From: Streptomyces hundungensis
GTDB taxonomy: Bacteria; Actinomycetota; Actinomycetes; Streptomycetales; Streptomycetaceae
Assembly (NCBI RefSeq): GCF_003627815.1
Contig: NZ_CP032698.1
Coordinates: 4,898,001 to 4,962,000 of the forward strand
Length of the DNA: 64,000 bases
Reading direction: 5' to 3'
The translations under genes and the position numbers were made by a program. Positions 1 to 64,000 of the stretch are shown here, one piece after another. Below the pieces are notes generated by a model. It did no database searches. It was not told where the DNA came from and saw only the letters and a list, made by a program, of their open reading frames with translations. Within the stretch, counting starts at the first letter, position 1; every line of letters begins with the position of its first letter.

Positions 1-113
1 GCGACCGGGGTGCCGGTGGCGTGCTGGTCGAGGGTGGCGACGGCGGGCTGGTCCGTGGCGTGCTGGTCCTGCGGCGTGACGATCGGCGGCTCGTTCTTCT
101 TCACGTCGGCCAT
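1..113 (-). CDS. afsS: AfsS-like small regulatory protein (partial, 3' end off window)
   Basis: This is the first 37 codons of a small protein that runs off the left edge. It starts at an ATG at 113 behind a GGAGA Shine-Dalgarno. The visible protein begins MADVKKNEPP and then carries two copies of a degenerate repeat, TPQDQHATDQPA and TLDQHATGTPVA. Repeats of the T-x-D-x-H type are the hallmark of AfsS, the small sigma-like protein that promotes antibiotic production downstream of AfsR. The gene directly follows an afsR homologue on the same strand, as afsS does in S. coelicolor. Repeat plus position make the call good, but the C-terminus is unseen. A paralogous DNHAT-repeat 'sigma-like' protein is the alternative. 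Confidence 0.72.
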   Translation of the reverse strand, partial: MADVKKNEPPIVTPQDQHATDQPAVATLDQHATGTPV

Positions 114-159
114 GGTTCTCATCTCCCGTTGATGACGCTGCCTGATGGAATCGGCGAAA

Positions 160-193
160 CCGTCCGGCCACTCCCCCGAGGGTGGCCGGACGG
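160..193 (-). other. Perfect 12-bp hairpin in the afsS leader
   Basis: CCGTCCGGCCAC at 160-171 is exactly complementary to 182-193, with a 10-nt loop. It lies 47 nt before the afsS start and downstream of the presumed afsS promoter, so it would form in the 5' leader. There is no clear U-tract after it. It may terminate afsR transcription, attenuate afsS or stabilise the transcript. Confidence 0.6.
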
Positions 194-286
194 ACTTGCC
201 AGGGCCGACAGAGTACGTCCGGCCTTCCCGTCGGCTTGCGCGCCCCCCGACGCGGCGGGCCGACAGACAAGACAATGACGGGTGCC

Positions 287-304
287 GATAAACGTTCAAT
301 GAAC
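287..304 (-). promoter_or_regulatory. AfsR/PhoP-type direct repeat upstream of afsS
   Basis: Read on the minus strand, GTTCATT and GTTTATC lie in direct repeat with an 11-bp period, about 17 bp beyond the afsR stop codon. SARP regulators such as AfsR, and PhoP at PHO boxes, bind GTTCA-like heptamers spaced 11 bp apart, and both are known to act at the afsS promoter. The first heptamer also forms the palindrome GTTCAATGAAC (294-304). The assignment rests on spacing and position. Confidence 0.6.
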
Positions 305-320
305 GTGCTGACCAGGGGCG

Positions 321-3300
321 TTATGCGGCCGCCAGCGGGCTGAGCAGAGCCCGGACCTGGATCGCCTCCGGGGAGCCCAGCTCCTCGAAGATGACCAGCG
401 CGTCACGCCAGCAGACCTGGGCCCGGCCCGCGTGCCCTATGCCCGCCAGGGCCTGCCCGAGCACCGTCAGTACGTTGCCGCGCCGCCACTCCCCGCCGAT
501 GCCGCGCAGCACCGTGAGCGCCATCTCGGCGTTGGCCGCGGCCTGCGCGGGCCGCCCGCCCGCGAGGTCGACCTCCGCGAGCCGGAACAGGGTCATGCCC
601 TCCCACAGACGCTGCCTGCTGTCGCGGAAGACCGCCAGCGCCTCGTCGAGCCGGTCCGCGGCGGCGGGCAACTGGCCGCTCTTGGTGAGCGCGAGGCCCA
701 GCGCGTAACGGGCGTTGGCGCCGCGCAGCTCATGGCCCATCGAGTCGTAGATGTCGATGCCCTCCTGCGCCAGGGTGACCGCGCTCGCGGTGCGGCCCAT
801 CGCCAGGTGGATCCGGGACAGGTTGCACAGCGCGCTGGCCTCGCCGGGCCGGTTGTCGTCGGCGCGGAACGCCTCGATGGCGCGCGTCAGATGGGTCTCG
901 CCGTCGGTGTGCCGGTTCTGGTAGAGCGCGATGATGCCGCGCGCGTTGGAGGCCCAGCACAGCGGCAGCGGGTCCCGGGTGGCGCCGGCGAGCCGCATCG
1001 CCTCCTGGGCCTCGCGGTCTGCGGGCTCGAAGCGGCCGGCCAGCTGGTGCACATTGGCCAGCGTCATCACCGCCCGCCCCTCGGCCTGGGTGTCGCCCCG
1101 GGTGCGGGCGGCCTCGCGGACGGCCTCCGCGGTCGCCTCGTACTGCCGGGAGTTGGCGCCGGACTCGCCGAGGTCGAGCGCCGCGTACAGCAGGTCGACG
1201 GCGCGGCGCAGGGTGCGCGGCCCGGACAGCTGGCGTACGCAGGCGAGCAGCGGGTCGGCCTCGGTGTACAGCCAGTCCTGCGCCGAGTGGCGGTCGGCGA
1301 ACGACAGCCCCCCGTACGTGGTCGGCTCCAAGTGGTCCACGAGCCGGTCGCCCGGACGCTCCAGGGCGTACACCCCGGCCGCCGTCGCCAGATAGAAGTC
1401 GAGCAGCCGCGACATCGCCGACTCGCGCTCGGCCGGCGCCAGGTCGTCGCGCTCGGCGCAGGAACGCGCGTAGAGGCGTACCAGGTCGTGATAGCGGTAG
1501 CGGCCCGGGGCGGCCGACTCCACCAGGGACGTGTCGACCAGGGACTCCAGGAGGTCCTCGGTCTCCTGCTGCGGCAGGTCCAGGACGGCGGCCGCGGCGG
1601 CCAGCGAGATGTCGGGCCCGTCGGGCAGGCCGAGCAGCCGGAAGGCGCGCGACTGGGCGGGCTCCAGCTGGCCGTAGCCGAGCTCGAAGGTCGCCTTGAC
1701 CGCGAGGTCCCCGGCCTGGAGCTCGTCGAGGCGGCGGCGTTCGTCGGCGAGCTTGGCGGCGAGCACCGAGACCGTCCAGGTGCGGCGGGAGGCCAGCCGG
1801 GACGCGGCGATGCGGATGGCGAGCGGCAGGAAGCCGCAGGCGGCGACCACGTCCAGGGCGGCCTCGCGCTCGGCGGAGACCCGCTCCTCGCCGACGATCC
1901 TGGTGAAGAGCTGGAGCGCCTCGTCGGGGGACATCACGTCCAGGTCGACGAGGTGCGCGCCGACCAGGTCGACCATGCGGATACGGCTGGTGACGAGCGC
2001 CGCGCACCCCGCCGTGCCCGGCAGCAGCGGCCGGATCTGGGCCGCGTCGCGCGCGTTGTCGAGCAGCACCAGGACCCGCCGGCCGTCCAGCGTGGAGCGG
2101 AACAGGGCGGCGCGCTCCTCCATCGACTCGGGGATCGCCGAGTCCGGGGTGCCGAGCGCGCGCAGGAACGCGCCGAGGACGGTGTCCGGCTCCGCCGCGT
2201 GCTGTCCGGCGCCCTGGAGGTCCACGTACAGCTGGCCGTCGGGGAAGTGCGGGCGGGCGCTGTGGGCGACGTGTACGGCCAGGGTGGTCTTGCCGACGCC
2301 GCCGATGCCGGCGAGCGCGGAGACCGCCATCACCGTCGACTTGGCGTTGGCGAGCCGCGAGGTGAGCTCGCGCACGAAGGAGGCCCGGCCCGTGAAGTCC
2401 GGTACGGACGCCGGTAGTTGGGCCGGGCGCACCGGCGCCGTGACCGCGGCGGGCGCGCTGGCGGGCGGGCGGGCCAGATCCTCGTCGGCCCGCAGGATGC
2501 GCTGCTGGAGGCGGGCCAGCTCGGGCCGCGGGTCGACCCCGAGCTCGTCCGCGAGCAGCCGCCGGGTGTCCGCGTACACCGCGAGCGCCTCGGCCTGGCG
2601 GCCACTGCGGTACAGGGCCAGCATCAACAGCTCGCGCAGCCGCTCGCGCAGCGGGTGGGCGGCGGTCAGCGCGGTCAGCTCCGAGACGGCCTCGGCGTGG
2701 CAGCCCGCCTCCAGGTCCATGTCCAGGCGCGCCTCGGTGAGTTGCAGGCGCCATTCGGCGAGCCGGGTGCGCTGGTTCTCGGCGTAGGGGCCCGGCACAT
2801 TGGCGAGCGGTTCGCCGTCCCACTGCGCGAGGGCCGCGTTCAGGAGCTCGCGCGCGCGGCCCTTCTCGCCGCCGGCCCGCGCCTTCTCGGCGGACGCCGC
2901 CAGTTCCTGGGCGACGGCCAGGTCGAGGGTGGCGGCCCCGGCCCGGATCGCATAGCCGCCGGACTCGCTGACCAGGACCCCGGAGTCGAGGATCTTGCGC
3001 AGTCGCGAGGCGTACGTTCGGAGCGCGGCCAGGGCCTGCGAGGGCGGCTCGTCTCCCCAGATGGCGTCGATGAGTTCGGCCGCGGTGGCGGTGTGGCCGT
3101 CGCGCAGCAGCAGCGCGGCGAGCAGGGCGCGCTGCTGCGGGGAGCCGGACGGCAGGGGCTCCTCGCCCCGCCAGGCCCGCACGGGTCCGAGTACGCCGAA
3201 ACGAAGCCCGGCGCCGACCACCTGCGGTGCGGGCCCGGGCCTTCCCCGGTCGAGCCGCTCCGTCGCGCGCTGCGGCGGCGGTACCGGAGCGCGCTGCTCC

Positions 3301-3329
3301 GGTACGCGCGGCCCGCCGTCACGGTCCAT
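321..3329 (-). CDS. afsR: AfsR, SARP-family pleiotropic regulator with NB-ARC ATPase and TPR domains
   Basis: AfsR integrates serine/threonine kinase (AfsK) signals and activates afsS, and so secondary metabolism. The 1002-residue product has an OmpR-like winged-helix DNA-binding domain (about 44-120), a bacterial transcriptional activator domain (about 125-280), an NB-ARC ATPase with P-loop GIGGVGKTT at about 341-349, and C-terminal TPRs (about 750-990). I recognise it as close to S. coelicolor AfsR, which is about 993 residues and shares the PRVPEQR start and the FGVLGPVRAWRGEE block. The ATG at 3329 follows AGGGGG. A further 74 codons are open upstream, but they have no homology-like character and lack a good ribosome site. 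An AfsS-like gene follows on the same strand. Confidence 0.95.
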   Translation of the reverse strand: MDRDGGPRVPEQRAPVPPPQRATERLDRGRPGPAPQVVGAGLRFGVLGPVRAWRGEEPLPSGSPQQRALLAALLLRDGHTATAAELIDAIWGDEPPSQALAALRTYASRLRKILDSGVLVSESGGYAIRAGAATLDLAVAQELAASAEKARAGGEKGRARELLNAALAQWDGEPLANVPGPYAENQRTRLAEWRLQLTEARLDMDLEAGCHAEAVSELTALTAAHPLRERLRELLMLALYRSGRQAEALAVYADTRRLLADELGVDPRPELARLQQRILRADEDLARPPASAPAAVTAPVRPAQLPASVPDFTGRASFVRELTSRLANAKSTVMAVSALAGIGGVGKTTLAVHVAHSARPHFPDGQLYVDLQGAGQHAAEPDTVLGAFLRALGTPDSAIPESMEERAALFRSTLDGRRVLVLLDNARDAAQIRPLLPGTAGCAALVTSRIRMVDLVGAHLVDLDVMSPDEALQLFTRIVGEERVSAEREAALDVVAACGFLPLAIRIAASRLASRRTWTVSVLAAKLADERRRLDELQAGDLAVKATFELGYGQLEPAQSRAFRLLGLPDGPDISLAAAAAVLDLPQQETEDLLESLVDTSLVESAAPGRYRYHDLVRLYARSCAERDDLAPAERESAMSRLLDFYLATAAGVYALERPGDRLVDHLEPTTYGGLSFADRHSAQDWLYTEADPLLACVRQLSGPRTLRRAVDLLYAALDLGESGANSRQYEATAEAVREAARTRGDTQAEGRAVMTLANVHQLAGRFEPADREAQEAMRLAGATRDPLPLCWASNARGIIALYQNRHTDGETHLTRAIEAFRADDNRPGEASALCNLSRIHLAMGRTASAVTLAQEGIDIYDSMGHELRGANARYALGLALTKSGQLPAAADRLDEALAVFRDSRQRLWEGMTLFRLAEVDLAGGRPAQAAANAEMALTVLRGIGGEWRRGNVLTVLGQALAGIGHAGRAQVCWRDALVIFEELGSPEAIQVRALLSPLAAA

Positions 3330-3555
3330 AGCTGCCCCCTGTACCCCCGTACTCCTGGCGTGTCCCCCGCCAGTCTGCCCTGTCCGGAGGGGTCGCGTCA
3401 GCAACGGGTGACGCTCTGCACAAGGCTTCGACACATGCCCTGCACACTCAACGCAAGCGCTGTCCGTCGACTGCCGGGGCCGGAGCGGGGCCACGGCAGG
3501 GCCGCAGCGGGGCCGGAGCGGGGCCGGAGCGGGCCGAGACGCGGCCGCCAACTAG

Positions 3556-3570
3556 CTGACGGATCGTCAG
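3556..3570. promoter_or_regulatory. CTGAC-N5-GTCAG operator, site 1
   Basis: The 15-bp palindrome CTGACGGATCGTCAG ends 21 bp before the amidohydrolase start, where it would overlap the promoter. The same palindrome recurs five more times upstream of other genes in this window. It looks like the binding site of a dimeric TetR-type regulator, which is an inference from its symmetry and repetition. Confidence 0.7.
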
Positions 3571-3591
3571 ATCAGGTCTACCGTAAGCGAC

Positions 3592-4812
3592 ATGGAGACC
3601 TTCCCGAAGATCATCTCGGTGGACGACCACACGGTGGAGCCCCCTCATGTCTGGCGGGACCGCCTCCCGTCGAAGTACCGCGACATCGGACCGCGCGTCG
3701 TGCGGGCCCCGCTGAAGGAAATGACCTTCCTCGGCGGCAAGTTCGCGCCGGTCATGGGCGCCAAGGGGGACGAAGGGCCGATCGGCGACTGGTGGGTCTA
3801 CGAGGACCTGCACCGCCCGCTGACCCGCCTCGACACGGCGGTGGGCTACGCCAGGGACGAGATAAAGCTGGAGGTCATCACGTACGAGCAGATGCGCCCG
3901 GGCTCGTACGACGTCCCCGCCCGCCTCGCCGACATGGACGTCAACCACGTCCAGTCCGCGCTCTGCTTCCCCACCTTCCCCCGCTTCTGCGGCCAGACCT
4001 TCACCGAGGCGAGAGACCGCGAACTCGGCCTGCTCGGCGTGCGGGCGTACAACGACTGGATGGTGGAGGAGTGGTGCGGCCCCGAGGCACACGGCCGGCT
4101 GATCCCGCTCACCCTGATCCCACTGTGGGACGCCGAACTCGCCGCCGCCGAGGTGCGCCGCAACGCCGCGCGGGGGGTGCGCGCGGTGGCCTTCTCCGAG
4201 ATCCCCCCGCACCTGGGCCTGCCCTCCATCCACACCGACGACTGGGACCCCTTCCTCGCGGCGTGCGACGAGACCGGCACGGTGATCGCCATGCACATCG
4301 GCTCGTCCAGCAAGATGCCCTCCACCTCGCCCGACGCGCCGCCCGCGGTCGGCTCGACCATCACCTTCGCCAACTGCTGCTTCTCGATGGTCGACTGGCT
4401 GATGAGCGGAAAGTTCGAGCGCTTCCCCCGCCTCAGGATCATGTACGCCGAGGGCCAGATCGGCTGGATCCCCTACATCCTGGAACGCGCGGACGTGGTC
4501 TGGGAGGAGAACCGGGGCTGGGGCGGGGTGGCCGACAAGGTCCACCGGCCCCCGTCGGAACTCTTCACCGAGCATGTGTACGGCTGCTTCTTCGACGACG
4601 CCTTCGGCCTGCGGAACCTGGACGCGGTGGGCGTCGGCAACGTCCTGTACGAGACGGACTACCCGCACTCCGACTCGACCTGGCCCAAGTCCAAGGAGGT
4701 CGGCGCCGCCCAGATGGGCCATCTGGCGCCCGAGGTGGTGGAGCGGATCGTACGGGGCAACGCGATCGAGCTGCTGGGACTGACAGAACAAGGCCTGTGG
4801 CCGGGCCCCTGA
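3592..4812 (+). CDS. Amidohydrolase 2 family protein (ACMSD-like TIM barrel)
   Basis: The 406-residue protein belongs to the metal-dependent amidohydrolase-2 superfamily, which includes decarboxylases and hydrolases of aromatic and cyclic acids. The N-terminal SVDDH motif near residue 10 replaces the usual DxHxH metal site. A conserved histidine in AMHIGS (about 232-237) and the late acidic motif ETDYPHSD (about 352-359) are the other family signatures, the latter holding the metal-binding Asp. The single conspicuous His in the first motif is common in actinobacterial members. The gene is preceded by the CTGAC-N5-GTCAG palindrome shared with the LLM and SDR genes, which suggests a role in the same catabolic regulon. 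The substrate is unknown. Confidence 0.85.
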   Translation: METFPKIISVDDHTVEPPHVWRDRLPSKYRDIGPRVVRAPLKEMTFLGGKFAPVMGAKGDEGPIGDWWVYEDLHRPLTRLDTAVGYARDEIKLEVITYEQMRPGSYDVPARLADMDVNHVQSALCFPTFPRFCGQTFTEARDRELGLLGVRAYNDWMVEEWCGPEAHGRLIPLTLIPLWDAELAAAEVRRNAARGVRAVAFSEIPPHLGLPSIHTDDWDPFLAACDETGTVIAMHIGSSSKMPSTSPDAPPAVGSTITFANCCFSMVDWLMSGKFERFPRLRIMYAEGQIGWIPYILERADVVWEENRGWGGVADKVHRPPSELFTEHVYGCFFDDAFGLRNLDAVGVGNVLYETDYPHSDSTWPKSKEVGAAQMGHLAPEVVERIVRGNAIELLGLTEQGLWPGP

Positions 4813-4930
4813 CGCCACCGGTCCCTGCCCCATGCCCGGGGCCCGGCACGAACCCGGGCCCGGATGCCCACGCCCAGCGCCCGGCCGCGTACGGGACGAA
4901 GGCGTCCCCGGGCACGCGGGCGACCCCGAG

Positions 4931-4946
4931 GTGAGTAGGCCTACTC
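4931..4946. promoter_or_regulatory. 16-bp perfect palindrome TGAGTAGGCCTACTCA
   Basis: TGAGTAGGCCTACTCA is self-complementary over all 16 bases and lies 70 bp before the GTG of the ESX-like operon. It is a plausible operator or a promoter-associated motif for that operon. No regulator can be assigned. Confidence 0.5.
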
Positions 4947-5016
4947 ATGTGCGGGCCCCTTCCTCCTCCTAGCATGTGCGTCGCCGAAGGTGGGACGGAT
5001 GAGGTGGAGGGGACGC

Positions 5017-5439
5017 GTGGCATCGTTCGGGGAGGAGTGGGCGCAGCTCAAGCGTGACGCCACGATGCGGTTGGCGAGCGCCCCGCAGGGCGACGTCGGC
5101 ACGGCGGACGTGAAGGTCTCCCAGACCGCGTGGGCGGCGGCCGGCCGGGCCGTCGGGGAGCTCGCGGGCGACGTGAAGAAGGCGCTGTCCTCGCTGGACC
5201 AGGGGCAGCAAGGGCTCGCCACAGGTGGCGGGGTGGACAGCGCGGCGGCCCAGTCCGACGTCTACCAGAGCTGGAAGACGTATCTGGACCGAGTGGCCGG
5301 GCGATGCGCCAAGCTCCAGGGCGGGCTCGAACGAGCGGGCAATGACTTGTTCCTGACGGACAAGGGCATCAAGGGAATCTTCGACGAGCTGGGCAAGCAG
5401 TACGAGGACACCCCTGGTGTCGGCGGTCAGGGACGGTGA
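5017..5439 (+). CDS. Small helical ESX/WXG100-like protein
   Basis: The 140-residue product starts MASFGEEWAQLK and is predicted to be largely alpha-helical. It has a central Gly-rich break (GQQGLATGGGVD) and a W-K-T motif (SWKTYLDRV) in the second helical half. The size and helix-turn-helix arrangement resemble the WXG100 or ESAT-6-like partners of type VII secretion, although no canonical WxG is clear. The GTG at 5017 was chosen because it follows GGTGGAGGGG; an in-frame ATG at 4999 is an alternative. It sits 9 bp upstream of a DUF1023 hydrolase gene, a typical Streptomyces arrangement. Function is inferred from context only. Confidence 0.7.
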   Translation: MASFGEEWAQLKRDATMRLASAPQGDVGTADVKVSQTAWAAAGRAVGELAGDVKKALSSLDQGQQGLATGGGVDSAAAQSDVYQSWKTYLDRVAGRCAKLQGGLERAGNDLFLTDKGIKGIFDELGKQYEDTPGVGGQGR

Positions 5440-5448
5440 CCTGAAGCA

Positions 5449-7257
5449 ATGGACACCGAAGCGCTGAAGGCGCTCAAGCCGCACGAGTTCGAGGAAGCCG
5501 CCCTCGGTTACCGTTCCAGCAGCGCTATGGCGAGTCAGGCGAAGGACGCGCTGGAGCAGCGGATCATTGCGCAGATGCAGAAGGCGCTGCGAGGCGAGAC
5601 GGTCGACGCCGCGACCGCACAACTACGGGAACTGGCCGCGGACTTCCGCTACGTACAGGTGGAGTGCGGACTGATCAGCACGTCCCTGAACGCGTTCGCC
5701 TCGGATGTACGCCCTGCGAAGGCCAGGCTGGAGCGAGCGATCGAGGACGCGGACGCGCACGGCTTCGCCGTCGGCGCGGACGGCTCGGTGTCCTATCCGG
5801 CGGCCGGCCAGAACCAGGGCGCCCCGCCGACGTCACCCGGCTCGGCCCACGGCACCCTTTCCGACCAGGCACGGGCGCTCCAGCGGCAGGCGGGCACCTT
5901 CGACCCCAACCCGAACTATGCGATCGCCCAGGACATCGCCAACCGGATCGCGGAAGCGCTGAAAGAAGCCACGGAGGCCGACCAGAAGTGGGCGCCGGCG
6001 CTGCGCAGGCTGACGGCGGACGACGACCTGACGGTGTCCACCGGGGACTGGGCGGATGTCCAGAAGGACGGCGCGGGCGTCCGTGAGGCGAGCCGTCACT
6101 ACGAGGACTCGCTGCCGCAGCCCCCGAAGGACGGCAGCCCCAAGGACAACGCGGCCTGGTGGAAGGGGCTCGACGCCGACCAGCAACAGGCCTGGACGTC
6201 GCTCCACCCGGACGTCGTGGGCGCACTCGACGGAGTGCCCGCGACGGCCCGCGACGAGGCCAACCGCATCGTTTTTGACGAGAGTCGGGGCCAGTACCAG
6301 ACGGAGCTCGACGCGATGCCGAAACCGCCCGACAATGAGTGGACGTGGATCAACGCGGGCGGGTACGCGTCCAAGGTGTACACCGATGAGTACATGGACT
6401 GGTACAGGATGCACGGCGAGAGGTACGAGCACCTCACGGCGTCGCTCCATGGCATGGAAAGCATTCAGACCCGCTTCGACTCGTCGGGGACGAGAGGCCT
6501 GCCAGAGGCGTACCTGATGGGGTTCAACGCCGAGGGCAATGGGCGCGCGATCATCGCGAACGGGAACCCGGACACGGCGCTTCATCAGGCCGTGTACGTG
6601 CCCGGCACAACGGCGAACCTGAGCAGCATCGGCGGAGACATCGAGCGGGCGGCAAACATATGGCGCGCGGCCGATGCGAAGTCCGCAGGCCAGTCGGTTT
6701 CCACGATCACATGGCTCGGCTACGACGCCCCGAAGGACATCGTCAAGGATTCCCCCTTCAGCCACTATGCCGACGACGGCGCCCCCGCCTTCAACCGGTT
6801 CATGGACGGTCTCGAGGCGTCGCACACCGGCGGCACGGACCCGCACCGCACAGCGATCGGCCACTCGTACGGCACGACCCTCATCGGCTCGGCCGCCAGG
6901 CAGGGGACCTTGAACGCCGATGACGTGATCCTCGCGGGCAGCCCTGGCGTCCAGGTGCCCACGGCGGACCAGATGGACGTGCCCGAGGGACACGTCTGGA
7001 ATCTGGAGGCGGAGGGTGACCCCGTCCCGGACATCGGCCGCTTCGGTCACGGTGGAACAGACTGGGACGGTCCGTGGATCATCCCCAGCGACAAGGAGTT
7101 CGGCGCCAACCAGTTGGCCACCGGCGACGTCCACGGGCACAGCGAGTACTGGAAGGAGAACAGCACCAGCCTGCTGAACCAGGGGCTGCTCGTGGCGGGG
7201 CACGGTGACAACGTGACGCTCAAGGAGCCGCCGCGCCGCTGGGAGCACATGCGGTGA
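5449..7257 (+). CDS. DUF1023-type alpha/beta hydrolase with N-terminal ESX-like helical region
   Basis: The 602-residue protein has a long helical N-terminal part (about 1-300, with Pro- and Gly-rich breaks). A C-terminal alpha/beta hydrolase follows, with the nucleophile elbow GHSYGTT at about 466-472. Downstream acidic and His residues around EGDPVPDI and DVHGHSEY could complete the triad. DUF1023 hydrolases are common in actinobacteria next to ESX-like small proteins and are thought to be exported or surface-acting lipases or esterases. No classical signal peptide is visible, which fits ESX-type export. It forms an operon with the preceding small protein and probably with the lipoprotein gene downstream. 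The substrate is unknown. Confidence 0.85.
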   Translation: MDTEALKALKPHEFEEAALGYRSSSAMASQAKDALEQRIIAQMQKALRGETVDAATAQLRELAADFRYVQVECGLISTSLNAFASDVRPAKARLERAIEDADAHGFAVGADGSVSYPAAGQNQGAPPTSPGSAHGTLSDQARALQRQAGTFDPNPNYAIAQDIANRIAEALKEATEADQKWAPALRRLTADDDLTVSTGDWADVQKDGAGVREASRHYEDSLPQPPKDGSPKDNAAWWKGLDADQQQAWTSLHPDVVGALDGVPATARDEANRIVFDESRGQYQTELDAMPKPPDNEWTWINAGGYASKVYTDEYMDWYRMHGERYEHLTASLHGMESIQTRFDSSGTRGLPEAYLMGFNAEGNGRAIIANGNPDTALHQAVYVPGTTANLSSIGGDIERAANIWRAADAKSAGQSVSTITWLGYDAPKDIVKDSPFSHYADDGAPAFNRFMDGLEASHTGGTDPHRTAIGHSYGTTLIGSAARQGTLNADDVILAGSPGVQVPTADQMDVPEGHVWNLEAEGDPVPDIGRFGHGGTDWDGPWIIPSDKEFGANQLATGDVHGHSEYWKENSTSLLNQGLLVAGHGDNVTLKEPPRRWEHMR

Positions 7258-7360
7258 CGGCGGCTGCGGAGGACCGGGGGACAGGTTCGATACGGCCCCG
7301 TATGACGACGCCCACACTTGCGACCGCATCCTCTCCGGTCCGACCGATTGAGACCCCGCT

Positions 7361-7900
7361 GTGAAGACGAAGCCCGGCGCCCTCGCGCTCCTCGTGTCCC
7401 TGACCCTCTCGACCCTCACTGGATGCAGCATGAGCGACTCCAAGGACTCCCACGAGATCCCCTCTGCGGGCATCAGTACCTCGAGCGACGCGGCCGACTC
7501 GATGGTCAGAGTGTCCAGTGCTCTCTACGACTTGATCGGAGTCAAAGGAAAGGCATCCGAGACTCAGCCGGGGGTTACGGAGTGCAGTGGCAAGGACCGC
7601 GACAAGTACTTCACGATCTTCCACCCTTGGAACATCACGCCGACCAAGACCACGGCGGCCGAGCTCGACGCGGTGATGGAACGACTCAAGAAGGAACTAC
7701 CCAAGCACGGCTGGGAGATCGTCGAGTACGGGCGTGACACGAGCAAGAGCAAGAACCTCAGTCTCACGGCCGACAACGACGAGCAGAAGGTCAGCGTCAA
7801 ACTGGCCTCCTACGCGAAGGACACCCCACCCTCCCTGGGCCTGATGGTCGTGTCCGGTTGTTACCAGATCCCTGAGGGGAAGAAGATCGAGCGGTTCTGA
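7361..7900 (+). CDS. Putative lipoprotein of unknown function
   Basis: The 179-residue protein starts at a GTG and has a lipoprotein signal peptide: charged MKTK, a hydrophobic stretch and the lipobox LTGC with Cys at about 22. The mature part is hydrophilic with no recognised domain. A motif around ECSGKDRDKYF and a second Cys in VSGCYQIPEG near the C-terminus could form a disulfide. It lies about 100 bp after the DUF1023 hydrolase gene on the same strand, so it may be a membrane-anchored partner of that product. Similar lipoproteins accompany ESX-like operons in Streptomyces. A specific role cannot be given. Confidence 0.8.
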   Translation: MKTKPGALALLVSLTLSTLTGCSMSDSKDSHEIPSAGISTSSDAADSMVRVSSALYDLIGVKGKASETQPGVTECSGKDRDKYFTIFHPWNITPTKTTAAELDAVMERLKKELPKHGWEIVEYGRDTSKSKNLSLTADNDEQKVSVKLASYAKDTPPSLGLMVVSGCYQIPEGKKIERF

Positions 7901-7988
7901 GCCGGTACGGCCTGGCCCGGGCGGGTCAGCGCGCGGTGGGGTGGTCCGGCGTGAGGCGGCGGTGACATTTGTTCTCCGTCCCGACACC

Positions 7989-8411
7989 ATGAGCCGCATG
8001 GCACTGACCCGTGAGGACGCAGAGAAGATCCTGGCCGACAACTTCGCACCCTGGGTGCTCGACCTCGGGCTGACCGTCGAGGAGACGGGGGCGCGGCACG
8101 CCGTGCTGCGGCTGCCCTGGAGCGACGCGCTCGCGCGGGACGGCGGGGGGATCAGCGGGCAGGCGCTGATGGCCGCCGCCGACACCGCCACCGTCATCGC
8201 GGTGGCCTGTGCGCGCGGGGCGTACGGGCCCATGACGACGGTCCAGCAGTCCACCACCTTCCAGCGTCCGGTGACCGGAGCCGATGTGCTCCTGGATGCG
8301 CGCGTCACCAAGCTGGGGCGCCGGATGGCCTTCGCCGACATCACCATGACCGCGGACGGCGCCGACGAGCCGGCCGCCCACGCCTCCACGGTGTACGCCC
8401 TGCTCGGCTGA
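7989..8411 (+). CDS. PaaI-family hotdog-fold thioesterase
   Basis: The 140-residue product fits the size of a single hotdog domain. The catalytic segment GGGISGQALMAAADTATVIAV matches the PaaI/YdiI pattern, in which a Gly-rich turn and an acidic residue in the following helix act on acyl-CoA thioesters. The C-terminal strands hold RVTKLGRRMAFADITM, the usual substrate-channel segment. Two nearby ATGs are possible, at 7989 and 7998, and neither has a strong Shine-Dalgarno. It stands alone between the lipoprotein and the secreted peptide gene. It could release CoA esters for the nearby oxidative enzymes, but no shared operator is visible. Confidence 0.85.
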   Translation: MSRMALTREDAEKILADNFAPWVLDLGLTVEETGARHAVLRLPWSDALARDGGGISGQALMAAADTATVIAVACARGAYGPMTTVQQSTTFQRPVTGADVLLDARVTKLGRRMAFADITMTADGADEPAAHASTVYALLG

Positions 8412-8718
8412 GCCGACCCGGCCCCGCCCGCGCGGCCGACCGTCGGGCGCGCCGCCGCCGCCCGCGCGGCAAGCCGCAAGCACCCCGGGCCCGTGGCGGG
8501 ACGGGCACAACTCGGCCGCTCCAACGCATAGTTGCCCTTGACCAACGCATTGCCAGTGCTATATCAGCCGACGACCAAGCGGGGTTGGAAAACGCTGGCC
8601 CGCATCGGTGGCCAACTGATCGTTTGGCGTGTTACGTTCAGTCGTGCCTGGCACCGAAAGGCCAGGCATCGGCCGCCGTGCTCCTCCTTGACCAAGGGGA
8701 CGCGACAGCCGGGTAATC
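8412..8718 (+). other. Gene-free promoter region upstream of leader copy A
   Basis: No gene is seen. The stretch holds two copies of CCAACGCAT around 8521 and 8543, a hairpin with stem GCCTGGC/GCCAGGC at 8646-8667, and the small palindrome CCTTGACCAAGG at 8686-8697. The promoter of the secreted-peptide gene probably lies here, but no convincing -35/-10 pair could be fixed. Confidence 0.4.
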
Positions 8719-8807
8719 GGGGGAATGAAGTCCGGGGGGACCTTTCGGTTTCCACGCCTGTTCGGGTTGCCCTTGTGGGCTTTTTCCCCCTTGCGACGAC
8801 GCAAGGG
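8719..8807 (+). promoter_or_regulatory. Structured leader, copy A, with its Shine-Dalgarno inside a hairpin
   Basis: This 89-nt segment aligns without gaps to 9823-9911. GGGGGAA at its 5' end can pair with TTCCCCC at 8784-8790, enclosing the conserved core that begins CCTTTCGGTTTCC at 8741 and runs to 8763. It is followed by CCTTGCG-ACGA-CGCAAGG at 8789-8806, whose 3' arm holds the AAGGG ribosome site for the ATG at 8817. That layout is typical of a translational switch or a thermosensor-like leader. No known riboswitch class was recognised. Confidence 0.65.
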
Positions 8808-8816
8808 ATGAATCGA

Positions 8817-9251
8817 ATGAACCGCAACTCTCTTCGGATGGCCGCAGTTTCCGCCATCGCCGCCGTCACCCTCGGCGGGGCCGCCGGCCTCGCTCAGGCA
8901 TCCGAGGCCCGGGTGGCCGCGCCGCAGGCCGTCTCCGTCACTCAGCAGGCTCAGCAGGCCGAGGCCCAGCAGGCCGCGCACGCCCTGCTGGCGAGCCCGC
9001 TGGCGGCCCAGCTCACCCCGGCCGAGCAGGCCGAGATGAAGCAGATCGCCAGCGGCGAGTTCACGGCGGCCAGCAAGTGGTCCGCCATCCGCGCCGCCTT
9101 CAGCAAGGTGGGCGGTTTCGCCAAGGCCATCGCCGGCAAGTACAGCGACTTCAAGAAGTGGTACGACGGCCTGTCCTGGTGGGTGAAGGCCCCGCTCGCG
9201 GCCGTCAGCCCCGGCCTGACGATTCTCGACATCTACAACGCCCTGCACTGA
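8817..9251 (+). CDS. Secreted small protein with cationic, Trp-rich C-terminus (bacteriocin-like)
   Basis: The 144-residue pre-protein has a Sec signal peptide with probable cleavage AQA|S after residue 28. An Ala/Gln-rich pro-region (about 29-85) follows. The C-terminus (about 86-144) is cationic with four Trp, including KKWYDGLSWWVKAP, and is predicted to form amphipathic helices. That last part resembles leaderless class II bacteriocins such as aureocin A53 in size, charge and Trp content, without recognised homology. The ATG at 8817 was chosen because AAGGG lies nine bases upstream; the ATG at 8808 is too close to it. A strong terminator follows immediately. The antimicrobial role is inference; a structural or signalling secreted protein is equally possible. 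Confidence 0.75.
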   Translation: MNRNSLRMAAVSAIAAVTLGGAAGLAQASEARVAAPQAVSVTQQAQQAEAQQAAHALLASPLAAQLTPAEQAEMKQIASGEFTAASKWSAIRAAFSKVGGFAKAIAGKYSDFKKWYDGLSWWVKAPLAAVSPGLTILDIYNALH

Positions 9252-9257
9252 TGACAG

Positions 9258-9288
9258 CGGGGGGATCGGCTCGTTGACGATCCCCCCG
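9258..9288 (+). terminator. Strong hairpin after the secreted-peptide gene
   Basis: CGGGGGGATCG at 9258-9268 pairs perfectly with 9278-9288 around a 9-nt loop, seven bases after the stop codon. It should terminate or attenuate most transcripts before the downstream membrane-protein gene. Confidence 0.75.
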
Positions 9289-9405
9289 ACCAGTCGTCCC
9301 GGGGTTGGCTCGACAGCTCCCCGGAGTGTTCAGCGCGCGGTGGCGGCCGGGTCCGTCCGGACGTACCCGGCCGCCACCGCCCCACGCCGAGACGGAGCGT
9401 TTTGG

Positions 9406-9687
9406 ATGAACGACACCAAGTCCCCCCGCGCCACCGCCCCAGGCGCATGGACCCTGCCGCTGCTGGCACTCGCACCGCTGGCGGTCATCGGAATCCTCGG
9501 TGACCGGGCGAGCTCCCTGTGGAGTTCCCTTTCCTGGGTGCTGTGGGCCCTGTCCGTCGTTCTGGTGGCGGCCGAGTGGGCATGGGTGTTCCGCCAGGCC
9601 GCGCGAAGGCCCGCGCACTGGGGTATGTGCATTCTCGTCCACGCCATACTGGCCTGGCAGTTGATCGCCCTCTTGATGAAACTGTGA
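9406..9687 (+). CDS. Small three-helix membrane protein
   Basis: The 93-residue protein begins MNDTKSPRATAPG and has three hydrophobic segments, at about 15-33, 40-62 and 71-92. Short connectors include ERxxRRPAHW-type positive residues (FRQAARRPAHWG). Shine-Dalgarno GGAG precedes the ATG at 9406. No family is recognised. It lies after the secreted-peptide terminator and before the second copy of the structured leader. Small multi-helix membrane proteins often give immunity to a neighbouring peptide toxin, and that is the working hypothesis here. An unrelated envelope role is possible. Confidence 0.75.
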   Translation: MNDTKSPRATAPGAWTLPLLALAPLAVIGILGDRASSLWSSLSWVLWALSVVLVAAEWAWVFRQAARRPAHWGMCILVHAILAWQLIALLMKL

Positions 9688-9822
9688 AGGCTGCCCCGAA
9701 CCTGATAGGGCTCGAATGGGCGGGGATGGCGCAAAGGCCGTAACTGTCATTGTGCCGTGCGCAAATGCTTTATCGGACCCGGAACAGGTAAGGGCGAATT
9801 CGGCGACGGCGACAACGTAGTC

Positions 9823-9911
9823 GGGGGAAGAAGCTCGCGAACGGCCTTTCGGTTTCCACGCCTGTTCAGACTGCCCGTGAAGACTTCCTCCCCCTTGCGA
9901 TAACGCAAGTG
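9823..9911 (+). promoter_or_regulatory. Structured leader, copy B, upstream of the subtilase
   Basis: This copy matches copy A without gaps. The core starting CCTTTCGGTTTCC at 9845 is identical for 23 nt. GGGGGAAGAAG at 9823-9833 can pair with CTTCCTCCCCC at 9884-9894, with compensating changes relative to copy A. The hairpin CTTGCG-ATAA-CGCAAG at 9894-9909 is kept with a changed loop. GAACAGG at 9782-9788 is also complementary to CCTGTTC inside the core. Here the hairpin ends about 130 nt before the subtilase ATG, so its output may differ from copy A. Confidence 0.6.
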
Positions 9912-10041
9912 AACCCTACCCGAGCCCCCCGCCCGTATGCGGTGGCCGTCCGGGCTCGCCCCACGCTCCAGTGCCGCGTCCCCGCCGTACCTCGGCCCGT
10001 TCAAGCCGTTCCCCACCCCTGTTCAAGGAGATACCCCTGCC

Positions 10042-11250
10042 ATGTCATGGGTACGAAGCATCGCCGTGGGTCTGACGGCCCTCGGCGTGGTCACGGCGGG
10101 GCTGTCGTCCACGGCGGCGTCCGGGGCGTCCGCCGCTCCCGCCGGAGCGAGCCGCACGGCGACGGCCGGCGTCACCGACGCCATCCCCGGCAGCTACCTC
10201 GTCACCCTCAAGGATGCGGTTGTCCGTGCCGACTCCGCCGCGGGCCAGGCGGTGGCCCGGAAGTACGGTGCGACCGTGCGGCGCACCTACCACCAGGCCG
10301 TCAACGGCTACTCGATCCGGGCCTCCGCGCAACAGGCCGAGCGGCTCGCCGGGGACCCCGCGGTCGCGTCCGTCTCGGCCAACCGCGCCTTCCACGTCAC
10401 CGGCACCCAGCCCCGGCCGCCGTCCTGGGGCCTCGACCGGATCGACCAGCACAAGCTCCCGCTGGATCGGAGCTACACCTACCCGGCCGGCGCCGGGGCC
10501 GGCGTGACCGCGTACATCATCGACAGCGGGGTGCGCATCAGCCACCAGGACTTCGGCGGCCGGGCCTCGTACGGCTATGACGCCGTCGACGACGACCAGA
10601 TCGCCCAGGACGGATACGGTCACGGCACCCACGTCGCCGCCATCGCCGCGGGCAACCGCTACGGCGTCGCCAAGAAGGCGAAGATCGTCGCGGTGCGGGT
10701 GCTCGACGACGCGGGCTCCGGCACCACCGAAGGGATCGTCGCGGGCATCGACTGGGTGACGCGGCACGCGGCCAAGCCCGCCGTCGCCAACCTGTCGCTC
10801 AGCGGCGGGGCGGACGCGGTGGTCGACCAGGCCGTCAGACGGTCCATCGCCTCCGGCGTGACGTACACCGTCGCGGCGGGCAACGACAACGAGGACGCCG
10901 CCAAACACTCCCCGGCCCGCGTCCGCGAAGCCATCACGGTGGGCTCCACCACCGAGCGCGACGCCCGCGAGGCCCTCTCCAACTACGGTGCGGCACTTGA
11001 CCTGTTCGCCCCGGGGGAGTCCATCGCCTCGGCCTGGAACGCGAGCGACACCGCCACCGTCACCGACTCCGGTACGTCCATGGCCGCCCCGCACGTGGCC
11101 GGAGCCGCCGCGCTCTACCTGGCGGCCCACCCGAAGGCGCGACCCGCCCAGGTCGCCGCCGCACTGACCGCCGCGGCCACGACCGGCGCCGTCACCAGGC
11201 CCGGCGCCGGCTCCCCCGACCGGCTGCTCGCCATCGGGGCGCGCCGCTGA
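10042..11250 (+). CDS. Secreted S8 subtilisin-like serine protease (proteinase K type)
   Basis: The 402-residue pre-pro-enzyme has a Sec signal peptide (about 1-33) and an I9 inhibitor-type propeptide with PGSYLVTLKD (about 50-120). The catalytic domain shows Asp in YIIDSGV (about 158), His in GHGTHVAAIAAG (about 196) and Ser in GTSMAAPHVAG (about 349), with oxyanion Asn in AAGNDNED. It should be autoprocessed and released as an extracellular endopeptidase. The ATG at 10042 follows AAGGAGA. Its leader is nearly identical to that of the secreted small protein gene 1.2 kb upstream, which suggests coordinated expression and possibly processing of that protein. Confidence 0.95.
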   Translation: MSWVRSIAVGLTALGVVTAGLSSTAASGASAAPAGASRTATAGVTDAIPGSYLVTLKDAVVRADSAAGQAVARKYGATVRRTYHQAVNGYSIRASAQQAERLAGDPAVASVSANRAFHVTGTQPRPPSWGLDRIDQHKLPLDRSYTYPAGAGAGVTAYIIDSGVRISHQDFGGRASYGYDAVDDDQIAQDGYGHGTHVAAIAAGNRYGVAKKAKIVAVRVLDDAGSGTTEGIVAGIDWVTRHAAKPAVANLSLSGGADAVVDQAVRRSIASGVTYTVAAGNDNEDAAKHSPARVREAITVGSTTERDAREALSNYGAALDLFAPGESIASAWNASDTATVTDSGTSMAAPHVAGAAALYLAAHPKARPAQVAAALTAAATTGAVTRPGAGSPDRLLAIGARR

Positions 11251-11277
11251 CCCCACCGCCGCCCGCACACCCCTTGC

Positions 11278-11292
11278 CTGACGGTGCGTCAG
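11278..11292. promoter_or_regulatory. CTGAC-N5-GTCAG operator, site 2
   Basis: CTGACGGTGCGTCAG lies upstream of the LLM-SDR operon and is identical to the copy at 13225. A second, slightly degenerate copy follows 41 bp later, giving a tandem operator around the promoter. Confidence 0.7.
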
Positions 11293-11318
11293 CTATGACG
11301 ATGGGGCCACCATGTCAG

Positions 11319-11333
11319 GTGACGGGTCGTCAG
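11319..11333. promoter_or_regulatory. CTGAC-N5-GTCAG operator, site 3 (one mismatch)
   Basis: GTGACGGGTCGTCAG keeps the TGACG...CGTCA core. It ends 23 bp before the GTG at 11357, which argues that the upstream ATG at 11312 is not the real start. Confidence 0.6.
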
Positions 11334-11356
11334 ATCAGGGTGGAGGCGGGCGTACG

Positions 11357-12301
11357 GTGCCGATATTGCCGAACGGTCGACTGGTGTACGGGATGCAGCT
11401 CCCGATCCAGTCGCAGAGCACCATCTACGCGGAGCCGTGGGAGGCGGACGCGGGGCCGGGGGATCTGGCCGAGATCGCCCGCGCCGCCGAACGCTCCGGC
11501 TTCGCCTACCTCGCGAGCTGCGACCACGTGGCCATCCCGCGGCGGCTCGCGGGCGCGATGAGCACCATCTGGTACGACCCGGTCGCCACCCTCTCCTTCC
11601 TGGCCGGGGTCACCGACCGGATCCTGCTCATGAGCCATGTCGCGGTGGCCGGGCTCCGGCACCCGCTGATCACCGCCAAGCAGTACGCGACCCTGGACCA
11701 CCTCAGCGGTGGCCGGCTGATCCTGGGCGTGGGGGCGGGACACGTACGGGAGGAGTTCGAGGCGGTCGGCGCGGACTTCGACGGACGCGGGCCCGCCCTC
11801 GACGAGACCGTAGACGCGCTCCGTGCCGCGCTCGGCCCGGAGGAGTACCCCTCCTTCCGGGGCGAGCGCTTCGCCTTCGAGGGGCTCGGCCAGCGGCCCC
11901 GGCCCGCCCAGCGGCACGTCCCGATCTGGGTGGGCGGCTCGTCCCCCGCGGCCGTGCGGCGCGCCGCCCTGCGCGGTGACGGCTGGCTCCCCCAGGGCGA
12001 TCCGAGAAAGGCGCTGCCGGCCCAGATCGGCCGGCTGAAGTCCCTGCGCGAACAGGCCGGGATCGTCGACCCCATCACGGTCGGCGCGATCACCGAGGCG
12101 CTGTACGTGGGTGATCCCGGCTGGGAGACAGGGCGGCGCACCCTCACCGGCAAACCCGAGCTCCTGGCCGAGTCGCTGCGGGCGTACCGGGCGATGGGCG
12201 TGGACCAGATCCAGGTGCGCTTCCGGTCCCGGGACCTCGGTGAACTCCTGGACCAGATCGCCGCGTTCGGAGCCGACGTCGCCCCGCACCTCCATGACTG
12301 A
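11357..12301 (+). CDS. LLM-family (luciferase-like, F420/FMN) oxidoreductase
   Basis: The 314-residue protein is a TIM-barrel luciferase-like monooxygenase or F420-dependent dehydrogenase. Family features are the N-terminal strand YGMQLP, LTS-type substrate region SHVAVAGLRHP, the AKQYATLDHLSGGRLILGVGAG block and PIWVGGSSPAAVRRAA in the C-terminal half. The last two bind cofactor phosphate in this fold. The GTG at 11357 was preferred because GGAGG lies ten bases upstream and the operator overlaps the earlier ATG. An SDR gene follows 40 bp later, so the two form an operon under the CTGAC-N5-GTCAG palindromes. Cofactor choice and substrate are not decided by sequence. Confidence 0.85.
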   Translation: MPILPNGRLVYGMQLPIQSQSTIYAEPWEADAGPGDLAEIARAAERSGFAYLASCDHVAIPRRLAGAMSTIWYDPVATLSFLAGVTDRILLMSHVAVAGLRHPLITAKQYATLDHLSGGRLILGVGAGHVREEFEAVGADFDGRGPALDETVDALRAALGPEEYPSFRGERFAFEGLGQRPRPAQRHVPIWVGGSSPAAVRRAALRGDGWLPQGDPRKALPAQIGRLKSLREQAGIVDPITVGAITEALYVGDPGWETGRRTLTGKPELLAESLRAYRAMGVDQIQVRFRSRDLGELLDQIAAFGADVAPHLHD

Positions 12302-12341
12302 ACCGCTCGACGGCCAGGACATCAACCACCAGGAGGACCGC

Positions 12342-13127
12342 ATGGGCAAGCTCGATGGGCGGGTCGTCTTCATCACCGGCGGTGCGCGCGGACAGGGCGA
12401 ACAGGAGGCGCGGCTGTTCGTGGCCGAAGGGGCCAGGGTCGTCATCACCGACGTCCTGGACGAGCAAGGAGAGGCCCTTGCCAAGGAGTTGGGGCCGGAG
12501 GTGGCCCGCTATCTCCATCTCGACGTGAGCCGCGAAGAGGAGTGGACGGCGGCCGTCACCGCCGCCAAGGACGCCTTCGGAAGCGTGGACGGCCTGGTGA
12601 ACAACGCCGGGATCCTGCGCTTCAACGCCCTGGTGGACACGCCCCTGGACGAGTTCATGCGGGTGGTCCAGGTCAACCAGGTGGGCTGCTTCCTCGGCAT
12701 CAAGACCGTCGCCCCGGAGATCGGCGCGGCGGGCGGCGGCACCATCGTCAACACCGCCTCGTACACGGCGCTGACCGGGATGAGCGCGGTCGGCACCTAT
12801 GCGGCCACCAAACACGCCATCCTCGGGCTCACCCGGGTCGCCGCGATGGAACTCGCCCACCTGGGCATCCGGGTCAACGCGGTGTGCCCCGGCGCCATCG
12901 ACACCGCGATGTCCAACCCCGCGCAACTGGACCCGACGGCGGACCACGCGGAGACCTCGGCCGCCCTCGACGACCTCTACCGCAAGCTCGTCCCGCTGGG
13001 CCGGGTGGGCAAACCCGAGGAAGTGGCGGCGCTGGCCCTGTTCCTGTCGAGCCAGGACTCCTCGTACATCACGGGCCAGCCGTTCGTGATCGACGGGGGG
13101 TGGCTGGCGGGGGTTTCGCTCTTCTGA
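12342..13127 (+). CDS. Short-chain dehydrogenase/reductase (3-alpha/20-beta-HSD-like)
   Basis: The 261-residue classical SDR has the NAD(P)-binding motif TGGARGQG near 14, the structural NNAG near 88 and the catalytic YxxxK in TYAATKHAI near 153-157 with upstream Ser. The acidic residue in TDVLD after the second strand predicts NAD preference. The closest familiar relatives are 3-alpha/20-beta-hydroxysteroid dehydrogenases, but such similarity covers many alcohol oxidations. It follows the LLM gene with an AGGAGG Shine-Dalgarno and is likely co-transcribed with it, so it may act on the same metabolite. Confidence 0.9.
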   Translation: MGKLDGRVVFITGGARGQGEQEARLFVAEGARVVITDVLDEQGEALAKELGPEVARYLHLDVSREEEWTAAVTAAKDAFGSVDGLVNNAGILRFNALVDTPLDEFMRVVQVNQVGCFLGIKTVAPEIGAAGGGTIVNTASYTALTGMSAVGTYAATKHAILGLTRVAAMELAHLGIRVNAVCPGAIDTAMSNPAQLDPTADHAETSAALDDLYRKLVPLGRVGKPEEVAALALFLSSQDSSYITGQPFVIDGGWLAGVSLF

Positions 13128-13162
13128 GACCGCGTCCGGGCGGCCCTATCGCGGGCCGCTGG

Positions 13163-13177
13163 CTGACTACGCGTCAG
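13163..13177. promoter_or_regulatory. CTGAC-N5-GTCAG operator, site 4
   Basis: CTGACTACGCGTCAG has perfect 5-bp arms with a diverged centre. It lies 62 bp upstream of site 5, giving a double operator before the second LLM gene. Confidence 0.6.
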
Positions 13178-13224
13178 GTATTGACGCCTCCGGCACCCGG
13201 TGGAACAGTCGAGCTCATCACAAT

Positions 13225-13239
13225 CTGACGGTGCGTCAG
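13225..13239. promoter_or_regulatory. CTGAC-N5-GTCAG operator, site 5
   Basis: CTGACGGTGCGTCAG, identical to site 2, ends 32 bp before the TTG start of the second LLM gene. Confidence 0.7.
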
Positions 13240-13271
13240 AAACACGTGGTACCTCATGAAGGAGAAGTCCC

Positions 13272-14399
13272 TTGGAATTCGGACTCTTTGTGCAGGGATA
13301 CGTGCCGGCGGCACGGTCCGCGGTCGATCCCATGGCGGAGCACAAGGCGCTGATGGAGGAGACGAAGTACGTCATCCAGGCCGACAAGTCCGGCTTCAAG
13401 TACGCCTGGGCCTCCGAGCACCACTTCCTGGAGGAGTACTCCCACCTCTCGGCCAACGAGGTCTTCCTCGGCTACCTCGCGCACGCCACCGAGCGCATCC
13501 ACCTCGGCTCGGGCATCTTCAACCCGCTGGCCCAGGTCAACCACCCGGTGAAGGTCGCCGAGAAGGTGGCCATGCTCGACCACCTCTCCGAGGGACGCTT
13601 CGAGTTCGGCAGCGGGCGCGGCGCGGGGTCGCACGAGATCCTGGGGTTCATACCGGGCGTCACCGACATGAACTACACCAAGGAGATCTGGGAAGAGACC
13701 ATCGCGGAGTTCCCCAAGATGTGGCTCCAGGAGGAGTACCCGGGGTTCCAGGGCAAGCACTGGTCGCTGCCGCCCCGCAAGATCTTCCCCAAGCCGTACG
13801 GGAAGTCACACCCGGCCATGTGGTACGCCGCCGGGTCGCCGCCCTCGTACGCCATGGCGGCGCGCAAGGGGCTCGGGGTGCTCGGGTTCTCCGTGCAGAA
13901 GGTCTCCGACATGGAGTGGGTCCTTGAGCAGTACAAGACGGCCATCCAGGAGGCCGAGCCGATCGGTGACTTCGTCAACGACAACGTCATGGTGACGTCG
14001 ACGGCCATCTGTGCGCCCACGCACGACGAGGCGGTCCGGATCGCCGTGAACGGCGGGCTCAACCGGCTCCAGTCGCTGGTGTTCCGCTACCACGACACGT
14101 TCCCCCGTCCCGAGGGGATTCCGGAGTGGCCCGAGCTCCTGCCGGAGTACAGCGCGGAGATCATCGAGTTGCTCATCGCGGAGGAGCTGATGATCTGCGG
14201 GGATCCGGGGGAGGTTGCGGCGCAGTGCAAGCGGTGGGAGCAGGCGGGGGCGGATCAGTTGTCGTTCGGGCTGCCGATCGGGGTGTCCTTCGAGGACACG
14301 CTCCAGACGATTCGGCTCATCGGGGAGCATGTCATTCCGAAGATCGACACGGACCCGGTCCACCGCACGACCCGCTTCCGCGCGACCACAACCCCCTGA
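13272..14399 (+). CDS. LLM-class flavin-dependent monooxygenase (alkanal monooxygenase-like)
   Basis: The 375-residue protein begins MEFGLFVQGY at a TTG codon preceded by AAGGAGA. It shows the bacterial luciferase alpha-chain pattern: ASEHHFLEEYSHLSANEVFLGYL, GSGIFNPLAQVNHPVKVAEKVAMLDHLSEGRFEFGSGRG split over about 53-120, and a C-terminal cofactor-binding part with CGDPGEVAAQCKRW. This subgroup usually uses reduced FMN with oxygen rather than F420. Two copies of the shared palindrome lie upstream, linking it to the LLM-SDR operon. It is followed by an intergenic repeat tract, so transcription probably ends there. Confidence 0.88.
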   Translation: MEFGLFVQGYVPAARSAVDPMAEHKALMEETKYVIQADKSGFKYAWASEHHFLEEYSHLSANEVFLGYLAHATERIHLGSGIFNPLAQVNHPVKVAEKVAMLDHLSEGRFEFGSGRGAGSHEILGFIPGVTDMNYTKEIWEETIAEFPKMWLQEEYPGFQGKHWSLPPRKIFPKPYGKSHPAMWYAAGSPPSYAMAARKGLGVLGFSVQKVSDMEWVLEQYKTAIQEAEPIGDFVNDNVMVTSTAICAPTHDEAVRIAVNGGLNRLQSLVFRYHDTFPRPEGIPEWPELLPEYSAEIIELLIAEELMICGDPGEVAAQCKRWEQAGADQLSFGLPIGVSFEDTLQTIRLIGEHVIPKIDTDPVHRTTRFRATTTP

Positions 14400-14410
14400 C
14401 CCCGACCCCC

Positions 14411-14690
14411 CTGGGGCTCCGCCCCAGACCCCGTATCGCGCCTGAACGGCACTCGTCCTCCATCGCCGGACGGGCTGAGGTGCTGGCCAGCGCCGAGCAG
14501 TTAAGGGGCGCGGGGAACTGCGCGACCAGCCACCCACGGCCCGCAGACGCCCTGGGGCTCCGCCCCAGACCCCGTTCGTGCCTGAACGGCGCTCGTCCTC
14601 AATCGCCGGACGGGCTGAAGTGCTGACCAGCACCGAGTATTTAGGGGCGCGGGGAACTGCGCGATCAGCCACCTGCGGGCCGCAGTCGAA
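14411..14690. repeat. Intergenic repeat family, two tandem ~141-bp units
   Basis: Two near-identical units start at 14411 and 14552. Each has CTGGGGCTCCGCCCCAG, then CCTGAACGGC and CGCCGGACGGGCTGA, and ends in GGGGCGCGGGGAACTGCGCG. The same modules recur near 18.2, 20.3 and 61.0 kb. They are non-coding, rich in inverted repeats and typical of Streptomyces intergenic repeats, probably acting as terminators. No gene is seen from 14400 to 14930. Confidence 0.8.
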
Positions 14691-14930
14691 TCGATCCCCC
14701 CGGAGGGTTTCGGGAAGGGGTGGGGTGGGGGCTGCATCGGGGCCCGGGGCGGAGCCCCGAACAGACGCGGGGCGGTGTCTTCCCGGACCGCCGCCTCGTA
14801 CCCGCCCCCGGCCGGAGGCCATTCGCGGCGACCCCCGGCCGGGGGCGCCCCACCCCCGAAAGAGATACCGCGCACCCCGCGGAGGCGACCCCCGTACGCG
14901 ATCGCCCAGCGCAAGGGAGAAAGGGATCCC

Positions 14931-16670
14931 ATGCTCGACCACCTGATCAAGGGCGCCACCCTCGTGGACGGCACCGGCGCCCCGCCCCGGACCGCCGACG
15001 TCGGGATCCGGGGCGGCCGGATCGCCCTCGTCGAAGCCCCCGGCACCGTCACCGAGGCCGCCGCGAGCAGCGAGGACGCCTCCGGTCTCGTCCTCGCCCC
15101 CGGTTTCGTCGACCCGCACACCCACTACGACGCCCAGCTCTTCTGGGACCCGTACGCCACCCCGTCCATGAACCACGGCGTGACCACCGTCGCCGGCGGC
15201 AACTGCGGATTCACCCTCGCCCCGCTCCACCCGGACCGTCCCGAGGACGCCGACTACACCCGCCGGATGATGTCCAAGGTGGAGGGCATGTCCCTCAAGG
15301 CCCTTGAGGAAGGCGTCAGTTGGGGGTGGTCCAGCTTCGGTGACTACCTCGGCGCGCTGGAGGGGCGCATCGCCGTGAACGCCGGGTTCATGGTCGGGCA
15401 CTGCGCCCTGCGACGCCATGTCATGGGCCCGGACGCGGTCGGCGGACAGCCCACCCCCGAGCAGCTCGACGCCATGCTCGCGCTGCTCCACGACGCGATG
15501 GACGCCGGCGCCTGGGGTCTGTCCACCACCCAGTCCTCCACCCACTCCGACGGCGACGGCAGGCCCGTCGCCTCCCGGCACGCGCTGCCCGCCGAACTCC
15601 TCGCGCTGAGCGCGGCCGTCGGGCAGCACGAGGGGACACAGCTCGAAGCGATCGTCGCCGGGTGCCTCGACCAGTTCGCGGACGACGAGATCGACCTACT
15701 GGTGGAGATGAGCGCCGCCGCGGGACGCCCGCTCAACTGGAACGTACTGACCATCGACGCCGCCGTACCCGAACGCGTACCGCGTCAGCTCGTGCCAAGT
15801 GAGCGCGCCCGCAAGGCCGGTGGGCGGATCGTGGCGTTGACCATGCCGATCCTCACGCCGATGAACATGTCGCTCGGCACGTTCTGCGCCCTCAACCTCA
15901 TCCCCGGCTGGGGCGACATCCTCGCCCTGCCCGTCCCCGAGCGCATCGACCGGCTGCGCGACGCCGGCGTACGGGCCGAGATGCTGCGCCGCGCCGACAG
16001 CAAGGAGGCCGGGATCTTCCGCCGCCTCGCCAACTTCGGGCGGTACGTCATCGGCGACACCTACAGCCCCGAGAACGAGGGCCTTTCGGGGCGGGTCGTC
16101 GGCGACATCGCCGCCGAGCGGGGGCTCGACCCCTTCCACTGCCTCGTCGAGATCTGCGCCAACGACCGTTTGCGTACGGTGCTGTGGCCCATGCCGACCG
16201 ACAACGACCCCGCCACCTGGGCGCTGCGGCGCGAGACGTGGGAGCACGAGGACGTGCTGCTCGGCGGGTCCGACGCGGGGGCGCACCTGGACCGGATGTG
16301 CGGGGCGCCGTACACCACGCGCTTCCTCGGGGACTGTCTGCGCGGGCGCAGGCTCGTCCCGCTGGAGCGGGCCGTGAAGATGCTCACCGACGATCCTGCC
16401 CGGCTCTTCGGGTTGCGGGAGCGCGGCCGCATCGAGGAGGGGTTCCATGCCGACCTCGTCCTGTTCGACCCGGAACGGATCGAGGCCGGGCCCGCCACTC
16501 TCGTGCACGACCTGCCGGGCGACAGCCCCCGGCTCGACTCCAAGGCGATCGGCATCGTCTCGGTACGGGTCAACGGCGTCGAGACGCTCCGCGACGACCG
16601 GGTGACGGGGGCCGTGCCCGGCACGGTCCTGCGCTCCGGACGCGACACCAGGACGGTGAGCACCAAGTGA
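14931..16670 (+). CDS. N-acyl-D-amino-acid deacylase family amidohydrolase
   Basis: The 579-residue protein is an amidohydrolase-3/D-aminoacylase homologue. It has the N-terminal urease-like beta segment LIKGATLVDGTGAPPRTADVGIRGG, the metal motif GFVDPHTHYDAQ with HxH at about 63-65, the GNCG motif near 90, and a late Asp in LLGGSDAGAHLD. D-aminoacylases hydrolyse N-acyl-D-amino acids with a Cys (here CG of NCG) and His as zinc ligands. The ATG at 14931 follows AAGGGAGAAAGGG. An aldehyde dehydrogenase gene overlaps its stop codon, so the two are translationally coupled. The actual substrate may be a different cyclic amide or carbamate. Confidence 0.88.
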   Translation: MLDHLIKGATLVDGTGAPPRTADVGIRGGRIALVEAPGTVTEAAASSEDASGLVLAPGFVDPHTHYDAQLFWDPYATPSMNHGVTTVAGGNCGFTLAPLHPDRPEDADYTRRMMSKVEGMSLKALEEGVSWGWSSFGDYLGALEGRIAVNAGFMVGHCALRRHVMGPDAVGGQPTPEQLDAMLALLHDAMDAGAWGLSTTQSSTHSDGDGRPVASRHALPAELLALSAAVGQHEGTQLEAIVAGCLDQFADDEIDLLVEMSAAAGRPLNWNVLTIDAAVPERVPRQLVPSERARKAGGRIVALTMPILTPMNMSLGTFCALNLIPGWGDILALPVPERIDRLRDAGVRAEMLRRADSKEAGIFRRLANFGRYVIGDTYSPENEGLSGRVVGDIAAERGLDPFHCLVEICANDRLRTVLWPMPTDNDPATWALRRETWEHEDVLLGGSDAGAHLDRMCGAPYTTRFLGDCLRGRRLVPLERAVKMLTDDPARLFGLRERGRIEEGFHADLVLFDPERIEAGPATLVHDLPGDSPRLDSKAIGIVSVRVNGVETLRDDRVTGAVPGTVLRSGRDTRTVSTK

Positions 16671-18142
16671 GTGATCCCCAAGTCGGCCTCGCTGAGCGGA
16701 AGTTGTTCATCGCGGGGGAGTGGGTCGAGCCCGACGGGGGGCACTACCCCGTGCTCGACCCGGCCACCGAGGACGTGGTGGGGTTCGCGCCCGAGGCCTC
16801 CCGTGAGCAGGTGTACCGGGCGGCCGCCGCCGCTCGGGAGGCCTTCGGCGCGTGGTCGCGTACCCGCCCCGAGGAGCGGGCCGCGATCCTGGACCGGGCC
16901 GCCGACCTCATGCAGCGCGACGGGGCCGCGAACACCGAGCTCGCCCGTGCCGAGACCGGCGCCACCACCGCCACCGCGCGCGGGATGCAGGTCGCGGTGG
17001 GGGTGGCGCGGTTCCGGCGGTATGCCAAGGGCGCCCTGGAGCCGGTGGAGCAGGCGCTCGTGCCGCAGATCAACGAGGCGGGCCCGATGGGGCGGGCCGG
17101 GGTGTTCGGCGCGCTCGCGGTGCGCCAGCCGGTCGGGGTGGTCACCTGCGTCACCTCGTACAACAATCCCTGGGCGAACCCGGCGGGGAAGGTCGCGCCC
17201 GCGCTGGCCATGGGCAACACGGTCGTGGTGAAGCCCGCGCCGCAGGACCCGCTGTCGGTGTTCAAGATGGCCGAGGCGCTGGAGGAGGCGGGGGTGCCGC
17301 GCGGGGTGGTGAACGTGGTCACCGGGTCCGCCCCGGCGGTCGGCGAGGCAGCCGTCGACGCACCCGACGTCGACATGGTCTCCTTCACCGGCTCCACCGC
17401 CGTGGGGCAGCGCATCGCCGAGGTGTGCGGACGCCATATGAAACGGCAGTTGATGGAGTTGGGCGGCAAAGGGGCCGCGATCGTCTTCGACGACGCCGAC
17501 CTCGGCTCGGCGGTCGGCGGCATCGTGACCACGTTCTCCTTCTACAGCGGCCAGATCTGCACCGCGCCGACCCGGGTCCTGGTGCAGCGGGGCGTCCACG
17601 ACCAACTGGTCGACAAACTCGCGGAGTACGCCGGATTCCTGAAGGTCGGCGACCCCGCCGCCCCGGACACGGTGCTCGGCCCGGTGATCTCGGCGGCCCA
17701 CCGCGACCGGGTGGAGTCGTATGTGGAGCTGGGCCGCAAGGAGGGGGCGACGGTGGTCACGGGCGGCCAACGCCCCCCACTGGAGCGGGGGTTCTATGTG
17801 GCCCCGACCCTCCTCGCGGAGTGCACCAACGACATGCGGGTGGCGCGCGAGGAGATCTTCGGGCCGGTCGTCGTGGTCATCCCGTTCGACGACGAGGAGG
17901 AGGCCATCGCGCTGGCCAACGACAGCGAGTACGGCCTGCTCGACTATGTGTGGTCCGGTGACGTGGCCCGCGCGTTCCGGGTGGCGCGGCGGTTGCGTGC
18001 GGGTGGGGTGGGGGTGAACACGATCGGGCGGAACATGGAGGCGCCGTTCGGGGGGTTCAAGCGGAGTGGGGTGGGGCGGGATGTCGGCTCGTACGCGCTG
18101 CACGCGTACAGCGAACTCCAGTCGCTCGTCTGGCCCGGCTGA
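16667..18142 (+). CDS. NAD(P)-dependent aldehyde dehydrogenase
   Basis: The 491-residue enzyme has all ALDH superfamily landmarks: the substrate-entry Asn in YNNPWANPAGKVAPALAMG, the nucleotide-binding FTGST (about 240-244), the general base Glu in MELGGKG (about 264) and the catalytic Cys in SGQICTAPTRV (about 300). The C-terminal EEIFGPVV and the GGFKRSGVG loop are also present. It oxidises an aldehyde to the acid. The GTG at 16667 overlaps the deacylase stop in GTGA. Together with that gene it could convert a metabolite released by the LLM and SDR enzymes, an inference from proximity. Confidence 0.93.
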   Translation: MSDPQVGLAERKLFIAGEWVEPDGGHYPVLDPATEDVVGFAPEASREQVYRAAAAAREAFGAWSRTRPEERAAILDRAADLMQRDGAANTELARAETGATTATARGMQVAVGVARFRRYAKGALEPVEQALVPQINEAGPMGRAGVFGALAVRQPVGVVTCVTSYNNPWANPAGKVAPALAMGNTVVVKPAPQDPLSVFKMAEALEEAGVPRGVVNVVTGSAPAVGEAAVDAPDVDMVSFTGSTAVGQRIAEVCGRHMKRQLMELGGKGAAIVFDDADLGSAVGGIVTTFSFYSGQICTAPTRVLVQRGVHDQLVDKLAEYAGFLKVGDPAAPDTVLGPVISAAHRDRVESYVELGRKEGATVVTGGQRPPLERGFYVAPTLLAECTNDMRVAREEIFGPVVVVIPFDDEEEAIALANDSEYGLLDYVWSGDVARAFRVARRLRAGGVGVNTIGRNMEAPFGGFKRSGVGRDVGSYALHAYSELQSLVWPG

Positions 18143-18169
18143 CCCCCGCCGCCCCCGCCTCGCGCCGGG

Positions 18170-18530
18170 GCCCGCCTCGCGCAGTTCCCCGCGCCCCTGA
18201 AACCCCGCCGCGCGCCGCGGGGGCCGCCTTGCGCAGTTCCCCGCGCCCCTGAAAACCCCGCCTTTGTCCGCAGGCCGTGGTCGCTTCTCGCGCAGTTCCC
18301 CGCGCCCCCAAAACCCTCGGTCGTGTGCGGGTCGTGGTCGCGTCTCGCGCAGTTCCTCGCGCCCCCAAAACCCGTCTTCGTCCGCGGGCCGCGGGTGGCT
18401 GGTCGCGCAGTTCCTCGCGCCCCTGGTAGGTCTGCGTCGGGGGGTCGGAGGGATGGGCAGTGATGCGGTTCGGGGCAGGGCGGCCTCCTAGGGGCGCGGG
18501 GAACTGCGCGACCAGCCGTCCACGGTCCGC
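18170..18530. repeat. Cluster of GCGCAGTTCCCCGCGCCCC repeat modules
   Basis: At least five copies of GCGCAGTTCCCCGCGCCCC or its TCCTCGCG variant occur about 60 bp apart, and one inverted copy lies at 18493-18511. These are the end modules of the family at 14.4 kb in opposite orientation. No gene is seen between 18143 and 18571. Inverted pairs could fold into terminators between the convergent genes. Confidence 0.75.
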
Positions 18531-18571
18531 ACGCGACCGAGGGTTTTCAGGGGCGTGGTCGGTTGGTTGGG

Positions 18572-20101
18572 TCAGGGGGTTAGGAATATGGGGTTTGTGA
18601 AGGCTGCCAGGGGGCCCGGCAGGCCCGGGGTGGTCGGGGCGTGGCGGACCTCGGCGCGGATGTACGTCGCGTACGCCGGCGTGGTCTCCCACGTCGCGGT
18701 CGCGGTGCCGGAGGCAGCGAGCGGGGTCGTGTACAGGGTGCCCTGGTCGGTGACGAAGGCGGCGGTGCAGCCGGGCGGCGCGCCGGTCATCTCCAGGCGG
18801 GCCGTGACCGACTCGTCGGGCGCCGCCCGCAGCCGCTCGCCGATGCCCGCGTGCTGCCCGTGGCCCCCGGAGACGGTGAAGGACAGCGAGAGCGCGGCCG
18901 ACTCCGCCACATAGGAGTGGCCCGCTCTCAGCCCCGCCTGGATCGCCCGCTTCGTCAGATCGTCGGCCAGCACCGCCGTCTGTGGGCCGCCGACGCGGTC
19001 CGGGTCGCGGTGGGCGTCGCTGTTGCCCATCGCCGGAAGCCACGGACGGCCCGAACGGGCGGCTAGCGCAAGGGAGTTGTCCCATTCGGCGAGGGAGACC
19101 TCGTCGTCCGGGGTATACGTGCCGTTCCACACCTCCACCGCGTCCGCGTCACCGAAGCCGAACTTCCAGTTGCAGCCGACGCAGGTGGCGTGCGGGTGGG
19201 CGGGGACCACCAGGCCGCCCGCCGCGCGGACCTCGCGGGCGAAGTGGCCGAAACGGTTGTCCCGGGCCCGGTAGCGCCAGTCGATGAAATGGCCGGGCTC
19301 GGTGCCGAGCGCCAGCACATGGCCGTTGCGGGTGGTGATCTCCTCGCCCGTCATGATCAGCAGGTCGTCGCCCCACAGGCCCTCCCAGGCCCGGTGGCCG
19401 GAGGTGGTGTTGTGCTCGGAGGTGTTGATGAAGTCCAGGCCGGCCGCCCGCGCGAGCGCCGCGATCTCGGCCGGGGTGCGGCCGCCGTCGGAGTGCACGG
19501 AGTGCAGGTGGCAGTCGCCGCGGTACCAGGCCCGGCCGCGTCCCTTGGCCCGGGGCGGCGGGTAGACCGGGGTCGGCGTCGGGCCCGTCCCGCCGCCGTA
19601 CTTCAGTGTGATCGTCACCGTGTACGGCAGGCCCTGCGGGGCGACCGTGTACGGGCCCAGCGCGATGTGCCAGGTCCCGGCGCGCACGGGGCCGCGCAGA
19701 TAGCCCGGGGTCGCGTCGTCGGCGCGCAGGAAGAACGCGGTACGGGCGCCGCCCGACCAGCCCCGGAAGCCGGCCCCGCCGAGGGCCGTGCCGCGCTCGT
19801 CGAAGATGCCGATGTCGAGGGCGTTGTTCTGGGTGCCGGCCGGCACGCTCGCTTTCTCGTACGCGTACGAGACGGCCAACTCGCGTACGCCGTGCGGGAC
19901 TTCGACGGGGAGGTAGACGAAGTCGGGGGAGCCGGGGGGTAGGGTGCCGCGCACCACCCGGGTCTCGTCGGGGCGCTGGGGGTCGCTGCCGGGTGCGGCG
20001 TTCGCGAAGCTTACGGTTGCCAAGGTGAGGGCGGTGGCGGCGCTCGTCGCGAGGAGGCCTCGCCTGCCGATGGGTCCGGGTCCGGGTCCGTGCTCGGTCA
20101 T
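18572..20101 (-). CDS. Tat-exported PHP-domain metallophosphoesterase (CehA/McbA-like)
   Basis: The 509-residue protein begins MTEHGPGPGPIGRRGLLATS, a twin-arginine signal (RRGLL near 13) followed by a hydrophobic stretch. A beta-rich domain precedes the PHP metallohydrolase domain, which starts at the motif DCHLHSVHSDG (about 200). Further metal ligands lie in TSEHNTT, PAHPHATC and GNSDAHRDPDR. CehA/McbA-like enzymes hydrolyse carbamates or phosphate esters, using metals in the periplasm or outside the cell. The start at 20101 was chosen for GGGAG seven bases upstream. The gene is monocistronic and flanked by repeat tracts on both sides. The substrate is unknown. Confidence 0.88.
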   Translation of the reverse strand: MTEHGPGPGPIGRRGLLATSAATALTLATVSFANAAPGSDPQRPDETRVVRGTLPPGSPDFVYLPVEVPHGVRELAVSYAYEKASVPAGTQNNALDIGIFDERGTALGGAGFRGWSGGARTAFFLRADDATPGYLRGPVRAGTWHIALGPYTVAPQGLPYTVTITLKYGGGTGPTPTPVYPPPRAKGRGRAWYRGDCHLHSVHSDGGRTPAEIAALARAAGLDFINTSEHNTTSGHRAWEGLWGDDLLIMTGEEITTRNGHVLALGTEPGHFIDWRYRARDNRFGHFAREVRAAGGLVVPAHPHATCVGCNWKFGFGDADAVEVWNGTYTPDDEVSLAEWDNSLALAARSGRPWLPAMGNSDAHRDPDRVGGPQTAVLADDLTKRAIQAGLRAGHSYVAESAALSLSFTVSGGHGQHAGIGERLRAAPDESVTARLEMTGAPPGCTAAFVTDQGTLYTTPLAASGTATATWETTPAYATYIRAEVRHAPTTPGLPGPLAAFTNPIFLTP

Positions 20102-20269
20102 GAGCGGGCTCCCCATGGGTGGAGGGGTGGGCATTCTCGTTTGCCTGCTCACTCTCGTACCCGGGGGTGAACGGGGGGAGTCCCGTGGGTTGTTGGGCGG
20201 TGCGGGATCCGGCCGGGCCGCCACCGCGTCCTGGCCGACCCCGCCCCCCTCCCGCCCCTGCGGCCCGCG

Positions 20270-20600
20270 CCCGCGCAGTTCCCCGCGCCCCCCAACCCCC
20301 TGTCGTCTGCGGCCCGCGGTCGCTGCTCGCGCAGTTCCCCGCGCCCCTAACTGTTCGGCGCTGGCCCGCATCTCAGCCCGTCCGGCGTTTGAGGACGAGC
20401 GCCGTTCAGGCGCGATCGGGGTCTGGGGCGGAGCCCCAGGGAGCCCTGCTTTCGGGTGCGGGCCGTGCGTGGCTGGTCGCGCAGTTCCCCGCGCCCCTTA
20501 GCGGCACCGGTGCTGGCCCGCATCTCAGCCTGTCCGGCGTTTGAGGACGAGCGTGCTTTAGGCGCGAACCGGGTCTGGGGCGGAGCCCCAGGCGGGGCGG
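20270..20600. repeat. Intergenic repeat family, two composite units in reverse orientation
   Basis: Two units, near 20330-20442 and 20480-20595, each combine GCGCAGTTCCCCGCGCCCC, CCGTCCGGCGTTTGAGGACG and GTCTGGGGCGGAGCCCCAG. These are reverse complements of the modules at 14.4 kb. No gene is seen from 20102 to 20673 apart from the promoter region of the next gene. Confidence 0.8.
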
Positions 20601-20673
20601 GGTGCGGCCTTGCGGTGGGGATGAGGTGGGGATAGGAAGTGATCCCACCCCGGACCGACCGGAAGGTATGCCG

Positions 20674-21504
20674 ATGCGCATCGCCGTCACCGTCTTCCTG
20701 ACCGACCAGACGATCACCCCCGTCCGACTCGCCCGGGAACTGGAGGCCCGCGGATTCGCCGGCCTCTATCTCCCCGAGCACACCCACATCCCGGTGGAGC
20801 GGACCACCCCCTACCCGGCGGGCGGCGAGCTCCCGGCGGAGTACGGCCGCACCCTCGACCCGTTCGTGGCGCTCGGCCAGGTCTCGGCGGTCACCGAGCA
20901 CCTGCACCTCGGCACCGGCATCACCCTGGTCGCCCAGCGCGACCCCATCGACCTCGCCAAGCAGATCGCGACCCTGGACCACCTCAGCGGCGGCCGCTTC
21001 ACGCTCGGGCTCGGGTTCGGCTGGAACAAGGAGGAGGCCGCCGACCACGGGGTGGAGTGGGGCACCCGGCGTGAACTGGTCCGCGACCGCGTGGCCCTGA
21101 TGCGCGCCCTGTGGGCGGCCGAACCGACCGCGTACGAGGGCGAGTTCGGGTCGGTGCGGGCCTCCCACGCCCACCCCAAGCCGTACCGCGACGGCGCGCC
21201 CCGCATCCTCGTCGGCGGCGCCGCCGGGCCCAAGCTGTTCGCCCACATCGCCGAGTACGCGGACGGCTGGTTGCCCATCGGCGGGCGCGGCCTGAGTGAG
21301 TCGCTGCCGGTGCTGCGCCGGGTGTGGGAGGACGCCGGGCGCGCGGCGAGCGACCTCCGCGTCGTCCCGTACGCGGTCCTGCCGGCCCCCGGCAAGCTCG
21401 CCCACTACGCGGAGCTCGGCATCGAGGAGGTCGTCCTGCAACTGCCGTCGGCAGACGAGACGGGCGTGCTGAAGGTGCTGGACGAGTACGCCCCGTATCT
21501 GTAG
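20674..21504 (+). CDS. LLM-class F420-dependent oxidoreductase
   Basis: The 276-residue protein starts MRIAVTVFLTDQTITP, with the ATG at 20674 seven bases after GGAAGG. Features are LYLPEHTHIP (about 34), GTGITLVAQRDPIDLAKQIATLDH and the phosphate-binding GGRFTLGLGFGWN. The compact length and the GFGWNKEE segment fit the probable F420-dependent Rv2161c-like subfamily. The FO synthase gene 2.8 kb downstream supplies the F420 precursor, consistent with F420 use. None of the palindromic operators lies upstream, so its control may differ from the other LLM genes. The substrate is unknown. Confidence 0.85.
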   Translation: MRIAVTVFLTDQTITPVRLARELEARGFAGLYLPEHTHIPVERTTPYPAGGELPAEYGRTLDPFVALGQVSAVTEHLHLGTGITLVAQRDPIDLAKQIATLDHLSGGRFTLGLGFGWNKEEAADHGVEWGTRRELVRDRVALMRALWAAEPTAYEGEFGSVRASHAHPKPYRDGAPRILVGGAAGPKLFAHIAEYADGWLPIGGRGLSESLPVLRRVWEDAGRAASDLRVVPYAVLPAPGKLAHYAELGIEEVVLQLPSADETGVLKVLDEYAPYL

Positions 21505-21553
21505 GCGACACCGGGCGGGCGCACCCCGCGCCGGGGGAGCGGGGCATGAGAGA

Positions 21554-21578
21554 GGGGGCGGCCGTGGTGGCTGCCCCC
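21554..21578. terminator. Bidirectional terminator between convergent genes
   Basis: GGGGGCGGCC pairs with GGCTGCCCCC around a GTGGT loop, with one G-T wobble. It sits between the convergent LLM and S15 peptidase stop codons. Confidence 0.75.
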
Positions 21579-21591
21579 GGGGGTGGGTGTC

Positions 21592-23280
21592 TCAGCTCAG
21601 GGGGAGTTCCAGGTACGAGGGCTCCTCGTCGGGCGAGGTGATGGTGAGGGTGCCCGGGTTGGTGTTGGCGTCACCGTAGAACGGGTCCACCGAGTCCAGG
21701 ACCAGCATGAGGCGGTGCCCGGCCCGTACGTCGTACCCGGTGACCTGGAGCGCGATGTCGGCGCCGGCCGGGGTGTGCGGGGTGGCGCCCAGCACGGTGT
21801 ACGGGGCGTGGGTGATGATGCGGGCGAAGCCGAGCGCGTCGACGTCGAAGAGGTACGCGACGAACGTGGCGTCCGGCTCGCTCGGCGCCAGGGTCACCCG
21901 CAGCCGGGGCACGCCGCGCAGCTGGTGGCGGGAGGGCAGCGGCGCGCTCGTCCACACCCCGGCCGCCGCCCGGTCGATGCGGCCCGTCCGGTACACCTTG
22001 GGGAGCCCGGCGAGTTCCGCGTAGCCGGTGAGCAGGATCTGGTCGGCGACGGTGGCCGGGGTGTCGGTGCCGGTGGTGAACGTGGTGTGCCAGCCGTTGG
22101 TGGGCTTGTCGAGCAGGCCTCCGTCCTTGCCGTCCTCGGGCGGCCCGGTGAGGTAGAAGCGCTCGGGGGTGCCGGTCGCCGCGTGCCAGGTCGGCCGGGA
22201 CTCCAGGGCCCGGCCCCACATGACCTCGCTGACGACCTGGTCCCGGGCGCCGGACTCGGAGTCGAAGGCGGCGGCCCGGGCCTCGTCGCCGTCGGTCTCC
22301 AGCAGATGCTGGTCGAACCAGCTGTGGGCTTCCTCCCAGACGCGGTTGGGCAGCCCGAGGATGCCGGTCATCTCGGGGCCCGAGTGGTCGCCGATCGACC
22401 AGAGCAGCCGCTTGGGGCCGCTGAGCGCGTTGAACGTCTTCAGCGTCTGGTTGCCGGGGAACAGCGTCTCGTGCCAAGCCTGCGCGAAGAACACCGGTAC
22501 CGCACGGGAGTTGAGCTTGTCGACGCGGTGGTAGGGCGAGCGCTCGGCCGCCCACACCAGCGTCTCCTCGACGTTCTCGTTGGCCAGGACGTCGTCGAAG
22601 GCCCGCTGCGTGCGCTCACTGAGACGGGCGGTCGAGGCGGCGTTCAGGAGCGTCTTCACGGCGGCCACATGGCGGGTGTTGTTCTCGTAGAAGGCCTCGC
22701 CCAGGTCGCCCCAGGTGCTGAGCGCGACCACGGCGTCGACCCGGCGCTCCTCGGCGGCGACCAGCTGGCTGATGCCGGAGCCGTAGGAGTCGCCGAGGAA
22801 GCCGATGCGGCCGACCGCCTCCGGACCGCCGGCCCGCGAGACGAGGTGGTCGAGCGCCGCGATGCCGTCGGCGATGTCCTTCTCGCCGGCCACCTCGACC
22901 TCGCCGCCGGACTCGCCGAAGCCCCGCGCGGTGTAGGCCAGTACGTGGTAGCCGCGCCGGGCGAAGCGCATGGCCTGGATGGTGTAGACGAGCCAGCCCT
23001 GCTTGGCCCACGGCGAGGGCATGACGATCAGCGGGTGCGGCCCGTCGCCGTTGTGCAGCCATAACGCGGCGTCGAGCTCCACGCCTTCGCCGGCCGGCAC
23101 CCGCACCCCGTCCAGGAAGGTGGCCACCTGCCGTGTCTCGGCGACCTCGGCCGCCCGCGCGGGGCCGAGCGTCGAGGTGTCGCCGGTGCGCAGCGCCTGT
23201 ACGACCCCTGCGAGCGCCCCTTCGTCCAGTTCCGGATAGAGGCTCGGCGCGGTGTTCGGTCGCGTTCCGTCTGAAGTCAC
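21592..23280 (-). CDS. S15/CocE-type alpha/beta hydrolase with a TTA codon
   Basis: The 562-residue protein belongs to the X-Pro dipeptidyl-peptidase (S15)/CocE family. The alpha/beta-hydrolase part carries the nucleophile elbow GDSYGSG (about 165). The acid in the WSIGDHSGPEM region and a later His complete the likely triad, and a C-terminal jelly-roll domain (about 340-560) follows. No signal peptide is present. The start is a GTG at 23280. Codon 73 is TTA (minus strand, 23062-23064), a very rare codon in Streptomyces that needs the bldA tRNA. Translation may therefore be restricted to development. It is divergent from the FO synthase gene. Confidence 0.85.
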   Translation of the reverse strand: MTSDGTRPNTAPSLYPELDEGALAGVVQALRTGDTSTLGPARAAEVAETRQVATFLDGVRVPAGEGVELDAALWLHNGDGPHPLIVMPSPWAKQGWLVYTIQAMRFARRGYHVLAYTARGFGESGGEVEVAGEKDIADGIAALDHLVSRAGGPEAVGRIGFLGDSYGSGISQLVAAEERRVDAVVALSTWGDLGEAFYENNTRHVAAVKTLLNAASTARLSERTQRAFDDVLANENVEETLVWAAERSPYHRVDKLNSRAVPVFFAQAWHETLFPGNQTLKTFNALSGPKRLLWSIGDHSGPEMTGILGLPNRVWEEAHSWFDQHLLETDGDEARAAAFDSESGARDQVVSEVMWGRALESRPTWHAATGTPERFYLTGPPEDGKDGGLLDKPTNGWHTTFTTGTDTPATVADQILLTGYAELAGLPKVYRTGRIDRAAAGVWTSAPLPSRHQLRGVPRLRVTLAPSEPDATFVAYLFDVDALGFARIITHAPYTVLGATPHTPAGADIALQVTGYDVRAGHRLMLVLDSVDPFYGDANTNPGTLTITSPDEEPSYLELPLS

Positions 23281-23474
23281 GTGGTTCCACCCCTACTTCG
23301 TCGACGTGCGTGGATGTCGGCGCCCGGGCCCGGGGCGACTCCCAGTATCGAGTCGGACGCGCTGAGTAGTGAGCGGTTTACGGGGATCGGCCGGAAACGT
23401 TCCCCCGGGCGCGGCGGGAGGGGCGCGAGTGAGCCCGGCGCCCCGCGGCGTACCCCCGCTCGTATCCTCGAAGG

Positions 23475-26114
23475 ATGACTTCCAGCGCGCAGCCCCCGCA
23501 GGCCGAAGGAGCGGGCCCCGTCCCGCAGCCCGGTGCCGCACCGACCGCCAACTCGATGCGGCGCGCGCTGAAACGCGCCAGGGACGGCGTGGCGCTCGAC
23601 GTCGCCGAGGCGGCCGTCCTGCTCCAGGCCCGCGGCGACGACCTCGACGACCTGACCCGCTCCGCCGCCCGGGTCCGCGACGCGGGCCTGGAGGCCGCGG
23701 GCCGGCCGGGCGTCATCACGTACTCCAAGAGCGTCTTCATCCCGCTCACCCGGCTGTGCCGGGACAAGTGCCACTACTGCACCTTCGTCACCGTGCCCGG
23801 CAAGCTGCGCCGGGACAGCCACGGCATGTTCATGTCCCCCGACGAGGTGCTCGACGTCGCCCGCAGGGGAGCCGAACTCGGCTGCAAGGAAGCCCTGATC
23901 ACCCTCGGCGACAAGCCCGAGGACCGCTGGCCCGAGGCCCGCGAGTGGCTGGACGCGCACGGCTACGACGACACGATCGCCTATGTACGCGCCATGGCGA
24001 TCCGCATCCTGGAGGAGACGGGCCTGCTCCCGCACCTCAACCCCGGGGTGTTGTCGTGGACCGACTTCCAGCGCCTCAAGCCGGTCGCGCCCTCCATGGG
24101 GATGATGCTGGAGACGACCGCGACCCGGCTGTGGTCCGAGCCGGGCGGCCCCCACCACGGCTCCCCGGACAAGGAACCGGCCGTGCGGCTGAGGGTGTTG
24201 GAGGACGCGGGCCGCTCCTCGGTGCCGTTCACCAGCGGGCTGCTCATCGGCATCGGCGAGACGTACGAGGAGCGCGCCGACTCGCTGTTCGCGCTGCGCC
24301 GCGTCGCCCGCGCCTACCACGGCATTCAGGAGCTGATCATCCAGAACTTCCGCGCCAAGCCGGACACGGCGATGCGCGGCATGCCGGACGCCGAACTCGA
24401 CGACCTGGTCGCCACGGTCGCCGTCGCCCGGCACATCATGGGCCCGGCCGCCTGTCTCCAGGCGCCGCCCAACCTGGTGGCGGGCGAGTACGGGCGGCTG
24501 ATCGGCGCGGGCATCGACGACTGGGGCGGCGTCTCGCCGGTCACCATCGACCACGTCAACCCCGAGCGGCCCTGGCCGCGCATCGAGGAGCTGGTGCACA
24601 AGTCGGCGGCGGAAGGCTTCGCCTTGCGTGAACGGCTGTGTATTTACCCGGAGTTCGTGCGGCGGGGCGAGCCGTGGCTGGACCCCCGGCTGCTGCCGCA
24701 CGTGCGCGCGCTCGCCGACCCGGAGACGGGCCTGGCCCATGAGGAGGCCGAGGTGCGCGGCCTGCCCTGGCAGGAGCCGGACGAGGGCTTCACCGCCACC
24801 GGCCGCACCGATCTGCACCGCACCATCGACACCGAGGGCCGCACCGGTGACCGCCGCGAGGACTTCGACTCCGTGTACGGCGACTGGGGTGCGCTGCGCG
24901 AGGCGGCGGCCCCGGGCATGGTGCCCTCCCGCCTCGACGCGGATGTGCGCCAGGCGCTCGCGGTGGCCGCCGACGACCCGACGAAGCTGACCGACGCCGA
25001 GGCGCTGGCCCTGCTGCACGCGGACGGCGAGGCGCTCGACGCGCTGTGCCGCATCGCGGACGACGTCCGCAGGTCGATGGTGGGCGACGACGTGACGTAC
25101 ATCGTCACGCGGAACATCAACTTCACCAACGTCTGCTACACGGGCTGTCGTTTCTGCGCCTTCGCGCAGCGCCGCACCGACGCGGACGCGTACACCCTCT
25201 CGCTCTCCCAGGTCGCCGACCGGGCCGAGCAGGCCTGGGAGGTGGGCGCGGTCGAGGTCTGCATGCAGGGCGGCATCCACCCCGATATGCCCGGCACCGC
25301 CTATTTCGACATCGCCCGCGCCGTCAAGGAGCGGGTGCCGGGGATGCATGTGCACGCCTTCTCCCCGATGGAGGTCGTCAACGGCGCCACCCGCACGGGC
25401 ATGTCGATCCGGGAGTGGCTGACGGAGGCGAAGGCGGCGGGCCTGGACTCGATCCCGGGCACGGCGGCGGAGATCCTGGACGACGAGGTCCGCTGGATCC
25501 TCACCAAGGGCAAGCTGCCGACGGCCACCTGGATCGAGGTCGTGCGCACCGCCCACGAGCTGGGCATCCGCTCCTCGTCCACGATGATGTACGGGCACGT
25601 CGACCAGCCCCGTCACTGGCTCGGCCACTTCCGCACGCTGGCCCGCATCCAGCAGAACGCTCTCGCCAACAACGTGGCCGGCTTCACCGAGTTCGTGACG
25701 CTGCCCTTCATCCACACCAACGCCCCGGTGTATCTGGCGGGCATCGCCCGCCCCGGCCCCACCGCCCGCGACAACCGCGCGGTGACCGCGATGGCCCGCC
25801 TCCTGCTGCACCCCCACATCCCCAACATCCAGACGAGCTGGGTGAAGCTGGGGCAGGAGGGCGCGGCGGAGATGCTGCGTTCCGGCGCGAACGACCTGGG
25901 CGGCACCTTGATGGAGGAGACCATCTCCCGTATGGCGGGCTCCAGTTACGGCTCCTATCGCTCCATCAAGGACCTGGTGGCCATCGCGGAGGCGGCGGGC
26001 CGCCCGTCCCGTGCGCGCACCACCCTGTACGGGGAGGTGGCGGACGAGCGGATGGCGGCCGCCCACGCCTCGGACGGCCATCTGCCGGAGCTGCTGCCGG
26101 TGGTGGGGGACTAG
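23475..26114 (+). CDS. fbiC: FO synthase, bifunctional CofG/CofH radical SAM enzyme
   Basis: The 879-residue enzyme makes 7,8-didemethyl-8-hydroxy-5-deazariboflavin (FO), the chromophore of coenzyme F420, from a pyrimidine and tyrosine. It has two radical SAM halves: CofG with CRDKCHYC (Cys 95, 99, 102) and CofH with CYTGCRFC (Cys 554, 558, 561). The length matches actinobacterial FbiC fusions rather than the separate archaeal subunits. It is monocistronic, and its stop shares CTAG with the convergent cupin gene. Its closeness to three LLM genes is functionally suggestive, since many LLM enzymes use F420. Confidence 0.97.
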
Positions 26115-26638
26115 CTCACCCTGGACCGGCCCGTGGTGGGTGGCTCGGGCCGGTCCAGCGCCATGGTGCCGGGTGTGTAGCGCATCCCGTACGGCTCCCC
26201 GAGGGCGTTGACCTCGGCCAGGTCCATCGCGCCGTCGGGGGTGCGCACGGCGGGGCCCGCCGCGAAGAGGTCCTCCAGGAAGCGGTCCCAGCCGCCGGGC
26301 GTGGAGATCTGCAAGGTGCGCACCGGGGGCCGGAAGGCGTTGCGCATGGCGTGCGGGACGCCGTGCGGGAGCAGGGCGCACATGCCGGCGGTCAGCCGGT
26401 GGGTGACGCCCTCGTAGTCGATCTCCATCTCGCCCTCCAGGACGTAGACGAACTCGTCCATCAGCTCGTGGACGTGGAGTGGGACGTCGACATCGAGCCG
26501 GTTCTCCAGGACGACGAGACGGCCCTCGCTGTCGGTGGTGGTGACCTTCACGCCGAAGCCCGGCGGCAGCGGGACGCGGGTGGGGCGGGTCTCGCCGGGT
26601 TCGAGCACGACGAAGCGGTCCTCGGGGGTCGTGGACAT
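26111..26638 (-). CDS. Cupin-domain protein
   Basis: The 175-residue protein has a single cupin barrel. Metal-binding motif 1 is read as [19 protein letters not shown] (about 54-72) and motif 2 as [12 protein letters not shown]. The N-terminus [17 protein letters not shown] is not a signal peptide. Such proteins range from dioxygenases to isomerases and binding proteins, so no reaction is assigned. The ATG at 26638 follows AGGAAGG. It is divergent from a TetR gene with an inverted repeat between them, so it is probably that regulator's target. Its stop overlaps the fbiC stop. Confidence 0.85.
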
Positions 26639-26708
26639 GGCGGTGCCTTCCTGTACGGCGGTCGGGCCGTCGCTGACGGTCCGGTGACGGACAGGGCCAC
26701 CGTACGCC

Positions 26709-26734
26709 TTAAGCGGAGGAAAATCTCCAGTTAA
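26709..26734. promoter_or_regulatory. Inverted repeat between cupin and TetR genes
   Basis: TTAAGCGGAG and CTCCAGTTAA form imperfect arms (8 of 10 paired) around GAAAAT. AT-rich TTAA ends are unusual in this sequence. Position between divergent genes suggests the TetR autoregulatory operator. Confidence 0.6.
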
Positions 26735-26768
26735 TCCGAGGTCCATCGGGCCGCCTAGCATGTGGCGC

Positions 26769-27380
26769 ATGACAGGACTGCGCGCCGACGCCCGGCGGAA
26801 CCGGGAGAAGATCCTGGCCGCGGCCCGGGAGCTGTTCCGCGAACAGGGCACCGCCGTCGCCCTCGACGACATCGCGCGCCGCGCGGAGGTCGGCATCGGC
26901 ACGCTCTACCGGCGCTTCCCCGACCGGGACGCGCTCATCACCGACGTCGCCCTGGAGGGTTTCGAGACGGGCCTCGCGGCCGTCGAGGGCGCCCGTGCGG
27001 CCGGCGGCGGCACCGTGCGGGTCCTGGACGAGATGTTCCGGCGGGTCGTCGCCCAGCGCGACCGCCTGGTGATGCCGCTCATCGGGGGTCCCGTGGTGCG
27101 CGACCCCCGCGTGCAGGAGCTCCAGCGCGCCATCCTGGGCGCGTTGGAGGAGGTGCTCGCCGAGGGCCGGGCCGAGGGCGTCCTGCGGGCCGACGTCACG
27201 GCGTTCGACCTGGTGGGGGCCGCCGCCATGGCGTGCCGGCCGATGCCGCACCTGCCGCCCGGGGCGGCGGCCGCGCTCGCCGCGCGCCATCTCGCGGTCT
27301 ACCTCCACGGCCTGCGGCCGCAAGGCGCCCTGGCGCTCCCCGCTATGGTCGAGGTCGGGGAGCATCTCGGGCTCGCATGA
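26769..27380 (+). CDS. TetR/AcrR-family transcriptional regulator
   Basis: The 203-residue protein has the TetR helix-turn-helix at about 8-55, with REKILAAARELFREQG, the recognition segment ALDDIARRAEVGIGTLYRRF and PDRDALITDV. The C-terminal ligand domain is unassigned. An in-frame ATG nine bases upstream (26760) is an alternative start; neither has a clear ribosome site. It is divergent from the cupin gene, which it probably represses through the inverted repeat at 26709-26734. The STAND ATPase gene begins about 30 bp after its stop and may be co-transcribed. Confidence 0.9.
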   Translation: MTGLRADARRNREKILAAARELFREQGTAVALDDIARRAEVGIGTLYRRFPDRDALITDVALEGFETGLAAVEGARAAGGGTVRVLDEMFRRVVAQRDRLVMPLIGGPVVRDPRVQELQRAILGALEEVLAEGRAEGVLRADVTAFDLVGAAAMACRPMPHLPPGAAAALAARHLAVYLHGLRPQGALALPAMVEVGEHLGLA

Positions 27381-27413
27381 CGGCGAACCCGACCGACGGG
27401 GAGTGGTGGGGGC

Positions 27414-29882
27414 GTGCAGCCTTCGATGCAGGAGCTCATCCGGCGTCGCAAGCGGGCCGGATTCGTGGGGCGGCGCGACGAACTCGCCGTCTACCGGCGC
27501 AACTTCGACATTCCCGTCGACGACGAGCGGCACCGGTTCGTGTTCCGGGTGTACGGCAACGCGGGCGTCGGAAAGACCTTTCTGGTACGGGAGTTGGAGC
27601 AGGCCGCCCTGGAGCGCGGGGCGCTGACCGCCTACACCGACGAGAGCGTGGACGGCGTTCCCGAGACGATGGCCGCTATCAGCGCGGGCTTCGCCCGCCA
27701 GGGCCGGACCCTCAAGGCGCTCGACAAGATCCTCGCCACCTACCGTCAGCGCCGCCACGAGGCCGAGGCGGGACTCGGAGCCGGGCCGGGGGCGGGCCCC
27801 TCGGCCGGGTCGGTGGTCGCGGCGCAGGCGGGGCTCGCCGGGATGAGCCTGGTGCCCGGCGTCGGCCCGCTCGTCGGGACCCTCGACCCGGTCCAACTCG
27901 CCCAGAGCGCCGAGCGGTTGAGGGCGACGCTCAGTGCCCGGCTCGGGCGTCCGGAGGACGTGCAGCTCGTCCTGGAGCCGCTGCGGGTGCTCACGCCCGT
28001 GTTCGTGGAGGAGCTGGGCCGGGTGGCCGCCCAGGTGCCGTGGCTGGCCGTCTTCTTCGACACGTACGAGCGCACGGGCGCGTTCCTCGACGACTGGCTG
28101 CGCGATCTGGTCACCACCGACCGCTACGGCGGGCTCCCCGCCAACACCGTCCTCACCCTGTCCGGCCAGGGCCGCCCCGACCCGCTGCGCTGGCCGGCCG
28201 CCGCGGACTACGCCGCCGACCTCCCTCTCGAACCCTTCACCGAGGACGAGGCCCGCCAACTCCTCGCCACTCAGGGCGTGTTGGAGGAGGACGTGGTGCG
28301 GGACGTCCTGCGGCTCTCCGGCCGGCTCCCCGTCCTGGTGAGCACCCTCGCGGGCAGCCGGCCCGCCACCCCGGACGCCATCGGCGACCCCAGCGCCACC
28401 GCCGTGGAGCGCTTCCTGAAGTGGGAGCCCGACCCGGTCCGCAGGTCCGCCGCGCTCGAAGGCGCCCTGCCCAGACGGCTCGACGAGGACGTCTTCCGCG
28501 CGGCCGTGACCGGGGACGCGGCAGGCCTCTTCGACTGGCTGCGCTCACTGCCGTTCGTACGGGACCAGGGCGGCCGGATCAAGTACCACGACGTCGTCCG
28601 CGCCCCCATGCACCGCCTCCAGCGCACCGCGTCACCCCAGCGCTGGCGGGCCGGCCACGAACGGCTCGCCGCCTGGTACGCCCGGGAGCGGGCCGCCGCC
28701 GAGGGCGCGGCGGGCCGGCGCTGGCGCGACGAGGCCTGGCGCGAGCCGCGCCTGGAGGAGCTCTACCACCGGCTGTGCGCCGACCCGGCGGGCGCCTTCG
28801 CCGAGGTGCTGCGCGACGGCATCGAGGCCTGCCGGCAGGGCACGGTCACCGCGCGGCGCTGGGCGCGGGTGATCGCCGAGGCCGGGGAGGACGGCAACCG
28901 GGAGGCGCTGCGCAAGTGGGGCGCCGTCTGCCTGAGCGCGCTAGAGGCCGAGCAGCGCCACTGCGTCGACGTCCTCGGGATGATGCTGGCCCGGCCCGAA
29001 CTCACCGACGAGGACCGGGTCGCCGTGCACATCGCCCGCGCCTGGGGCCACTTCCGGTCCGACGCGTTCGACGAATCCCTCGCGGACTACCGGCGCGCAC
29101 TCACCCTGGACGCCTCCAGCGCGGACGCCCACCACGGGCGGGCCGTGGTGCACCGGGCCGTCGGCGACCACGCGGCGGCCCTCGCCGACCTCGCCCGGCT
29201 CGAAGAGCTGGAGCCGGGCCAGGCGCGCGCACCCCGCGAACGCGGCGAGACCCTGCGGCGCGCGGGCCGCTACGAGGAGGCCGTCGCCGAGCTCGGCCGG
29301 GCCCTCGCGCTCGACCCCGGCGACGCCCTCACCCTGGGCAGCCGCGGCCAGGCACACGCTCAACTGGGCGATCCGGCAAGGGCGTTGGAGGACTTCGACC
29401 GGGCGCTGCTGATCGACCCCGACTACGGCTGGGCGCTGGTGCGCCGGGCCCATGTGCGGGGGCTGGTCCGCGACACGGTGGGCGCCCTGGCCGACCTCGA
29501 CCGGGCCGAGGGGCTCTCGCCGTCCTGGGCGTGGGTGCTTGGCGAACGCGGCGACGTCTACCGGTTCGCGGGCCGCTACGAGGAGGCCGTCGCGGCATAC
29601 GGCCGGGCCCTCGCCCTCGACCCCGGCTACGCCTGGGCCCTGGGCAGCCGCGCGGTGGCCCTGGCCGAACTGGGCCGCACCACCGAGGCCCTGTCCGACC
29701 TGGACCGAGCGATCACCCTGGTCCCCGGCTACGTCTGGGCCTACCAACAACGCGCCCGCCTGCACCGCCTGGCAGGCCGAGACCAGGAGGCCCAGGCCGA
29801 CCTGACCCGAGCCACCGAAGCAGCCACGGCCCAGGGCATCCCCCGCGGCCCGGTCCCGCCGGAGGGGGTGGGGTCGGGGTGA
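27414..29882 (+). CDS. STAND-type ATPase with C-terminal TPR repeats
   Basis: The 822-residue protein has a P-loop NTPase near its N-terminus, with Walker A GNAGVGKT at 48-55 and Walker B in WLAVFFDTYE at about 210. A winged-helix-like segment (about 380-420, IKYHDVVRAPMHRL) follows, and many TPR motifs occupy about 540-800, several reading RYEEAVAxxGRALALDPG. This is the STAND signalling architecture without a recognised N-terminal effector domain. Such proteins may act as scaffolds, sensors or regulators. The GTG at 27414 follows a G-rich ribosome site. It lies 33 bp after the TetR gene, suggesting co-transcription. The function is unknown. Confidence 0.8.
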   Translation: MQPSMQELIRRRKRAGFVGRRDELAVYRRNFDIPVDDERHRFVFRVYGNAGVGKTFLVRELEQAALERGALTAYTDESVDGVPETMAAISAGFARQGRTLKALDKILATYRQRRHEAEAGLGAGPGAGPSAGSVVAAQAGLAGMSLVPGVGPLVGTLDPVQLAQSAERLRATLSARLGRPEDVQLVLEPLRVLTPVFVEELGRVAAQVPWLAVFFDTYERTGAFLDDWLRDLVTTDRYGGLPANTVLTLSGQGRPDPLRWPAAADYAADLPLEPFTEDEARQLLATQGVLEEDVVRDVLRLSGRLPVLVSTLAGSRPATPDAIGDPSATAVERFLKWEPDPVRRSAALEGALPRRLDEDVFRAAVTGDAAGLFDWLRSLPFVRDQGGRIKYHDVVRAPMHRLQRTASPQRWRAGHERLAAWYARERAAAEGAAGRRWRDEAWREPRLEELYHRLCADPAGAFAEVLRDGIEACRQGTVTARRWARVIAEAGEDGNREALRKWGAVCLSALEAEQRHCVDVLGMMLARPELTDEDRVAVHIARAWGHFRSDAFDESLADYRRALTLDASSADAHHGRAVVHRAVGDHAAALADLARLEELEPGQARAPRERGETLRRAGRYEEAVAELGRALALDPGDALTLGSRGQAHAQLGDPARALEDFDRALLIDPDYGWALVRRAHVRGLVRDTVGALADLDRAEGLSPSWAWVLGERGDVYRFAGRYEEAVAAYGRALALDPGYAWALGSRAVALAELGRTTEALSDLDRAITLVPGYVWAYQQRARLHRLAGRDQEAQADLTRATEAATAQGIPRGPVPPEGVGSG

Positions 29883-30181
29883 GGGGGCGGGGTGATTCGA
29901 CCGGGCCTGACCGAGGGCCCGACCCGAACAGATGGCGACATCTACCGGTACCCCCTTAACAACCAGTCCTCGTGCTTTGCGTGCCGTTGAGCGCCCAGGG
30001 CTGAGCGAAACGATGAAAATGGCTGGTAGAGGCGCCGTGCCCTCGTGAAAGCGCCCTGCAAGGGCGCTCGCGTCGCTCGCGGCACATAGTGCGCACCGTC
30101 GGTGCGCTCTTTGACCTAGACGTTCCCTCCTGCCTACCGTTCCCTCGTCGAAAGCAACCAGGGCGGTCTACGGGGGGTTTC
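29883..30181. other. Intergenic region with two tight hairpins and a possible promoter
   Basis: No gene is seen. AGCGCCCT/AGGGCGCT (30050-30068) and GCGCACC/GGTGCGC (30091-30107) form stems with 3-nt loops. TTGACC at 30111 and TACCGT at 30135, 18 bp apart, could be a promoter for the methylase gene. This stretch is less GC-rich than its surroundings. Confidence 0.45.
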
Positions 30182-32548
30182 ATGGACGGTAGGGATTTCA
30201 GCGACGATCGGCTGCTGTCGAGGGCCGAACTCGCCGCGCTGGCCGGGGTGATGAGGCCGGCGGTCACCAACTGGCAGCGTCGTTACGAGGACTACCCCGA
30301 GCCGGTCAGGGCGGGGGAGTCGGAACTGTTCAGCCTGCGGGCGGTCCTCGGCTGGCTCGACTCGCGTCGGATCCCGTCCCGCGCGCGTGCGTCCGACGAG
30401 CCGCCCGGGTTCACCTACGCCGACCGTATGCGGCGGAACATCGACGCATCGGACCGCGTCCGTCGGAGCGCGGCCCTGCCGAACGGTGAGGCGTCCAGCG
30501 ACGCTCTGCTGGGCGATGAGGAACAGCGGGCGCGTCAACTCGCCCGCCTGCTGGGGCCGATGGCGGATGTCGTGCGCGGCGGCGCCTCGATGACGGACTA
30601 CGTTGCCCTGCTGCTCTCGCTGGTCTTCCTCCGCATGACCGGAGATCCGCGCTCGACGTCGCTCCCGCGTACCACGCGGGTTCGATCCAAGGCTGCCACG
30701 GCAGCGCTGTTGCAGGAGATCGGGGAGGCCGCCGACGAAGCCCTGCGTCTGCGTGGTGTGGCGCCGGGCATGCAGACAGCCATCGTCAAGTTGGAGCCCA
30801 GGGAATACGGGGACATCGTCGAGGTGATCCGCCTGACCGACGGGCTGGGGATCGAAGAGTTCCGGCAATTGGTGGACGAGTTCGGCACCCGAGCCGGGCT
30901 TCCCAGCGGAGAGTTCTTCACCCCGCGTCCCGTGGTGCGGCTGATGCGCGACGCTGCCATGGACGATGAGAGCACCGTGCACCAGGTCTACGACCCGTAT
31001 GTGCGCGCGGGTGAAATGCTCGACGGAGTCGCTGAACGTCTCGGTGGCGTGGTGCCGTTGACGCTGCATGGTGAGAGCCCGCAGCGGGGCACGCTCATGC
31101 TCGCCGGAATGAATCTCTCGCTGCACACAGTTCCGGTCGAACTGGGGGCCGGCACCCCGGCTCCGTGGAACGAACGCGGTTGGCCGAAGGGGCACGAGGC
31201 CGACCTGATTCTCACCAACCCGCCCTTCAACGCCCGGGGCGCCGTGTCGAGGCCCCGAGAGGGTATCGACTGGCCGTATGGAGCGCCTCCCCCCGGCAGC
31301 CCTGCGCTCGCGTGGCTCCAGCACGTTCTGGTCTCACTCAAGGACGAGGGCCGGGCGGCCGTGGTCATGCCGGTCAGCGCGGGCGCCTCCACGGATGTCC
31401 GGGAACGGGAGATCCGGGGCCGGCTGGTGGAGGACGGGGTCGTCGAGTGCATTGTCGCGCTGCCGCCACAACTCTTCTCAGGGGCTCAGGTATCCGTCTC
31501 CCTCTGGTTCCTGCGCCGTTCCACGTCAGTGTGTGAGGAGATCCTCTTCGTGGACGCCAGGGACCTGGGGGACAAGGCGGCTCGCGGACCCCGGGTGCTC
31601 TCCGACGAGCACGTCGAGGCCGTCACGGACACCGTCCAGACGTGGCGCCGGAGTACCGGGTTCCGTCTGGGTCGGCAGGGCGCGGGCCACCTGGCGGTCG
31701 CTGCTCCGCTGGACGCGGTACGGGCTGCCGGCTACTCGCTCAGCCCCGCCGACTACGTCGACAGATGGATGTCCACGGCGTCGCCGGCCGATGCGGCGAC
31801 CGAGGCATCGACCACACGCCGGACGCTTGACGCGGCGCGCCACCGAACGAAGGCGGTGGACGAGGTGGCCGACGCGCTCTCGTACGGGCCGTTGCCCTCG
31901 TCCGTCCCTCTCTCCTACGACGGGTTGCCTCGAAACTGGTGTCGGGTTCCCCTGGGGGAGCTGGTCGACATCACGGCGGGACCCTCCTACTCACGACTGT
32001 CGGCCGACGTCCGCTCCCCGACCGGAGATCTGTGCGTGGTGATGCCCAAGCACCTGCGTGAGGGACGGATCGACGACCGTGCCATGGAGAAAGTGGCCGC
32101 GGATGTCGCTCGCGCACTGACGAAGTTCCGTCTCAGCCCCGGGGACATCCTCTGCGTGCGTTCCGGCGCGCAGACGTCTCCTGCCCTGGTCGAGGAGGCG
32201 CAGGACGGCTGGCTGTTCAGTACCAACCTGCTGCGGCTGCGCACCCGGGAGACGGCGGGGGAACCCCTGGTCCTCCCCCGATACCTGCACGCCTACCTCT
32301 GTCTGCCGGAGACGGTGCACTGGCTCAAGGAGTACGCCCGCGGCACCGCCGTCCCCTCCCTCAGCGCGGCCACCCTGGCCCTTCTGCCCGTACCGCTGCC
32401 GCCCGTCGCCCACCAGCGGCGCGTCAGCGCGACGCTGGGTGCCCTGGACGCACAGATCGCGGCGCACCGCTCACTCGTCGGGGCGGCGACGCGTCATCGC
32501 AGCACGCTCGCCGCACATTTGTTGACCGGTGTCCTGGTCCCGGAATGA
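30182..32548 (+). CDS. Orphan HTH-HsdM-HsdS fusion, type I-like N6-adenine DNA methylase
   Basis: The 788-residue protein fuses three parts. Residues about 10-60 form a winged helix-turn-helix-like segment (SRAELAALAGVMRPAVTNW). Residues about 110-480 are HsdM-like, with catalytic NPPF at 346-349. Residues about 580-788 are HsdS-like, starting LPRNWCRVPLGELVDI and ending with PVPLPPVAHQRRV. The SAM motif reads DPYVRAGEML (from 271) instead of the usual DPxxGSGxxL, a variant I also associate with other Streptomyces members. No HsdR is present in the window. It may modify DNA for regulation or belong to an incomplete defence system. The ATG at 30182 follows GGGGGG. Confidence 0.82.
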   Translation: MDGRDFSDDRLLSRAELAALAGVMRPAVTNWQRRYEDYPEPVRAGESELFSLRAVLGWLDSRRIPSRARASDEPPGFTYADRMRRNIDASDRVRRSAALPNGEASSDALLGDEEQRARQLARLLGPMADVVRGGASMTDYVALLLSLVFLRMTGDPRSTSLPRTTRVRSKAATAALLQEIGEAADEALRLRGVAPGMQTAIVKLEPREYGDIVEVIRLTDGLGIEEFRQLVDEFGTRAGLPSGEFFTPRPVVRLMRDAAMDDESTVHQVYDPYVRAGEMLDGVAERLGGVVPLTLHGESPQRGTLMLAGMNLSLHTVPVELGAGTPAPWNERGWPKGHEADLILTNPPFNARGAVSRPREGIDWPYGAPPPGSPALAWLQHVLVSLKDEGRAAVVMPVSAGASTDVREREIRGRLVEDGVVECIVALPPQLFSGAQVSVSLWFLRRSTSVCEEILFVDARDLGDKAARGPRVLSDEHVEAVTDTVQTWRRSTGFRLGRQGAGHLAVAAPLDAVRAAGYSLSPADYVDRWMSTASPADAATEASTTRRTLDAARHRTKAVDEVADALSYGPLPSSVPLSYDGLPRNWCRVPLGELVDITAGPSYSRLSADVRSPTGDLCVVMPKHLREGRIDDRAMEKVAADVARALTKFRLSPGDILCVRSGAQTSPALVEEAQDGWLFSTNLLRLRTRETAGEPLVLPRYLHAYLCLPETVHWLKEYARGTAVPSLSAATLALLPVPLPPVAHQRRVSATLGALDAQIAAHRSLVGAATRHRSTLAAHLLTGVLVPE

Positions 32549-32592
32549 CGCTTACCGCCCACCTTTCAGTCCCTTCACAAAGGAAGACTCCT

Positions 32593-32805
32593 GTGAGTGC
32601 TCCGTCGTCCCAACCGCGATCTGGAACGCGGTATCTGTGGCTACTCGTGGCAGTGCTGTTCTCGCTCGTGGTGGCTCTCGTCGCCGGAATCCTGAAGGCC
32701 GGTACCGGAGTGGGTTTCGCCGACGCGGTGCTGTACGGCGGCACCGCCTTCGCCACGTCCATGGGACTCTGCCTGCTCGTCCTGTCCGCGGTCGGTCAAC
32801 TCTGA
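32593..32805 (+). CDS. Small two-helix membrane protein
   Basis: The 70-residue protein starts at GTG 32593 after AAGGAAG. It has two hydrophobic segments, about 15-34 (YLWLLVAVLFSLVVALVAGIL) and about 45-67 (LYGGTAFATSMGLCLLVLSAV). No family is recognised. It begins 45 bp after the methylase-fusion gene on the same strand, so the two are probably co-transcribed. The pairing may be functional, but nothing more can be inferred. Confidence 0.7.
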   Translation: MSAPSSQPRSGTRYLWLLVAVLFSLVVALVAGILKAGTGVGFADAVLYGGTAFATSMGLCLLVLSAVGQL

Positions 32806-32806
32806 G

Positions 32807-32840
32807 CGGGCTGAGATGTCTCGCGGGCTGAGGTGTCTCG
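32807..32840. repeat. 17-bp tandem repeat, two copies
   Basis: CGGGCTGAGATGTCTCG is followed at once by a copy with one base changed. It lies directly after the small membrane-protein gene. Confidence 0.6.
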
Positions 32841-32947
32841 CGGTGAGCCGTGCTGGGACCCGACCCGCTCCCCCTGCCCCCACTCGTCCACGATCGGTCA
32901 CTTTGCCCTCTTAAACGGGCGCACCCGTTCAGGTACCGTGCTGCCGC

Positions 32948-34072
32948 ATGAGCGCAGCAGCCGGAGCCACCGCACCCGTCTGGGGTCGGGCCGAACAGCA
33001 GGACTTCCGTAGCCGGGTGCGGGGTTGTCTGCTGGGTGGGGCGATCGGGGACGCGCTCGGGGCGGGGGTCGCGGGGCTCACGCTCGCGCAGATGCGCGAG
33101 CGGCACGGCACGGACGCACTGGGCGATCTCGTGCCCGCGTACGGCAGGCCGGGCGCCGTCAGCGCGGCCACCCAGCTCACCCTGTTCACCGTCGACGGGC
33201 TGATACGCGCCCAGGTGCGCCGCGACACCGGCGCCTGGCATCCGCCCACCGATGTGCACCGGGCCCATCTGCGCTGGGCCGCCACCCAGCGCGACTGGGG
33301 GCCCGACGAGCGCCGCGAGGACAACGGCTGGCTGGCCCGCGAGGAGTGGCTCTACGCCCGGCGCGACCCCGCCAAGGCCTGCCTTGTGGGGCTCGGCGAC
33401 ACCGTCATGGGCACCCTGGAACACCCCAAGAACCCGGGCGCCGACGACCCGGCCGCCCTCACCCGCTCCGCGCCGTTCGGGCTCCTGGTCGGCTGGGAGC
33501 CGCAGTTGGTGCTCCAGCTCGCCGTGGAGTGCGCGACGCAGACCCACGGCGACCCGGCGGCCTATCTGTCGGCGGGCGCCCTCGCCGTCATCGTGCACGG
33601 GCTCGCCCGGGGCGAGTCCATGGACGGCGCCGTCCAGCGGGCGATGGCGCAGCTCGCGGTGCGCCCCGGACACCAGCCGGTCACCGAGGCGCTCAAGCAC
33701 GCGCTGGGCGCCGTACGCCAGGGGATGCCCAGCCCCGCCCTGGTCGCCACGCTCGGCACCGGTCACAGCGCGCCTCAGGCGCTCGCGATCGGCGTGTACT
33801 GCGCGCTGGTCGGCGAGGACATCCGGCACGGCCTGCTGCTCTCGGTCAACCACGACGGCCCCTCCGACGCCACCGGAACCGTGTGCGGCAGCCTGCTGGG
33901 TGCCATGCACGGCGAGACCGCGCTGCCGCCGGCCTGGCTCGCCCAGCTCGAAGGCCGCCCCACGCTGCTCGAACTCGCCGACGACTTCGCGATGGAGATG
34001 ACCCAGGGCCCCGCGCTGCACGGACCCAGCGTCAACACGGCGGGCTGGCTGCTGCGCTATCCGAGGGGCTGA
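32948..34072 (+). CDS. ADP-ribosylglycohydrolase (DraG/ARH) family protein
   Basis: The 374-residue protein removes ADP-ribose from proteins or small molecules in known family members. Signatures are GCLLGGAIGDALGAG (about 28-42), with the Asp of the first metal site, and the C-terminal NHDGPSDATGTVCGSLLGAMHG (about 302-323), which supplies the second Mg-binding Asp residues. The typical family length is 300-370. The start is the ATG at 32948. It stands alone, with no visible ADP-ribosyltransferase partner in the window. Its target is unknown. Confidence 0.9.
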   Translation: MSAAAGATAPVWGRAEQQDFRSRVRGCLLGGAIGDALGAGVAGLTLAQMRERHGTDALGDLVPAYGRPGAVSAATQLTLFTVDGLIRAQVRRDTGAWHPPTDVHRAHLRWAATQRDWGPDERREDNGWLAREEWLYARRDPAKACLVGLGDTVMGTLEHPKNPGADDPAALTRSAPFGLLVGWEPQLVLQLAVECATQTHGDPAAYLSAGALAVIVHGLARGESMDGAVQRAMAQLAVRPGHQPVTEALKHALGAVRQGMPSPALVATLGTGHSAPQALAIGVYCALVGEDIRHGLLLSVNHDGPSDATGTVCGSLLGAMHGETALPPAWLAQLEGRPTLLELADDFAMEMTQGPALHGPSVNTAGWLLRYPRG

Positions 34073-34154
34073 AACCACCCGTGCGGGCGAAGGATCGCCG
34101 CAAAAGCCGCGTGTCCCTCGCGCGCACGCGCGCGTCTTCGCCAGGGTCGTCGTC

Positions 34155-34625
34155 ATGACCCCGCCTCCCACCGCCCGCACCACGCACGCCCGCCGCGCCC
34201 CCTCGGCCCGCTGGTTCACGGCCCCGCTGGTCGCCCTCGCGCTGCTCGGCACCGGCGCGGGCCCCTCCGCCGCAGCCCCCGCCGACGACGCCGAACACTT
34301 CCAGTACGTCCAGAGCGAGAGCGAGCCCGCCTTCACCGATCCCTCGGCCCGTGCGGACGAACTCCCGCCCTACGACGCCCGGGACGCCCAACAGGCCGTC
34401 GACGAGATGGTGATGGACGAGGAGGAGGACGCCGAGGGCCAGCACTGCCCGCCCACCGACGACGAGAACCGGCACGAGAACCGGAACGAGAACCGGCAGG
34501 GCCGCTACGAGCGCTGGGGCCCGCACCGCGACGCCGCCTACCCGGCCGACGGCATCGACGGCGGCGGCGACGGCCAGGACACCGCCCCAGTGCGCGACCT
34601 GGACGAGCCGGAGAGCCTCGGCTGA
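34155..34625 (+). CDS. Secreted acidic low-complexity protein
   Basis: The 156-residue protein has a signal peptide: a basic N-terminus, then FTAPLVALALLGTGAGPSAAA with probable cleavage near residue 40. The mature part is strongly acidic, with DEMVMDEEEDAEG, and has a short Asn/Arg/Glu tract ENRHENRNENRQGRYERWG. No domain is recognised. Codon use is typical and GC is high, so it is likely a real gene despite low complexity. Export to the envelope is inferred from the signal peptide only. Confidence 0.7.
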   Translation: MTPPPTARTTHARRAPSARWFTAPLVALALLGTGAGPSAAAPADDAEHFQYVQSESEPAFTDPSARADELPPYDARDAQQAVDEMVMDEEEDAEGQHCPPTDDENRHENRNENRQGRYERWGPHRDAAYPADGIDGGGDGQDTAPVRDLDEPESLG

Positions 34626-34745
34626 CCTCCGACCCCCCGTCGGCGCAACCGACCCCGTACCCGCCCCACGCGAGTGCGACCCCCGGTCCCGCACCCACCC
34701 CCGAGCGCCCCCCGGTCCGCCCCTCGGACCCGTATCCGCCGGAGC

Positions 34746-36320
34746 TCAGTCCGCCGTCACCACCGTGGTCTCCCCGGCTCCCGCCTGGGCCGGCAGCGGC
34801 GCGGTCGCGGGCGCCGAACCCGGGCCGTCGTCATCGGAGTTGATCCGCGCGAGCAGCGCGTCCCGTTCCGGGGTGTCCTCCGGCTTGAGCAGGCCGATCA
34901 CGACGTAGAGGACGAGCGAGATCGCCAGCGGTACCGACACCTGCCAGTGCAGGGCGACACCCGTCTTCTGCGAGCCGTCCAGGTCGTAGTTGACGAAGAA
35001 GAACGCGAGCAGCCCGGCCGCCCAGCTGGTGAGCGCCGCCGTCGGGCCCGACCTGCGGAACGTCTTGAGCATGCCCAGCATGAACGGGATCGCGATCGGG
35101 CCCATGAGCCCGGCCACCCACTTGATCACCACGGTGATGATGTCCTTGAACGCGGGCGAGTTGACCTGCGTGGCGACCGTCATCGACAGGCCGAGGAAGA
35201 CCAGCGTCGACAGGCGTGCGGCGACGAGTCCCGCGCGCGAGGTCCAGGCGCGGGCCGACTTCGACAGGACCGGCATGATGTCGCGGGTGAAGACGGCCGA
35301 GATGGCGTTGGCGTCCGAGGAACACATGGCCATGGTGTGCGAGAAGAAGCCGACGACGACCAGGCCGAGCATGCCGTGCGGCAGCAGTGTCTCGGTCATC
35401 AGGGCGTAACTGTCCGACCCGTCCGGCTTCTTGGCGTGGACGAGCAGCGGCGCGCACCACATCGGGAAGAACAGCACGGTCGGCCAGACGGCCCACAGGA
35501 TCGCCGAGAGCCAGGCCGAACGGGTCGCCGAGCGCGCCGAGTCGGTGGCCATGTAGCGCTGGGCCTGGTTCCACATGCCGCCGTTGTACTCGAAGGTCTT
35601 GATGAACAGGAACGCCATCAGGAAGGTCACCGTGTACGGGCCGGCGGTGGCGTCCGCGTGGCCGCTGGGCAGCTTGTCCCAGACCGTCCACAGGGTGGAG
35701 AAGCCGTCCAGTTTGCCCATGACGGCGATCAGCATCGCGAGCCCGGCGAACAACTGGATGATGAACTGGCCGAGTTCGGTCAGGGCGTCCGCCCACAGCC
35801 CGCCGACCGTGCAGTAGACGGCGGTGATGCAGCCCGTGATGAAGATGCCCTGGGTGAGGGTGATGCCGGTGAACACGGACAACAGGGTGGCGATGGCGGC
35901 CCACTTGGCGCCCACGTCGACGATCTTCAGCAGCAGCCCGGACCAGGCGAGGGCCTGTTGGGTGGAGACGTTGTAGCGGTTCTTGAGGTATTCCAGCGGG
36001 GAGGCGACGAGCAGCTTGGAGCGCAGCCGGTTGAGCCGGGGCGCGAAGAGCTTCGCCCCGATGCCGATGCCGACCGCGATGGGAAAGGACCAGGTCACGA
36101 AGGACGTGACGCCGTACTTGTAGGCGATGCCCGCATAGCCGGTGAACATCACCGCGCTGTAGCCGGACATGTGGTGCGAGATGCCGGACAGCCACCACGG
36201 CATCTTGCCGCCGGCGGTGAAGAAGTCGGAGACATCGTCGACCCGCTTGTGGGACCAGATGCCGATCGCGACCATCACGCCGAAGTAGCCGATGAGCACG
36301 GCCCAGTCGAGACTGTTCAT
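34746..36320 (-). CDS. SSS-family sodium:solute symporter
   Basis: The 524-residue membrane protein is predicted to have about 13 transmembrane helices with the LeuT-like SSS fold. Family segments include DFFTAGGKMPWWLSGISHHMSGYSA split over about 33-52 (the conserved N-terminal loop), WADALTELGQFIIQ (signature region, about 160) and the SSDANAISAVF loop. Substrates in the family range over acetate, proline, pantothenate and sugars, and none is decided here. The start at 36320 follows GGGAGGGGG. A 40-residue hydrophilic tail (SDDDGPGSAPATA) is present. It is monocistronic. Confidence 0.9.
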   Translation of the reverse strand: MNSLDWAVLIGYFGVMVAIGIWSHKRVDDVSDFFTAGGKMPWWLSGISHHMSGYSAVMFTGYAGIAYKYGVTSFVTWSFPIAVGIGIGAKLFAPRLNRLRSKLLVASPLEYLKNRYNVSTQQALAWSGLLLKIVDVGAKWAAIATLLSVFTGITLTQGIFITGCITAVYCTVGGLWADALTELGQFIIQLFAGLAMLIAVMGKLDGFSTLWTVWDKLPSGHADATAGPYTVTFLMAFLFIKTFEYNGGMWNQAQRYMATDSARSATRSAWLSAILWAVWPTVLFFPMWCAPLLVHAKKPDGSDSYALMTETLLPHGMLGLVVVGFFSHTMAMCSSDANAISAVFTRDIMPVLSKSARAWTSRAGLVAARLSTLVFLGLSMTVATQVNSPAFKDIITVVIKWVAGLMGPIAIPFMLGMLKTFRRSGPTAALTSWAAGLLAFFFVNYDLDGSQKTGVALHWQVSVPLAISLVLYVVIGLLKPEDTPERDALLARINSDDDGPGSAPATAPLPAQAGAGETTVVTAD

Positions 36321-36718
36321 GTGCCCCCTCCCAGGGGTCCGCCTTGTGAACGTCACTGAGGCAACGTCGATGAACTCGGATGCCCTTCGTCAGTACGTCC
36401 GGTTCAGCGGCGCCCCGTGCGGGAGCGGGGACTTGGGGGATTGAACCCCTTGTCGGAGGGGGTGGTCAAGGCATGGAGCGGTCATGGATATGAACGAGGA
36501 TCACAAAGTCGAACGATTTTGCTTCGCCTTTGCCTCGTGGGGTGTTGTCGCGCACGTGACGCGAGCCACACGATGAGCGGGCACTTCGTCAGGCTCCGCC
36601 CACCACAGCGCCCCTCGGGTGCGCACCGAAGCAGAACGGCCGCACGGGATGCGGGTCCCGTGCGGCCGGGAGGGACAGGCTCAACCGCCCCTGAATCAGC
36701 GCCTGTTGGCGGCGCGCC
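36321..36718. other. Gene-free region between symporter and SDR genes
   Basis: No gene is seen. It contains the start region of the symporter and the terminator at 36638-36667. Between them lies a relatively AT-rich stretch (about 36480-36535) that could hold the symporter promoter. Confidence 0.4.
36638..36667. terminator. Perfect 12-bp hairpin terminator
   Basis: GGCCGCACGGGA at 36638-36649 pairs with TCCCGTGCGGCC at 36656-36667 around a 6-nt loop. It lies 52 bp beyond the SDR stop codon. Confidence 0.75.
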
Positions 36719-37501
36719 TCACCGCATCAGCTCACCGGCGTTCACCAGGAGCGACTGGCCGGTGATCGCGCGGGCCCGGTCCGAGGCCAGGAAGACCACG
36801 GCGTCCGCCACGTCGCCGTCCGTGGCCAGCTCCGGCAGGGCCATCCGTTCGGTGAGCCGGCCGAGCACCTCCTCCTCGGGTACGCCCTCGGTGTGCGCGG
36901 TGAACTGGACGTACGCCTGCACCGGCGGCCCCCACATCCAGCCCGGCAGCACCGTGTTGACCCGGATCCGGTCCGGGCCGAGCTCGCGCGCCAGCGAGTA
37001 CATCGCCGAGGTCAGCGCACCCTTGGACGCCGCGTACGCCGCCTGCCACACCTGTGACGGCGCCGCCACCGCCGACTGCGTACCGATGACGACGACCGAG
37101 CCGCCATGCGCCTTGAGCGCGGGCAGACAGGCCCGCGTCATCCGCAGCGTGCCAAGGAGGTTGACGTCGATGACCTGCTGCCAGGTGGCGAAGTCCGCGT
37201 CCTGGAGCCCGCCGAAGTAGCTGTCCCAGGCCGCGACGTGGACCACGGCGTCGATGCCCCCGAACCGCTCCACGGCGAGCGCCGCCAGCGCCTCGCAGCG
37301 GGTCTCGTCGGTGATGTCGGTCGACAGGTGAGCGGTGTGGGCGCCGTCCGGGTCGATGGCGGCCGCGCTCTTCGCGAGGGCGGCCTCGGTGCGTGCGCCG
37401 AGCACCGCGTTGCCCCCGTCGCGCACGACGGCCGCCGCGACCTGGTGCCCGAGCCCGGCCCCCACCCCGGAGACGATGACGGTCTTCCCACTCAGCAACA
37501 T
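36719..37501 (-). CDS. Short-chain dehydrogenase/reductase
   Basis: The 260-residue SDR has SGVGAGLGHQ as a variant of the nucleotide-binding TGxxxGxG (about 11-20), a VHVAAWDS segment in place of NNAG, and catalytic YAASKGA near 155. The acceptor residue after the second strand (GARTE) predicts NADP. The ATG at 37501 follows GGGAGG. It is divergent from the EthD-like gene, with the palindrome CTGACGGGGCGTCAG between them, so both probably belong to the same regulon as the LLM genes 24 kb away. Confidence 0.9.
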   Translation of the reverse strand: MLLSGKTVIVSGVGAGLGHQVAAAVVRDGGNAVLGARTEAALAKSAAAIDPDGAHTAHLSTDITDETRCEALAALAVERFGGIDAVVHVAAWDSYFGGLQDADFATWQQVIDVNLLGTLRMTRACLPALKAHGGSVVVIGTQSAVAAPSQVWQAAYAASKGALTSAMYSLARELGPDRIRVNTVLPGWMWGPPVQAYVQFTAHTEGVPEEEVLGRLTERMALPELATDGDVADAVVFLASDRARAITGQSLLVNAGELMR

Positions 37502-37530
37502 CCGGTCGCCTCCCGGCTCTGGCACATCTT

Positions 37531-37545
37531 CTGACGGGGCGTCAG
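37531..37545. promoter_or_regulatory. CTGAC-N5-GTCAG operator, site 6
   Basis: CTGACGGGGCGTCAG lies between divergent genes, 29 bp from the SDR start and 37 bp from the EthD-like start. It could control both promoters. Confidence 0.7.
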
Positions 37546-37582
37546 AGTAAGTCCGTCCGGTGGTGGAGGGAAGGGATGCGGC

Positions 37583-38422
37583 ATGACGGAGGACACACGG
37601 CCCGAGACGTACGCGGAGCTGGCGTCGGTGGGCCCCTACGGGGTGCGCCCGGGCCATGCGCTGATCACCATGGTGGAGCCGCACCCGGGCCATGAGTACG
37701 CGTACAACCGCTGGTACGAGGACGACCACTACTACGCCGGCGCGATGGCGATGCCCTGGATGTACGCGGGGCGCCGCTGGGTGGCCACCCGCGAACTCCA
37801 GGACCTGCGCTACCCGGAGAAGTCCGCGATCGCCCAGCCGGTCGGCGCGGGCTGCTACCTCTCGACGTACTGGATCACCGACGGCCGCTACGACGAGCAC
37901 ATGAAGTGGACCGTCGGCATCAACAGGAGGCTGGGCCGAGACGGCCGCGTCCATCAGGAACGCACCCATGTCTTCACCGCGTTCCAGGACCACGAGGCGA
38001 CCGTCTACCGGGACGGCGCCGCGGGCCCGCGCGACTATCACGCGCTCGACCACCCGTACGCGGGACTCGTCCTGGAGGTCGTCGACGCCGAAACCCCGGA
38101 CGGCCGAGCCGAGTTGCTGGAGTGGCTGCGCTCGCGCCATCTGCCCGAGCGGCTGGCCGGTGGGCCCGCCGCGATGGTGACGGTCTTCGCGCCGACACCG
38201 CTGCCGGGCGACCGCATGACGTATGTGAAACAGGTCGAGGGCGTCGGCACCCGGCTCACGCTCCTGTGGTTCCTGGAACGCGACCCGAGGGAGGTCTGGG
38301 CGGACCACTTCACCGGACTCGACGCGATGGTGCGTGAAACCGGCCTGGGGCGGGTCGAGTTGGTCGCCCCGTTCATCCCGACCGTGCCCGGCACCGACCG
38401 CTACGTGGACGAACTCCGGTAA
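37583..38422 (+). CDS. Conserved hypothetical protein, possible dimeric alpha/beta-barrel (EthD-like)
   Basis: The 279-residue protein has no certain family assignment. Its N-terminal half, with HALITMVEPHPGHEYAYNRW and EDDHYYAGAMAMPWMYAG, recalls EthD/ferredoxin-like dimeric barrels in which a short polypeptide binds a hydrophobic substrate. The second half (about 150-279) repeats an alpha/beta pattern. It starts at ATG 37583. It is divergent from an SDR gene and shares the palindromic operator with it, so it likely assists the same catabolic pathway. The EthD-like assignment is tentative. Confidence 0.75.
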   Translation: MTEDTRPETYAELASVGPYGVRPGHALITMVEPHPGHEYAYNRWYEDDHYYAGAMAMPWMYAGRRWVATRELQDLRYPEKSAIAQPVGAGCYLSTYWITDGRYDEHMKWTVGINRRLGRDGRVHQERTHVFTAFQDHEATVYRDGAAGPRDYHALDHPYAGLVLEVVDAETPDGRAELLEWLRSRHLPERLAGGPAAMVTVFAPTPLPGDRMTYVKQVEGVGTRLTLLWFLERDPREVWADHFTGLDAMVRETGLGRVELVAPFIPTVPGTDRYVDELR

Positions 38423-38528
38423 CGGACCGGGCGACGCGGACATGGCCGAGCCCCCTCGGCCGGGACGGCGGACCAGTCGAGAGGGCTCTTGTCGGTAACG
38501 CGGGTATCACGAGGGCTGCTTGCGGTGG

Positions 38529-38732
38529 TCAGCTGAGGGAATCCCGGGTCACCTCGGCCACGAACGCGTTCCACGCGCCGGGGGCGAAGGAGATCGAGGG
38601 GCCGGCGGTGACTTTCGAGTCCCGCACGGCGATGGCGTGCGTCTCGGGCGACTTGACTTCGACACATGCGCCGTTTCCGGTGGAGTACGAGGACTTGGTC
38701 CAGGTGTCCGTGGCGCCCTGAAGAATGGCCAT
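38529..38732 (-). CDS. DUF397 small protein
   Basis: The 67-residue protein shows the DUF397 pattern: WTKSSYSTGNGACVEV near residues 11-26, VRDSK in the middle and PGAWNAFVAEV near the C-terminus. DUF397 proteins pair with XRE regulators in Streptomyces and are thought to be their small partners or antagonists. The ATG at 38732 was chosen because it gives the usual family length; an ATG at 38771 would add 13 residues. The XRE gene lies about 175 bp upstream on the same strand. Confidence 0.9.
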   Translation of the reverse strand: MAILQGATDTWTKSSYSTGNGACVEVKSPETHAIAVRDSKVTAGPSISFAPGAWNAFVAEVTRDSLS

Positions 38733-38906
38733 GTTCGTTTCCGTTCCTGCCAGTTGGTCGTTCTCGGCCAACGTTCTTCGTTGGCGTGATCGACGCTACT
38801 CGCAGGTTCCCGGGTGCGCGGGTGCCATTCACTCGACCGGATGGCATATTCCGGCCGGGTCTTCCGTCGAAGGAGGCGCGGGGTGTACGGTGCCGCGCCT
38901 CAGCGA

Positions 38907-39776
38907 TCAGCCGACGGTTCCACGGGCGTAGTCCTTCGCGATCGCGGTAATGAATTCCCGGGTCTGGTCCACATTCAGCGCCTGCGCCCGCAAATGCTCG
39001 TACATCACGCTGTATTTCTGGACATCATTCGCCTTTTCCAGATACAGATCGCTGGTGACGCCCTCGATGTAGACGACGCTGGAGTCCGAGGCGTCCGGGA
39101 ATTCCAAAATCGCGTACTGGCCGTTGATTCCCGGATGCGCGCCCATGCTGAACGGCAGTACCTGCACGGTGACATGGGGGAGCTGGGACTGGGTGATGAG
39201 GAACTCCAGCTGGTCGATCATCAGCTGCTTGTCGCCGACCCTGCGACGCAGCGCCGCCTCGTCGATGACCACCCACAGGCGCAGCGGGTTCTCCAGCGCC
39301 CGGACCCGCTCCTGCCGTCGCAGCCGGACGTTCACCCGTTTCTCGACGTCGGTCGGGGCGGTCTCCGGGAGCGCCCCCGCGATGAGGGCCTCCGCGTACT
39401 GCGGGGTCTGGAGCAGCCCGGGAACGACCTGGGGATCGTAGACGCGCAGGCTGGCCGCGTCCGTCTCCAGACCGATGTAGACGCTGTACGGGATGTCGCC
39501 GAAGGCGTGCCACCAGCCCTGCTGGCGGGAGTCCTTGGCCATCTGCATCAGCGAATCGACGATGCGGTGGTCCTCGACCTCGTACACCCCGCACAGGTCG
39601 CGTACATCGCGCTGGCTGATGGAACGGCGGCCGTTCTCCAGGCGGCTGATCTTCGACTGGGACACCAGCAGGCGCTCGGCGACCTCTTCGGCCGTCATGC
39701 CCTTCAGCTCGCGGAGTCTGCGCAGCTCCTGGCCCAGTCGGCGCCGCCTTACGGTGGGATTGACATTGGACGCCAC
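38907..39776 (-). CDS. XRE-family regulator with DUF5753 domain
   Basis: The 289-residue protein has an N-terminal XRE helix-turn-helix, with ELRRLRELKGMTAEEVAERL and SQSKISRLENGRR at about 16-52. A C-terminal DUF5753 domain follows (about 95-280, YDPQVVPGLLQTPQYA). This architecture is very common in Streptomyces and is paired with DUF397 genes, as here. The start is GTG 39776, nine bases after GGAGGTG. The pair probably works as a regulator with a small modulator; their targets are unknown. Confidence 0.92.
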   Translation of the reverse strand: MASNVNPTVRRRRLGQELRRLRELKGMTAEEVAERLLVSQSKISRLENGRRSISQRDVRDLCGVYEVEDHRIVDSLMQMAKDSRQQGWWHAFGDIPYSVYIGLETDAASLRVYDPQVVPGLLQTPQYAEALIAGALPETAPTDVEKRVNVRLRRQERVRALENPLRLWVVIDEAALRRRVGDKQLMIDQLEFLITQSQLPHVTVQVLPFSMGAHPGINGQYAILEFPDASDSSVVYIEGVTSDLYLEKANDVQKYSVMYEHLRAQALNVDQTREFITAIAKDYARGTVG

Positions 39777-40057
39777 GGGTAACGCACCTCCGGCTCACGG
39801 CTCTTCTGTTCGTCTGCTCAGCAGACTGCCACCAACATCCGGGCGCGCGCTGGAAAACGGCCACACACAGCGACAACGCGGACGCGCGGGGCTGTCGTGA
39901 CAGCCCCGCGCGTCCTGGGTGCGGCTCCCGGACCGGGTCATGGGGACGTCGGTGCGGCGTGCGGTGCGTTGCGGTGTGATGCGTTGCGGTGTGGTGCGGT
40001 GTCGCGGCCGTGCGTTGGGTGATGCCGGGCGAATCGCTTCTGCCAGGCGTGAACCCG

Positions 40058-40807
40058 TCAGTGGTGTACGACGGCCCTGGCCAGCGCCCCGTGATGGGAC
40101 TGCATCGGAACGCCGGCCGCCGCGGCATGGCGGCTTCCGTTGTCCGAGGCGGTACTGCCCTGGCCGTTGCGGCGCGGCTGAGCGGCCACACCGTTCTGGA
40201 CGTCCATCACGGCGTGCGCGACGAGACCGCCCATGGGGTCGTGCCTGATCAGGTCCCTGAGACGGGAGCGCGATGACCGCCCCTCGTTCCCCGGGTACAG
40301 GTGCTTGCCGAGCCCGACTGCGTGGGCCAGCGCGGCAAGCGCCGCGGTCCGCGGGTCCGGCGGTACGCCGGTGCGGATCGCACTGTCCAGCCGGGCCCTG
40401 ATGTCCCGGCTGATCGCTGTCTCCGTCGCTTGGTAGCGAGTCGTCGGCAGCACCCCGCACATCTGGCCCGCCACGGCATGAACCATGCCGCACCGCTCCA
40501 GGTGCGCGAGGTAAATCTGGCGGAGCCCGAGGCGGGGCCCGCCGATCCAGTGGACGGCCCGTACCGGGCTGCCGCGCCTGCGCAGCAGTTCCAGTGCGGA
40601 GTCCAGTGTCGGATCTCCTGTCGGCCGTGCCATCACCACGGCGATACGATCCCCGTCTGGGGCTATCCGTCCTGCCAGAGCCAGCTCCACTAGCTGGGCT
40701 CCGGCGAGGCCGAGGTCGAGCGACTGCGGCTGCGCTGTGGTACCCGTGGCCGGGTCCAGAGCGAGCAGCAACAGCTCTTCCGGAATAGTTCTGCGGCTCC
40801 TGCCCAT
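40058..40807 (-). CDS. GOLPH3/VPS74 (GPP34) family protein
   Basis: The 249-residue protein starts MGRSRRTIPEELLLLALDPATG, the typical N-terminus of bacterial GPP34 proteins. It continues with LGLAGAQLVELALAGRI and the Arg- and His-bearing segment RQIYLAHLERCGMV. Eukaryotic GOLPH3 binds PI4P and Golgi enzymes, while bacterial members are common in actinobacteria with unknown roles. The last 60 residues are less conserved and rich in Gln/His/Asn. It lies upstream of the dacA-like gene in divergent orientation. The GT-rich run at about 39957-40020, just after its stop, is low complexity. Confidence 0.88.
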   Translation of the reverse strand: MGRSRRTIPEELLLLALDPATGTTAQPQSLDLGLAGAQLVELALAGRIAPDGDRIAVVMARPTGDPTLDSALELLRRRGSPVRAVHWIGGPRLGLRQIYLAHLERCGMVHAVAGQMCGVLPTTRYQATETAISRDIRARLDSAIRTGVPPDPRTAALAALAHAVGLGKHLYPGNEGRSSRSRLRDLIRHDPMGGLVAHAVMDVQNGVAAQPRRNGQGSTASDNGSRHAAAAGVPMQSHHGALARAVVHH

Positions 40808-41003
40808 CCATGCCTCCCCGCGTGGATGAATGACAGGGTGACCCCTCTCACATTCATCTGTCGAGAGCGCCTGGGTGGTTCGTACGGGAACCGACAGGTA
40901 TGTCGTTCTCGTCTAGCCAGGGGGTCCTACCCGGCACACGGGACACTGGTACACGGTTCGGACAGTTTCGGATGACGCCGCCTGGCGTCTGGAGGAGGCA
41001 TCG

Positions 41004-44000
41004 GTGGCGGGCGAGTCCCCCGACAAGTCGGAGCAGCAGCAGTCGTCGGGGGAGACGACTAGGAGCGAACGCGACCCGCGCCTCGCGGTCTCCCGCGCCC
41101 CGTCCCCCTCCCGTGAGGAACCCTCCCGTGAGGGTGAGGACGGTCGACGGGCGGCGAATGGTTCCGGCGAGGGTTCGGGTTCGGGTTCCGGGTCCGGGTC
41201 CGGGTCCGGGTCCGCCGGTACGGATCGCTCGGCGGCGGGTTCGGGTGCCGGGGTGACGGGTGGCTCGGCGGGTTCCGTGGACCAGGCGACCGCGGTGTTC
41301 CGCGTGCCCCGCTCGGAGGACGGCGACTCCCGGCTCCGCGCGGCGGTCGCGGCGTGGGTCGACCAGGAGGACGCCCCTGAGGGCGACGGGGGCGCCCCCA
41401 CGAAGGCTGCCGAGCGCGGCAACGCGTCGGGTGCGAAGCCGGCCTCGGACGGGCCGGATGCGGGCGCGGTGGACGCGGAGTCCGCTTCCGCGGAGGCGGA
41501 CCTGAAGCCGACCGGTTCCGACAGCGCCGAGTCGCCCGTTGCCCCCAACTCCCCGTCCGCATATGCAAATTCGGGGCCCTCGAGCGCGAAGGCGGTGACC
41601 GCTGACGCGGGGTCGGACGCGGTGGAGAAGCGAACGGCCACCCCCTCGAAGTCGTCCGGTGACGCGACCCCGGCAGACGCGAAGCCCACCCGGGCCGACG
41701 CGAATGCCGTCGCGGCAGGTGCCGGGGCGTCGACCCGGGCCGACGCGAACGCCACCTCGGCACGCGCCGGGGAGTCGACCCCGGCAGGGGCCGAGCCGAC
41801 CTCGGCAGGTGCCGGGGAGCCGACCCGGGCTGACGCGAAGCTCTCCTCGGCGGACGCCGGGGAAGCGACCCCGGCAGGCGCCGAGCCCACCTCGGCAGGT
41901 GCCGCCAAGCCGACCCGGGCTGACGCTGAGCCGACCTCGGCAGGTGCCGCCAAGCCGACCCGGGCTGACGCTGAGCCGACCTCGGCAGGTGCCGCCAAGC
42001 CGACCCGGGCTGACGCTGAGCTCTCCTCGGCGGACGCCGGGAAGTCGACCCCGGCCGACGCCAAGCCGACCTCGGCAGCCGCCGTGGAGCCGACCCGGGC
42101 CGACGCGAACGTCACTGTGGCCGACGCCCAGCCCTCCCTGGCAGACGCCGGGAAGGCGAACCCGGCAGGCGCCAAGCCCATCCCGGCAGCCGCCGCGCAG
42201 CCGACCCGCGCAGCCGCCAAGCCCGCCTCGGCAGCCGACGCCAAGCCGACCCCCGCCGACGCCAACCCCACCCCCGCCGACCAGGCCGCGTCCTCGCCTT
42301 CCCGAACTCCGGACCGGGGCCGGGGGGTCGACCAGCCCACCGCCGTGTTCAAGGCGGTCAAGCCCCCGACCACCGACGAGACCCGGGCCGCCAAGGCGCC
42401 CGCCGAGGGGCCGTCGGCCGTCACTCCGCTCCCGACCTCCGACGAGACCCGGGCCGCCGCGTCGCCCGCCGCCGAGGGGCCATCGGCCGTCACTCCGCCC
42501 CCGCCCGCCGCGAAGGCGCCCGCCGAGGGGCAGCCGGCCGTCACTCCGCCCCCGCCCGCCGCCAAGGCGCCCGCGCCCGTCGATCAGCCGACCGCGATGC
42601 TCAAGCTGCCCGCGCCGCAGCGGGAGTCCGCCGGGGAGCGGGCCAGTCAGTTCGTGCCGTTGCGGTCCGACGACGCCGGTGCGCGGGGCGCCGCCCGCCC
42701 CGACACTTCCGTCAGACGGCCCGAGGGGCCCAAGGTGACCCCGCCGCCGGCCGCCCCGGTCGGCGGCCCCACGCCGCCCGTTCCCGAGCGCGCCGAGCGG
42801 ACCCGGCAGCAGCCGCTGCCGCCGAAGCCGCCGCTCGATCTGCTCGCCGAGCTGACGAACACCCCGCCCCCGGCGCAGACCGCGGTCCGCTCCACCGTGC
42901 GGCGCTTCAAGATCTGGACCCCGCTGGTCCTGCTGCTCGTGGTCGTGTTTGCGGTCGTACAGCTGATGCGTCCGCTTCCCGACCCGAAGCTCGCCCTCAC
43001 CTCGTCGGCGACGTACACCTTCGACGGCAGCGGACTCGATCTGCCGTGGCCCGCCGAGGGCCAGTCGGCGGTCTCCGTGGACGGCGTGGGCAGCCTCGGT
43101 ACGCACGGCGAGCAGAAGCCCGCGCCGCTGGCGAGCGTGGCCAAGACGATGACGGCGTACGTGATCCTCAAGGGCCACCCGATCACCGGGAAGCAGGAGG
43201 GCGAGAAGATCACGGTCGACCAGCAGGCCGAGGACGACGCGAAGAAGCCCGACGAGTCGACGGCGCCGATCCGCAAGGACCAGCAGTTCACCGAGAAGCA
43301 GATGCTCGAACTGCTGATGATCCCGTCCGGCAACAACGCGGCCCGCCTGCTGGCCCGTTGGGACGCCGGCTCCGAGGACGCGTTCATCGCGAAGATGAAC
43401 GACGCCGCCAAGTCGCTCGGCATGACCAGCACCACGTACACCGACCCGAGCGGTCTGAAGGAGACCACGGTCTCCACGCCGACCGACCAGCTCAAGCTGG
43501 CGCAGGCCGTCATGCAGAATGACGTGTTCCGCGGGATCGTCAACACGCCCCAGATCAAGATCCCGGGCATCGACACGATGATCTACAACAACAACACGAT
43601 CCTGCTCAAGCCGGGTGTGAGCGGCATCAAGACCGGCTCCTCGACCCCGGCCGGCGGCAATCTGCTGTGGGCGGCCGACACGGTCGTCGACGGCAAGAAC
43701 CAGCGGATCTACGGCATCGTCATGGGCCAGCGCACCGGCACCACGCTCGACAACAAGCTGAAGTCCGCGATCAACAACAGCTACACGCTGATCCAGGCCG
43801 TGCAGAAGGCCGTCACCTCGGCGACGGTCGTCAAGAAGGGTGATGTCGTCGGGTACGTCGACGACGGGCTCGGCGGCAGGACGCCGGTCGTCGCCGCCAA
43901 GGACCTCAAGGCGGTCGGCTGGCCGGGTCTGAAGGTCGACGTCACGCTGGGCGCGGGCGCCAAGCCCGTCCCGCACTCCGCGAAGGCGGGCGAGGTGGTG

Positions 44001-44108
44001 GGCGAGCTGTCCATCGGCTCCGGCAACGGCAGGCTGACCGCGCCGGTCGAGCTGAAGAAGGCGCTCGCCGAACCGGGCACGGGCGACAAGCTCACCCGAC
44101 TGGGCTGA
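41004..44108 (+). CDS. Membrane-anchored D-alanyl-D-alanine carboxypeptidase with a huge Ala/Pro-rich N-terminus
   Basis: The 1034-residue protein has about 630 cytoplasmic residues of low complexity, made of imperfect 11-15-residue repeats such as EPTSAGAAKPTRAD. One transmembrane helix (about 635-657, WTPLVLLLVVVFAVVQLM) follows, then an extracytoplasmic S11 penicillin-binding peptidase domain. Catalytic motifs are SVAK (Ser 711, Lys 714), SGN (775-777) and KTG (876-878). It trims stem-peptide D-Ala in peptidoglycan. The GTG at 41004 follows GGAGGAGG. I associate this gene with the SCO4439-type carboxypeptidases, which also have long tails. The intracellular tail is unusual for the enzyme family and may serve in regulation or protein scaffolding. 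Confidence 0.92.
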   Translation: MAGESPDKSEQQQSSGETTRSERDPRLAVSRAPSPSREEPSREGEDGRRAANGSGEGSGSGSGSGSGSGSAGTDRSAAGSGAGVTGGSAGSVDQATAVFRVPRSEDGDSRLRAAVAAWVDQEDAPEGDGGAPTKAAERGNASGAKPASDGPDAGAVDAESASAEADLKPTGSDSAESPVAPNSPSAYANSGPSSAKAVTADAGSDAVEKRTATPSKSSGDATPADAKPTRADANAVAAGAGASTRADANATSARAGESTPAGAEPTSAGAGEPTRADAKLSSADAGEATPAGAEPTSAGAAKPTRADAEPTSAGAAKPTRADAEPTSAGAAKPTRADAELSSADAGKSTPADAKPTSAAAVEPTRADANVTVADAQPSLADAGKANPAGAKPIPAAAAQPTRAAAKPASAADAKPTPADANPTPADQAASSPSRTPDRGRGVDQPTAVFKAVKPPTTDETRAAKAPAEGPSAVTPLPTSDETRAAASPAAEGPSAVTPPPPAAKAPAEGQPAVTPPPPAAKAPAPVDQPTAMLKLPAPQRESAGERASQFVPLRSDDAGARGAARPDTSVRRPEGPKVTPPPAAPVGGPTPPVPERAERTRQQPLPPKPPLDLLAELTNTPPPAQTAVRSTVRRFKIWTPLVLLLVVVFAVVQLMRPLPDPKLALTSSATYTFDGSGLDLPWPAEGQSAVSVDGVGSLGTHGEQKPAPLASVAKTMTAYVILKGHPITGKQEGEKITVDQQAEDDAKKPDESTAPIRKDQQFTEKQMLELLMIPSGNNAARLLARWDAGSEDAFIAKMNDAAKSLGMTSTTYTDPSGLKETTVSTPTDQLKLAQAVMQNDVFRGIVNTPQIKIPGIDTMIYNNNTILLKPGVSGIKTGSSTPAGGNLLWAADTVVDGKNQRIYGIVMGQRTGTTLDNKLKSAINNSYTLIQAVQKAVTSATVVKKGDVVGYVDDGLGGRTPVVAAKDLKAVGWPGLKVDVTLGAGAKPVPHSAKAGEVVGELSIGSGNGRLTAPVELKKALAEPGTGDKLTRLG
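41886..42020 (+). repeat. Three exact-length 45-bp tandem repeats inside the carboxypeptidase gene
   Basis: Units at 41886, 41931 and 41976 encode PTSAGAAKPTRADAE and are almost identical in DNA. They sit within a longer degenerate array (about 41680-42290). Near-identity suggests recent expansion, so length may vary among strains. Confidence 0.85.
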
Positions 44109-44127
44109 CGCCCCCCGAGAGCATCGA

Positions 44128-44152
44128 GGGCGCCCCGACCTGCGGGGCGCCC
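44128..44152 (+). terminator. Terminator after the carboxypeptidase gene
   Basis: GGGCGCCCCG pairs with CGGGGCGCCC around the loop ACCTG, 20 bp after the stop codon. Confidence 0.75.
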
Positions 44153-44373
44153 CCCGTGCTAGCTTCGGGCAACTGGGGACGCGGGGACGGCGTCCTCTTT
44201 CTTCGGGGAGAATCTCGGGACGGGACGAAGGAGCGCCAGCTCCTTTCCGCGGCCCCGACCAAGGGCCCCCGGACACAGCAGTACGGGCCGACCGGACGGC
44301 CCCCGCGCGGACCCGGCGCAGACGTACGGGGCCGCGCGTGCCAGGTGAGACAGCGTGAGGCGGGAGAGCCGCA

Positions 44374-46338
44374 GTGACCACCGCTGACCCGACGCCCACC
44401 CGCGCCGACAGCACCCCGAGTACCAGCACGACGCGCACGACCCCCGAGCCGGGCCCCGCGACGGAGGCGGGCCCCGCGACGGAGGCGGGTCCCATGACGG
44501 ACGCGGGTCCCGTGACCGAACCCGGTCCCGCGACCGGTACCGGTACCGGTACCGGTGCAAGCGGTACCGGCGCTTCCAGAGCCGGGGCGCCGGGCGGGGG
44601 CCGGCTTTGGCGAATACGGCTGGGTCCGGGCTCCTGGCCGAAGCGCCACCCCGTCGCGTTCGTGACGGCGGTCGCGGCCGTCGTCCACATCCTCTGGTTC
44701 TTCCTCTTCGCCAACAGCGGTGGCGACCTCGCGGCCCAGGACGCCTGGACCGAGTTCGTCGGCCGTCACCCGGAGTCCGCGTACAACCTGGCCTGGTACG
44801 GCGGGATGCACCCGGTCTCGTACAGCGTGGTGTCGCCGTATCTGATGTCGGTGCTCGGCGTCCGTACGACGATGATGATCGCCGGGACCGTCTCGGCCGG
44901 CCTGACCGCGCTGATCCTGGTGCGGGTGAAGGCGGTCCGCAATCCGCTGGCGTGCTCCTTCGCCGCCCTCTTCGCCTTCCTGTGCAACGCCATGTCGGGC
45001 CGGGTGACGTTCGGGCTCGGCATGATGTTCGCGCTGGGCGCGGTGGCCGCGGTGTTCTGCTGGCCGCACAACAAGCGGGAGAACCGCTGGCCGAAGGCGG
45101 CCGTGGCCGCGCCGTGCGCCGCGCTCGCCACGGCGAGCAGCCCGGTCGCCGGACTGTTCCTCGGCATCGTCGCGGCCGCGCTGTTCCTGAACAAGCGCCG
45201 CCCGGGCGCGTACGCGATCGGTCTGCCGCCGGTCGTGGTGGTGGCCCTTTCGGCGTGGCTGTTCCCGTTCTCGGGCACCCAGCCGATGTCGCTCGCCACC
45301 ACCTCGGGGCCGTTCCTCTTCGCGGTGCTGATCCTGTTCCTGGTGCCGAAGGACTGGCGGACGGTCCGTACGGCCGCGCTGGTGTACGGGGTCGGGGTGC
45401 TGCTGTGCTTCGCGATCCACTCGCAGATCGGCTCCAACATCACCCGGCTCGCGATGCTGTTCGCGGGCGTCGTCTTCCTGGCCGCGCTGCCGTACGCGGT
45501 GCCCAAGTCGCGCAAGTGGTACGTCCTGGTGCTGGCGTTCGCCGGGCTCAACGGGTGGATCGGCTTCAAGTCGGTGGACGACATCGTGCACACCGCGCCC
45601 GCGGCGACCTGGGCGCGCGATCTGGCGCCGCTGGTGGACCAGTTGCAGGGGCTCGACGCCTCGACCGGCCGGGTCGAGGTGGTCCCCGCCTCCAGCCACC
45701 GCGAGGCCTCCGCGTTCACCCCGTACGTGAACCTGGCCCGCGGCTGGAACCGGCAGGCGGACATGCAGCGCAACCCGCTGTTCTACGACGACACCCTGAA
45801 CGCGGACAACTACCACGCCTGGCTCAACCGTTGGGCGGTGCGGTACGTGGTGCTGCCGCTGGGCCCGGCCGACCGCAACGGCGCGGTGCAGGAGGGCAAG
45901 CTGATCGAGCAGGGCCTGCCGTACCTCAAGCAGCTGTGGTCGAACGAGCACTGGCGGCTCTTCGCGGTCGAGAACCCCACCCCGCTCGCGGACCCGCCCG
46001 CCACGGTCAAGCACGCGGGTGAGGGCGAGGTCACGGTCGACGTCCGCTCACCGGGCACGGTCCTGATCCGCATCCCGTACTCGCCGTGGCTGAAACTGGT
46101 CGACGAGAAGGGCAAGGGCGTCGCGCCGCCGCAGGAGACCCGCGACTCCAAGCTGAAGGGCCACGACCCCAAGACGTACACCAACCTCAACGGCTGTCTG
46201 CGCAAGTCCGCCCTGACCGACGCGGGCGACGAGTGGACGGAACTCGTCGCCCCGAAACCGGGCACGTACTACGTGGCCGCCCCCTACAGCATCCCCCGCG
46301 GCACGGGCTGCCCGGAGGGGACGCTCATCAATCCGTGA
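44374..46338 (+). CDS. Polytopic membrane protein, GT-C-like
   Basis: The 654-residue protein has about 90 N-terminal low-complexity residues rich in Thr, Pro and Gly (repeats of ATEAGP and GTG). About ten transmembrane helices (about 90-410) and a C-terminal extracytoplasmic domain of about 230 residues follow. The layout fits a GT-C glycosyltransferase-like or related envelope protein, but no catalytic motif is convincing. It is also sometimes labelled MFS-like. The GTG at 44374 follows GGGAGAG. It follows the carboxypeptidase gene and shares its low-complexity cytoplasmic tail style, so an envelope role is likely. Confidence 0.75.
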   Translation: MTTADPTPTRADSTPSTSTTRTTPEPGPATEAGPATEAGPMTDAGPVTEPGPATGTGTGTGASGTGASRAGAPGGGRLWRIRLGPGSWPKRHPVAFVTAVAAVVHILWFFLFANSGGDLAAQDAWTEFVGRHPESAYNLAWYGGMHPVSYSVVSPYLMSVLGVRTTMMIAGTVSAGLTALILVRVKAVRNPLACSFAALFAFLCNAMSGRVTFGLGMMFALGAVAAVFCWPHNKRENRWPKAAVAAPCAALATASSPVAGLFLGIVAAALFLNKRRPGAYAIGLPPVVVVALSAWLFPFSGTQPMSLATTSGPFLFAVLILFLVPKDWRTVRTAALVYGVGVLLCFAIHSQIGSNITRLAMLFAGVVFLAALPYAVPKSRKWYVLVLAFAGLNGWIGFKSVDDIVHTAPAATWARDLAPLVDQLQGLDASTGRVEVVPASSHREASAFTPYVNLARGWNRQADMQRNPLFYDDTLNADNYHAWLNRWAVRYVVLPLGPADRNGAVQEGKLIEQGLPYLKQLWSNEHWRLFAVENPTPLADPPATVKHAGEGEVTVDVRSPGTVLIRIPYSPWLKLVDEKGKGVAPPQETRDSKLKGHDPKTYTNLNGCLRKSALTDAGDEWTELVAPKPGTYYVAAPYSIPRGTGCPEGTLINP

Positions 46339-46416
46339 GGCGCGGGTGCGAGCGGCCCTCCACCCGGCTGTCCGCCGGGGCCCGTGACCCGACCCGGGCG
46401 TAGGTGAAGCCGTGCG

Positions 46417-46983
46417 TCAGAGCTGGTCGAGGTCGATCTCCACCGGGAAGGGGGCCGCCACCTTGAGGGCGCCGGTGAAGACCTCTCCCTCCCGATAGGT
46501 CTTCGTCGCGGGGTCGAGAACGTAGGTGTACACGAGAGGAACGCCCGTCGCGGCCTGCTCGATCCGCCAGTAGAAGCCGATGCCCGCCTTGGCGTACTGG
46601 TCGACCTTCACGATCCGGTCGGTGGTCTCCGAGCCCGGCGACACCACCTCCGCGACCAGCAGCACGTGCTCAGGGCGGGTGGGGGTGACGTCGATCGTGT
46701 CCGCGCGGTACACGACGACGTCCGGGCGGCGGTTGGTGAGTGGGACGTCCTGGAGCCGGACGTCGAAGTCGGTGTCGGCGTTCCACTGGGGGCCCGCGGC
46801 GGCGTCCAGGGCGTTGGCCAGCAGCCTGGCCAGTCGGTTGTGCCGCTTGGACGCGCTCGGACTCACGACGACCATCCCGTCCACGATCTCGATGCCGGCG
46901 CACTGCTCCGCGGACCAGGACTCGTACTCCTCCGCCGTGATCTGCTCGTGCATCCACGCCGGGGCCACCATCTCGGCCGTCAT
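46417..46983 (-). CDS. Uma2-family (DUF820) putative endonuclease-fold protein
   Basis: The 188-residue protein has the Uma2/DUF820 PD-(D/E)XK fold, with the N-terminal ITAEEYESWSAEQ, acidic EIVDGMVVVSPS, RRPDVVVYRAD as the PD motif (about 102-112), and VLLVAEVVSPGSE with the (D/E)xK-like step. The family is abundant in cyanobacteria and actinobacteria, is mostly uncharacterised and is not a proven nuclease. The start at 46983 follows GGGAGG. The gene is separate from its neighbours, with a tRNA gene upstream. Confidence 0.88.
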   Translation of the reverse strand: MTAEMVAPAWMHEQITAEEYESWSAEQCAGIEIVDGMVVVSPSASKRHNRLARLLANALDAAAGPQWNADTDFDVRLQDVPLTNRRPDVVVYRADTIDVTPTRPEHVLLVAEVVSPGSETTDRIVKVDQYAKAGIGFYWRIEQAATGVPLVYTYVLDPATKTYREGEVFTGALKVAAPFPVEIDLDQL

Positions 46984-47154
46984 GAAGGACCTCCCGGACA
47001 CTGTGCTGCGGGCCCGATCCCGCCTGGGTTCAGCGTACGGTCTGCCGCCGGGCCGGGCGGTCCGTCCGCGCACGCAAACGGCCCCGGACGAGGAGTCCGA
47101 GGCCGAACAGGACCGCCCTGCGGGATACACCCGAGCCAGAGCGGTAACGCGTGG

Positions 47155-47227
47155 TGCCCCCGGCAGGATTCGAACCTGCGACACCCGCTTTAGGAGAGCG
47201 GTGCTCTATCCCCTGAGCTACGGAGGC
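47155..47227 (-). tRNA. tRNA-Arg (anticodon CCU)
   Basis: On the minus strand the acceptor stem GCCTCCG pairs with CGGGGGC, with one G-U pair. The anticodon stem CCGCT/AGCGG encloses the loop CTCCTAA, giving anticodon CCU for AGG. The T-arm contains GGTTCGAATCC. CCA is encoded next (47152-47154). No integrase is adjacent. Confidence 0.95.
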
Positions 47228-47454
47228 GCGCTGCCGATGGCAGACCTGGACAGGGTAGCGGATGCGGGTGTGGGCCCGCTGGTGGGGCCGGGGGTCGGAG
47301 CGGGCCCCTCCGGGACGGGCGACGGGTGGCGGTCCGGACTGCGGGAGGGGCCCGCCTTCTGTAGTGTGCGGTAACGCCCTGTTTGTCCGCATGCGGGGTT
47401 CTGGTCGTTCGTACGCATGCGAAGTTCTGGGTCGCCGACGGACGGAGTCGAGGG

Positions 47455-48579
47455 ATGACGTACGGACCCCGTTGGGGGCGCATACCCCGGAGGGGCCGCA
47501 CCCCCCGCCCGCGGCTGGGCCGCCCGCGTCCCAGGCGTCCGCGTTCGCGGCGGTTGCGGCTCGTGCTCGGGTCTCTCGCCGTCGTCCTGCTGCTCGCCGT
47601 GGGGGGCGCCGCCGCGTACACCTGGCACCGGCTCAACCACAACATCAACAGCGTCGAGCTCGGCTCGCTGCTCACGCCGGAGGCCTCCGCCACCTCCGAC
47701 CTCAACATCCTGGTCGTCGGCTCCGATTCGCGGGCCGGTAAGAACGCCACCCGGGCGGGCGGCGGCGTCGACATCGGCCGCTCCGACACCACCCTGCTGC
47801 TGCACGTGTACGGCGGCCGCAGGAAGGCGGCGTTCGTCAGCATCCCGCGCGACACCATCGTCAACCGTCCGGCCTGCACCACCGCTTCCGGCCAGAAGCT
47901 GCCGGCGCGCGAAGGCGTCATGTTCAACTCCGTGTACGAGACGGGCGGCGCCCCCTGCACGGTGGCCGCGGTCGAAGCGCTGAGCGGCGGGCTGCGCGTC
48001 AACCACTACGTCGAGGTCGGCTTCAACGGCTTCGCGGAGCTGATGGACGCGGTCGGCGGCACCGACATCACCCTCGCCAAGGCCATCGACGACAAGGACA
48101 GCGGGCTCCATCTGCCGCCCGGCAAGCACCACTTGAGCGGCCAGCAGTCCCTCGACCTCGTGCGCACCCGGCACGGCGTCGGCAACGGCAGCGATCTCGG
48201 CCGGATCCAGCTCCAGCACCAGTTCCTGACGGTGCTGCTCGGCAAGCTGGCCGGCCAGAACCTGCTCGCCGACCCGGGCAGGCTCTTCACGGTCGCCGAC
48301 GCCGCGACGAAGTCCCTCACCACCGACTCCTCCCTGGCCCGCGTCGATAGCCTCGCCTCCCTCGCGTACTCGATGAAGGGGCTCGGGGCGCGGGACGTCC
48401 AGATGGTCACCCTGCCGGCCCAACTGGAGCAGGGGGACGAGGACCGCCTGGTGCCGGACGCCGTCAAGGTCGCCAAGGTGTGGGCCGCCCTGAAGGGCGA
48501 TCGCCCGGTTCCGGAGGACGCCCTGACCGGTACGGCGTCCGGACCGAACGGAATCGGCCAGATCGTGCAGCCCGGCTGA
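47455..48579 (+). CDS. LytR-CpsA-Psr (LCP) family protein
   Basis: The 374-residue protein attaches cell-wall glycopolymers to peptidoglycan in known family members. It has a basic cytoplasmic N-terminus (about 1-38), one transmembrane helix (about 38-58, LVLGSLAVVLLLAVGG) and the LCP domain. Conserved acidic and Arg residues are seen in VVGSDSRAGKN, RSDTTLLLHV, SIPRDTIVN and LVRTRHGVGNGSDLGRIQLQHQFL. Those residues bind polyprenyl pyrophosphate and metal. The ATG at 47455 gives a typical topology. It fits with the wall-modifying carboxypeptidase upstream. Confidence 0.93.
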   Translation: MTYGPRWGRIPRRGRTPRPRLGRPRPRRPRSRRLRLVLGSLAVVLLLAVGGAAAYTWHRLNHNINSVELGSLLTPEASATSDLNILVVGSDSRAGKNATRAGGGVDIGRSDTTLLLHVYGGRRKAAFVSIPRDTIVNRPACTTASGQKLPAREGVMFNSVYETGGAPCTVAAVEALSGGLRVNHYVEVGFNGFAELMDAVGGTDITLAKAIDDKDSGLHLPPGKHHLSGQQSLDLVRTRHGVGNGSDLGRIQLQHQFLTVLLGKLAGQNLLADPGRLFTVADAATKSLTTDSSLARVDSLASLAYSMKGLGARDVQMVTLPAQLEQGDEDRLVPDAVKVAKVWAALKGDRPVPEDALTGTASGPNGIGQIVQPG

Positions 48580-48652
48580 CCCCAAGGCGGTTGTGTTCTA
48601 CACCGACCTTGACCGGGGCGGGGCAGCGGCATAGCGTCGTGAACCACTGGGA

Positions 48653-48668
48653 CTGAGCAGGCGCTTAG
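48653..48668. promoter_or_regulatory. Possible operator upstream of the acyl-CoA ligase gene
   Basis: CTGAGCAGGCGCTTAG is a near-palindrome with arms CTGAGC/GCTTAG. It lies 11 bp before the GTG start. It is unlike the CTGAC-N5-GTCAG sites and may bind another regulator. Confidence 0.4.
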
Positions 48669-48679
48669 GAGGGCTTCCC

Positions 48680-50611
48680 GTGGCGACGACACAGGCGCGA
48701 GACGGTGCGGCGGACGATGCGGCGGGGTCGAGCGAGTCGCCCCGGCCCGGCGCCCCCCTGTCGCGGCCGGGCTCCCCGTCCGGGCCCGGCTCCCCTTCCG
48801 AGCCCTGCGCCCCGCCCGGGCCCGGCTCCCCGGCTCACTCGGGGGTCTCGCATGTTGAAGCGGACCCGTACGCCGAAGCGGTCCGGGCGGCCGAAGCGGA
48901 TCCGTACGCCGAAGCGGTCCGGGCGGCCGAAGCGCTGCTCACCGCGCCCGGCGCCCCCTTCGCCGTGGTGCGCGGCGAGACCGGCACCCTCCAGTACGCC
49001 ACCGGGCCGCGCACCCTGCGCGAGTTCGTCGAGACGGTGTGGGCGTTCGGGGAACGGCCGTTCTTGATCGCCGAGTCCGGCACTTACTCCTACGCCGAGT
49101 TCTTCGCCGCCACCTGCGCCCTGGCCCGCCGCCTCACCGATGTGTACGGGTTGCGCCCGGGCGACCGCGCCGTCATCGGCATGCGCAACCACCCCGAGTG
49201 GCAAGTCGCGTTCTGGGCAGCCCAGTTGGCGGGTCTGGTCGCGGTGCCGCCGAACGCCTGGTGGACCGCGGAGGAATTCGCGTACGCCCTCGACGACTGC
49301 ACCCCGCGGGTGCTGCTCGTCGACGGCGAGCGCCTTGAGCGGGTGGCCGGCTGGGCCGGTGCGCGGGGTGTGCGCGGCATGGTCTTCCACCACGCGGGGC
49401 CGCTGCCCGACGGCTTCGAGCGGTACGCCGACGTCGACGAGCTCACCTCGCCCGACCCGGCGGCCGGGCCGCCCGACGTCGACGTCTCGCCGGAAGCGGA
49501 CGCCACCATCATCTACACCTCCGGCACCACGGGCCGCCCCAAGGGGGCTGTCGCAACCCAACTCGCCCAGGTCGGGGCGGTGTTGAACCCCCGCTTCCAG
49601 GCGGCCATGTCCATGCTCGGGCGTGGCGTCGTCCCGGGCCAGGGTCCCGTACCCGTCACCCTCATGACCTTCCCGTTCTTCCATGTCGCCGCGTTCACCT
49701 CGGTGTACGCGGCGATGTCGGCGGGCGGCACGCTCGTCCTGATGCGCAAGTGGGACGCGGGGCGCGCCCTCGAACTGATCCGTGAGCACCGGGTCACGCA
49801 CTACGCCGGGGTGCCCGCGACGGCCCTCCAACTGCTGGCCGCTGCGCAGGAGTTCGGGCCAGCGGGTTACGGGTCCGAGGGTGACGCTGGCGCTCTGGAG
49901 AGCCTGACGGCGCTCAACACCGGGGGCGCGGCGGCCCCGCCCGGCCTCGTCGCCGGGCTCACCGCGCGGTACGGCTCGCGCATCGAGCCGCGCAACGGGT
50001 ACGGGCTGACCGAGACGAGCGGCGGGGTGCTGGCCAACTTCGGTGCGGAGTACCGGAGTTGGCCGCACAGCGCGGGTCGCCCCACGCCGGTGACCGAGGT
50101 GCGGATCGCCGGGCCCGACGGGTCGGGGCTCGCGGACGGCGAGATCGGCGAGCTCTGGCTGCGCGGGCAGTCCTTGGTACGGGGCTACTGGAACGACCCG
50201 GACGCCACCCAACTCGCCTTCCGCGAGGGGTGGTTCAGGACGGGGGACCTCGCGGTGCGGGACTCGGGGCGGGTCACGATCGTCGACCGGATCAAGGACA
50301 TGGTGATCCGGGGCGGCGAGAACGTGTACTGCGTGGAGGTCGAGGGCGTCCTCCACGACCACCCCGCGGTCCTCGACGCGGCGGTGCTGGGGGTGCCCCA
50401 TCCGGTACTGGGGGAGGAGGTCGCGGCGGTGGTGCAGGTACGCGCGGACGCCACCGTGTCCCCGGAGGAGCTCCGGGCCCACGTCGGGTCGGTGCTGGCG
50501 GGGTTCAAGGTGCCGGCGCGGGTGGTGGTGCGGCGGGGGGAGTTGCCGCGGAACGCGGCGGGGAAGGTGGTGAAGGGAGAGCTGCGCGGGGAACTGGGCT
50601 GGGCCGGCTGA
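48680..50611 (+). CDS. Acyl-CoA synthetase-like adenylate-forming enzyme
   Basis: The 643-residue protein is an ANL-superfamily ligase that activates a carboxylate as an AMP ester and probably transfers it to CoA. The P-loop-like YTSGTTGRPKGA lies at about 279-290. Later core motifs are GYGLTETSG (about 437), GEIGELWLRGQSLVRGY, TGDLAVRD and the catalytic lysine region near NAAGKVVKGELR. About 75 N-terminal residues are low complexity (GAPLSRPGSPSGPGSP). Two exact copies of EADPYAEAVRAA follow, encoded by a 36-bp DNA duplication at 48857-48928. The GTG at 48680 follows GGAGGG. Confidence 0.9.
   Translation: MATTQARDGAADDAAGSSESPRPGAPLSRPGSPSGPGSPSEPCAPPGPGSPAHSGVSHVEADPYAEAVRAAEADPYAEAVRAAEALLTAPGAPFAVVRGETGTLQYATGPRTLREFVETVWAFGERPFLIAESGTYSYAEFFAATCALARRLTDVYGLRPGDRAVIGMRNHPEWQVAFWAAQLAGLVAVPPNAWWTAEEFAYALDDCTPRVLLVDGERLERVAGWAGARGVRGMVFHHAGPLPDGFERYADVDELTSPDPAAGPPDVDVSPEADATIIYTSGTTGRPKGAVATQLAQVGAVLNPRFQAAMSMLGRGVVPGQGPVPVTLMTFPFFHVAAFTSVYAAMSAGGTLVLMRKWDAGRALELIREHRVTHYAGVPATALQLLAAAQEFGPAGYGSEGDAGALESLTALNTGGAAAPPGLVAGLTARYGSRIEPRNGYGLTETSGGVLANFGAEYRSWPHSAGRPTPVTEVRIAGPDGSGLADGEIGELWLRGQSLVRGYWNDPDATQLAFREGWFRTGDLAVRDSGRVTIVDRIKDMVIRGGENVYCVEVEGVLHDHPAVLDAAVLGVPHPVLGEEVAAVVQVRADATVSPEELRAHVGSVLAGFKVPARVVVRRGELPRNAAGKVVKGELRGELGWAG
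48857..48928 (+). repeat. 36-bp tandem duplication in the acyl-CoA ligase gene
   Basis: Two 36-bp units at 48857-48892 and 48893-48928 differ by one base and encode EADPYAEAVRAA twice, in frame. A third partial unit follows. Confidence 0.85.
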
Positions 50612-50780
50612 TTCTTCCCCACCCCGCCCCTTCCCGAGACCCTCCGGGGGCGTGGGGTGGCGCGGCGGCGTGACCTCAAACCCCGGGGCTCCGCCCCGGA
50701 CCCCGGGCGGGGGCTACGCCCCCTGCACCCCCCGAAAGCTTCGCCCCGAACCCCGGGCTACGCCCGCCACGGCTCTGCCC

Positions 50781-52094
50781 TCAGGGTCTCTCCACCCGGA
50801 CGTGATAGTTCCCCATCCCATCCACCCCCGTCACCGCCACCCGCACCCCACTCGCCCGGTCCACGAAGGTTTCTCCTGTGGTGTAGGGGGCGTCCGAGAG
50901 TTCGGCGTTGACGTTGGGGCGGCGGGTGCAGCCTCCTGTGTTGGGGGTGCTGTCGGAGACGTTGACCGGGCCCCGGCCGGTGTCCACGTTCGCCTCCACG
51001 TGGTAGATCAGCACCCCGGGCTTGCAGACCGCCCCGTCGTTGCCGGCCTGGGTGCGGACCTCCACCGCGTACCCGCTGTCCTTCGTCACCGGCACGAAGA
51101 GCAGCTTCGGGCCGCCCTCCGTGGCCAGCGGGCTCAGCACGTACTGGCCCGTCCCGGTGCCGGTCACACACGCCACCTGGCTGTTGTCGAGCCAGCCCAG
51201 CTTCCACTTGTGCCAGCCCAGCATGTCGTTGTTGGCACCCCAGTCCTCGGACATGATGTCCCAGTGCCCGACCGCGCCGCCGCCCTGCGCGGTGTACAGG
51301 TCCGGCAGCCCGAAGACATGGCCGTTCTCGTGCGGCAGCACCCGGTAGCCGGTCTCCCCGTACGAGCCGGAGCCGTCGTCCTGGCGGCTGTAGACGAACG
51401 AGGTGTTGGACAGCGGCACCCCGTCCGCGTACGGCGCCTCCTCGTTGCCCGAGAACGTCACGGACAGGACCGTGTCCAGCGCTGACGGGCCCGCGTTCGG
51501 GGTGACCAGCACGTTCACCAGGTCGTACTTCGAGAAGTTCACCCGGCTCCCCGCCGCCGCGACCATGTCCTGCACCAGGCGGTGGTAGCCCGGCTCATAG
51601 GGGGAGCCGCGTTCGATCCCGTACGCCGAGAACGCCTTCGGCATCCTGAGCCACTGCGGGATGGGCGCCTCGGGGCGGTAGTCGAGCCGGCCGTAGGAGG
51701 CGTTGCGGAACCAGTCGCTGGTCTGGGGGAAGAACTCCTTGTACCGGCTGAGCGCGGTCCCCGAACCGACCGCGTCCGGGAAGTCGATCATGAGGGTGAG
51801 GGCCCGGACGATGCCCGTGGAGTGCGCGTACCCGGGCGGGGTGGGCAGGCCCTCCGACATCTGCACGCCGAGCCCGGCGGGGATGCGGCAGGCGGCGAGC
51901 GAGGAGTCGCCGGGGACGGCCGCCGGGCCCGCGGAGGCGCGGGTGGCGATCGACAGGGTGGTGGAACCGGTGGTCAGCGCTGCCAGGGCGAGCGAGGCGA
52001 GAGTGGCGCCGAGGAAGGTGTTCCGGCGCCGACCGCATATCCGGCGTCCTGGCGCCCGGGCCGGGCGGGACTGGCTGACGTCCTGCATGCGCAC
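50781..52094 (-). CDS. Secreted M6-family zinc metalloprotease
   Basis: The 437-residue protein has a basic N-terminus followed by a hydrophobic signal segment (about 27-50, LGATLASLALAALTTG). The metalloprotease domain has the zinc site HENGHVFGLPDLY (about 252-264), a typical HExxH-type motif with a downstream Asp, as in immune-inhibitor-A-like M6 peptidases. The Met-turn region reads DIMSEDW. It should be an extracellular peptidase. The GTG at 52094 is preferred, with GAAGG seven bases upstream; an ATG lies two codons later. It is divergent from a TetR gene. Confidence 0.88.
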   Translation of the reverse strand: MRMQDVSQSRPARAPGRRICGRRRNTFLGATLASLALAALTTGSTTLSIATRASAGPAAVPGDSSLAACRIPAGLGVQMSEGLPTPPGYAHSTGIVRALTLMIDFPDAVGSGTALSRYKEFFPQTSDWFRNASYGRLDYRPEAPIPQWLRMPKAFSAYGIERGSPYEPGYHRLVQDMVAAAGSRVNFSKYDLVNVLVTPNAGPSALDTVLSVTFSGNEEAPYADGVPLSNTSFVYSRQDDGSGSYGETGYRVLPHENGHVFGLPDLYTAQGGGAVGHWDIMSEDWGANNDMLGWHKWKLGWLDNSQVACVTGTGTGQYVLSPLATEGGPKLLFVPVTKDSGYAVEVRTQAGNDGAVCKPGVLIYHVEANVDTGRGPVNVSDSTPNTGGCTRRPNVNAELSDAPYTTGETFVDRASGVRVAVTGVDGMGNYHVRVERP

Positions 52095-52323
52095 GCGCTC
52101 GCCTTCGGGGACGCGACAGTCGGCCGGTTCCGGACTGCGCTCGTCTGATCACCCTGAGTCCGGCGTGTCGGCCGCGCTCGCCGGGTGGCCCGAATGCGGG
52201 TTTTTCCGGATATTGGGTGTACCTCGGCGTGCGGGCGCCACTCCGGGATGCGCGCGGGAATCCCGCACTCCAATCCCGCCCGCCGCCCATGTGGCGCAGG
52301 TCACATCGCGTACGGGAAATAAC
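52095..52323. other. Divergent intergenic region between M6 protease and TetR genes
   Basis: No gene is seen. It probably contains the protease promoter. The TetR-side operators begin at 52324. Confidence 0.35.
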
Positions 52324-52380
52324 CGGGGAAGGTTTCCCCGTTTGAACCTTCGTCCCCGTGAAACGGGGAAGGTTTCCCCG
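52324..52380. promoter_or_regulatory. Double operator CGGGGAAGGTTTCCCCG upstream of TetR
   Basis: Two exact copies of CGGGGAAGGTTTCCCCG at 52324-52340 and 52364-52380 have 7-bp arms around GGT and are 40 bp apart (four helical turns). The sites also share the CCCCGT-GAA-ACGGGG inverted repeat at 52354-52368. They lie 66-122 bp before the TetR GTG and fit autoregulatory operators. Confidence 0.7.
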
Positions 52381-52445
52381 CTTGCGTGCCCCGCTTGCGT
52401 TCCACGCTCGCGTTCACGCTTGGGTTCCAGAAAAGGAGTAGAGCC

Positions 52446-53102
52446 GTGCAGACCGCCACCGCCCCCGTAGCCGCCGAGCCGCGTCGCGCCCCGCGCCCGC
52501 GGGCCGACGCCCTGCGCAACCGGGAGCGGATCATCGCCGCCGCGCGCGAGATGTTCGTGGAGTACGGGGCCGAGCGCCCGCTCGACGAGATCGCCCGCCG
52601 TGCCGGTGTCGGCAACGCCACGATCTACCGCCACTTCGCCGACCGCCGCGAGCTCATCACCAGCGTGGTGCTCTCCGTCATGGACCGCGTCTCGGCCCAG
52701 GCCGAAGCGGCCGCCGCCGAGGAGGCCGACCCCTTCGACGCGCTACGCCGCTTCGTGCACGCGGCCGCCGACGAACGGATCGGCGCCCTCTGTCCGATGC
52801 TTTCCGACACCTTCGACCAGGACCAGGCCGAACTGAACGCGGCCCGTGAGCGCCTCGAACGCGACGTCGAGGGGCTCATGCGGCGGGCCCGCGAGGCCGG
52901 CCGGCTCCGCGCCGACGTCGCCGTCGGCGACCTCATGGTCGCCCTCTCCCAACTGACCAGGCCGCTGCCGGGCACGCCCTGCCCGAACATCGACCAGTTC
53001 GTCCACCGTCATCTCCAGCTCTTCCTCGACGGGCTTCAGGCCCCGGCGCGGTCCGAGCTGCCGGGCAGTGCGGCGACCCTCGACGACCTCCGGAAGAGCT
53101 GA
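52446..53102 (+). CDS. TetR-family regulator, probable repressor of the adjacent exporter
   Basis: The 218-residue protein has the TetR DNA-binding domain at about 20-70, with RNRERIIAAAREMFVEYG and RAGVGNATIYRHFADRRELI. The C-terminal half is a ligand-binding domain of the TetR_C type. The GTG at 52446 follows AAGGAG. A DHA2 exporter gene follows 84 bp later on the same strand. The paired CGGGGAAGGTTTCCCCG sites upstream suggest it represses itself and, through shared transcription, the exporter. Confidence 0.9.
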   Translation: MQTATAPVAAEPRRAPRPRADALRNRERIIAAAREMFVEYGAERPLDEIARRAGVGNATIYRHFADRRELITSVVLSVMDRVSAQAEAAAAEEADPFDALRRFVHAAADERIGALCPMLSDTFDQDQAELNAARERLERDVEGLMRRAREAGRLRADVAVGDLMVALSQLTRPLPGTPCPNIDQFVHRHLQLFLDGLQAPARSELPGSAATLDDLRKS

Positions 53103-53185
53103 TCGTCTTCCGCCCTCAACTCCCCGTTCATTCACCGTAGTTACAACATTTTCTCGGTAATCCGCGTCCCAAGGTGGCTACCTCC

Positions 53186-54730
53186 ATGTCAAAAACAGTC
53201 GGTCTGGACAAGACGGACCAGTTCTCCCTCGCCCCCGATCCCAGTCGGTGGAAGGCGCTCGCCTTCATAGCCCTGGCCCAGTTGATGGTCGTGCTCGACG
53301 CGACCATCGTGAACATCGCGCTGCCGTCCGCCCAGCACGCGCTGCACATCAGTGACGCCAACAAGCAGTGGGTCATCACGGCGTACGCGCTCGCCTTCGG
53401 CGGACTGCTCCTGTTCGGCGGACGCATCGCCGACCTGTGGGGCCGCAAGCGCACCTTCGTCGTCGGTCTGCTCGGCTTCGCCGCGGCCTCCGCGCTCGGT
53501 GGCGCCGCCACCGGCGAGGCGATGCTGCTCGGCTCCCGGGCGCTCCAGGGTGCCTTCGGCGCGCTGCTCGCGCCGGCCGCCCTCTCGCTGCTCGCGGTGA
53601 TGTTCACCGACGCCAAGGAGCGCGCCAAGGCCTTCGGCATCTACGGTGCGATCGCCGGTGGCGGTGGCGCGGTGGGCCTGATCCTGGGCGGTTTCCTCAC
53701 CGAGTACCTGAACTGGCGCTGGACCTTCTTCGTGAACATCCCGTTCGCGATCGTCGCCGCGCTCGGCGCCTATCTCGTCATCCGCGAGCCCGCGGGCACC
53801 CGCAACCGCTCGCCGCTCGACGTGCCCGGCGTGGTCCTGTCCACCACCGGTCTGGTCGCGCTGGTCTACGGCTTCACCCGCGCCGAGTCGGCCGGCTGGT
53901 CGGACGCGCTGACCATCACGATGTTCATCGCCTCCGCCGTGCTGCTCACCGCCTTCGTCACCGTCGAGGCCAAGGTGCGGAACCCGCTGCTCCCCCTGCG
54001 CGTCATCACCAACCGCAACCGCGGCGGTGTCTACCTCTCGCTCGGCCTCGCGATCATCGCGATGTTCGGCCTGTTCCTCTTCCTCACCTACTACCTCCAG
54101 GTGGTCAAGGGCTTCTCGCCGGTCAAGACGGGCTTCGCCTTCCTGCCCATGATCGCGGGCATGATCACCGGCTCCACCCAGATCGGTGCCCGCCTGATGA
54201 CCCGGGTCGCGCCGCGCCTGCTGATGGGCCCGGGCTTCCTGACCGCCGCCGTCGGCATGCTGCTGCTCACCCAGCTCGACATCGACACCTCGTACGCCGG
54301 TGTCATCCTGCCCGCGCAGATCCTGCTCGGCCTCGGCATGGGCACCGCCTTCATGCCCGCCATGTCGCTCGCCACCATCGGCGTCGAACCGCGTGACGCG
54401 GGTGTCGCCTCCGCGATGGTCAACACCTCGCAGCAGGTCGGCGGCGCCATCGGCACGGCCCTGCTCAACACCATCGCCGCCTCGGCGACCACGGCGTACG
54501 CCACCGGTCACCTGGCGCTGGGCGCCACCAACCCCGAGCTCCTCAAGCTCCAGGCCATGGTGCACGGCTTCTCCGCCGCCATCTGGTGGGCCGTCGGCAT
54601 CCTGGTGGCCGCCTCGGCCATCGCCGTCACCCTCATCAACACCGGCCGCCCCGGCGGCGGTCCGGTCGCCCAGTCGGGCAGCGGCGACGACGTCCAGGAC
54701 GAGGTGCGCATCCCGGTGGTCGCGCACTGA
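53186..54730 (+). CDS. DHA2/EmrB-type MFS drug exporter (14 TMS)
   Basis: The 514-residue protein has 14 predicted transmembrane helices typical of the DHA2 (EmrB/QacA) drug:proton antiporters. Motif D1 is LDATIVNIALPSAQ near 38-51 and motif A is GGRIADLWGRKR near 78-90. Motif C-like GGGAVGLILGGFL lies near 160. It should expel a toxic compound or an endogenous metabolite. The ATG at 53186 follows AAGGTGG. It is co-oriented with the TetR gene upstream, which probably controls it. Confidence 0.93.
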   Translation: MSKTVGLDKTDQFSLAPDPSRWKALAFIALAQLMVVLDATIVNIALPSAQHALHISDANKQWVITAYALAFGGLLLFGGRIADLWGRKRTFVVGLLGFAAASALGGAATGEAMLLGSRALQGAFGALLAPAALSLLAVMFTDAKERAKAFGIYGAIAGGGGAVGLILGGFLTEYLNWRWTFFVNIPFAIVAALGAYLVIREPAGTRNRSPLDVPGVVLSTTGLVALVYGFTRAESAGWSDALTITMFIASAVLLTAFVTVEAKVRNPLLPLRVITNRNRGGVYLSLGLAIIAMFGLFLFLTYYLQVVKGFSPVKTGFAFLPMIAGMITGSTQIGARLMTRVAPRLLMGPGFLTAAVGMLLLTQLDIDTSYAGVILPAQILLGLGMGTAFMPAMSLATIGVEPRDAGVASAMVNTSQQVGGAIGTALLNTIAASATTAYATGHLALGATNPELLKLQAMVHGFSAAIWWAVGILVAASAIAVTLINTGRPGGGPVAQSGSGDDVQDEVRIPVVAH

Positions 54731-54753
54731 CCCCCCGGTAGCACCCCGGACGC

Positions 54754-54795
54754 ACCTGCCCTGGCCCCGCTGTTCTCAGCGGAGCCAGGGCAGGT
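54754..54795. terminator. Long bidirectional hairpin overlapping the marR 3' end
   Basis: ACCTGCCCTGGC and CCGCT on the left pair with AGCGG and GCCAGGGCAGGT on the right, around the loop GTTCTC, with one unpaired base per side. It lies between the convergent exporter and marR genes, and its right arm includes the last marR codons. Confidence 0.8.
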
Positions 54796-55267
54796 CCGCT
54801 TTGGCGTCGGTGGGCTGGAGCCCCTGCGCCATCACGCGCATGATCTCGCCGAGCTGGTCCACCTGGGCCGGGGTCAGCCGGTCGAACATCGCCTGCCGCA
54901 CGGCGGCCACGTGCCCGGGCGCGGTCCGCTCCAGGACCTCGTACCCGGCGTCCGTGAGGATCGCCAGCTGGCCCCGCTTGTCGGAGGGGCAGTCCTCGCG
55001 CCTGATCCACCCGTTGTTCTCCAGGCGCGCCACGGCGTGCGAGAGCCGGGAGCGGGTGATCTTGGAGTTCTTGGCCAGCTCGGTCATCCGCATCCGGCGC
55101 CGGGGCGCCTGGGAGAGCTGGACGAGCAGCCCGTAGTAGACGTGCGGCATCCCGGCGTCGCGCTGGAGCTGTCGGTCGAGGTGGTCTTCGAGGAGCCGGG
55201 TGGCGTGGAGGTAGGCGCGCCAGGTGCGCTGCTCCTCGTCGCTGAGCCAGTTAGGTGCCGAGGTCAT
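54776..55267 (-). CDS. MarR-family transcriptional regulator
   Basis: The 163-residue protein has the MarR winged helix: MRMTELAKNSKITRSRLSHAVARLENNGWIRREDCPSDKRG spans about 60-101, with recognition helix SRLSHAV and the wing DKRG. MarR proteins sense phenolic or oxidative signals. The ATG at 55267 gives normal family length. It is divergent from a DODA-type dioxygenase gene with two short inverted repeats between them, so it likely controls that gene. Confidence 0.92.
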   Translation of the reverse strand: MTSAPNWLSDEEQRTWRAYLHATRLLEDHLDRQLQRDAGMPHVYYGLLVQLSQAPRRRMRMTELAKNSKITRSRLSHAVARLENNGWIRREDCPSDKRGQLAILTDAGYEVLERTAPGHVAAVRQAMFDRLTPAQVDQLGEIMRVMAQGLQPTDAKADLPWLR

Positions 55268-55294
55268 ACATCTACTGTACGGAGGCTTCTTGAA

Positions 55295-55343
55295 AGTTGA
55301 ACTATGCAGGGTTAGGCTGGAGCGAGACGCTTGAGACTTCAAG
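55295..55343. promoter_or_regulatory. Candidate MarR operators
   Basis: AGTTGAACT at 55295-55303 and CTTGAGACTTCAAG at 55330-55343 are palindromes in an AT-rich pocket between divergent marR and dioxygenase genes. TTGAA-type repeats are usual for MarR proteins. Confidence 0.55.
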
Positions 55344-55400
55344 CAGTTCTGCCGGGCCGCGAGACCGGCCGGCAGCCGTGAGTGAGCCGGAGAGTCCGCC

Positions 55401-56186
55401 ATGACCGTCGTCCGCCCCGAGCGCATGCCCGCCCTGTACCTCTCCCACGGCGCCCCGCCGCTCGCCGACGATCCGCTCTGGCCCGCCGAGCTGGCGGCCT
55501 GGTCCGCGGAACTGCCCCGCCCCACCGCCATCCTGATGGTCTCCGCGCACTGGGAGGAGGCCCCGCTCGCGCTCGGCGCCACCGAGACCGTGCCGCTGGT
55601 GTACGACTTCTGGGGCTTCCCCGACCACTACTACCAGGTGCGCTACGCGGCCCCCGGCGCGCCCGAACTCGCCGACTCCGTACGCAAGTTGCTGCGCGGA
55701 CCCGGGATGCCGGTGCAGGACATCGCGGACCGCGGGCTCGACCACGGCGCCTATGTCCCGCTGGTGGAGATGTTCCCCGCCGCCGACATCCCCGTCCTCC
55801 AGATCTCCCTGCCCACCCTGGACCCGCGCCGCCTGTACGGCATCGGTCGCACCCTGGCCCCGCTGCGCGACGAGGGCGTACTCATCGTCGGCAGCGGGTT
55901 CTTCACCCACAACCTGGCCGCCCTGCGCCACACCGGCGGTCAAGTCCCCAGCTGGTCGGCCGAGTTCGACGACTGGGGGGCGCGGGCACTGGACGCCGCC
56001 GATGTCGATGCCCTGCTCGACTTCGCGCACAAGGCCCCGGCGGGCCGGCTCGCCCACCCCCGCACCGAGCACTTCGCCCCGCTCTTCGTGACGATGGGCG
56101 CGAGCGAGGGCGAGCTCGGCGGGGCGCGCAGTGTCATCGACGGGTTCTGGATGGGGCTCGCCAAGCGGTCCGTGCAGTACGGCTGA
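55401..56186 (+). CDS. DODA-type class III extradiol ring-cleavage dioxygenase
   Basis: The 261-residue protein belongs to the LigB superfamily (YgiD/4,5-DOPA dioxygenase). The N-terminal metal His lies in YLSHGAPPLADDP (about 16), the second in SAHWEE (about 50) and the catalytic region in LDHGAYVPL. GSGFFTHNLAAL follows with the conserved His near 173. These enzymes use non-haem iron or zinc to open catechols. The ATG at 55401 follows GGAGAG. Divergent marR suggests induction by an aromatic compound. Confidence 0.9.
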   Translation: MTVVRPERMPALYLSHGAPPLADDPLWPAELAAWSAELPRPTAILMVSAHWEEAPLALGATETVPLVYDFWGFPDHYYQVRYAAPGAPELADSVRKLLRGPGMPVQDIADRGLDHGAYVPLVEMFPAADIPVLQISLPTLDPRRLYGIGRTLAPLRDEGVLIVGSGFFTHNLAALRHTGGQVPSWSAEFDDWGARALDAADVDALLDFAHKAPAGRLAHPRTEHFAPLFVTMGASEGELGGARSVIDGFWMGLAKRSVQYG

Positions 56187-56300
56187 ACCGGCGCGCGGGA
56201 GGCGCGAGAGGGGAGTGGGCGGCAAGGAGGCGTGAGCGGGCGCGGGCGGCACCGGGCTTGTTGCGTGCGCGAGTTGGGCCCCGGTCTGGACGCGGGGCGC

Positions 56301-56837
56301 CTAGGAAGCGCCCAGCTCCTTCTCGTACCAGGCCACGTCCCAGTAGCGGCCGAACTTGCGGCCCACCTCGCGGTAGGTGCCTATGTGGGTGAAGCCGAAG
56401 CGTTCGTGCAGCCGCCGCGAGGCCTCGTTCGGCAGGGCGATCCCCGCGTAGGCGCGGTGCACGTCCTGGCCCGCCATAGCCTTGAAGAGGGCGTCGTACA
56501 GGAGCGTGCCGACGCCCCGCCCGGTCGCCTCCGGCGCGCAGTACACGCTCACCTCGACGGACGTCGCGTACGCGGGCTTGGCGCGGAACGGGCTGCTGGT
56601 CGCATAGCCCAACACACGATCCTCGCCGACAAAACGGGCATCGTGAGCAACCAGAAGACGGTGCGGGCCGTCTTCAGGGTGGGAGTGCAGCCACGGACGG
56701 CGCTGTTCGGTGGTGAAGGGGTCCGTGTCGAATGTGATGGCTGTCTCACGGATGAAGTGGTTGTAAAGATGCGTGAGCGCCCCCAGATCCGCCTCCACAC
56801 CCGCTCTGACCTGGACCTCTGTACGTTTTTGCGACAC
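56301..56837 (-). CDS. GNAT N-acetyltransferase, phosphinothricin acetyltransferase-like
   Basis: The 178-residue protein resembles Pat/Bar enzymes: HLYNHFIRETAITFDTDPFT near 24-43, the acetyl-CoA loop APEATGRGVGTLLYDALFKAM near 107-127, and IALPNEASRRLHERFGF near 137-153. Pat-like genes are widespread, and many act on metabolites such as methionine sulfone rather than the herbicide. The GTG at 56837 follows a GGGGGG run. It is divergent from hrdD, an arrangement I recall for S. coelicolor. Resistance is not implied. Confidence 0.88.
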   Translation of the reverse strand: MSQKRTEVQVRAGVEADLGALTHLYNHFIRETAITFDTDPFTTEQRRPWLHSHPEDGPHRLLVAHDARFVGEDRVLGYATSSPFRAKPAYATSVEVSVYCAPEATGRGVGTLLYDALFKAMAGQDVHRAYAGIALPNEASRRLHERFGFTHIGTYREVGRKFGRYWDVAWYEKELGAS

Positions 56838-56897
56838 CTGTCCCCCCTTCGAGGCGCGACAGGGTACTGCATGATCACGAAATCGATGGGCGGGTCG

Positions 56898-56923
56898 GGA
56901 ATTCTGTCCGGATTCCAGCCGTT
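56898..56923 (+). promoter_or_regulatory. SigR-type promoter of hrdD
   Basis: GGAAT at 56898-56902, an 18-bp spacer and GTT at 56921-56923 match the SigR consensus GGAAT-N18-GTT exactly, 61 bp before the hrdD start. hrdD is a known thiol-stress SigR target in S. coelicolor. Confidence 0.8.
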
Positions 56924-56983
56924 GTTTCCATCGGATGCAGGGCACCCGGGAGGGTGTCGCGACCACTCAGTAAGGGAGCACGC

Positions 56984-57982
56984 ATGGCAACCCGCGCCGT
57001 CGCCCGCCGACAGTCCGCCTCTGGCGGCTCGGACTCTGGAAGCAGGGTCCGCGCAATCAGCGGTGAGATCGCCGACCGCGACCTGGTCGGTATGTACCTC
57101 GACGAAATCGCGCGTACGCCGCTGCTCGACGCCGCCAAGGAGGTCGAGCTCTCGCAGACCATCGAAGCCGGTGTATACGCACGCCAGATCCTCGACGGAG
57201 AGGTGGAGAGCGAAGCAGGGGGCGCCACGCCCGAGGAGCTCGAAGCGCTGTACGCCGCGGGCGAGCGCGCCAAGGACCTCTTCATCCGCTCCAACCTCCG
57301 CCTGGTCGTAGCCGTCGCCCGCCGTTACCCGAGGGCCGGCCTGCCCCTGCTCGACCTCATCCAGGAGGGCAACGCCGGCCTGGTGCGCGCCGTCGAGAAG
57401 TTCGACTACGCCAAGGGCTTCAAGTTCTCCACGTACGCCACCTGGTGGATCCGCCAGGCCATCACCCGCTCCATCGCCGACCAGTCCCGCACCATCCGCC
57501 TGCCCGTCCACCTGGTGGAGGAGCTCGGCCGCATCCGCCGGGTCCAGCGCGAATTCAACCGGGAGAACGGCCGCGATCCCGAGCACACGGAGATCGCCGC
57601 CGAGCTGGGCTCCACGCCCGAGCGCGTCGGTGACGTGCTGGACTGGGCGCGTGACCCGGTCTCCTTGAACATGCCGGTCGACGACCAGGGCGAGACCCAA
57701 TTCGGCGACCTGCTCGAAGACACCTCCGCCGTCTCACCCGAACAGTCCGTGCTCACACTGCTGCGCAGCGAGGAGCTCGACGACCTGATCGGCAAGCTCG
57801 ACCAGCGAACCGCCTCGATCATCAAGATGCGTTACGGCATTGACGACGGCAGGGAGCGTACGCTGACAGAGGTGGGCAAGGAACACGGTCTGACCCGCGA
57901 GCGGATCCGTCAGATCGAGAAGCACGCCTTGCTCGAACTGAAGAAGATGGCCCGCGACACGGGCTTCGACGCGGCGGCCTAG
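56984..57982 (+). CDS. hrdD: Group 2 RNA polymerase sigma factor, HrdD-like
   Basis: The 332-residue sigma70-family protein has region 1.2 (DLVGMYLDEIARTPLL), region 2 (RSNLRLVVAVARRYPRAG, with DLIQEGNAGLVRAVEKFDY and FKFSTYATWWIRQA), region 3 and region 4.2 (LTRERIRQIEKHALLELK). I recognise the N-terminus MATRAVARRQSA and the overall sequence as very close to S. coelicolor HrdD, a non-essential principal-like sigma factor of the same length. The ATG at 56984 follows AAGGGAG. A perfect SigR-type promoter lies upstream, so it is probably induced by disulfide stress. Confidence 0.93.
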   Translation: MATRAVARRQSASGGSDSGSRVRAISGEIADRDLVGMYLDEIARTPLLDAAKEVELSQTIEAGVYARQILDGEVESEAGGATPEELEALYAAGERAKDLFIRSNLRLVVAVARRYPRAGLPLLDLIQEGNAGLVRAVEKFDYAKGFKFSTYATWWIRQAITRSIADQSRTIRLPVHLVEELGRIRRVQREFNRENGRDPEHTEIAAELGSTPERVGDVLDWARDPVSLNMPVDDQGETQFGDLLEDTSAVSPEQSVLTLLRSEELDDLIGKLDQRTASIIKMRYGIDDGRERTLTEVGKEHGLTRERIRQIEKHALLELKKMARDTGFDAAA

Positions 57983-58106
57983 GCCCCGCCCCCAAGACGA
58001 GCTCCGGCACCCTCCCCCCCCTGGTGCTGGGGCTCCCGGCCCCGGCACCTTCCCCCCCTGGTGTCGGGGCCCCTCTCTTTTTCTCTCCCTCCGGGCTCCC
58101 TCACCC

Positions 58107-59090
58107 TCACTCATCCCGCCGGCGCGCGGTCGCCCGGGTCAGCCGCTCGCCCAGCTCGTGCAGATAGGCGGTCATCGACGGCGGCTCGTGGACGGTGAAC
58201 TCGCAGTCCACCAGGGCCAGCCGCAGCGCCACCCACTCCAGGGAGTCGGTGCACGAGGCGCGCAACCGGCAGCGCCCCGCCCCCAGCGGCTCGGGTGCAC
58301 CGAGCGAGCCGGGCAGGCGGGCGGTCACGAAGTCGGCCGGCGCCTCGAAGGTGACGTCGATGTCCAGGACGGGCTGGAGCCGGTTCATCGAGGTGCGCAC
58401 GAACTCTGCGGCGTTGGCCTCGGGCAGCTCCCTCGGCGCGAAGCGCGCCCCGGTCGCCAGCGGATCGGCGACCCGGTCGACCCGGAACGTACGCCAGTCG
58501 CCGCGCTCCACGTCGTACGCCACCAGGTACCACCGGCGTCCCGTCGACACCAGCCGGTACGGCTCGACCAGGCGCTTGGTGGCCGTGCCGTCGCCGGAGA
58601 CATAGCCGAACCGCAGCCGCTCCTCGCCGGTGACGGCCGAGGCGAGCGTGGTCAAGGTGTGCGGGTCGACCGTCGCGCCGTCCCCGCGCCAGGGTCCGGC
58701 CAGCGGCATCGTCGCCGCCTGGAGGCTCGCGACGCGGTGGCGCAGCCGGGAGGGCAGCACCTGTTCCAGTTTGGCCAGGGCCCGCACCGACGCCTCGTCC
58801 ACGCCGTCCACGGCATGGCCCGCGCCCGCCCGCAGCCCCACCGCGATCGCCACCGCCTCCTCGTCGTCCAGGACCAGCGGCGGCATCGCCTTGCCCGCCA
58901 CGAGGCGGTAGCCGCCCTCCGCGCCCCGCGCCGCCTGGACGGGATAGCCGAGTTCGCGCAGCCGGTCGATGTCGCGCCGCACCGTACGCCGGGAGACCCC
59001 GAGGCGCCCGGCGAGCTCGCCGCCTGGCCACTCGCGCGGGGTCTGGAGCAGGGAGAGCAGGTGCAGCAGCCGTGCCGGGGTGTCGGTCAT
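58107..59090 (-). CDS. WYL-domain regulator (YafY/DeoR-like HTH)
   Basis: The 327-residue protein has an N-terminal HTH_11-type winged helix (LGVSRRTVRRDIDRLRELGYPV near 27-48). A WYL domain follows (about 135-215), with the FGYVSGDG strand and RRWYLVAYDVERGDWRTFRVDRV. WYL regulators bind nucleic acids or ligands. The ATG at 59090 gives the usual family start, but its ribosome site is too close. A GTG at 59120 is an alternative that would add ten residues. It is divergent from an MFS exporter gene, its probable target. Confidence 0.88.
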   Translation of the reverse strand: MTDTPARLLHLLSLLQTPREWPGGELAGRLGVSRRTVRRDIDRLRELGYPVQAARGAEGGYRLVAGKAMPPLVLDDEEAVAIAVGLRAGAGHAVDGVDEASVRALAKLEQVLPSRLRHRVASLQAATMPLAGPWRGDGATVDPHTLTTLASAVTGEERLRFGYVSGDGTATKRLVEPYRLVSTGRRWYLVAYDVERGDWRTFRVDRVADPLATGARFAPRELPEANAAEFVRTSMNRLQPVLDIDVTFEAPADFVTARLPGSLGAPEPLGAGRCRLRASCTDSLEWVALRLALVDCEFTVHEPPSMTAYLHELGERLTRATARRRDE

Positions 59091-59152
59091 GCCTCCAGGA
59101 TGCCCGTGCAATGAGGACACAGGCTGACCTATAGGGGGTCTACTTTCTTCCC

Positions 59153-60682
59153 ATGACCTCCACCACGACCAGCAGCACCCCAGAGTCCGCGGCGCCGGCC
59201 GCAGCAGACCGCCGCCGGTGGTTCGCCCTCGCCATCGTCATGACCGCGGCCTTCATGGACCTGGTCGATGTCACGATCGTCAACATCGCCATCCCGTCGA
59301 TCCAGCAGGACACCGGGGCGAGCTTCTCCTCGATCCAGTGGATAACCGCCGGCTACGCGCTCGCGTTCGCCGCGGGTCTGATCACCGGCGGCCGCCTCGG
59401 CGACATCCACGGCCGCAAGAAGCTCTTCCTCATCGGCATCGCCGGCTTCACCCTGGCCTCCGCGCTGTGCGGATTCGCCGCCAACCCCGAGATGCTGGTC
59501 GCCTCCCGCATCCTGCAAGGCGCGATGGCCGCCATGATGGTGCCGCAGGTCCTGTCCATCGTGCACGCCACCTTCCCCGCCCACGAACGCGGCAAGGTCT
59601 TCGGCCTGTTCGGCGCGGTCGTCGGACTCGGCGCGGTCTCGGGACCCCTGCTCGGCGCGCTGCTCACCGAGTGGAACCTGTTCGGCCTGGAATGGCGCCC
59701 GATCTTCCTGATCAACCTGCCGGTCGGGATCGTGGGCCTGATCCTCGGCACCAAGTTCATCACCGAGTCCAAGGCGCCCAAGGCCCTCAAGCTCGACCTC
59801 GTCGGCGTGGTCCTGGTGACGCTCGGCCTGCTCATGCTGCTCTACCCGCTGACCCGTGGCCGTGAGCTCGGCTGGCCGCTGTGGGGCTACCTCTCGATGG
59901 CCGGCAGCGTCCTGGTCTTCGGAGGGCTCATCGCGTACGAGCGGATGAAGGCGGCCCGGGACGGCTCCCCGCTGATCGAACTGTCGCTGTTCAAGGTCAA
60001 GAGCTTCGCCGCGGGCATCGCCGTGCAGGCCACCTTCGGTGTCGGCCTCGGCATCTTCTTCCTCGTGTGGACGCTCTACATGCAGCTGGGCCTCGGCTGG
60101 AGCGCCCTGCGCGCGGGCCTCACCGGGGTGCCGTTCTCCATCGCGGTCTCGGTGGCGGCGGGCCTGTCCGTGCAGAAGCTCGTCCCGCGCTTCGGACGCA
60201 AGGTCCTCCAGAGCGGCGCTCTGACGATGGCGGCCGGGCTGCTGATCTACATCTGGGAAGCCGGCCGCTACGGCCTGGACATCGCGCCCTGGCAGATGGC
60301 GCTGCCGCTCGTCGTGATGGGCCTCGGCATGGGCCTCATCGTCGCGCCGCTCACCGACGCGGTGCTCTCCGAGGTCCCCAAGGAGCACTCGGGTTCCGCG
60401 TCCGGGCTCATCAACACGGTGCAGCAGATGGGCAACGCGCTCGGGCTCGGCCTGGTGTCGGTCGTCTTCTTCGGCTCGATCGGCGACGACGTTGCGCCGT
60501 CGCGGCTGGGGCAGGCGTTCGTGGAGGGGTTCCAGCACTCGCTCTGGTACGTGGCGGGGGTGCTCGGGGTGATCTTCCTGGTGATGTTCGCGTTGCCCGG
60601 GCGGGCGGCGGGGGTCGTCCGGGCCGAGGCGGAGCAGCCCGAGCCGCGCAACCTCCCCAGGGAACGCCAGCCGGTCGCCTAA
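59153..60682 (+). CDS. DHA2/EmrB-type MFS drug exporter (14 TMS)
   Basis: The 509-residue protein has the DHA2 pattern of 14 transmembrane helices. MDLVDVTIVNIAIPSIQ lies near 34-50, GGRLGDIHGRKK near 82-93 and GAVVGLGAVSGPLLGAL near 157-173. It is a second exporter of the same family as the gene at 53.2 kb, but in a different regulatory context. The ATG at 59153 begins MTSTTTSS. The WYL regulator on the other strand is its likely controller. The exported substrate is unknown. Confidence 0.92.
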   Translation: MTSTTTSSTPESAAPAAADRRRWFALAIVMTAAFMDLVDVTIVNIAIPSIQQDTGASFSSIQWITAGYALAFAAGLITGGRLGDIHGRKKLFLIGIAGFTLASALCGFAANPEMLVASRILQGAMAAMMVPQVLSIVHATFPAHERGKVFGLFGAVVGLGAVSGPLLGALLTEWNLFGLEWRPIFLINLPVGIVGLILGTKFITESKAPKALKLDLVGVVLVTLGLLMLLYPLTRGRELGWPLWGYLSMAGSVLVFGGLIAYERMKAARDGSPLIELSLFKVKSFAAGIAVQATFGVGLGIFFLVWTLYMQLGLGWSALRAGLTGVPFSIAVSVAAGLSVQKLVPRFGRKVLQSGALTMAAGLLIYIWEAGRYGLDIAPWQMALPLVVMGLGMGLIVAPLTDAVLSEVPKEHSGSASGLINTVQQMGNALGLGLVSVVFFGSIGDDVAPSRLGQAFVEGFQHSLWYVAGVLGVIFLVMFALPGRAAGVVRAEAEQPEPRNLPRERQPVA

Positions 60683-60745
60683 CCTTTCCAACCCTGCCGG
60701 GCCGGCCCTGCTTGACCTCAACCCCGACCCGGCTGGGATGCGACC

Positions 60746-60859
60746 CTGCTGGGCCCCGGCTCTGCTTGGGCTCAGCCCCGGCCCTGCTGGGCCCCGGCTC
60801 TGCTTGGGCTCAGCCCCGGCCCTGCTGGGCCCCGGCTCTGCTTGGGCTCAGCCCCGGCT
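60746..60859. repeat. 38-bp tandem repeat, three copies
   Basis: Units of 38 bp starting CTGCTGGGCCCCGG at 60746, 60784 and 60822 are essentially identical. They are non-coding and lie just after the exporter gene. Such an array can vary in copy number between strains. No gene is seen from 60683 to 61495. Confidence 0.85.
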
Positions 60860-60934
60860 TGGTTCGGGCGCGGCCCGGGTTCGTCTGATGGCTCCGTACC
60901 TTTCGAGGTGCGGGGCCGTCGGTCTGTGCGGGCG

Positions 60935-61316
60935 GTTGCCTGTTTGCGCAGTTCCCCGCGCCCCTGAACCCGCTCGACCCTGCGGACCGTGCGTGGCTGG
61001 TCGCGCAGTTCCTCGCGCCCCCAAAACCCTCGGTCACGTGCGGATCGTGGTCGCTAATCGCGCCGTTCCCCGCGCCCCTGAAAACCCGTTTTCGGCTGCG
61101 GGCTGTGGGTGGCTGGGCGCGCAGTTCCTCGCGCCCCTTAAGTGCTCGGTGCGGGCCTGCCTGGGCAACCTCAGCCCGTCCGGCGATTGAGGACGAGCGC
61201 CGTTCAGGCGCGATGCGGGGTCTGGGGCGGAGCCCCAGGGGCCCGGGCTATCCAACCCTGCGCTTACGGGCGGGCGGGTGGGCGAGGGGCCTCGGGGTCT
61301 GGGGCGGAGCCCCAGG
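60935..61316. repeat. Intergenic repeat family, multiple modules
   Basis: The modules GCGCAGTTCCCCGCGCCCC (about four copies, some TCCTCGCG), CCGTCCGGCGATTGAGGACG and GTCTGGGGCGGAGCCCCAG (two copies) repeat those at 14.4, 18.2 and 20.3 kb. All lie between genes. Confidence 0.8.
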
Positions 61317-61495
61317 GGGCCGGGACCCTTCAACCCCCTGCACGGGCGGGTGGGTGGGCAAAGGGGCCCGGGGCCCGGGGGACCTAGGTCCGTTTGTGTC
61401 TGGGGGGTGCCCGAATTGGTTTACATGGCTCCGGCGCGGCCGTAATCTGGCGAGGCAACCACAGGTTCGGGCAAGCGAAACGGACGTAACCAGAC

Positions 61496-62257
61496 ATGTA
61501 TGCACCGGAGCGCCAACAGGAAATCCTCCGCATCGCCCGGGAGAGCGGCCGCGTCGACGTGCTGTCCCTCGCCGACACCTTCCAGGTGACCGCCGAGACC
61601 GTACGACGCGACCTGAAGGCCCTCGACCGCGCCGGCCTGGTGCGCCGCGTGCACGGCGGAGCCATCCCCGCCGGCCGGCTCGACTTCGAACCCGACCTCG
61701 CCGAGCGCGAGTCCACCGCCGCCGACGAGAAGGACCGTATCGCCCGCGCCGCCCTCGCCGAACTGCCCGCCGAGGGCAGCGTCATCCTCGACGCCGGGTC
61801 GACCATCGCGCGCCTCGCCGCCGGGCTCCCCCTCGAAAGCGGCCTGACCCTGGTCACCCACGCCCTGCCCGTCGCCGCCCGGCTCGCCGACCACCCCGCC
61901 ATCGACCTCCACCTCGTCGGCGGCCGGGTCCGGCACCGCACCCGGGCCGCCGTCGACGCCTGGGCCCTGCGCGCCTACGGCGAGATCCGCGCCGACGTCG
62001 CCTTCCTCGGCACCAACGGCTTCGGCGCCGACCACGGCCTCACCACCCCCGACCTCGCCGAGGCCGCCGTCAAGCGGGCCGTGATCGGCGCCGCCCGACG
62101 CGTGGTGCTGCTCGCCGACTCCGCCAAACACGGCCAGGAACACTTCGCCCGCTTCGGAGACCTCGCCGACATCGACCTCCTCATCACCGACCGGGGGCTC
62201 GCCCCCGACAGCGTCGCCGCCATCGAGGCCGCCGGTACGGACGTGATCACCGTATGA
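61496..62257 (+). CDS. fruR: DeoR-family repressor of the fructose operon
   Basis: The 253-residue protein has the DeoR helix-turn-helix, with RQQEILRIARESGRVDVLSLADTFQVTAETVRRDLK split over about 6-41, and a sugar-phosphate-binding domain with DAGSTIARLA and GLTTPDLAEA. It starts the fruR-fruK-fruA operon, and its stop overlaps the fruK start in ATGA. In Streptomyces this arrangement regulates fructose uptake, and fructose 1-phosphate is the likely inducer. The ATG is at 61496. Confidence 0.92.
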   Translation: MYAPERQQEILRIARESGRVDVLSLADTFQVTAETVRRDLKALDRAGLVRRVHGGAIPAGRLDFEPDLAERESTAADEKDRIARAALAELPAEGSVILDAGSTIARLAAGLPLESGLTLVTHALPVAARLADHPAIDLHLVGGRVRHRTRAAVDAWALRAYGEIRADVAFLGTNGFGADHGLTTPDLAEAAVKRAVIGAARRVVLLADSAKHGQEHFARFGDLADIDLLITDRGLAPDSVAAIEAAGTDVITV

Positions 62258-63204
62258 ACATCCTCACCGTCACCCCCAACCCCAGCCTGGACCGCACCTA
62301 TGAGGTCCCTGACCTCGCCCGGGGCGAGGTGCTGCGCGCCACCGGCGAGCGCGTCGACCCCGGCGGCAAGGGCGTCAACGTCTCCCGCGCCGTCGCCGCC
62401 GCCGGACACCACACCGTCGCCGTCATGCCGCTCGGCGGCGCCCCCGGCGCGCTGGTCGCCGAACTCCTCGCCGGGCAGGGCATCGACGTCGCCCCCGTGC
62501 CCGTCGCCGGGCCCACCCGCTCCAACATCGCGGTCGCCGAACCCGACGGCACCTTGACGAAGATCAACGCGCCGGGCCCCCAACTGAGCGCCGCCGAAAG
62601 CGAGTTGCTGCTCGACACGGTCACCGAGCACTCGGGGCGGGCCGACTGGATCGCCTGCTGCGGCAGCCTCCCGCGCGGTCTGACCCCCCAGTGGTACGCC
62701 GACCTCGTCGCCCGCGCCCACGCCGCCGGAGCCAAGGTCGCCCTCGACACCTCCGGGCCCTCCCTCATCGCCGCCCTGCGCGAACGCCCCGACGTGGTCA
62801 AACCCAACGCCGAGGAGCTCGCCCAGGCCGTCGGCCGCCCCCTCGCCACCATCGGCGACGCCGTCAAGGCAGCTGAAGAAGTACGGGAGTTGGGGGCCGG
62901 CACCGTCCTCGCCAGCCTCGGCGCCGACGGCCAGCTCCTGGTCGGCGCATCCGGCACCTACTTCGCCTCCGCGCCCGTCGCCCTCGTACGCAGCAACGTG
63001 GGAGCCGGCGACGCCTCGCTCGCCGGGTTCCTCGCGGCGGGCGGCGAGGGCCCCGGCGCGCTGGCCGCCGCCGTCGCCCACGGCGCCGCCGCCGTCCAGC
63101 TCCCCGGCAGCGTGATGCCGACCCCCGCCGACCTCGATCCGGCGGCGGTCACCGTCACCGACGCCGTCCCGCTGGACCGCCCCCTGACGGAACCGGCGTC
63201 ATGA
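62254..63204 (+). CDS. fruK: 1-phosphofructokinase
   Basis: The 316-residue PfkB-family kinase phosphorylates fructose 1-phosphate to fructose 1,6-bisphosphate. The N-terminus [18 protein letters not shown] and the motif [13 protein letters not shown] (about 35-47) bind the sugar phosphate. The PfkB signature [13 protein letters not shown] near 246-258 holds the catalytic Asp. It overlaps fruR by four bases and is followed 43 bp later by the fructose PTS permease gene. Confidence 0.95.
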
Positions 63205-63247
63205 TTCCCGCCCCGCCCGCCCCTCACCGCCCGCGAAGGAGCCCGCG

Positions 63248-64000
63248 ATGAGCCAGATGATCAGCGCGGAACTGGTCGACCTCGCCCTCGACCTGGCCGC
63301 CGACTCCAAGGAAGCCGCCGCCCGGGTGCTCGCCCAGCGCATGGTCGCGCTCGGCCGCGTCAGCGACCTCGACGGCTTCCTCGCCGACGTCGCCGCCCGC
63401 GAGGCCCAGATGCCGACCGGCCTCGACGGCGGCATCGGCATCCCGCATTGCCGCAGCGCCCATGTCACCGAGCCGACCCTCGCCTTCGGGCGCAGCGCCA
63501 CCGGCATCGACTTCGGCGCCCCCGACGGCCCGGCCGACCTGATCTTCCTCATCGCGGCCCCCGCGGGCGCCGACGACGCCCACCTGTCGATCCTCTCCGC
63601 CCTGGCCCGCCGTCTGATGGACGAGTCCTTCACCTCGGCCCTGCGCGCCGCCACTACGGCGGACGAGGCCGCGGCCCTGATCCGGGGCGATCAGAACGCT
63701 CCCGCCCCTGACCCTGACCCCGCCCCTGACCCCCACCCCGACCCCACACCGGACCGGCCGTTGCGGATCGTGGCGGTGACGTCCTGTCCGACCGGGATCG
63801 CCCACACCTACATGGCGGCCGAGTCCCTCACACGTGCCGGGCAGGCCGAGGGCGTCGAGATCGCCGTGGAGACGCAGGGCTCGGCCGGGTTCACCCGCCT
63901 CGACGCGGCCGTCATCGCCGCCGCCGACGGCGTGATCTTCGCGCATGACGTTCCCGTACGGGACAAGGAGCGCTTCGCGGGAAAGCCCACCGTGGACGTC
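63248..64000 (+). CDS. fruA: Fructose-specific PTS permease, IIA-IIB part (partial)
   Basis: The first 251 codons of the fructose PTS enzyme II are visible. The IIA domain (about 1-148) has the phosphorylation His in GIGIPHCRS near 63-67. A Pro/Asp linker of [16 protein letters not shown] type follows, then the IIB domain with the phospho-Cys in [10 protein letters not shown] near 178-180. The IIC transporter part lies beyond the right edge. The ATG at 63248 follows AAGGAG. It imports fructose as fructose 1-phosphate for fruK. Confidence 0.95.

Follow-up and report, generated by a model that had tools for sequence, protein, structure and literature searches.

The window, by which we mean the whole 64,000-nt stretch of Streptomyces hundungensis DNA analysed here, carries genes for a small secreted peptide, a small membrane protein and a secreted subtilase, together with two copies (A and B) of a structured leader (Table 1). 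The peptide had 63 homologues at E ≤ 0.001, and the organism names among the matches listed were Streptomyces. Neither Pfam (with the protein read from 6 nt upstream of the 8817 start in the same frame) nor NCBIfam gave a match for it. Its AF2 model is helical, with a mean pLDDT of 74.8 and a low-confidence N-terminus, and no PDB fold matched this model at E ≤ 0.001. Copy A lies directly before the peptide start in all 14 class-1 peptide loci read. A small hydrophobic ORF follows the peptide gene at a distance of 17–130 nt in 13 of the 13 relative loci tested, with three hydrophobic segments in 11 of these ORFs, two in one and one in another; the 93-aa membrane protein may have an immunity role. 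No bacteriocin family match was found for the peptide, and it is from the order of peptide, small membrane protein, ABC genes and subtilase that we infer a possible bacteriocin-like system at this locus.

Table 1. Features of the peptide locus, in coordinates of the window
Feature	Position	Strand	Basis
Promoter-like GTGTTACGTTC (putative)	8629..8639	+	By eye in upstream sequences
Upstream hairpin, loop UUGACCA; in peptide leaders, in hardly any B leader	8675..8706	+	Comparison of peptide and B leaders
Copy A long stem P1/P2/P3 with apical core	8719..8790	+	Folds, covariation
P1 arms of copy A	8719-8733 and 8777-8790	+	Folds
Copy A core, conserved; GUKUCCAMGCC is the minimal core shared across classes	8741..8763	+	Sequence comparison
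Competing Shine-Dalgarno (SD) hairpin CCCTTGCG-ACGA-CGCAAGGGA of copy A	8788..8808	+	Sequence, two-state energies
SD AAGGGA of peptide gene	8803-8808	+	Sequence
Small secreted peptide gene, 144 aa	8817..9251	+	N-terminus signal-like by eye; middle rich in Ala; C-terminal half helical and Trp-rich
Small membrane protein of 93 aa (putative immunity protein)	9406..9687	+	Position; no Pfam match
Copy B of leader; core 9845-9867, terminal hairpin 9895-9908	9823..9911	+	Alignment, covariance-model matches
Deletion junction; ABC ATPase and permease genes here in relatives	9961..10010	+	blastn
Secreted subtilase (Peptidase_S8 with Inhibitor_I9 propeptide)	10042..11250	+	Pfam

The sequence-only reading had described A and B as two gap-free copies with an identical core, with arms that differ and keep their pairing, and with a terminal hairpin that in A takes in the SD of the next gene. 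This description held. Copy A (8719-8807) and copy B align over 89 nt without gaps and are identical at 67 of these positions, the intergenic regions that contain them match in blastn at E 9e-18, and the 23-nt core, CCTTTCGGTTTCCACGCCTGTTC, is the same in both. The folds pair GGGGGAA with TTCCCCC in A and GGGGGAAGAAG with CTTCCTCCCCC in B, and both copies end in TTGCG-N4-CGCAA. The terminal hairpin of A has a 3′ arm that continues into AAGGGA, the SD of the gene that starts at 8817, and the CCC at 8788-8790 is common to P1 and the SD hairpin. When the 8.39-Mb genome was searched for the core with up to three mismatches, two forward and no reverse occurrences were obtained (control, 0), with neither a third copy nor a near-exact antisense partner found at this threshold. 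The covariance model R1, run on the same genome with 150 candidates scored, returned A and B alone at E ≤ 10. We rejected a repetitive-element reading because the core scan and R1 gave only two copies in the genome.

Upstream of the repeat, GACC was present within 115 nt in 22 of 23 peptide leaders versus two of 11 B leaders, and the stem around it reached p < 0.05 in 11 of the 22 GACC-bearing peptide leaders (p = 0.093 for the window copy). The leader of the peptide gene is therefore probably longer than the 89 nt first described. In many peptide leaders, blocks resembling the promoter-like motif of Table 1 were seen by eye some 90 nt before the main stem, and a sigma-70 consensus scan of 8411-10060 gave no promoter. 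At 8600-8640 of the window and at the corresponding place in relatives, inspection by eye also showed conserved blocks that resemble GTGATC and TTACGTTC and look like a promoter or operator.

The leader was then looked for in other genomes with several models. When the GTDB genome collection, from which records of the window's own genome may have been left out, was scanned for exact copies of the core, seven stretches were obtained from six Streptomyces genomes, and two of these stretches contain both copies. R1 matched in four of 150 Streptomyces genomes, the window's genome counted. The covariance model R2, run over 392 Streptomyces genomes, gave 16 matches at E < 1e-9 in 10 genomes; all 16 adjoin a peptide gene or lie within about 1 kb of one, which places every strong match at a peptide/ABC locus and shows a conserved position before related genes. 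Weak R2 matches (E 0.0016–0.0099) occurred in seven genomes. We accepted two of them (L047 and L048) as divergent members because each has the core, the stem and then a signal-like coding start, and discarded the others (L046, L049-L052) as, by eye, unrelated perfect hairpins. Four of the discarded matches (L049, L050, L051 and L052, at about 1430-1545) are near-identical G+C-rich hairpins in four Streptomyces genomes; in one of these hairpins the stem is CGGGCCACCC...GGGGTGGCCCG, and TTTCCACGGC lies close to its loop.

The search was also approached from the protein side. The peptide family, represented by an alignment of 37 proteins, was detected in 20 of the 392 Streptomyces genomes, and the upstream regions of all 20 were read. 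A leader of the same architecture was present in 16, of class 1 in 10 genomes (L016-L024, L031) and of class 2, with the same layout and other arms, in six (L025-L030, of which L030 is divergent). Two further genomes have a partial or odd leader (L032, L035), and in the remaining two no leader was found upstream of the peptide gene (L033, L034). A gapped pattern of the architecture matched 17 of the 392 genomes, 13 of which were judged real, and the reversed control matched one; the matches in the other four (G042, G283, G303, G321) were judged false from the matched letters only. Under strict filters, R3 searches of 150 genomes of the family (16 genera besides Streptomyces) and of 99 genomes of the order (four genera besides Streptomyces) gave no match outside Streptomyces, and both returned the same two Streptomyces genomes only, G000 (the genome of the window) and G443.

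The sequence-only reading recognised no known RNA class, and the element was compared with Rfam 15. Nothing was found at the element at E ≤ 5 when 7500-11500 of the window was searched, and 15 relative loci gave no credible leader match. The sole match overlapping a leader in these loci was a microRNA model at the partial leader of L032, which we did not regard as credible: it lies on the opposite strand and scores 24.8 bits (gathering score 88; E 2.4). A description of the leader was not found in the literature searched, a search whose reach excluded most subscription papers; the letters of the core occur in papers that, judged by their titles, deal with other organisms or subjects. Two other Rfam models matched on the minus strand of relative loci: the Streptomyces sRNA scr4677 (RF02673, 55.6 bits, gathering 41) at 3171-3397 of L025, near a class-2 peptide locus, and the cspA thermoregulator model at 3050-3279 of L035 (73.6 bits, E 9.7e-17, just under the gathering score of 78). 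The latter would be unexpected for Streptomyces.

For covariation, 25 class-1 sequences were aligned by R2 over 29 pairs, which cover the outer and inner P1, P2, P3, a two-pair apical closure and the SD hairpin. Pairing is maintained in 93.6% of the paired cells, versus a shuffle mean of 91.8. Compensatory base changes, as expected of a structured cis-regulatory RNA, were found as two-sided changes in nine of the 29 pairs (shuffle mean 3.7, slid versions 2–5) in an alignment that leans toward the structure, being fitted to one partly derived from folds of the same sequences. None of 500 shuffles equalled the observed paired share, double changes or covariation score, while 65 of the 500 did so for further pair types, the one of the five measures whose value is not unusual. 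The pairing of the SD hairpin is kept through the variants TTGCG/CGCAA, TTGTG/CACAA and TTTGTG/CACAAA. Covariance-model searches turned up copies beyond A and B upstream of secreted-protein genes, which the sequence-only reading had named as support.

The apical sequence TTCCACGCC is invariant in all 25 class-1 sequences. Eleven of them carry the exact core used as the search query, which makes their core identity circular; of the remaining 14, eight lie at loci also detected through protein homology alone. GUKUCCAMGCC is the best-conserved part across two classes whose stems otherwise differ, and the helix that closes it is GGCCG...CGGCU in class 2 and GGCCG...CGGCC in L047, with the same core in L048 (by eye). 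Because of the common core and the similar closing helix, we regarded class 1, class 2, L047 and L048 as one family. An alternative hairpin inside the core, GGGGACC/GGUUUCC, which appears in some folds, was rejected; by eye it is missing in L047, L048 and class 2. Taken together, the data show that the element is real and conserved, and that it is probably a cis-regulatory RNA.

Copy B has a different context. It lies 131 nt upstream of the subtilase start, and the sequence-only reading had named the subtilase as the gene downstream of it. The subtilase as the natural partner of B was not supported by the comparison with relatives, as an ABC ATPase gene follows B in nine of 12 B loci and the window has suffered a deletion: 9817-9961 of the window corresponds to 739-883 of L002, and 10010-10100 to 2822-2910 of L002. 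The best-scoring match to the ATPase elsewhere in the genome is 42% identical. The subtilase is therefore a secondary neighbour of B, brought next to it by loss of the ABC genes. The remaining three B loci are the window, L007, the available sequence of which ends 711 nt after the core and aligns with the window across the deletion junction, and L109, which has a 19-codon frame after B and in which a Walker A motif was not found in 1.5 kb. B thus persists with no ABC ATPase following it in the window, in L109 and, by alignment across the junction, in L007.

An in-frame ATG directly after the B hairpin is present in four of the ATPase loci (L012, L017, L019, L020) and absent from five (L002, L003, L004, L005, L016). 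B has no start codon next to it in the window, L002, L004, L007 or L016, which have CTACCCG in place of the CTACATG of L005 and L017. These five copies of B are 88–98% identical, compared with 15–61% in the 100 nt upstream and 38–67% in the 110 nt downstream. Since B is conserved with no adjacent start codon, SD masking alone is insufficient as an explanation, and such copies must do something else, either in place of masking an adjacent SD or in addition to it. The proposal of a cis-acting RNA switch accordingly stands in part: the leader was found to be structured and to covary, with its SD inside a hairpin that competes with the main stem, and pure SD sequestration is disfavoured by these copies. 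When the 45 nt that follow B in L096 are set against the opening 45 nt of the peptide gene, 28 positions agree, as would fit an origin of B by duplication of A together with its first codons.

The competition in the leader was evaluated by forcing either the last three Cs to pair upstream (P1 state) or the last two to pair downstream (SD-extended state). For copy A the predicted energies are −42.8 and −42.1 kcal/mol, respectively. The predicted difference, SD-extended minus P1, has a median of −0.1 kcal/mol (range −4.2 to 5.7) in 23 peptide leaders (15 class-1 A, six class 2 and two divergent) and of 3.75 kcal/mol (range −7.4 to 13.4) in 12 B leaders. The two groups differ by a Mann-Whitney p of 0.007, which is optimistic because the sequences are related and not independent. 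The predicted states are within 4 kcal/mol of each other in 20 of the 23 peptide leaders, and P1 is favoured in 10 of the 12 B leaders. The lowest B value (−7.4) belongs to L012B, computed on a slightly longer stretch, where both stems can form together and the two states are therefore not exclusive. As the strand exchange often shifts just 2–3 base pairs, its coupling to the apical core is not evident.

The likeliest reading of these results, on predicted structures, is a translational switch, in which a cis-acting 5′ leader RNA would gate translation. The long imperfect hairpin P1-P3, with GUKUCCAMGCC in its apical loop, would be followed directly by a short hairpin that holds the SD of the next gene. 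When the last Cs of the long stem pair with the 5′ G-run of that stem, the SD hairpin would be short and the G-run of the SD free; when they pair instead with the G-run of the SD, the SD hairpin would be lengthened and the SD hidden. Stabilising or melting the long stem, for example through an RNA-binding protein or small molecule bound to the conserved apical loop, may shift the branch point and so determine how strongly the peptide gene is translated. B would descend from an early duplication of A, lie ahead of the ABC exporter and mostly favour the open state, which would leave export under looser gating than synthesis of the peptide. That the leader helps set the amount of peptide made is probable, and we hold the full reading, SD strand exchange with B as an exporter-side duplicate, with moderate confidence. 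A bolder version, which we consider doubtful, is that of a new sensory RNA class with two differently tuned copies: the peptide copy would sit at the switch point and the exporter copy would lean toward the open state, making export (and protection) available before a bacteriocin-like peptide is translated.

Other explanations account for parts of the same evidence. The conservation of B with no adjacent start codon, and its persistence after the loss of the ABC genes, would also fit a transcription attenuator or terminator, in which a long G+C-rich hairpin stops or pauses RNA polymerase, with A ahead of the peptide gene and B closing the unit formed by the peptide and membrane-protein genes. 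Streptomyces terminators often have no U-run. The stems are very stable, and B lies in the gap after the membrane-protein gene. However, no terminator-like site with a T-run is present at A or B; moreover, a mere terminator does not need an invariant apical loop and leaves the overlap with the SD in A unexplained. We consider it rather unlikely. The same apical loop could be the site of an RNA-binding regulator that recognises GUKUCCAMGCC and represses or stabilises the peptide and exporter mRNAs. It is the short apical sequence that is best conserved across two classes with otherwise different stems, and the element serves two genes of one locus; the regulator protein is, however, hypothetical, and its binding would be compatible with the translational switch rather than exclusive of it. 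As a separate explanation, we regard it as unlikely.

Identity between the copies cannot by itself separate DNA from RNA, and GTAATC immediately precedes the stem in 15 of 25 class-1 copies, so that an operator or a structure-forming inverted repeat acting on transcription initiation was also considered. Covarying arms around a fixed loop are, however, the opposite of a typical operator, and the SD is built into the last hairpin while the genome has only two copies; a DNA-level element is very improbable. Attenuation by a leader peptide can practically be set aside. In copy A, an ATG about 24 nt before the core (ATG AAG TCC ...) opens a frame that reads through it, as it does in L007A, L016A, L017A and L020A, and some ATG, GTG or TTG lies upstream of the core in 10 of 25 copies, but the other 15 have no such codon in any frame, single-nucleotide indels shift the frame, and no conserved short ORF was found.

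The element represents a probable RNA leader family that Rfam 15 lacks, so far found in Streptomyces only, with a clear and testable switch geometry. The family is tied to undescribed small secreted peptides with membrane-protein and ABC partners, and if the RNA responds to a signal, it would show when the peptides are made. The paired copies lend themselves to a natural comparison, one form of the RNA being poised and the other open.

Like translational riboswitches and other SD-sequestering leaders, the element is a 5′ structure with a conserved apical core and an SD hairpin that competes with the main stem. It differs from these in having no Rfam family and no known ligand or metabolic gene, and in occurring as two copies in one locus before a peptide gene and an exporter gene.

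Among motifs found only or mostly in Streptomyces, dauA, livJ, pntA and asfR are also structured and lie upstream of genes, with the SD built into the structure of dauA and of livJ (PMC11109978). The genes given there encode a STAS-domain protein, a LIVBP-like protein, a transhydrogenase and a regulator, unlike the peptide and ABC genes here, and dauA and asfR are three-stem junctions whereas the present leader is a single long hairpin, a distinction drawn by description only (PMC11109978).

With regard to the peptide, ABC-like machinery is described for aureocin A53, and leaderless bacteriocin loci are described in Actinomycetota (PMC11580447). Leaderless bacteriocins have no signal or leader, and the N-terminus here, MNRNSLRMAAVSAIAAVTLGGAAGLAQA, resembles a Sec signal by eye only. 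The present peptides, of about 140–157 aa with a signal-like N-terminus, are unlike the aureocin A53-like ones, as compared by description only, but the locus resembles theirs in combining a small helical peptide with membrane-associated proteins and ABC genes (PMC11580447).
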